DNA of 20,782 nt from a virus: positions 1 through 20,782 of IMG/VR virus record IMGVR_UViG_3300021859_000214. The stretch is one strand, 5' to 3'. Shown one piece after another: positions 1 to 20,782 of the stretch (within the stretch, counting starts at the first letter, position 1; each line of letters opens with the position of its first letter). The notes beneath the pieces were generated by a model. It was given only the letters and a program-made list of their open reading frames with translations. It was not told where the DNA came from and searched no databases. Position numbers and translations under genes: made by a program.

Positions 1-445
1 CGGCGATCTGCGCCGAGGGCGGCACCGACAGGCCGCTGCCCACGTGCGCGCCGAGCGCGGCGCCGAATCCGTCCGCGCGCCCGAGGTACGCGTAGTAGTG
101 GACGCCGGGCGTGCCAAGCAGGGCGCCGAAGTCGAGGCTGAACTGCAGGCTGACCTGCAGAGCTCCAAGCTGCGCCTGCAGCTCCGCGAGCGCAGCCGCG
201 TTGGCGTCCACGTCGGGCAGCGGCGCGGCCGCAAGCTCCTGCAGCGCCGCTAGCAAGGCCTGCACGGAAGCGATCAGGTCGGCGAGTGATGGTGGAGGCC
301 GCACGCTGATCGAAAGCAGCCCATTCACTCGCGCTTGCAGATCCGGCTGCGACGCCGAGACCGCTGCGCCGAGCTCGGCATTCGCGCGCAGGGCGAGCGG
401 CACGCATTCGCCGAGCGTGACGTGTCCTCGATAGTCGAGCGGCAT
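1..445 (-). CDS. Probable baseplate or tail-tip protein, partial (C-terminus beyond left edge)
   Basis: A reading frame opens with ATG at 445 and stays open to the window edge, giving 148 codons without a stop. It starts four bases after the stop of the spike-like gene, so it belongs to the same operon. The visible N-terminal part begins MPLDYRGHVTLGE. It has an alanine/leucine-rich helical stretch at about residues 50 to 100 and then a segment containing GVHYYAYLGRADGFG, followed by a glycine-rich region. I have the impression that phage baseplate-region proteins carry similar segments, but I cannot name a family. By position, after the hub and spike genes, it should be a baseplate, tail-fibre-attachment or related late protein. 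That role rests on context alone. Confidence 0.7.
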   Translation of the reverse strand, partial: MPLDYRGHVTLGECVPLALRANAELGAAVSASQPDLQARVNGLLSISVRPPPSLADLIASVQALLAALQELAAAPLPDVDANAAALAELQAQLGALQVSLQFSLDFGALLGTPGVHYYAYLGRADGFGAALGAHVGSGLSVPPSAQIA

Positions 446-449
446 GGCC

Positions 450-962
450 CTACGCCTTCACGCGCCGAGCTCCGGCGATGATCTTCCCGTAGACGGGTTC
501 GGCCACAACCGCGACCCCGATGAACTGAGCCGCGGGCGGAAGCGGCACAGTGGGTGGAGGAGGCGACGGGTTGGTGACGTCCCCGGCGGCGATGCCCGAC
601 ACCGGTATTGGTCCGGGTCCGACAGAAATGCGGATCAGGTCACCCTTGCGAGCAACCGAGGCCTCGCCGCCTGCGAGCTTCACAACGGCCGAGCCCACCT
701 CGAATGCCCACGCCTTGATCCGCGGCTGCTTGGGGTCGCCGCCGTTGAACCCAAGCAGGCAGCCCCCGCGCGCCACCCGACTGCTCGAGCCCGCGAGTCC
801 GTAGGCAACCGGCACGCGCACGAAGCCTTGGCCTGCCATCTCCGGATCATCGAGCCGAACGTCGAATGTGTCATTGCCATGGTCGAGCTCGACACTCGCG
901 GCGTAGAGCCGGTGGTAGCGCGTATCGCGCATCACCCATCGCACGAAGCGCTCGAGGCTCAC
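450..962 (-). CDS. Baseplate spike/assembly protein, gpV/gp45-like (second copy)
   Basis: This 170-residue protein is related to the gene just upstream. Both have an N-terminal helix (RFVRWVMRDTRYHRLYAASV here), an acidic D-D-x-F-D stretch, then RVPVAYGLAG, a small beta barrel, the motif PVSG and a C-terminus ending in ARRVKA. The layout fits the OB-fold baseplate spike proteins of the P2 gpV / Mu gp45 group, which sit below the hub and puncture the envelope. A proline-rich insert (four consecutive prolines near residue 135) separates the barrel from the tail. The start is GTG at 962, overlapping the previous stop as GTGA, so translation is probably coupled. The family assignment is from motif layout and gene order, not from a search. 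Confidence 0.68.
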   Translation of the reverse strand: MSLERFVRWVMRDTRYHRLYAASVELDHGNDTFDVRLDDPEMAGQGFVRVPVAYGLAGSSSRVARGGCLLGFNGGDPKQPRIKAWAFEVGSAVVKLAGGEASVARKGDLIRISVGPGPIPVSGIAAGDVTNPSPPPPTVPLPPAAQFIGVAVVAEPVYGKIIAGARRVKA

Positions 963-1429
963 GCCTTCACCCGCGCGGCGCCGCTCTCGATCACCCCAGA
1001 CCCAGGCGAGGCAATCGAAAGCACACCGGTAAACGGCGAGCCGGCGATGGTTCCGGAGACCGGCACGCTGGCTGGCCAGAAGACGGTGACGACGTCACCC
1101 ACTCGAGCGAGCGGCGACGAGCCCCCATCGAAGAGGATCTCCTCGATCGCTCCTGACTCCCAGAGGACCGCCCGCGGCTTGGCTGGGCTACCCCCCTCGA
1201 AGGCCAGCAGCACGCGAGCGCCCACTGCAACACGCACCCGCACGCCGGGCAGTCCGTAGCGAATCGGCACCCGCGACAGACCCGTGCCGCGGATGATCTC
1301 GTCGTCGGGCAAGAGGTCGAGCGTGTCGTCGTCGTGCTGCCGCTGCACGACTGCGGCGTACTGCGCATGGTAGCGCGTGCGACGCATAACCCGCTGGACG
1401 AAGACTGAGAGGGCTTCGACGGGATCCAT
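959..1429 (-). CDS. Baseplate spike/assembly protein, gpV/gp45-like (first copy)
   Basis: This 156-residue protein begins MDPVEALSVFVQRVMRRTRY. Its body contains RVPIRYGLPGVRVRVAVGAR, LLAFEGGSPAKPRAVLWE and VPVSGTIAGSPFTGV, the pattern of a phage gp45/gpV-type spike with an OB-like barrel. It is clearly paralogous to the next gene. The frame stays open upstream to 1849, but that would overlap the two preceding genes almost completely. ATG at 1429 overlaps the upstream TGA as TGATG and puts the conserved helix at residue 8, so I chose it. It probably acts at the distal end of the tail. The paralogues might form a hetero-spike or replace one another, which cannot be told from sequence. Confidence 0.7.
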   Translation of the reverse strand: MDPVEALSVFVQRVMRRTRYHAQYAAVVQRQHDDDTLDLLPDDEIIRGTGLSRVPIRYGLPGVRVRVAVGARVLLAFEGGSPAKPRAVLWESGAIEEILFDGGSSPLARVGDVVTVFWPASVPVSGTIAGSPFTGVLSIASPGSGVIESGAARVKA

Positions 1430-1791
1430 CAGATGTCCTCGCCGAGCTCGCGCAGCGCCCCGCGCATCGCGAACGCAACTCTCAGGGACACCATCACGAG
1501 CTCGCCCGGAGATGGGTCGGCACCGTCGCTCGATGCCAGAGCGGATCCGACCGCTCTGCAGGCGACGTCGATCAGCTGCCGATGCGCCTCCTTGGCTGAC
1601 GCAATCGCGGGCAACCGAACTGTCGGCGGCGACAGCGCAACGACTCCAGCGCGGCGCTCGTCGGCGCTCACGCTGCGGACCGGGTTTAGTCCGGCAACCT
1701 CGACGACAGCAGAAAAGGCCCCGCCCCCGCTCTTGGTGAGCGTGATGCGGGGCCCACTCGCTGCCTCGTAGATGATCGTCGTGTCGCTCAC
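1429..1791 (-). CDS. Unrecognised small late protein in the baseplate gene cluster
   Basis: This 120-residue protein begins MSDTTIIYEAASGPRITL. I recognise no family. The N-terminal half looks beta-rich (ITLTKSGGGAFSAVVEV), and the C-terminal half is helical, rich in alanine and ends in ALRELGEDI. The start overlaps the hub-like gene stop by four bases and its own stop overlaps the spike start by one base, so it is almost certainly translated with them. Lying between hub and spike genes, it could be a small baseplate component or assembly factor. No membrane segment, cysteine pair or catalytic motif is apparent. Confidence 0.72.
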   Translation of the reverse strand: MSDTTIIYEAASGPRITLTKSGGGAFSAVVEVAGLNPVRSVSADERRAGVVALSPPTVRLPAIASAKEAHRQLIDVACRAVGSALASSDGADPSPGELVMVSLRVAFAMRGALRELGEDI

Positions 1792-2435
1792 GGGTCGATC
1801 CAGTGCACGGCCCGCAGGGGAGCGTCGCGGCCGAACGAGTACTCGACACGGCCGACGCGCCGACCGTTCAGGGTGACACCCGGGCGAAGGGACAACGACG
1901 TCGGCGCGATCACAACTGTCTGCGCGCCGCCATCCAAGTCGATCTCGTCAGCGTCGAGAGTGACCTCGGGGTACGCTTCGGCGCCAATCCACACCGAACC
2001 GTCATCGAGCACCCGCCACAAGCATCCGAGATCATCGGTCAGAACGGAGAGCGCCTCGTCAGCTCGACCAGCGATGCGCGTCCAGTATGGAAGCACGCGG
2101 CCCAAGATGGCCGTGTCGGAGGTTGCCGCGAGCCGCTCGCCGGCGGCCGCGAGCGTGTCGAGGACAACGGACCTTGCCGTGACCCCAATGAAGCTTCGCG
2201 CCGGCACGTCCCCGCGAAGCCCGCCGGCGCCGCCGACCAACTCGATCCTGCAAGTGCCGGTCACTACGCCTTGGCGAAGCGCGGTGCCGACGAACGCGTG
2301 CTGTGCGTCGCGAGTCACCACGGCGGACGCGAGCGGCGCGTCGGCGTCGACCTCGAGCTCAGCGAACCAGTTGCCGCGCTTGGGCAACGTCAGCCGCAGA
2401 GCCAGCACGATCGCATCGTTCGCCGTCGTGCTCAT
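1788..2435 (-). CDS. Short baseplate hub-like protein (gpD/gp44 position)
   Basis: This 215-residue protein occupies the place where P2 gpD or Mu gp44 hub proteins are encoded, between the tape-measure region and the spike genes. Visible segments include AFVGTALRQGVVTGTCRIEL and GGAGGLRGDVPARSF, then a helical stretch (VLDTLAAAGERLA) and CLWRVLDDGSVWIGAEAYP. This mix of beta strands with one helical domain reading a DGSVWIG-type strand suits a hub subdomain. It is much shorter than the 350 to 380 residues usual for gpD-type hubs, so it may be a minimal hub or only part of one, with the neighbouring genes supplying the rest. The role rests on position and general layout. Confidence 0.6.
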   Translation of the reverse strand: MSTTANDAIVLALRLTLPKRGNWFAELEVDADAPLASAVVTRDAQHAFVGTALRQGVVTGTCRIELVGGAGGLRGDVPARSFIGVTARSVVLDTLAAAGERLAATSDTAILGRVLPYWTRIAGRADEALSVLTDDLGCLWRVLDDGSVWIGAEAYPEVTLDADEIDLDGGAQTVVIAPTSLSLRPGVTLNGRRVGRVEYSFGRDAPLRAVHWIDP

Positions 2436-2989
2436 TGGCTCACAAGGCCGGCCGAGGAATCGAAGCTCTGCAGCGCTTCCTGTTCCGTCGCCGGCGTAAG
2501 TCTCGAGATCAGCCCTTCCATGTCCTCGATTCCGTTGAACTCGCTCGACGTGACGACCTTCGAAGGCTTGGTGACCTTTTTCGGCTGCTCGACCGCCTCG
2601 TGTGCCTCGATCTGAACGCGAAACGTGCCGCCGGGCCTGGGGTGAGGGCTCGAGACCTTTCCCACCATCACGCTTGCGATGCCCCAGATTGACGTCTGGG
2701 GATGCGCGATCTCGAGCTTCGGCCGTGCCTGAGTCGCATCGCGAGGCCGCAGGAGCGGCACAAACGCCTCGAAGGCAGCCAACTCGCTCGGCTGCAGCTC
2801 GATCTCGATGCGGACCTCTGCCGGCGGTGCTCCCTTATCCACCGCCCGGGCCTTGTGACGCCCTCGGCCCTTCTTGAGGTCGAGACCGGTTGGCAGCGTC
2901 ACCTCGACGCGCGGCACGCCCGGCACGCGCTTGTCGCCGAAGTACAGCGCATCCCAGTCCTCGGTCTTGGTCCAGTCAGGGACGGCCAT
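2432..2989 (-). CDS. Tail/baseplate protein following the tape measure (P2 gpU / gp53-like position)
   Basis: This 185-residue protein begins MAVPDWTKTEDWDALYFGDK and carries beta segments such as VPRVEVTLPTGLDL, AEVRIEIELQPSELAAFEAF and GTFRVQIEAHEAVEQPKK. The start lies three bases after the tape-measure stop, and the stop overlaps the hub-like gene start. In contractile phages this position holds a tube-end or baseplate-nucleating protein that joins tape measure and hub, often with a LysM-like domain. The alternating hydrophobic strands around a single helix agree with that, but I cannot confirm the family. The last 45 residues are polar and probably flexible. Confidence 0.62.
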   Translation of the reverse strand: MAVPDWTKTEDWDALYFGDKRVPGVPRVEVTLPTGLDLKKGRGRHKARAVDKGAPPAEVRIEIELQPSELAAFEAFVPLLRPRDATQARPKLEIAHPQTSIWGIASVMVGKVSSPHPRPGGTFRVQIEAHEAVEQPKKVTKPSKVVTSSEFNGIEDMEGLISRLTPATEQEALQSFDSSAGLVSQ

Positions 2990-2992
2990 ACG

Positions 2993-4882
2993 TCAGACCT
3001 CGCCGAGCTCTCGGAAGTACGCATCGAGCTCACGGCGCGTGCTGCGCATCACCTCGTCGGCGACGGATTCCGGATCCTGCGATCCATTGATGTAGATCTC
3101 TTGCCGAATCGAGACGTCGCCGTACCTGCCGCCGACCGCTGCCGAGTCGAAGCTCGGAGGCGGCGCACGGAAGCTCGATGCTTCGGGACCGTAGTAGCTG
3201 CTCGAGCTCGCCGCAGGCTCCGCGACTTCGGGAACCGTCCACGAGGACACCGCGCGAGAGGAGCTCGCGAGCATGGCACGGGTCGACGCCTCGATGCGCG
3301 AGCCTCCCGCTTCCATGCCGACGGCAAACCCGGCTGAGGTCTGAAGTCCCAAGCGTTCGAAGACGCGCGACGGAGAGTGAATGCCGAGCGCTGCCTGGAC
3401 GCCTTTGACGACACCGACCAGCGCCCCGATCGCAGCGTCGAGCGGGAGGTGAGCGGCCGACCAAATGCCCTTCGCCAGTCCCGCGAGCAGCTGCTTGCCG
3501 ATCTCGAAAGACTTCGAGACGAGTCCGAGCCCCTTGTCGTTCCACGTCGCAGTGAGCGTGTCCCACCAATCGACGATCGCGGCCGCTCGCCGCATCAGCG
3601 GCTCGAAGATCCCCATCGCCAGAGCCTTGCCGAACTCCCAAAGCTTGCCGCCGGCAAGCACCACCGTAGCGCCGAGCCCAGCCAGGGCGATTCCGAAGCC
3701 GACCGCAAGCGCAGAGGCCTCGCCGAGCGTCGTTGCGAGCTGCATCGCCAGCTCGAGACCGTTGCCGCCGCTGAGCGAGCCGAAGAGAGCATCCGCGCCG
3801 GTCACCATCTGATCCCACGCGCGACCGAAGCCGGACCCGAAGGCCTGCGAGAGCTTGATTCCGACGTCGAGCGCCTTCTCGAGCCCGACAGCCATGCGCT
3901 CGATCAGCGCGGCGCCCTCGGGGCTTGAGAGGAAGGTCGTGAACCGCGTGAGGCCCTCGCCGGCGAGCTTCGTGAGTGGCGTGGTGACGCGCTCGAATAG
4001 CTTGACGCCTGCGTCCTGGCTCCATGCGGTGAAGCGACCCGAGATACCCTCGAGGGTCTGATCAGCGAACTTCGCGCCCGCCTGGCCGAGCTCCGACTGA
4101 TTCAGCTTGCGATTGATGGCTCGCTCGATCGCCACAAGGCCGACGTCCGCGGACAGCTTTCCCTGCTCCTGCAGCTGCCGCACCTGGTCGAGGCTCTTGC
4201 CGCCGAGGAGCTTCCCGGCCTCCTCCCAGACGAGTTGTTGGCTCACGCCGCGCTCGGCTAGCTGCAGCATCTCCTCGGCCTGCACTCGACCCTTCGCTTT
4301 GATCTGCCCGAGTGCGATCAGAAGCCCGCTCGTCTCTTCCTTTGTGGCGCCAGTCGCAGCGCGCAGGTCCGCGGTCATCTTGACGAGCTTGTCGATCTCC
4401 TTCGGATTGAACTGCAGCGCGAGCAGCTTCTGGTACTGCTTCGTCGTGTCGAAGAGGTCGAGACCGAAGCGCCGCGCGAGCGCGCTCGAGTGCTCGAACA
4501 ACTTGGCTCCGCCTACGCCGAAGTGGTCGAGGTTCGCCAGAGCCAGCCGGGAGTTTTGACCAAAGAAGATGAGGTCGCGCCCGGCGCGCACGGCTTCGGC
4601 GCCGACCTGCGCGAGCTTCGCAACCGCCAGCGTCAGCAGCCCGCCCTTGAAGACGTCGAGTGCGCCGCCGAATCCGCGAGTCGACCGCTCGGCGCTCCCC
4701 ATCCCCGAAGCGAAGCGACCGCCTGCAACGGTCGCCCGGTCGAGACCGCCGGCAAGCCTGCCCGTGCCGCGCGCGGTGCGCCCGAGACCGCGCTCGAGGC
4801 CGCTCAAGCCTCGAGCCGCACTGCGCGCGCCACCGGTGACCTTGTCGATCAGCCGTACGGTGAAGTTCGCGCTGTCCGTCAT
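2993..4882 (-). CDS. Tail tape measure protein
   Basis: At 629 residues this is the longest gene here and it follows the frameshifted chaperone, as tape measures nearly always do. The N-terminus (MTDSANFTVRLIDKVTGGAR) is followed by a glycine/arginine-rich helical region. At about residues 100 to 260 is the tape-measure N-terminal domain, with DLRAATGATKEETSGLLIAL and KGRVQAEEMLQLAERG. Residues about 375 to 425 are strongly hydrophobic and could insert in the host membrane during DNA entry. Near residue 500 is GIHSPSRVFERLG, a motif often seen in tape-measure C-termini. The tail end has YINGSQDPESVADEVMRSTR. At about 0.15 nm per residue the tail would be near 94 nm. ATG at 4882 directly follows the -1 frame stop at 4887. 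Confidence 0.94.
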   Translation of the reverse strand: MTDSANFTVRLIDKVTGGARSAARGLSGLERGLGRTARGTGRLAGGLDRATVAGGRFASGMGSAERSTRGFGGALDVFKGGLLTLAVAKLAQVGAEAVRAGRDLIFFGQNSRLALANLDHFGVGGAKLFEHSSALARRFGLDLFDTTKQYQKLLALQFNPKEIDKLVKMTADLRAATGATKEETSGLLIALGQIKAKGRVQAEEMLQLAERGVSQQLVWEEAGKLLGGKSLDQVRQLQEQGKLSADVGLVAIERAINRKLNQSELGQAGAKFADQTLEGISGRFTAWSQDAGVKLFERVTTPLTKLAGEGLTRFTTFLSSPEGAALIERMAVGLEKALDVGIKLSQAFGSGFGRAWDQMVTGADALFGSLSGGNGLELAMQLATTLGEASALAVGFGIALAGLGATVVLAGGKLWEFGKALAMGIFEPLMRRAAAIVDWWDTLTATWNDKGLGLVSKSFEIGKQLLAGLAKGIWSAAHLPLDAAIGALVGVVKGVQAALGIHSPSRVFERLGLQTSAGFAVGMEAGGSRIEASTRAMLASSSRAVSSWTVPEVAEPAASSSSYYGPEASSFRAPPPSFDSAAVGGRYGDVSIRQEIYINGSQDPESVADEVMRSTRRELDAYFRELGEV

Positions 4883-4886
4883 GCCG

Positions 4887-5392
4887 TCACCTGCGCTTGC
4901 TCAGCGCCTTCATGTACGCGACGACGGCCGTGCGAATGGTACGGATGTCGTCGAGCGCCTCGGCAACGATGAGCGCGCCGGCCCAGTCCTCGTCACTGTC
5001 GTCCTGCCGCAAGAACGCACGAAGGGCGCGCGCGGAGAGATAGGGTCTCCGTCGCGCGCCCTCCCAGAGCTTCAGCCTTTTTTTACGACGATCTCGATTC
5101 CCTCGCGGGCCAGGTCGCTAAGCTCGTCGGCGACCAGCCCGGGAGCCATCGGACGCGACTCGAAGAGCTTCGTGAGCGCCTCGAGCTCGCCGTAGACGAG
5201 GGTGCGCTGCGACATCTCGCGGAACGCGACCCCGGGCGCCGCCTTGCGAATCTTCTCCTGGCTGTCCTCCCACTCTTCAAGAGTCGGTCGCCGAAAGGCG
5301 AAGGCGACATGCCCCTCGAACCTGAGCTCGACGAGATTGCCGTGCTCCTTGCGGAGCTCGGCGAGCTTTGGATCTTCCTTGCCTTCGGCCAT
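4887..5392 (-). CDS. Tail assembly chaperone, long form made by -1 ribosomal frameshift
   Basis: The zero frame reads GTA AAA AAA GGC TGA. Slipping back one base on A AAA AAA continues as AGG CTG AAG and stays open for 63 more codons to a TGA at 4889-4887, seven bases before the tape-measure ATG. The product would be about 168 residues: 105 from the zero frame and 63 from the -1 frame. The extension contains RALRAFLRQDDSDEDWAGAL and ends in MKALSKRR, mostly helical. This matches lambda gpG/gpGT and P2 gpE/gpE', where a minority of ribosomes shift and the extended form binds the tape measure. An 18-bp stem follows the slippery run. A sequencing indel is less likely, because the upstream frame already ends sensibly and the slippery heptamer is canonical. 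Confidence 0.87.
5021..5084 (-). promoter_or_regulatory. Programmed -1 frameshift signal: A7 slippery run plus downstream hairpin
   Basis: On the coding strand seven adenines (5084 to 5078) lie in the phase A AAA AAA. After 13 bases a stem begins: 5064-5053 pairs with 5032-5021 and 5051-5046 pairs with 5038-5033, giving 18 pairs including one G-U. There is a bulged A at 5052 and a seven-base loop (CCCTATC) at 5045-5039. The zero-frame stop lies within the spacer. The 13-base spacer is longer than the 5 to 9 bases typical of known sites, so the spacing is unusual although the elements themselves are classic. Confidence 0.82.
5072..5392 (-). CDS. Tail assembly chaperone, short (zero-frame) form
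   Basis: This 106-residue protein begins MAEGKEDPKLAELRKEHGNL. It lies between the tube and tape-measure genes, the fixed location of the gpG/gpE-type chaperones that coat the tape measure before the tube polymerises. The fold looks mixed, with ELRFEGHVAFAFRRPTLEEW followed by helices, as in many phage tail chaperones. It ends in VVKKG, the lysines being encoded by a run of seven adenines on the coding strand just before the stop. That run is the slippery site for the longer product described separately. The start at 5392 is three bases after the tube gene stop. Confidence 0.88.
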   Translation of the reverse strand: MAEGKEDPKLAELRKEHGNLVELRFEGHVAFAFRRPTLEEWEDSQEKIRKAAPGVAFREMSQRTLVYGELEALTKLFESRPMAPGLVADELSDLAREGIEIVVKKG

Positions 5393-5395
5393 GCG

Positions 5396-5854
5396 CTACC
5401 TCGTGAGGGCAGGCATCCCGCTGTGCGGGACCTTGCCGTTGATCTTCTTCACCATGAAGCTGAACGTGATGTCGCCACCGAGAGCATCCGAGCCGCTCTC
5501 GTGCGAAAGCGGCTCGCTCAGCAGGCGGCAGCCTTCGCAGGTGTTGCGGATGTTCGGTCGGCCTGGCGACGTCAGCACCCAGCTCAGGGTGAAGATCTTC
5601 TCGCGCCACGCGTTGCCCAGGTGCGCGATGAAGCGCTCCCGCTCCGCTTCGTCCGAGAAGGTGATCGACCCCTCGCCGAGCCCCATGCTGCCGACCGTTC
5701 GCGCGAGCGGGTATGGCCGCGTGCCCATCACGACGCCCTCCTCGGTCGGCTGATCCGCCGAGACGTTGCTGATCCCGGTGAAGATGATGCGGTCGAGCGT
5801 GAGCTCGCCGCGCGCGAACGAGTAGGCGAAGCCTTGCGTGTCGGGGTAACCCAT
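5396..5854 (-). CDS. Tail tube protein
   Basis: This 152-residue protein begins MGYPDTQGFAYSFARGEL and lies directly after the sheath gene, where contractile phages encode the inner tube. It contains FTGISNVSADQPTEEGVVMG, TRPYPLARTVGSMGLGEGS and DALGGDITFSFMVKKINGK, strands of the small beta-barrel tube fold that stacks in hexameric rings. Length and order suit the family. Two cysteines occur in NTCEGCRLL (CxxC), which might bind a metal or form a disulphide. The start is ten bases after the sheath stop. I am confident of the role from position and motif pattern, without a database comparison. Confidence 0.87.
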   Translation of the reverse strand: MGYPDTQGFAYSFARGELTLDRIIFTGISNVSADQPTEEGVVMGTRPYPLARTVGSMGLGEGSITFSDEAERERFIAHLGNAWREKIFTLSWVLTSPGRPNIRNTCEGCRLLSEPLSHESGSDALGGDITFSFMVKKINGKVPHSGMPALTR

Positions 5855-5864
5855 TGCGCCTCCG

Positions 5865-7337
5865 TTACGCCGCCGCGGCCGACGGCAGCTCGGCGACGTA
5901 TCCGAGCGTGTTGGTGATGTAGTCGACGTACCCGCGCGGGAGCAGCCCCGTCTCGGTGATGATGACTCCCGTCGACAGGAAGTTGTTGGTGCGCGAAACC
6001 TTGAACCTCAGGTCGGAGAGATACCCGGGCTTGCCGTCCGCGTTCAGAGGCTCGAGCAACGCGCTCGCGAGGCGACGGGCGACGTCGTCTTCGATCGCGT
6101 CGGCGTCGGCATCGTAGATTTGACCGCTGCCGTCGTCCTTCACGCGGAGGTCGGCGCCGATGTACTCGAGCATGGCCGCATCGACGATCTCGGTCGCGAT
6201 GTCGATCAGGATGCCGAGCGGCCAGAGCTTGAAGTCCGACCCCGACGGGCTCTTGAGCCGCGCCTGTGTGATGTAGAAACCCGCTCGATGCGGCAGCGTG
6301 CGCAGGGTGCTGATCTTGTTGTCGTCGAGCTGGCTCGCGGTGAGGTGCTCGTCGTGAAAGAGCTTCACGAGTCCGTCGAGCGAACCCGACTTCACCCGCT
6401 TGAGGTCTGTGCTCGGCAAGCTGCCGGCTGCGCGCGCCGCGAAGACGTCGATCCCGTGCGTGACAGGGAACGCGTACCCCGGAAACGGCTTGCTCGTCGC
6501 GCGCCGCACCATCCCGTACGAGAGCAGGCAGCGGGCAGCCGTGGTCGACGCGAAGGCCGTCACGACCGCGGCCGCAGTGTCCTCGCCAGCGTCAGCCGCC
6601 AGCATGCCGCGACGATGCCGCCCTCCGACCGCAAGCGTCGCGAGTTGCGACTGCAGCGCGGCCGCGATGGTGGCGTGCCCGCTCGCCCCACCGTTGGCCT
6701 TGCTGAGCACGCCGACGAAGAACCGCCACGAGGCGTTGGACGCCGCGAGCGCAGCGAAGGCCTCCGCGAGGTCGCTGCTGTTCCAGGCCGCGCACTCGAC
6801 GTCCGCCTCGTAGGTATCCCCGACGACATACGTGCCCGCCGTGAAGGTGAGCGTGATGCCGAGGCCGGGGATCGCGAAGCTCCCACCGGCGGGAGTCGCG
6901 AGGACCTCGCTGTAGGTGCGCTCGGAATCGGTCACGCCGGCATAGCCGTCGCAGCAGTACTTGAAGCGCGAGGTGCCGAGCGCGCCGCCCGTCACGATGA
7001 CGATGCGCAGCCGGGCGTCGACAGCGGCGTCCCCCGACAGCGTGATATCCGGGCCCGAGCCGACCTTGGTGACCGTTCCGTTGCTCGCCGCGACCGTGGC
7101 GTCGGCGCCGATGAAGATGATGGGACCGCCACCCTTCTCGAGCACGTACACGGCCGTCGCGACGCCCGGGCCTTCGCCGCGGGCGTCGCGCAGGGACTGC
7201 GGGTCCGAGTAGGGCTCGAGCGCGTTCGTGGCACCCAGGGTCGAGCGACCGAAGATGACGGGCACCATCGAGGCCGGTGGCGTGAGGCCGAGGCCAAAGT
7301 CGCGCTGCGTGGATGTCGACGACGGAATCGCTGGCAT
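5865..7337 (-). CDS. Contractile tail sheath protein
   Basis: This 490-residue protein begins MPAIPSSTSTQRDFGLGLTP. Sheath-like features are the N-terminal PVIFGRSTLGATNALEPYSD, a central domain with FFVGVLSKANGG and a C-terminal third with HRAGFYITQARLKSPSGSDF, DDVARRLASALLEPLNADG and RTNNFLSTGVIITETGLLPR. The last two are the typical core that binds the tube and links neighbouring subunits. The gene lies before the tube gene and starts at ATG 7337, overlapping the upstream TAA as TAATG. Residues 94 to 181 form an inserted beta-rich module (VTGG..GTSRFKY..DG..GITLTFTAGTY) that resembles a module in the capsid protein. Adjacent cysteines occur at residues 128-129. Confidence 0.93.
   Translation of the reverse strand: MPAIPSSTSTQRDFGLGLTPPASMVPVIFGRSTLGATNALEPYSDPQSLRDARGEGPGVATAVYVLEKGGGPIIFIGADATVAASNGTVTKVGSGPDITLSGDAAVDARLRIVIVTGGALGTSRFKYCCDGYAGVTDSERTYSEVLATPAGGSFAIPGLGITLTFTAGTYVVGDTYEADVECAAWNSSDLAEAFAALAASNASWRFFVGVLSKANGGASGHATIAAALQSQLATLAVGGRHRRGMLAADAGEDTAAAVVTAFASTTAARCLLSYGMVRRATSKPFPGYAFPVTHGIDVFAARAAGSLPSTDLKRVKSGSLDGLVKLFHDEHLTASQLDDNKISTLRTLPHRAGFYITQARLKSPSGSDFKLWPLGILIDIATEIVDAAMLEYIGADLRVKDDGSGQIYDADADAIEDDVARRLASALLEPLNADGKPGYLSDLRFKVSRTNNFLSTGVIITETGLLPRGYVDYITNTLGYVAELPSAAAA
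6795..7058 (-). repeat. Inserted beta-type module in the sheath, similar to one in the capsid protein
   Basis: Sheath residues 94 to 181 read GPDITLSGDAAVDARLRI, then VIVTGG, GTSRFKYCCDG, and GITLTFTAGTYVVGDTYEA. The capsid module has the same order: PAVTVAGTPLGPWALVI, DIVTGG, GTATFRFSTDGG, and GITATFANGTYNADNTYTA. The copies are similar at protein level rather than identical at DNA level, so this is an old or independently acquired shared domain and not a recent duplication. Confidence 0.68.
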
Positions 7338-7795
7338 TACCGGCTCTCCTCACGCTTCATGCCGCGTGCCTTCCAGTCGGACGCGCGGTCGTGCCTCTTC
7401 TGCTTTTTGAAGTCGCCCATGCGCGCCTTCTGACTGTCGGGGATCGCCGCAGCGTGCAGTTCGCACGTCGGCAGGAGGTCGATGCTCGCGAGCGCCTTGC
7501 GGTAGTCGTCCGCCGCAAGGCGAAACGGCTTGTCCCGGTGGTGGTAGGCGTGCTCCGACCAGCCGTAGGCCACGGCAGCGGCGGCGTGCCGCCAGTTGAA
7601 GACGTCCTCGCTCTGCGGCAGCCGCGGGTCGCGGCGCTTGAGCAGGCCGAGTTGCTCGGCCCATTCGGTGGGCGTGCGCAGGCCGTCGTCGGCCTTCTTG
7701 GGCTGGTCGGCCTGCGCCTCGGCGGCAGCCTCAGCGACCACAGCGTCAGCAGCGGCATCGGCAGCCGCCGGCGCCTTCGAAGAGTCTTTCGGCAT
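7337..7795 (-). CDS. Unrecognised small protein between head-completion and sheath genes
   Basis: This 152-residue protein begins MPKDSSKAPAAADAAADAVV. The first 35 residues are alanine-rich and acidic, probably disordered. The rest is a compact helical region with TPTEWAEQLGLLKRRDPRLP and WRHAAAAVAYGWSEHAYHH, ending in a basic stretch (DFKKQKRHDRASDWKARGMK). I do not recognise a family. It overlaps the sheath start by one base and follows the gpG-type gene by eight bases. That position suggests a head-tail joining or tail-completion role, but the basic C-terminus could equally bind DNA. Only the coding status is well supported. Confidence 0.75.
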   Translation of the reverse strand: MPKDSSKAPAAADAAADAVVAEAAAEAQADQPKKADDGLRTPTEWAEQLGLLKRRDPRLPQSEDVFNWRHAAAAVAYGWSEHAYHHRDKPFRLAADDYRKALASIDLLPTCELHAAAIPDSQKARMGDFKKQKRHDRASDWKARGMKREESR

Positions 7796-7803
7796 CGTGT
7801 CTC

Positions 7804-8340
7804 CTATCGAAAGATGGCGGCCAGCGTGCCGGTCGCGGTGTCGACGTAACGAGCTCGCCAGTCCTCGGGCAGCCCGCGGTCGGGCACCATTCGGCGTTGC
7901 GGCGCTCCGGCGACGGAGCTCAAGAGGAGGTCGCCCTTGTTGACGTAGCCAGGTCGACCACCGGGGATCCTCAGCGCGCGGGCGTGCACAGGCCGGATGC
8001 GCCTGCGACGCGGCCCGTAGATGCCGGTGCCGGTCTGGTGATAGGTGGCGTACGCCTTCGCGTTCTCCACGCCGAAGCTGTCGCGGCGCGCGTGCGAGCG
8101 GTGCCAGCTGTTCTTCATCGCTCCGCTGTCCTCGAGCGGGTTTCCCTGCCGCAGCACGAGCTCGCGCCAGGGCTTGCCGTACGGGTCTCGCGAGTGCTCG
8201 AAGCCATCGTGGATGAGCTCGATCGTCTCCTCGGCGAGCTGCCGGCTGACGCGCTCGAGGCTGGCGGGAGCGCTCCGGATCTTCTTCTCGAACTGCTCGA
8301 GCGCCGCGAAGTCACCCGTGAACCGCAGCGTCGCTTTCAT
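7804..8340 (-). CDS. Phage virion morphogenesis / tail completion protein (Mu gpG-like)
   Basis: This 178-residue protein begins MKATLRFTGDFAALEQFEKK. It carries the usual gpG pattern: an N-terminal strand and helix, DGFEHSRDPYGKPWRELVLR, then an SGAMKNSW segment, the YATYHQTGTGIYGPRRRRI loop and a C-terminal LPEDWRARYVDTATGTLAAI. Members of this family act as tail-completion or tail-terminator-associated factors when the tail joins the head. In phage Mu gene G directly follows gene F. Here it is separated from the gpF-type gene by about 6 kb of head genes, so the order is rearranged. The start at 8340 is four bases past the stop of the preceding gene. Confidence 0.85.
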   Translation of the reverse strand: MKATLRFTGDFAALEQFEKKIRSAPASLERVSRQLAEETIELIHDGFEHSRDPYGKPWRELVLRQGNPLEDSGAMKNSWHRSHARRDSFGVENAKAYATYHQTGTGIYGPRRRRIRPVHARALRIPGGRPGYVNKGDLLLSSVAGAPQRRMVPDRGLPEDWRARYVDTATGTLAAIFR

Positions 8341-8344
8341 GGTC

Positions 8345-8899
8345 TCAGCTCATGGGCTCGGGGAGCACGGAGTCGTCGGGTTGGATCGTGCCGACCACGC
8401 TCGAGGCCGACTGCACCCTGCGCGGCACCTTGATCATGTCGAGCACGGGCAGCGTGAACGTCCCACGCAAGACGATCTTCTGAGTCCTCGTCGTCTCGCC
8501 CGCTTGGTTGGGCTGGTCGCTTTGCCAGTCATAGCCTCGCGCTACGAACGAGGGCTCGATGAGCGCGGCCGCGGCCACGAGGTAGTCGAGCAGGAGATCT
8601 GCGTCGCCGTCGCTGTCGGCGTAGATGTGCGCCTCAAAGGCCTCGAGCCGGTACCAGATGGTGCGCGTCGCAACGCCTGCGACCATGCGCGGGCCCGCCT
8701 GCTTGGGTCGCTCGAAGGTGCTCGGCGCATGCATCCAGATGACCCGGCGCGCCTGGTCGTGCTGGTCGAGCCACTTGCGACCGAAGCGCTGCGCGACCGT
8801 CGGGTCGGCGAGCTTCGAGTGAATGGCGATCGCGAGGTCCTCGAGCCGGCTGCGCGTCGATGCGTCGACCGCGCTCAGGTCGGGAATGTTGTCGGCCAT
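8345..8899 (-). CDS. Putative tail terminator / head-tail connector protein
   Basis: This 184-residue protein begins MADNIPDLSAVDASTRSRLE. A helix (LEDLAIAIHSKLADPTVAQR) is followed by strands: RRVIWMHAPSTFERPKQAG, TIWYRLEAFEAHIYADSDGD, then a helix LLDYLVAAAALIEPS and further strands. One helix packed on a sheet, with a W-Y-R-x-E strand and an acidic loop, resembles tail-terminator proteins that cap the tube. It sits between the gp36-type connector and the gpG-type gene, the proper place for such a protein. The C-terminal 20 residues are polar. The assignment is from layout and context; Mu gp37-type is an alternative. Confidence 0.64.
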   Translation of the reverse strand: MADNIPDLSAVDASTRSRLEDLAIAIHSKLADPTVAQRFGRKWLDQHDQARRVIWMHAPSTFERPKQAGPRMVAGVATRTIWYRLEAFEAHIYADSDGDADLLLDYLVAAAALIEPSFVARGYDWQSDQPNQAGETTRTQKIVLRGTFTLPVLDMIKVPRRVQSASSVVGTIQPDDSVLPEPMS

Positions 8900-8900
8900 G

Positions 8901-9626
8901 TCACCAACCGCGGCGCGGCGAGCTCTCGACCACTGCGCCGCCCTCGAACGTCTCAGGCGTGCTGTCGACGATCCCGGGCGGCTTCACCCGACCGTTTGCC
9001 AGCCGATCGAACCACTTGAGCGCCATGTCGCGATTGTGGAAGACGAGCGCGTCAGGCCCGTTAAGGTCCGCGCCACGAGCTCCGAACAGGACCGCCCCTG
9101 CGAGGTAGGCGCAGTGCATCGTCACGTCGGTCGTCCACGCCACGAGCGGCATCTCGTAGGCGCTCGCGATGAAGCCGTCTGCCTCGTCCGACGCAGCCAA
9201 GCACGCTTCGAGCCGCTCTTCGATCGTCTTGGCGGCGATCGAGTGCTCGGGAAGGGCGTACTTCGTGACGTGCGACGGCTCGCAGTACAGCACGTGCGCC
9301 TCGATCGAGCTCGACCACGTCACCGAAGGCCCGCCCGTGCCGCCGAGCGTGTACGCCACTCGCACGTAGCGGCTGAGGTCGCCGATCAGCGCCGACACGC
9401 GCGAGGCCGTCGTGATCGACGCGAAAGCGTAGACGGTGCGCCAGTTGACCTCGTCGGCGGATGTCTCGACCTTGACGGCGAGTGACGGATTGGTGCCCGA
9501 GAGCGCGAGCACGTCGACCGAAACCCGCGCGGCGCGACGCAGCGTGCCGATATCGACGCTCGAGCCGGAGCCCGATGCCGCCACGGCGCCGAGCGCCTGC
9601 AGCGTCGCCGCCAGCGAGTTGGCCAT
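8901..9626 (-). CDS. gp36-type (DUF1320) head-tail connector with an N-terminal beta domain fused
   Basis: This 241-residue protein has two parts. Residues about 117 to 222 match the Mu gp36-like DUF1320 connector: TKYALPEHSIAAKTIEERLE, an IASAYEMPL strand, and FHNRDMALKWFDRLANGRVK. Residues 1 to about 114 are a separate beta-sandwich-like domain with LAVKVETSADEVNWRTVYAF and GDLSRYVRVAYTLGGTGGPS, the pattern of small decoration or carbohydrate-binding modules. DUF1320 proteins are usually 130 to 150 residues, so this is a fusion. The frame is open further upstream to 10031, but ATG 9626 overlaps the preceding TGA and opens with MANSLAATLQALGAV, so it is preferred. The connector role is well supported; the role of the extra domain is unknown. 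Confidence 0.78.
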   Translation of the reverse strand: MANSLAATLQALGAVAASGSGSSVDIGTLRRAARVSVDVLALSGTNPSLAVKVETSADEVNWRTVYAFASITTASRVSALIGDLSRYVRVAYTLGGTGGPSVTWSSSIEAHVLYCEPSHVTKYALPEHSIAAKTIEERLEACLAASDEADGFIASAYEMPLVAWTTDVTMHCAYLAGAVLFGARGADLNGPDALVFHNRDMALKWFDRLANGRVKPPGIVDSTPETFEGGAVVESSPRRGW

Positions 9627-10285
9627 CAGGAGATGACGCGCGCCAAGCAGTGGACGAAGCCCGTGCCCGCCGTGAAGGCATCGACGATGCGGTCGAAGCG
9701 CAGGATCGCGCCGGCCGGAAGCACGACGACGCCGTTGGACCCGAAGCTCGCGCCGATCGTGCCACCGACGTTTCCGTTGGCAGCAGCCAGCGTCGCCGCG
9801 ACGTCGCCACCGGCGCCACCGAGCAGATCGCCCTTCGTCTCGTGCGGCGCGGTCGCCGTCGAAACACCGATCGCGCTGTTCGTGCCACCGGTGAAGTTCG
9901 CGGTGCTCTCCCACCAGAGCCGCTCGATCGCGAGGCGAAAGCCCGTCGGCACGGTGAACAGCACGGCAGCGTCTGCCGTATCGAAGGCGATCGCGAGCTT
10001 CAGGTGCACCGCGCTGTCGGCGCGCAACCACCGGCCGGAGCCGGCGTCGGGCGTCATCACCAGGTTGTTGGTGGTGTCGGCTGCGGTGCTCGTCTTCGAG
10101 AAGACCCAGCGCGAGCCGTCCGCTTGCACGACAGCCTGTAGGCCGTCGTGTCGAAGCTCCGACACCAACGCCCGAAGCGCTGCCCGCGTCGAGGCCGCGT
10201 AGACGTTCTTGTGCGCACTCAGCAACTGCGCGCGGTCAACGAAGCTCGGGGGCGCGATGAACTTTCCGGAATGAGAGAATGGCAT
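9626..10285 (-). CDS. Beta-rich head decoration or fibre-like structural protein
   Basis: This 219-residue protein begins MPFSHSGKFIAPPSFVDRAQ. ATG 10285 is preceded by AAGGAGA ten bases upstream, a strong ribosome site, so I prefer it to the further-upstream start at 10342. A short element, VQADGSRWVFSKTSTAADTT, followed by VMTPDAGSGRWLRAD resembles the N-terminal domains of phage fibre and appendage proteins. The remainder is glycine-, threonine- and alanine-rich beta sequence, for example NFTGGTNSAIGVSTATAP and TIGASFGSNGVVVLPAGAIL. The place between capsid and connector suggests a head decoration or head fibre rather than a tail fibre. I see no catalytic motif. Coding is sure, the role inferred. 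Confidence 0.72.
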   Translation of the reverse strand: MPFSHSGKFIAPPSFVDRAQLLSAHKNVYAASTRAALRALVSELRHDGLQAVVQADGSRWVFSKTSTAADTTNNLVMTPDAGSGRWLRADSAVHLKLAIAFDTADAAVLFTVPTGFRLAIERLWWESTANFTGGTNSAIGVSTATAPHETKGDLLGGAGGDVAATLAAANGNVGGTIGASFGSNGVVVLPAGAILRFDRIVDAFTAGTGFVHCLARVIS

Positions 10286-10295
10286 CTCTTGTGTG

Positions 10296-10302
10296 TCTCC
10301 TT
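10296..10302 (-). promoter_or_regulatory. Strong ribosome binding site for the beta-rich structural gene
   Basis: The coding strand carries AAGGAGA ten bases before ATG 10285, overlapping the TGA of the previous gene. It supports 10285 over the in-frame codon at 10342 and suggests translational coupling between the two genes. Confidence 0.7.
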
Positions 10303-10577
10303 CACAGGGCGGCCAGAGCCGCGAGCACTTCTTTGGCTTCACGGCTCCTAAAGCCCGCGACTGTCACGAGCTCGTTCTCGTCGGCTCCGTCGAGGTCCTC
10401 GACCGCCGTGTATCCGCACTCAGCAAGACGCTCGAGAAGCGGGAAGCCGGCCGGGAGCGGTGTCCCGGCCTCGGCTTCCTGCTTGCTTCGCCAGATCCCG
10501 TCCTGGTCGTTGTCCAGACTGCGGGCGTACTGACGCTTCGAGAGGTAGTAACGCCGCGCGCTGCGGTACTCGGCCAC
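10302..10577 (-). CDS. Small helix-hairpin-helix-like protein
   Basis: This 91-residue protein begins MAEYRSARRYYLSKRQYARS. Residues about 46 to 91, including LLERLAECGYTAVEDLDGAD and ELVTVAGFRSREAKEVLAAL, resemble a helix-hairpin-helix fold of the RNA polymerase alpha C-terminal / NusA type: two helices with a glycine turn, then a further helix. Such folds usually bind DNA without sequence specificity. The first 40 residues are basic and aromatic. It lies between the coiled-coil protein and the beta-rich structural gene, so it could be a minor capsid or DNA-contacting connector protein rather than an enzyme. The stop shares bases with the next ribosome site. Confidence 0.7.
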   Translation of the reverse strand: MAEYRSARRYYLSKRQYARSLDNDQDGIWRSKQEAEAGTPLPAGFPLLERLAECGYTAVEDLDGADENELVTVAGFRSREAKEVLAALAAL

Positions 10578-10583
10578 GGCGCG

Positions 10584-11078
10584 CTAGCGCTTCTTGCTCT
10601 TCGGAGACTTGCTCGAGGTCGCGTCGTCCGAAGAGCTCTCGCCGCCGGTCTCGTCCGGGGCCGCGCTCGCGGCCGCCTCGAGCTGCTGCTCCAGCTCGGC
10701 GGTGCGATTCCAGACCTGCTCGAAGGCGCCCTCGAGCTCGAGGATGCGCTCCGACCGCTTCTCGAGCTCGGCGTCGCGTCGGCGGATCTCGCCGGCGGCA
10801 GACTCGAGCGCTTCCTTGGCCTCGGTGAGCGTGAGCTCGACCTCGGGAAGCCCTTCGGCGCGGAGGGTGAGCGTCGAAGTCGCCCGGGCCTCCTCGAGCG
10901 CAGCCTCGAGCTCGGCGATGCGTGCTTGCGGGTCGCCGCCGGAGCGCGAGAGACGGTTCTGCGCCTCCTGCACCGCGACACGCTCCGCGTACGGTGTTGC
11001 GTCGAGCGGGGCCGGCTGCGGCGCGCCATCCCGGCGCGCCGCCTCCTCCCGCGCGCGCATGCGCTGGCCGGTGATCAC
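10584..11078 (-). CDS. Coiled-coil protein directly after the major capsid gene
   Basis: This protein of about 164 residues probably starts at GTG 11078, which overlaps the capsid TGA as GTGA and has GGAG six bases upstream. The alternative ATG 11060 lacks a ribosome site. After a polar N-terminus (AREEAARRDGAPQPAPLDAT) it has long charged heptad-like helices: ARIAELEAALEEARATS, LTLTEAKEALESAAGEIRRR and RILELEGAFEQVWNRTAELE. The C-terminus is serine/lysine-rich (SSSDDATSSKSPKSKKR). It could be a capsid accessory or decoration protein; its place after the capsid gene argues against it being the scaffold, which appears to be part of the protease gene. No family recognised. Confidence 0.76.
   Translation of the reverse strand: MITGQRMRAREEAARRDGAPQPAPLDATPYAERVAVQEAQNRLSRSGGDPQARIAELEAALEEARATSTLTLRAEGLPEVELTLTEAKEALESAAGEIRRRDAELEKRSERILELEGAFEQVWNRTAELEQQLEAAASAAPDETGGESSSDDATSSKSPKSKKR
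11018..11042 (-). other. Perfect inverted repeat (10-bp stem, 5-base loop) just after the capsid gene
   Basis: Bases 11018-11027 are perfectly complementary to 11033-11042 around the loop 11028-11032. Each arm contains GGCGCGCC. It lies 33 bases after the capsid stop, inside the coiled-coil gene. No T-run follows, so it is not a typical intrinsic terminator. It could shield the 3' end of capsid mRNA or slow ribosomes, or it may simply reflect GC-rich coding sequence. Confidence 0.55.
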
Positions 11079-12319
11079 TGACCGCTCCAGTTGCGCACGT
11101 TGTGCTTGATCGCGACCACGCCCGGCCGCGAGCCGCCACGACGCCGGCGGTACAGCAGCGACGCGTGGTAGAGGTGCAGCGCGAGGATGTCGGCGTCGGC
11201 GAGGATGTCCTCGTCGCGCTTGGGGATGAGCGCGTCGGCGTTGTACCAGAACGCGCCGGCGCCGGCCTGGCAGATCATCGAGGTGACCTTGAGGATCGCG
11301 TTTGCGGTGTACGTGTTGTCGGCGTTGTAGGTGCCGTTGGCGAAGGTCGCGGTGATCCCGGTCTTGCCGTTGGCGCCCACGAGGGAGTCGATGGCCGTGT
11401 CGCTCAGGAGGATCGCGCCGCCGCCGTTCGGGACGGTGAGCGTCGCCGACCAGGTGTTGCCGCCGTCGGTCGAGAATCGGAAGGTCGCGGTGCCGTTCGA
11501 AAGACCACCGGTGACGATGTCGATCACGAGCGCCCACGGCCCGAGCGGCGTGCCCGCCACCGTCACCGCAGGAGGGGTCGTGCCGGCTGCCGTGACGGCG
11601 CTCATGCTCGATCCGGTCAGAGGGACCCGATCGCTCACCAGCAAGCGCATGCCGGCGAAGGTCTTTTCGATGCTGCGACCCTGCGGGCTCTCGCGGATGG
11701 ACTGCACGTAGAGCGGGCGGCCCTGGTCGTCCTGCATCGACGCGAGGTCCGCCTCGGCCTCGGAGTGCGTGACCATGGCCACGATGGTCTCCTGCTCGTC
11801 GCCGAACTTCGCCCGCGAGCGCACCGCGAGCGAGTGATCGAGGTAGACGGGGTTGCTGGTGCTGAAGACGTCGTTGACCAGCGGCGTGGCCGCGAACGCC
11901 GCGGTCATCACATCGTCGGCGTAGCGCGTCGCCTGCTCCATGGCCTGACGCGCGCCCTCGTCATGGGGATCGACGAGCGCCGGGTCGACGGCAGCCACGC
12001 CTTGGGCCCACCGGCTCGTTTCGACGGCCAGTGAGCCGCGCGCGATGGTCGCCTGCTCGCTCGTCATGCCGAGCTTCTCGGGCGTGATGGCGCTGCCGTC
12101 CGGGTTGTTGACCATCGGCCCGATGGTGCCGAAGTACGGCACGTCGATCGTCTTGCCGATCGCGCTGCGACCGCCCTGCGGCATGGTGCCTCGCACCATC
12201 ACGGCTCCGCTGGAAACGAGCGCCGAGCCCATGAAGGCGTTCTGGCCGCGGAAAACCCCTCGGATTGCGTCCTCGAGGATCTGCGGGGTGATGATGTCGG
12301 ACTGAATCGTGATGGCCAT
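11075..12319 (-). CDS. Major capsid protein (probable HK97 fold) with an inserted beta module
   Basis: This 414-residue protein begins MAITIQSDIITPQILEDAIR and follows the protease/scaffold gene, the classic capsid position. A ribosome site AAGGA lies about ten bases upstream. Core segments include MVRGTMPQGGRSAIGKTIDV, FDTV-type strands in this region (PYFGTIGPMV), DPHDEGARQAMEQATRYADD (long helix), LASMQDDQGRPLYVQSIRES and RLLVSDRVPLTG. The C-terminal ICQAGAGAFWYN and RDEDILADADILALHLYH are typical capsid features of the P-domain and the end of the chain. Residues about 245 to 341 are an extra beta-rich module (VTGG, GTATFRFSTDGG, GITATFANGTY) sitting in a loop between VPLTG and ICQAGAG, probably displayed on the capsid surface. 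Confidence 0.9.
   Translation of the reverse strand: MAITIQSDIITPQILEDAIRGVFRGQNAFMGSALVSSGAVMVRGTMPQGGRSAIGKTIDVPYFGTIGPMVNNPDGSAITPEKLGMTSEQATIARGSLAVETSRWAQGVAAVDPALVDPHDEGARQAMEQATRYADDVMTAAFAATPLVNDVFSTSNPVYLDHSLAVRSRAKFGDEQETIVAMVTHSEAEADLASMQDDQGRPLYVQSIRESPQGRSIEKTFAGMRLLVSDRVPLTGSSMSAVTAAGTTPPAVTVAGTPLGPWALVIDIVTGGLSNGTATFRFSTDGGNTWSATLTVPNGGGAILLSDTAIDSLVGANGKTGITATFANGTYNADNTYTANAILKVTSMICQAGAGAFWYNADALIPKRDEDILADADILALHLYHASLLYRRRRGGSRPGVVAIKHNVRNWSGQ
11297..11587 (-). repeat. Inserted beta-type module in the capsid, similar to one in the sheath
   Basis: Capsid residues about 245 to 341 interrupt the fold between VSDRVPLTG and ICQAGAGAFWYN, and the flanks read as a continuous capsid sequence if the module is removed. 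Its order PAVTVAG, VTGG, GTATFRF, DGGNTW, GITATF, GTYNADNTYT matches the sheath module at 6795-7058, so the two proteins share a domain. Confidence 0.68.
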
Positions 12320-12372
12320 CTGCTTGATTTCCTTGGATCAGGCTTTGCGTTGTTGGCTCTTTGGGGTTGGGC

Positions 12373-12954
12373 TCAGATCTGCCCGGCTTGCCGCGCCTCG
12401 GCGCGCATCTGCATGAAGGTCTCGGGGCTCGACTTGTGGAGCGCCGATCGCTCCGCGGAGGTCATCTCCGCGTAGGTCTTCCCGTCGTGGCGCATGAGGG
12501 AACCGCCCCCGGCATTCGACGGCGACGGCTCCGGCCGGGCGCCGTCGCCGCCCGCAGCGATCGCCGCGACGACGCCCCACGTCGCCACCATCGCGAGCGC
12601 GCCCTCGTGGGTCACGTGCTTGTCCTCGAGCAGCTTTCGGAGCTGTTGCTCGCGCGCGGGCGTGTGGCGCTTCTCGGTCTTGGCCTTGGTAAGCGCCGCG
12701 TCGAGCGACTGCGTGCGCGCTTCGTCCTGGATCTTGGCGAGCTTCGCCTGAGACTCCTCGTTCTCTTCGTGGCCCTGCTTCCAGGCTTGCATCACGCCGA
12801 GAATGGCGTCGCCCGTCTTGCCCGCGAGCGTCGCGACTCGTTCGAGCAGAGCTTGCGCCTCCTCACCTGCACGGAGGCGCTTGCCCATAGCCTCCTCGAT
12901 GGCTTCTTCCGACGCGCTCTCCGACAGACCCAGCATCTTTGCGATCTTCTTCAT
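12373..12954 (-). CDS. Nested scaffold protein from an internal start in the protease gene
   Basis: Met249 of the protease gene is preceded by GGAGGAA, seven bases before ATG 12954, a strong ribosome site in mid-gene. The resulting 193-residue product, starting MKKIAKMLGLSESASEEAIE, is in the same frame and corresponds to the charged scaffold half. Lambda Nu3 and Mu gpZ are made in the same way from within a protease gene, so an independent scaffold is likely. It is inference from the ribosome site and domain boundary; no protein-level evidence is available here. Confidence 0.62.
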   Translation of the reverse strand: MKKIAKMLGLSESASEEAIEEAMGKRLRAGEEAQALLERVATLAGKTGDAILGVMQAWKQGHEENEESQAKLAKIQDEARTQSLDAALTKAKTEKRHTPAREQQLRKLLEDKHVTHEGALAMVATWGVVAAIAAGGDGARPEPSPSNAGGGSLMRHDGKTYAEMTSAERSALHKSSPETFMQMRAEARQAGQI

Positions 12955-13698
12955 TTTCGGTTCCTCCCCGGTGTCCGGGTCGTTGTGGTTCTCGGCCGCC
13001 TGCCCACCCGGGGTGGGATTGCTCTCTCGAAGCTGCAACTGCTGGCGCGCCTGCTCGACGAGCTCGCGCACGCCCGCGGGCACGCTCGAGTACTCGTCGA
13101 GCTGCATCATCGCGAACGCCCGAGCCGAGGCCTTCGCTGGCTTGCCTTGCTTGTTGCCGACGACCTTGTCGACGAACCCGAGGGCCTTCGCCTCGCTCGC
13201 CGGCATCCAGGTCTCGGCGTTCATGAGCTCGAGGACCTTGGCGACCGTCTGCCCCGTGCGCTCGGCGTAGATCTGCGCGGCCTGCGCTTGCATCTTCTCG
13301 AGCACGTCGGCCCAGCGCCGTAGGTCGTCCGGCTCGCCGCGCGCGGAGCCCCACGGGTTGTGGATCATGAGCCACGCGTTCGACGCGATCCGGATCTCGT
13401 CGCCGGCCATCGCGATCACGCTGGCCACGGAGCCCGCGAGCGCGTCGATGTCGACCTCGACCCGCGCCTTGTGCTCAACGAGCAGGTTGTAGATCGCGAA
13501 GCCGTCGAAGACGTCGCCGCCCTCGCTGTTGATCCGCAGCTTGATGCTCGTCGCCTGCGCGTTCTGCTTGAGGGTGCGCCGGATGCTGCGCGCGCTCACG
13601 CCACCGAAGAGCCAGTCGTCGCCGATGACATCGTAGATGTCGATCTCGAGCGCGGGCGTACCTTCGCCTCTCGCGATGAAGCCCCAGGCTTTGCTCAT
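12373..13698 (-). CDS. Prohead protease (ClpP-like) fused to scaffold-like C-terminal half
   Basis: This 441-residue protein begins MSKAWGFIARGEGTPALEID. Residues 1 to about 195 are a ClpP/S49-type phage protease: RINSEGGDVFDGFAIYNLL, then ALAGSVASVIAMAGD with the nucleophile predicted at Ser93, MIHNP with His113, and ETWMPASEAKALGFVD, where Glu162 lies at the usual Asp position. The remainder is charged and helical (SASEEAIEEAMGKRLRAGEE, EEAQALLERVATLAGKTGD) and ends in TYAEMTSAERSAL. That half would act as scaffold and be cut away during maturation. The start overlaps the previous stop as ATGA. A longer frame to 13767 exists but lacks this coupling. Confidence 0.88.
   Translation of the reverse strand: MSKAWGFIARGEGTPALEIDIYDVIGDDWLFGGVSARSIRRTLKQNAQATSIKLRINSEGGDVFDGFAIYNLLVEHKARVEVDIDALAGSVASVIAMAGDEIRIASNAWLMIHNPWGSARGEPDDLRRWADVLEKMQAQAAQIYAERTGQTVAKVLELMNAETWMPASEAKALGFVDKVVGNKQGKPAKASARAFAMMQLDEYSSVPAGVRELVEQARQQLQLRESNPTPGGQAAENHNDPDTGEEPKMKKIAKMLGLSESASEEAIEEAMGKRLRAGEEAQALLERVATLAGKTGDAILGVMQAWKQGHEENEESQAKLAKIQDEARTQSLDAALTKAKTEKRHTPAREQQLRKLLEDKHVTHEGALAMVATWGVVAAIAAGGDGARPEPSPSNAGGGSLMRHDGKTYAEMTSAERSALHKSSPETFMQMRAEARQAGQI
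12961..12967 (-). promoter_or_regulatory. Internal ribosome binding site for the nested scaffold
   Basis: The coding strand reads GGAGGAA with a seven-base spacer to ATG. It lies inside the protease gene at the boundary between the protease domain and the scaffold half, which is where a nested start should be. Confidence 0.62.
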
Positions 13699-13910
13699 GG
13701 TTCGATCTCGATGTCGGAGAGGTGGTCGTCGTGGTGCGGCTCGGCGCCGCAACGCGGACAGCTGCATTCGGGCGCGTGGTAGACAGCGCTCGCAGGCGGA
13801 TGCGCGGGCGTCGCAGCGTCCTGCGCTCGGCGCCGCACCGTCGTCACTGGCGGTCGCGAGCCGCGATGAGACGTCGGGCGGCCTGGCCTGCCCGGTCGAT
13901 GTGCTCGCAT
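13695..13910 (-). CDS. Small cysteine/histidine-rich protein upstream of the protease
   Basis: This 71-residue protein starts at ATG 13910, four bases after the preceding stop, and overlaps the protease start as ATGA. The N-terminal half is arginine/proline-rich (MRAHRPGRPGRPTSHRGSRP). The C-terminus has CSCPRCGAEPHHDDH, three cysteines and three histidines, which could bind one zinc ion. I do not recognise a family. A longer frame to 13976 is open but would overlap the previous gene. Coding is supported mainly by the tight coupling on both sides; composition alone would be weak evidence in such GC-rich DNA. Confidence 0.55.
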   Translation of the reverse strand: MRAHRPGRPGRPTSHRGSRPPVTTVRRRAQDAATPAHPPASAVYHAPECSCPRCGAEPHHDDHLSDIEIEP

Positions 13911-13914
13911 GGCT

Positions 13915-14217
13915 TCAGCGGATGGCGTCTTCGGGCAGCTCGTCGTCGTCGAGCTCGGGGAGCGGCGGGATCCCATCGGGTCGCTCGAGCAGCCGCAGAC
14001 TCGGGTCGCGCATGCGCGCGCGCTCCTGCTCGAGCCAGGCGTCGAAGAGCGCCGGGTCGTTCCGGTCGAGCCAGGCGCCGCCGCCGGGTTGGTAGCCGAA
14101 GGCGACTCCCACGCGATCCTGCGCGAGCTGAGCTCGGAGCTCCTGAGCGAACGCCGACGCGCCCTCGATGTGTCCGCCGAGCTCGGCCGTCGTGTCGTCG
14201 GAGAAGCGCCAGATCAT
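13915..14217 (-). CDS. Unrecognised small protein between gpF-like and protease genes
   Basis: This 100-residue protein begins MIWRFSDDTTAELGGHIEGA. It is acidic, with AQELRAQLAQDRVGVAFGY, WLEQERARMRDPSLRLL and an ending of LPELDDDELPEDAIR. No domain is recognised. Its start overlaps the gpF-type stop by four bases, and the next gene begins four bases after its stop. The acidic tail resembles assembly chaperones or scaffold helpers, but that is only an impression. Confidence 0.68.
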   Translation of the reverse strand: MIWRFSDDTTAELGGHIEGASAFAQELRAQLAQDRVGVAFGYQPGGGAWLDRNDPALFDAWLEQERARMRDPSLRLLERPDGIPPLPELDDDELPEDAIR

Positions 14218-15755
14218 CGTCCAAGCTCGCCGAGGACGAAGAGCCAGTGCTCAGGGTCCCGCTTGATCCAAGCAGCCAGGTTTCCCCAAAAGGCGTCGTA
14301 GGCAAAGAGCAGCTCCATGCCCGTCGAGATTAGCTCGGTGGTGTCGAGCTCAGCATCGCGCCGATAGGGCGCCCGGCGGTCCTTCGCGTACTGCTTGCCG
14401 CTGTACCAATGGTAGAAATCGTCATCCCAGCACATGCCGTTGCGACCGTGATCGGTGGCATGGTCGCGGCCGGCTCGGGATCGCAAAAACGAGATCGTGC
14501 GAGCGCGCAGCTCGGGCATGTGGAACTCGAGCGTGTGACCCAGCTCGTGCGCGAGAGCCGCTCCCCCTTCACGGGTAGTGTACCGCAGGGCCTTCACGCT
14601 CTCGATGCAGTACGCGTTGCCACTGACACGCCCGTAGCTCCAGGTGTTGTCGGCGATCTTGATGGCCGGCCCACACACCTTGCTGAAGAATCCGAGCACC
14701 TCGGCGCCGAGCGGGTCCCGCTCGAGCTTGGAGATCTTGAACGCGCGGCGTCTGCCCATCGTGGCGCGGTGCCCAGCAACGCCAGCGGCCGCCTGCAGCA
14801 GCGCGTTGAGCTCGCCGGACTGCTCACGCAGCGTGCGGTTGCCGTCGAGGCCCTCGAGCTCGTCGCGCACCCGCGTCATGGCCGGCGACTCAACGCCGGC
14901 GAGCTGCTTGCGCACCTCGTCGACGGTGAGGTCGAGGCCCAGTTCGAGCGCCGCGCGTCCTCGAGCCACCGAGCGCGCGACGTCCTCGCCGTAGCGCGGC
15001 GTGTACGCGTCGACCCAGCGATCGACTTCCAGCGTCGGCTTCTTGGTGCGCTTGGTGACGCGCTTGCGCGTCGTCGTGCCCTTTGCGGCCTTGCCCTCGA
15101 AGTCGAGCAGCAGCTGCCGGTCGTGCTTCGCCGGGTCGGGTTTCCACTGCGGCGCCTCGGTCGGGATCTGCCCCCAGCCGGGCGGTGTCGGCTCGATGTC
15201 GTCGGGCGGCCGCTTGATGCCGCCGCGGCGTTCGACGTCAGCCGGACGTTGATTGCGGATCCCCGCTCGGCAGCGGTGGTGCCTCGGCGGGATGTTCCCC
15301 TGTCGCCACCAGGGATCGTCGTGCGGCAACAGCGTGCCGTCGCGCTCTTCGCACCCGTCGGTCGTGCGGCTGTCGAGGACCGCGTCGTAGAGCCAGAACG
15401 GCCGAACCGCGAGCGTATCGGGGTCGGTGTGCTGCGCGTACCGGCCGGCGTTGAAGGCTCGCTGCGTCGCGTTGCGAAAGACGGTCTCGATGTGCGCGGG
15501 GTCGCGGAGGGTCCCGGTGACCCGCAGTTTGAAGTCGCGGAGGTCCTCGCCCTTTTCGAGCGAGGCCGTGATCGCGTCAAAGACCCGCTGCACCTGCGCG
15601 AGCTGCAGGCCGCCACCCACCCAGAACGCATCCGCCTTGTTGGCGTCGTCGAGCCTGAGCGCCTGCGCGCGCGTCATGACGACGCGCCGCCGAAACCATG
15701 TGAGCGCCTCGTCGTAGCGCTCGACGTCCGGAGTGACCTTCCAGCCGAAGGCCAT
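14214..15755 (-). CDS. Mu gpF-like minor head protein with C-terminal zincin-like metallopeptidase domain
   Basis: This 513-residue protein begins MAFGWKVTPDVERYDEALTW. Residues about 80 to 170 match the Mu gpF/SPP1 gp7 minor head family: VFRNATQRAFNAGRYAQ, PFWLYDAVLDSRTTDGCEER and PPRHHRCRAGIRNQRP. The middle is basic (TTTRKRVTKRTKKP). Residues about 335 to 513 form another domain with GGAALAHELGHTLEFH: HELGH at 403-407 is a zinc-binding HExxH motif with the catalytic glutamate at 404. Downstream TTELISTGMELLFA offers Glu474 or Glu481 as the third ligand. Minor head proteins of this family sometimes carry toxin-like C-terminal domains and can be packaged in the head, so this peptidase may enter the host with the DNA. 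Alternatively it acts in capsid maturation. Start ATG 15755 is three bases after the portal stop. Confidence 0.85.
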   Translation of the reverse strand: MAFGWKVTPDVERYDEALTWFRRRVVMTRAQALRLDDANKADAFWVGGGLQLAQVQRVFDAITASLEKGEDLRDFKLRVTGTLRDPAHIETVFRNATQRAFNAGRYAQHTDPDTLAVRPFWLYDAVLDSRTTDGCEERDGTLLPHDDPWWRQGNIPPRHHRCRAGIRNQRPADVERRGGIKRPPDDIEPTPPGWGQIPTEAPQWKPDPAKHDRQLLLDFEGKAAKGTTTRKRVTKRTKKPTLEVDRWVDAYTPRYGEDVARSVARGRAALELGLDLTVDEVRKQLAGVESPAMTRVRDELEGLDGNRTLREQSGELNALLQAAAGVAGHRATMGRRRAFKISKLERDPLGAEVLGFFSKVCGPAIKIADNTWSYGRVSGNAYCIESVKALRYTTREGGAALAHELGHTLEFHMPELRARTISFLRSRAGRDHATDHGRNGMCWDDDFYHWYSGKQYAKDRRAPYRRDAELDTTELISTGMELLFAYDAFWGNLAAWIKRDPEHWLFVLGELGR

Positions 15756-15758
15756 GGA

Positions 15759-17375
15759 TCACGCGTCCTGGTTCGCCGAGTGCCTGCCCGCGAGCTCGCC
15801 GAGCGTCAGGGCCCGATACACGAGCTCCTGCAGGTCGGTCTGGTCGAGCTTCGGGTAGATCTCACGCAGTCGCGCGCGCAGGTCCTCGTACGAGTCGCTC
15901 TCGTCGATGGCGCGTGCGATAGCCTCGAGCGTCGGCTCGAGCGCGCGCTGCGCCGCCGCGGTCGCGGTCTCGACCAGATCGTCGGCGAAGAGCTGCCCGC
16001 CGACGAACCCGGGCGCCTCCGACGGCGCCGCGCCGCTCGCGAGCCGTATGCCAAGCGAGGCCTTCGCCTTCGGCGGCTTCGGCGCCTTCGGTGCCTTGGG
16101 ATCTGCAGGATCCGCCGGCGCCGGCGCGCCCGGTAGGACGGGGGCCGGAGCGGGATCGGGCTTGGTGCGGCCCTTCACGAAGTCGAGCCGAAAGCGTTCC
16201 TTGATCGCCTTGTCGTCGAGCTCGAAGCCGAGCCGGTCGAGCGTCTCGAGGCCCTCGCCGAGCGTCTTGATCGTCGTCGCGCTCGCCTGCAGGTCCTCCT
16301 CGGGCTCGACCGGGTAGACCGGCCAGGGCGCGAGCGAGCGCGAGCCGAAGTTCCACTCGGCCCACCAGACGAGGCTCTGATCGTGCAGCGTGGTGGTAAC
16401 CGTCTCCGCGTCAAACCGAAGCTTGGGCTCCTCGTTCTGCTCAGCCTGCGACTCCGCGGCGGCCCGCGACCCGGTGCCGTCCTTGATCTCGGTATTGAGG
16501 TTGCTGCCTCGAATCAGGATCGTGATCGCGGCATTCGCCGCGTCGATCTGCGCCTTGTAGATGCGCTCGGTGTTCGCCGAGACCTCGACGAGCTTGAGCT
16601 GGAAGCCAGGCGGTAGCGCGACGATTCGATCGGTGCCTGCGTCCTTGAGGTCCTTCGCGAGCTCCCGGCGTTGCTCCTTGGTGGCGCCTTCTGGCGCTTC
16701 GGAAACAAGCGTCGAAGCCTTCTCGCCATGGCGCGCCCAGTCGAGGCGCGCGTAGTGCTTGAGCAGCACCCAGTTGGCCAGAGACCGCCATGCCCCATGC
16801 GCCCAGGGACGGTCGTGACCAAACGGCCGGTGCAGGATCCACTCACCGTCACCCGCAACGACCTCGTGCTCACGGTGATGATCATCGCGTAGCGTCCACC
16901 GACGGAAGGGGAAGCTGTACTGCAGCGACTGCGGGTGCCACAGGCGCGGCATCGGCAGCAGCCGGTTGCCGTGATCTTCGAGCGCCTGCCAATGATGGCG
17001 CATGGGCGCCACGCCGAGCAGCAGACCCCACTTGTGCATGAGCCGAAGCTCTGACTCGGGGTATGCAGCCCAGAAATCCTCACCGGCCTCGAGCGCCTTG
17101 ACCGCGCGATTGCTGCGGCGCTTGTCGCCGCTCGGCTCGAAGTCGGGACGGAGCCCAAAGAGAGCATCGCCGCGGGCGCCAAGCCCGCCCTCGACCCGCT
17201 CGTCGGTCAGCAGCCACTCGCAAACCTGCACGGCGCGCGTGAGGTTGCCGCTCTCAGCAGACTGCATGGCCGCGCGCAGAAGCGACGGGGACCACTCGGT
17301 GAAGACCCGGACGCTGGGCGCGACGATCGCGTCGTCGAGCTCGTCGGCCTTCGGTCGCTTGGTTGTTTTGGCCAT
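15759..17375 (-). CDS. Portal protein (Mu gp29-like, DUF935)
   Basis: This 538-residue protein begins MAKTTKRPKADELDDAIVAP. It follows the large terminase by two bases and contains the gp29-type core: SLLRAAMQSAESGNLTRAVQ, DERVEGGLGARGDALFGL, LLLGVAPMRHHWQALEDHG, a wing region and ILIRGSNLNTEIKDGTGSRA. The C-terminus carries a Pro/Ala/Lys-rich linker (DPKAPKAPKPPKAKAS) and then a helical tail with ALEPTLEAIARAIDE. The portal forms the dodecameric ring through which DNA passes and joins head and tail. The frame is open to 17513, but a start inside the terminase gene is unlikely and ATG 17375 is adjacent to the terminase stop. Confidence 0.9.
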   Translation of the reverse strand: MAKTTKRPKADELDDAIVAPSVRVFTEWSPSLLRAAMQSAESGNLTRAVQVCEWLLTDERVEGGLGARGDALFGLRPDFEPSGDKRRSNRAVKALEAGEDFWAAYPESELRLMHKWGLLLGVAPMRHHWQALEDHGNRLLPMPRLWHPQSLQYSFPFRRWTLRDDHHREHEVVAGDGEWILHRPFGHDRPWAHGAWRSLANWVLLKHYARLDWARHGEKASTLVSEAPEGATKEQRRELAKDLKDAGTDRIVALPPGFQLKLVEVSANTERIYKAQIDAANAAITILIRGSNLNTEIKDGTGSRAAAESQAEQNEEPKLRFDAETVTTTLHDQSLVWWAEWNFGSRSLAPWPVYPVEPEEDLQASATTIKTLGEGLETLDRLGFELDDKAIKERFRLDFVKGRTKPDPAPAPVLPGAPAPADPADPKAPKAPKPPKAKASLGIRLASGAAPSEAPGFVGGQLFADDLVETATAAAQRALEPTLEAIARAIDESDSYEDLRARLREIYPKLDQTDLQELVYRALTLGELAGRHSANQDA

Positions 17376-17377
17376 CC

Positions 17378-18724
17378 TCAGCGCCGATCCGACTCGATGC
17401 GCAGCAGGCCGACGTCGTCGACCTGGTTGCCGAGCATCAGTTCCGTGAGAGCCCAGACCAGAGCGTCGAGGCGATTCGGGCTCCACGCGCTCACGCCTGG
17501 CTCCCACTGACACAGCTCGTCCTCGAGCAGCGGGAACGCTCCTACGTGGTGCACGAGGTGCTGCTCGTAGAAGCTCGCGATCGGCTCGGCCCGCACCTGC
17601 TTTCCGCGCGACGCTCGAACCTGCCGAAAGCTCACCTCGCGGCTGATCGAGCGGATGTTCGACTCGACCAGGTCGCCGCCGTTGTTGACCTCGCCGACGA
17701 TGCGGTCTGCCTCGTGCGTGTTGTAGAGCGCGACCGCCGCGCTACCCCACTGCTCCGGTGTCGGCTTCTCGAGCGACGCGTCGGCGAGCACGTAGCCGTG
17801 CCCGTCCACGCCCAGACCGGCCGCGATGATGCCGGTCGCCGGCTGCTGCTGCGGGTCCTCCTCGTCGCTCTCGCTTGAGACCGACGGGTCGATCGCGACC
17901 ACGATGCGCACGAGCTCGGGACACTTGATGACCCGATCCCGCTCGATCCCGTCGCGCTTCCAGAGCGCACCGGGCGCGTCGTCGAGGATCTCGGCGTCGA
18001 GCTCCTGCCGGCCGAGGCGCGTACCCCGGTACTTGCGCAGGATGGTGCTGAGCCACTTCGGCGCTACGTTGCCGCGATTCTCGTCGGTGCTGCCCTTCGT
18101 GACCCTGCAGAGCGGGTCTGCGACTAATGCCTTGATGATCGCCGTCGGGCGCGGCGTCGTCGTGACGACCGCCTGCGGGTTGTCTCCGAGACGCAGGCCA
18201 AAGCACAGCTGGTCCCATGCCTCGGCGTAGCGCCACTTCGCAAGCTCGTCGGCCCATGCGAAGTCGTGCTGCGGTCCGCGCAGCTGGTCGGGCTCGTCGC
18301 CGCTGTACGTCGTGGCCTGGCAGCCGTTCGGCCACGTCAGCCGTCGCTTCGACGGCTCGTACTTCGGTTTGAACCACGGTGGCGCGACCGCGAGGATCCC
18401 GCTCTCGCCCTCGACCATGACGTCGCGCGCGTCGGCCGCCGTCTCCGCGACGAGCGCAATGCGGCGGTGCTTGCCGCTGGCCGCGCGCGCCTGGACGACC
18501 TCAGCCCCGGTGCGCGTTTTTCCGAACCCGCGGCCCGCGAGCACGAGCCAGAACTGCCAGTCGCCCTCGGGCTCGAACTGCTTGGGTCTGCCCCAGAAGC
18601 GCCACGAGTGATCGAGGAGCTTCGCCTCGTCGTCGCTCAGCGAGGCGAGGAACTCAGCTCGAAGGCGAGGATTCGCCGCCAGCCGCTCCGCCAGGCTCCT
18701 CGAGGCGGGATGCAAGCTGCTCAA
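17378..18724 (-). CDS. terL: Large terminase subunit (ATPase and nuclease)
   Basis: This 448-residue protein packages phage DNA into the procapsid. Walker A is AGRGFGKT at residues 63-70, Walker B is FAWADEL near 155-161, and the nuclease carries IVVAIDP (Asp279), EVNNGGD near 345-351 and RLDALVWAL (Asp420). Length and spacing agree with the Terminase_6 group, also found in gene transfer agents. The chosen start is TTG at 18724, with GGAG seven bases upstream. It overlaps the small terminase by 71 bases, and no ATG is available before residue 102. Another in-frame TTG nine bases later is the alternative. The enzyme should act with the small subunit upstream and the portal downstream. Confidence 0.95.
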   Translation of the reverse strand: MSSLHPASRSLAERLAANPRLRAEFLASLSDDEAKLLDHSWRFWGRPKQFEPEGDWQFWLVLAGRGFGKTRTGAEVVQARAASGKHRRIALVAETAADARDVMVEGESGILAVAPPWFKPKYEPSKRRLTWPNGCQATTYSGDEPDQLRGPQHDFAWADELAKWRYAEAWDQLCFGLRLGDNPQAVVTTTPRPTAIIKALVADPLCRVTKGSTDENRGNVAPKWLSTILRKYRGTRLGRQELDAEILDDAPGALWKRDGIERDRVIKCPELVRIVVAIDPSVSSESDEEDPQQQPATGIIAAGLGVDGHGYVLADASLEKPTPEQWGSAAVALYNTHEADRIVGEVNNGGDLVESNIRSISREVSFRQVRASRGKQVRAEPIASFYEQHLVHHVGAFPLLEDELCQWEPGVSAWSPNRLDALVWALTELMLGNQVDDVGLLRIESDRR

Positions 18725-19196
18725 GCTTCCGCTCCAACGATGACTTAGCTTCGACGGGCACGGGGCCGCCGTCGGGTCCGGAGAGCTCGTGCCGCTTGGG
18801 CGCGTCGAGCCCGTTCAGTTTCGCGCGGCGATCCTCGATCTTGACGACGGCCTCGGCCGCCGAGATCACGCCCGTGGAAGCCTTGGCCCAGAGTCCCTTG
18901 GTGATGGCATCGAGCCGCTCGTTCGAGACCGCGCGCTCGCGCCGCACAACGTCGTCGGTCGTCTCTTTCGTGCGATCGAGCACGGCCTCGAGGTCGCCGT
19001 GAATCGTGCCGAGCGAGACGTTCAGGTGCGCGGCGATGTCGCGCAGCGGCCAGCCCGCGACGCGCAGCCTCGCTGCCTGCGCCCTTCGGTCTTCGATGAC
19101 CAGCTCGGCGGCCGCCCGCTTCGGCGTCCGCTTGCGCTTCGACTTCGCAGGCTTGGCCTTGCTGGCCTTGCCGCGCTTGCGTGCTGCCATGTTCAA
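18654..19196 (-). CDS. terS: Small terminase subunit
   Basis: This 180-residue protein begins MNMAARKRGKASKAKPAK; the first 30 residues are highly basic. A helix-turn-helix lies at about residues 42 to 75 (AARLRVAGWPLRDIAAHLNV, then SLGTIHGDLEAVL), followed by a helical oligomerisation region with RRAKLNGLDAPKRHELSG, a segment frequent in small terminases. It would recognise the packaging site and hand DNA to the large subunit. The last 71 bases overlap the large terminase start in another frame. A second start at 19190 (MAARKRG) is possible. An HTH regulator is the alternative, but the neighbour makes terminase far more likely. Confidence 0.88.
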   Translation of the reverse strand: MNMAARKRGKASKAKPAKSKRKRTPKRAAAELVIEDRRAQAARLRVAGWPLRDIAAHLNVSLGTIHGDLEAVLDRTKETTDDVVRRERAVSNERLDAITKGLWAKASTGVISAAEAVVKIEDRRAKLNGLDAPKRHELSGPDGGPVPVEAKSSLERKLEQLASRLEEPGGAAGGESSPSS

Positions 19197-19208
19197 CGCT
19201 CTTGGTGT

Positions 19209-19394
19209 TCAGCTGACATCGACAGTCAGCCGCACCCGTTTGGCCCCGCATCTACATGGCTCGTCCACCTCGATCGTGACCGTGTTGTCGGGACCGATCG
19301 CCGGTAGCCTCGGACGATCCGCCTCGGGGACGGCACGCTCGGCGTCACATCGTACGCAGCGCGCTCGCACGTCCACTTCGAGATCGAATCGCAT
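19209..19394 (-). CDS. Small cysteine-pair protein upstream of the terminase
   Basis: This 61-residue protein begins MRFDLEVDVRARCVRCDAER and contains two cysteine pairs, CVRC and CRC, about 33 residues apart, with a beta strand (NTVTIEVDEP) between them. This is a small zinc-ribbon layout. The Mu Com protein, a 62-residue zinc-binding translational activator, has a similar size and two cysteine pairs, but spacing and sequence differ, so I do not call it Com. It lies 12 bases before the small terminase. The DNA before its start is pyrimidine-rich, so the ribosome site is weak. Coding is likely but not certain. Confidence 0.58.
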   Translation of the reverse strand: MRFDLEVDVRARCVRCDAERAVPEADRPRLPAIGPDNTVTIEVDEPCRCGAKRVRLTVDVS

Positions 19395-19416
19395 CCGAGG
19401 GAGGAGCGTAACCCCT

Positions 19417-19746
19417 CTACCCCTCGATCCCCTTCCCCCCTATATGTGTTTGGCGTGATCGTTTCTGTCGCTTTTGTTTGCCGAGGAGGTCGTTGATCGT
19501 GGCCTCGTCGAGGCGCGATGCGAGCAGGGGGCCGATCTTCGGAAGTCCAAGCAAGTCCTCGAGAATGCAGCCCCAGCGCCCACCGACCTTCACGCCGATT
19601 TTCGTCCGGAAGAGAAATCTGCGCGCGCGCACCGTCGAAAAGTGGTCCCCATCGGTGCTCAGGACGTGCGCGAGGTCGGCCGCCTCGATGTGAATCTTGA
19701 GCAGCCGACGGGGGAGCTTCGGCACGTCGCGACGGGATGCACTCAT
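19417..19746 (-). CDS. Small putative HTH DNA-binding protein before the terminase
   Basis: This 109-residue protein begins MSASRRDVPKLPRRLLKIH at ATG 19746, overlapping the previous stop as ATGA. The segment FSTVRARRFLFRTKIGVKV followed by GGRWGCILEDLLGLP is reminiscent of excisionase/MerR-type helix-turn-helix proteins, where a GGRW-type strand follows the recognition helix. The C-terminus is very basic (GKQKRQKRSRQTHIGGKG). It could regulate late genes or serve in DNA recognition for packaging. The frame is open to 20118, but that region belongs to the upstream gene. The function is inferred from this short resemblance. Confidence 0.6.
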   Translation of the reverse strand: MSASRRDVPKLPRRLLKIHIEAADLAHVLSTDGDHFSTVRARRFLFRTKIGVKVGGRWGCILEDLLGLPKIGPLLASRLDEATINDLLGKQKRQKRSRQTHIGGKGIEG

Positions 19747-20645
19747 GCGGTGCCCTTGACCTTGAAGCGGTCGCGCAGCGCCCAGCGGGCCTCGCCCCAC
19801 GCTTGCCAGGCGGCTGCTCGGAGGGCGTAGGCCGACGCTCTCACCTTCGCCAGCTTCGCGCCGCGTCCTCGAGCTCGGCGAGCATGCAGGATGGCGATCA
19901 TGGCCTTCTCGTCGGTTACCTCGACGAGCGCGCTGGCGATGTGCTGCGCATCCTCGGCTCGCCGTTCCTTGCGTCGGTGCTTGCGTCGGCCGCCGTCGAG
20001 CTCGGCGGTCTCGGACGCTTGCACGACGAGCCTGGCACGCTGTGCGGCCCTCGCCGCTGCGGCGCGCTCTTCGGTGATGAGCTCGAGCCCCTCGGGTACC
20101 AGGTGGTACAGCGCGCACAGGCGGTCAGTGTGGCCGGAGAGTGGGCGCGGCGCCTTCGCGGTCGTGAGCGGCTCGGTGTGGCGCCCGCGCCGCTGAGTGT
20201 CGCCGCTGAGGAGCAGGCGGCTGACATGACCCGTGGTCCACTGCTCGCCGAGCGGCCCGTAGTAGACCCGCAGCGCGTTGGCGAGGGTCGGGCTCGAATC
20301 CGCCGCGACTCGACGCAGCAGCGAGTCGTATTCGTACCAGTCCTCGGCGCGGCGCTGGTCGGGAGTGAACCCGCGCACGTTGCGGAACTCACTCGTGATT
20401 GCTGCCGTGAGCGCTGGTCGCTCGCCGATCCTCTGACCGTGGGAGCCCAGCACCGGCTCGTTCGCAGGCATGCCGTACTCGTGGCCCTCCTGCCGGATGA
20501 GGTGCGGCAGGAAGAGCACGATGTTGTCGATCATCGCGCCGGCGGTGCTGCGCTCGAAGATGGCCACCGCTTCGTTGCAGAACCACCGGAGCTTGTTCTC
20601 GTCGGTGAAGCTGATCGCCTGAGCGAGTAGCGCTGCAGCGCTCAT
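19743..20645 (-). CDS. Unrecognised 300-residue protein before the late genes
   Basis: This protein begins MSAAALLAQAISFTDENKLR at ATG 20645, overlapping the preceding TGA as ATGA; a start at 20699 would lie inside the preceding gene. It is helical, with FCNEAVAIFERSTAGAM, SEFRNVRGFTPDQRRAEDW and YEYDSLLRRVAADSSPTLAN. A strongly basic patch GGRRKHRRKERR lies at residues 218-229, and the C-terminal helix (SAYALRAAAWQAWGEARWAL) is alanine/tryptophan-rich. I recognise no family. The basic patch suggests nucleic acid contact. By position it may be an early-to-late regulator or a replication-associated protein, but nothing proves this. Confidence 0.72.
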   Translation of the reverse strand: MSAAALLAQAISFTDENKLRWFCNEAVAIFERSTAGAMIDNIVLFLPHLIRQEGHEYGMPANEPVLGSHGQRIGERPALTAAITSEFRNVRGFTPDQRRAEDWYEYDSLLRRVAADSSPTLANALRVYYGPLGEQWTTGHVSRLLLSGDTQRRGRHTEPLTTAKAPRPLSGHTDRLCALYHLVPEGLELITEERAAAARAAQRARLVVQASETAELDGGRRKHRRKERRAEDAQHIASALVEVTDEKAMIAILHARRARGRGAKLAKVRASAYALRAAAWQAWGEARWALRDRFKVKGTA

Positions 20646-20782
20646 GGACTGTCCCCGAACCTCTGCACGAGCTGCTCGAGCGCATCGATGCTGCGACACT
20701 CGACCTCGACGCGGCCGATTCGCACGACGAAGAGCGACGACGGCGATCGCTCGTCACCGCGCTCGAGCTGCCGCTCGACACG
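20642..20782 (-). CDS. Unknown protein, partial (only the C-terminal 46 residues in the window)
   Basis: A frame enters from the right edge and ends in TGA at 20644-20642, overlapping the next ATG. The visible residues include LFVVRIGRVEVECRSIDALE and end in QRFGDSP, with beta-strand then helix character. Too little is present for identification. The coupled stop and protein-like composition support that it is real. Confidence 0.55.
   Translation of the reverse strand, partial: RVERQLERGDERSPSSLFVVRIGRVEVECRSIDALEQLVQRFGDSP

Follow-up and report, generated by a model that had tools for sequence, protein, structure and literature searches.

Introduction

Programmed -1 frameshifting in tail-assembly genes is widely known in tailed phages, and lambda gpG/gpGT and P2 E/E' are among the described systems closest to the locus analyzed here. 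The slip heptamer of lambda is G GGA AAG, and slippage of Lys-tRNA on A AAA AAA is a standard mechanism that needs no RNA structure. Runs of seven to eight A residues can also cause some slippage of RNA polymerase. Stems known to stimulate such transcriptional slippage sit upstream of the run (PMC5009743). Among bacterial ribosomal frameshift sites, stems of the IS3 family begin 4-10 nt after the motif, the published bacterial range (PMC4066793), and the spacer of E. coli dnaX is 5 nt, while cardioviruses have a stem-loop 13-14 nt past the shift site and require protein 2A (PMC6735917).

The window, by which we mean the whole virus record of 20,782 bases, encodes, on its minus strand, head and tail proteins of a phage with a contractile tail. 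Directly before the tape-measure gene it has a slip site of the standard kind, which makes it a new case of a frameshift that is expected for tailed phages, followed at an uncommon distance by a GC-rich hairpin. Here we compare this arrangement with that of relatives gathered by sheath-based searches, which comprise Mx4, Thermus and Meiothermus phages, and more than 100 viral contigs.

Gene order and identity of the predicted chaperone

The window sequence has a GC content of 68%, and the minus strand carries, in order, a DUF2586-family sheath, a presumed tube protein, an ORF of 106 aa and the tape-measure protein (Table 1). As in chaperone frameshifts of the lambda G/GT type, the interval between tube and tape measure holds two overlapping frames. 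The presumed tube protein matched no family in Pfam or PHROGs, and Rfam gave no match in the whole window. Elsewhere in the tail and head genes, the C-terminal part of the major capsid protein (window 11075-12319, residues about 240-340) and the sheath (residues about 96-180) have a module of ~100 residues in common (36% identity, E 8e-7; against the extra copy in the sheath of L003, 41%, E 7e-14), and in L003 and relatives like it the sheath seems to contain this module as a tandem duplicate.

Table 1. Features of the tail locus, in window coordinates.
Feature	Position	Strand	Basis
Tail sheath (DUF2586)	5865..7337	-	Pfam DUF2586, E 1e-7; PHROG 907 tail sheath
Presumed tail tube protein	5396..5854	-	placed between sheath and chaperone; no other basis
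0-frame product, 106 aa, predicted tail assembly chaperone (gpG-like)	5072..5392	-	ORF; fold; PHROG match of a relative
Slippery heptamer A AAA AAA	5078..5084	-	sequence; sole A7 in window; same place and phase in relatives
0-frame stop UGA, one sense codon (GGC) past the heptamer	5072..5074	-	sequence; stop there in most relatives
-1 frame extension, 63 sense codons and stop	4887..5078	-	reading frame; fused product 37-55% identical to relatives
13-nt spacer	5065..5077	-	no selection for pairing detected
5' arm, conserved 12-bp outer stem	5053..5064	-	RNAfold; in-register pairing in relatives
Bulged A	5052	-	RNAfold
5' arm, inner 6-bp stem	5046..5051	-	RNAfold; in-register pairing not conserved
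7-nt loop CCCUAUC	5039..5045	-	not conserved in relatives
3' arm, inner stem	5033..5038	-	RNAfold
3' arm, conserved 12-bp outer stem, encoding part of ARAL	5021..5032	-	RNAfold; in-register pairing in relatives
Tape-measure protein	2993..4882	-	Pfam TMP_3, E 6e-15; PHROGs tape measure

We predict that the 106-aa product is a tail assembly chaperone from its position, a confident structural model and a weak PHROG match in relatives. The AlphaFold model has a pLDDT of 93.6, and its best fold match is 3fgx, an uncharacterised Bacillus protein (Z 10.6), followed by the HK97 tail assembly chaperone 2ob9 (Z 5.4); the corresponding ORF of a relative matches PHROG 344, tail assembly chaperone, with E 0.0012. 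The 106-aa protein itself had no match in Pfam, single-sequence searches with the chaperone returned nothing in viral contigs and only weak Mx4 matches in phages, and the plasmid collection contained no relatives of the sheath. In L003 (7206-7814), L017 and L020 the 0-frame chaperones are about 180-200 aa long, and their N-terminal domain is apparently present twice.

Slip site and -1 extension

Read on the minus strand, the site is GTC GTA AAA AAA GGC TGA, which places A AAA AAA in phase, as an earlier note on this DNA had claimed. The same note had put a zero-frame TGA right after the A-run, and the stop is indeed there, with a GGC codon intervening. The -1 frame continues from AGG at 5078-5076 through AGG at 4892-4890 to TGA at 4889-4887, after which come CGGC and the tape-measure ATG at 4882; the extension therefore has the 63 codons described, and the seven bases said to separate it from that ATG consist of the stop codon and CGGC. 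All coordinates given in that note are correct. The -1 frame opens just 11 codons ahead of the heptamer, no plausible start of its own lies near the beginning of the extension, and judging from the frames the extension would be reachable by frameshift alone. Neither strand of the 20.8 kb has another run of seven or more A, and tandem AAA AAA appears a single time among the 15 listed genes, which encode Lys by AAA 15 times versus 182 times by AAG (182/197).

By the mechanism that we propose, some of the ribosomes on the 106-aa chaperone would slip one base back at A AAA AAA, at a certain rate, as the two Lys-tRNAs re-pair one base back, and would read 63 codons more, whereas unshifted ribosomes would terminate at the next codon but one. 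Slipping would give a C-terminally extended chaperone. If the division of labor follows that of lambda gpG/gpGT, coating of the tape-measure protein would fall to the short form and recruitment of the tube to the long one.

Conservation of the frameshift site in relatives

An in-phase heptamer occupies the homologous place, near the end of the ORF preceding the tape measure, in 64 non-identical loci (some of them near-copies), a count that by itself is no test of phase because the locus filter required an in-phase motif. The -1 extensions of these loci span 46-78 codons and finish at the tape-measure start. A AAA AAA is found in 37 of the loci and G GGA AAA in 13, alongside the rarer A AAA AAG/C, G GGA AAG/C, C CCT TTC, T TTT TTG/C and G GGT TTT. 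The coding strand of the A7 loci totals 349 kb and has 41 runs of seven or more A, 37 of which are the slip sites. Moreover, the extension protein is conserved in relatives (ARALRAF...DWAGAL), and on the sheath tree the heptamer switches many times while the arrangement, in both frame and position, persists.

The earlier note had read the site as a tail-chaperone frameshift and had named two frames always encoded as separate genes as a sign against that reading. In the loci that we read there were no independently started separate frames, and the homologues retain both an in-phase slippery heptamer and a homologous extension, in agreement with that reading. As a sequence feature the frameshift is near certain, and comparison among relatives strongly supports an evolutionarily conserved, programmed -1 frameshift that would yield two versions of the tail-assembly protein.

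Five loci (L108, L113, L116, L121 and L122) have an open -1 extension and no X XXY YYZ heptamer; they carry A_AAA tetramers before the stop (CGA AAA GGG, TCA AAA CCC, GAA AAA CTC), possible weaker or single-tRNA slip sites.

A branch of 15 Thermus/Meiothermus loci (L005 (Riverbug), L006 (MMP7), L008, L026, L030-L032, L034, L035, L039, L041-L043, L045 and L046), which forms one clade on the sheath tree, has no -1 heptamer where the ORF preceding the tape measure ends, and a similar extension, RDLxxAARCLLAYxRG, is located in the +1 frame. All 15 loci (13 distinct ends) share a UUU codon, read in frame and with C as the next base (UUU_CUG or UUU_CGN), at 4-16 codons ahead of the 0-frame stop, and this conserved site uses UUU even though Phe codons in the branch are UUC 589 times versus UUU 311 times. 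GenBank records list separate proteins. This pattern suggests a +1 frameshift in the Thermus/Meiothermus branch, and with it a change in the direction of the shift within the family. UUU_CGN resembles the influenza PA-X site.

A hairpin 13 nt after the heptamer

RNAfold of a 70-nt stretch reproduces the hairpin that the earlier note had drawn, an 18-pair stem with one bulged A from 5064 to 5021 behind a 13-base spacer (dG -36.9, centroid), starting 7 nt past the UGA. The MFE of the stretch is -38.5 (dinucleotide-shuffle z -4.4, 0/200 shuffles as stable), and the stem is the most stable segment of 44 nt among 10,369 sampled on the coding strand; in a 151-nt context the stem persists with a z of only -1.1, at which the fold is not exceptional. 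The 5' arm codes for WxxxRR (WEGARRR in the window) and the 3' arm for ARAL. The very GC-rich stem, which had been called unusual, is GC-rich as described, but this composition is largely explained by the GC-rich codons of the Arg and Ala residues.

The clade set comprises 14 rows on the sheath tree including the window (WIN), in which the spacer and the first 22 codons of the extension align gap-free, and the outer pairs are defined as positions 14-25 with 46-57 after the heptamer. All 12 outer pairs are present in the window, L012, L013, L014 and L105, the last of which was fetched after the stem had been defined; L015, L078 and L019 have 11, as does L086 (a near-copy of L015), and L087 has nine. 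Leaving aside the near-copy L086, eight relatives besides the window thus carry the 12-bp stem in register (9-12 of 12 pairs), in each case behind a spacer of exactly 13 nt. The relatives without the window form 119 of 156 in-register pairs, against 91.8±5.1 under synonymous shuffling (z 5.3), and L012, L013, L014, L019 and L105 each reach p <0.005. The search for covariation across homologues that the earlier note had proposed found compensatory changes: covariation is 0.264 versus 0.152 in shuffles (0/500) and at most 0.133 with the partners slid, in cells that derive from only 14 related sequences, and five outer pairs have changed on both sides, e.g., CG -> AU -> GC. The best single uninterrupted helix falls at 12-14 nt in only 6 of the 14 clade members, versus 11% of nulls, and we judged the in-register test to be better; RNAalifold on the full 14-row alignment kept only 4 pairs, owing to the stem-less members.

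L011, which is closely related to the window on the tree, lacks the stem, and in L003, L017, L020 and L096 of the same clade it is missing, eroded or shifted; the heptamers of these loci are intact. The case of L011 implies that the stem is not obligatory. Since the early branches L019 and L105 have it, the stem is probably ancestral in the clade and was lost repeatedly. Within the spacer, pairing in the clade does not exceed the null, which indicates that the selected structure begins at 13 nt. We also considered a lower stem closing the spacer, by which the structure would start nearer to the heptamer, and rejected it; short lower pairs occur in the window, L013 and L014, with an energy gain at the null level. 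The loop sequence varies across the clade and shows no conserved protein-binding motif, and so lends no support to a loop-binding protein.

Collectively, selection on the hairpin as RNA is well supported at the clade level and applies to most of the clade, with compensatory changes beyond protein constraint. This agrees with the suggestion of the earlier note that the stem is under two constraints, as its arms encode protein and its pairing exceeds the synonymous expectation.

Possible role of the stem

The 13-base spacer that had been remarked on as unusual is real, conserved in the clade and outside the published bacterial range, and it exceeds the distance at which E. coli ribosomes respond. 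By our arithmetic the stem is 19 nt away with the first AAA in the P site and 16 nt with the second, 13 nt with GGC in the P site and UGA in the A site, and 11 nt only in the -1 frame with CUG in the P site. At 13 nt it would make no contact with a ribosome holding the heptamer in its P and A sites, and its action is therefore probably weak, late (during decoding of GGC and UGA or of the first codons in the -1 frame) or aided by a bound factor. The description of the site as textbook overstates the case, since by published E. coli ribosome distances the stem lies beyond the reach of the normal mode of action.

Stem positions in other relatives bear on this question. Among relatives with G GGA AAA/G, the increase in mean pairing comes instead at positions 6-8 after the heptamer, and L021, L022, L023 and L033 have stems of 15-20 pairs that start 5-7 nt after it, although a significant stem is absent from some members of the group. 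We considered a strict trade-off in which A AAA AAA goes with a spacer of 13 nt and G GGA AAA with one of 5-7 nt. It fits the two clades and was rejected as a general rule, since elsewhere among the A AAA AAA loci stems begin at 5-8 nt or no clear stem is seen. L184, an A AAA AAA locus of the G GGA AAA clade, has by one measure, and not by another, a spacer of 5 nt.

As a whole, we consider the best explanation (probability roughly 0.9) to be that a -1 slip makes an extended chaperone and that the selected hairpin most likely tunes the slip. Taken separately, tuning of this frameshift is the stem's most likely job, an assignment that we favor with moderate confidence. Stimulation of the -1 shift from outside the mRNA entrance channel, in the manner of cardioviruses and arteriviruses and probably via a bound phage tail or host protein, could make the chaperone ratio regulable in infection; this more specific proposal is speculative and we think it improbable.

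Alternatively, the frameshift may be real and the hairpin may serve another role, for instance shielding the sparsely translated stretch between the stop and the tape measure from Rho or nucleases, or a role in termination. We regard this as the less likely reading, though one to be taken seriously, as the stem begins right after the stop codon and outside the known frameshift-stimulating range, several G GGA AAA relatives have stems 0-3 nt past the stop, and a close relative retains the slip site without the stem. Against it, several of the G GGA AAA/G relatives start their stems at the 5-7 nt expected for stimulation, and the arms of those stems fall in the corresponding part of the extension.

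It is very unlikely that the hairpin simply results from the GC-rich codons of conserved Arg and Ala (WKxxRR versus ARAL) and has no RNA function. The window taken alone leaves room for this, since with protein sequence and codon usage fixed in the null p is about 0.07 for the MFE and 0.017 for in-register pairs, with 9 of the 12 outer pairs already expected, and L011 and L096 show no stem. Such evidence is mild and does not settle selection; the significance comes from the relatives, where the summed in-register pairing, the five individually significant loci and the covariation described above refute a by-product for the clade as a whole, provided that the codon null is not seriously in error. 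That slippage of RNA polymerase on the A-run, which runs of this length permit to some extent, makes the fused protein in place of ribosomal slippage is extremely improbable, as homologues with G GGA AAA, G GGA AAG and C CCT TTC at the same place have no homopolymer long enough for it, the phase of the A-run fits the X XXY YYZ rule, and the stem, being downstream rather than upstream like the known stimulating stems, is untranscribed while the polymerase is on the run.

Comparison with known systems

The locus differs from lambda in that the chaperone belongs to a different protein family and the heptamer is A AAA AAA rather than G GGA AAG; to our knowledge lambda does not need a covarying downstream stem, whereas the present phage clade has one. 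In common with lambda gpG/gpGT and P2 E/E', it has a frameshift just before the tape measure, a heptamer near the end of the first ORF, an extension finishing at the tape-measure start and conservation across the phage family (PMC5009743). With E. coli dnaX and IS3 it shares an A-rich heptamer with a GC-rich stem-loop downstream, RNA-level selection on the stem as seen in covariation, and a GAGG Shine-Dalgarno-like motif, which lies 8 nt upstream in several relatives and 17 nt upstream in the window; the spacer of 13 nt departs from the distances of both. The stem matches the cardiovirus type in distance, but cardioviruses need 2A and a conserved CCC in the loop, and the CCC in the loop of the window is lacking in most relatives. 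We know of no trans-acting protein for the present phage family.

Nearer relatives include Mx4 and the Thermus/Meiothermus phages MMP7, MMP17 and Riverbug, which have the same sheath family and the same gene order. Mx4, a Myxococcus phage, has an in-phase A8, a -1 extension and a GC-rich hairpin with pairing from about 8 nt after the heptamer, and the Thermaceae phages apparently use the +1 frame instead of -1. In the Mx4 record (L002, OK085710; 3947-4494), the annotation gives p57 and p58 as two distinct hypothetical genes; they are probably one frameshifted chaperone.

We found no description of a conserved covarying stem at 13 nt in the literature searched, which covered few subscription journals and did not extend to the original papers on lambda and tail frameshifts, and the stem is apparently an undescribed variant within a known kind of frameshift. 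The family offers a natural series in which the same fused protein is made with different heptamers and with stems at ~5-7 nt, at 13 nt or none, and apparently also, in another branch, with a +1 shift. Within this series the 13-nt clade conflicts with the E. coli distance rule and provides a direct test of action outside the entrance channel.
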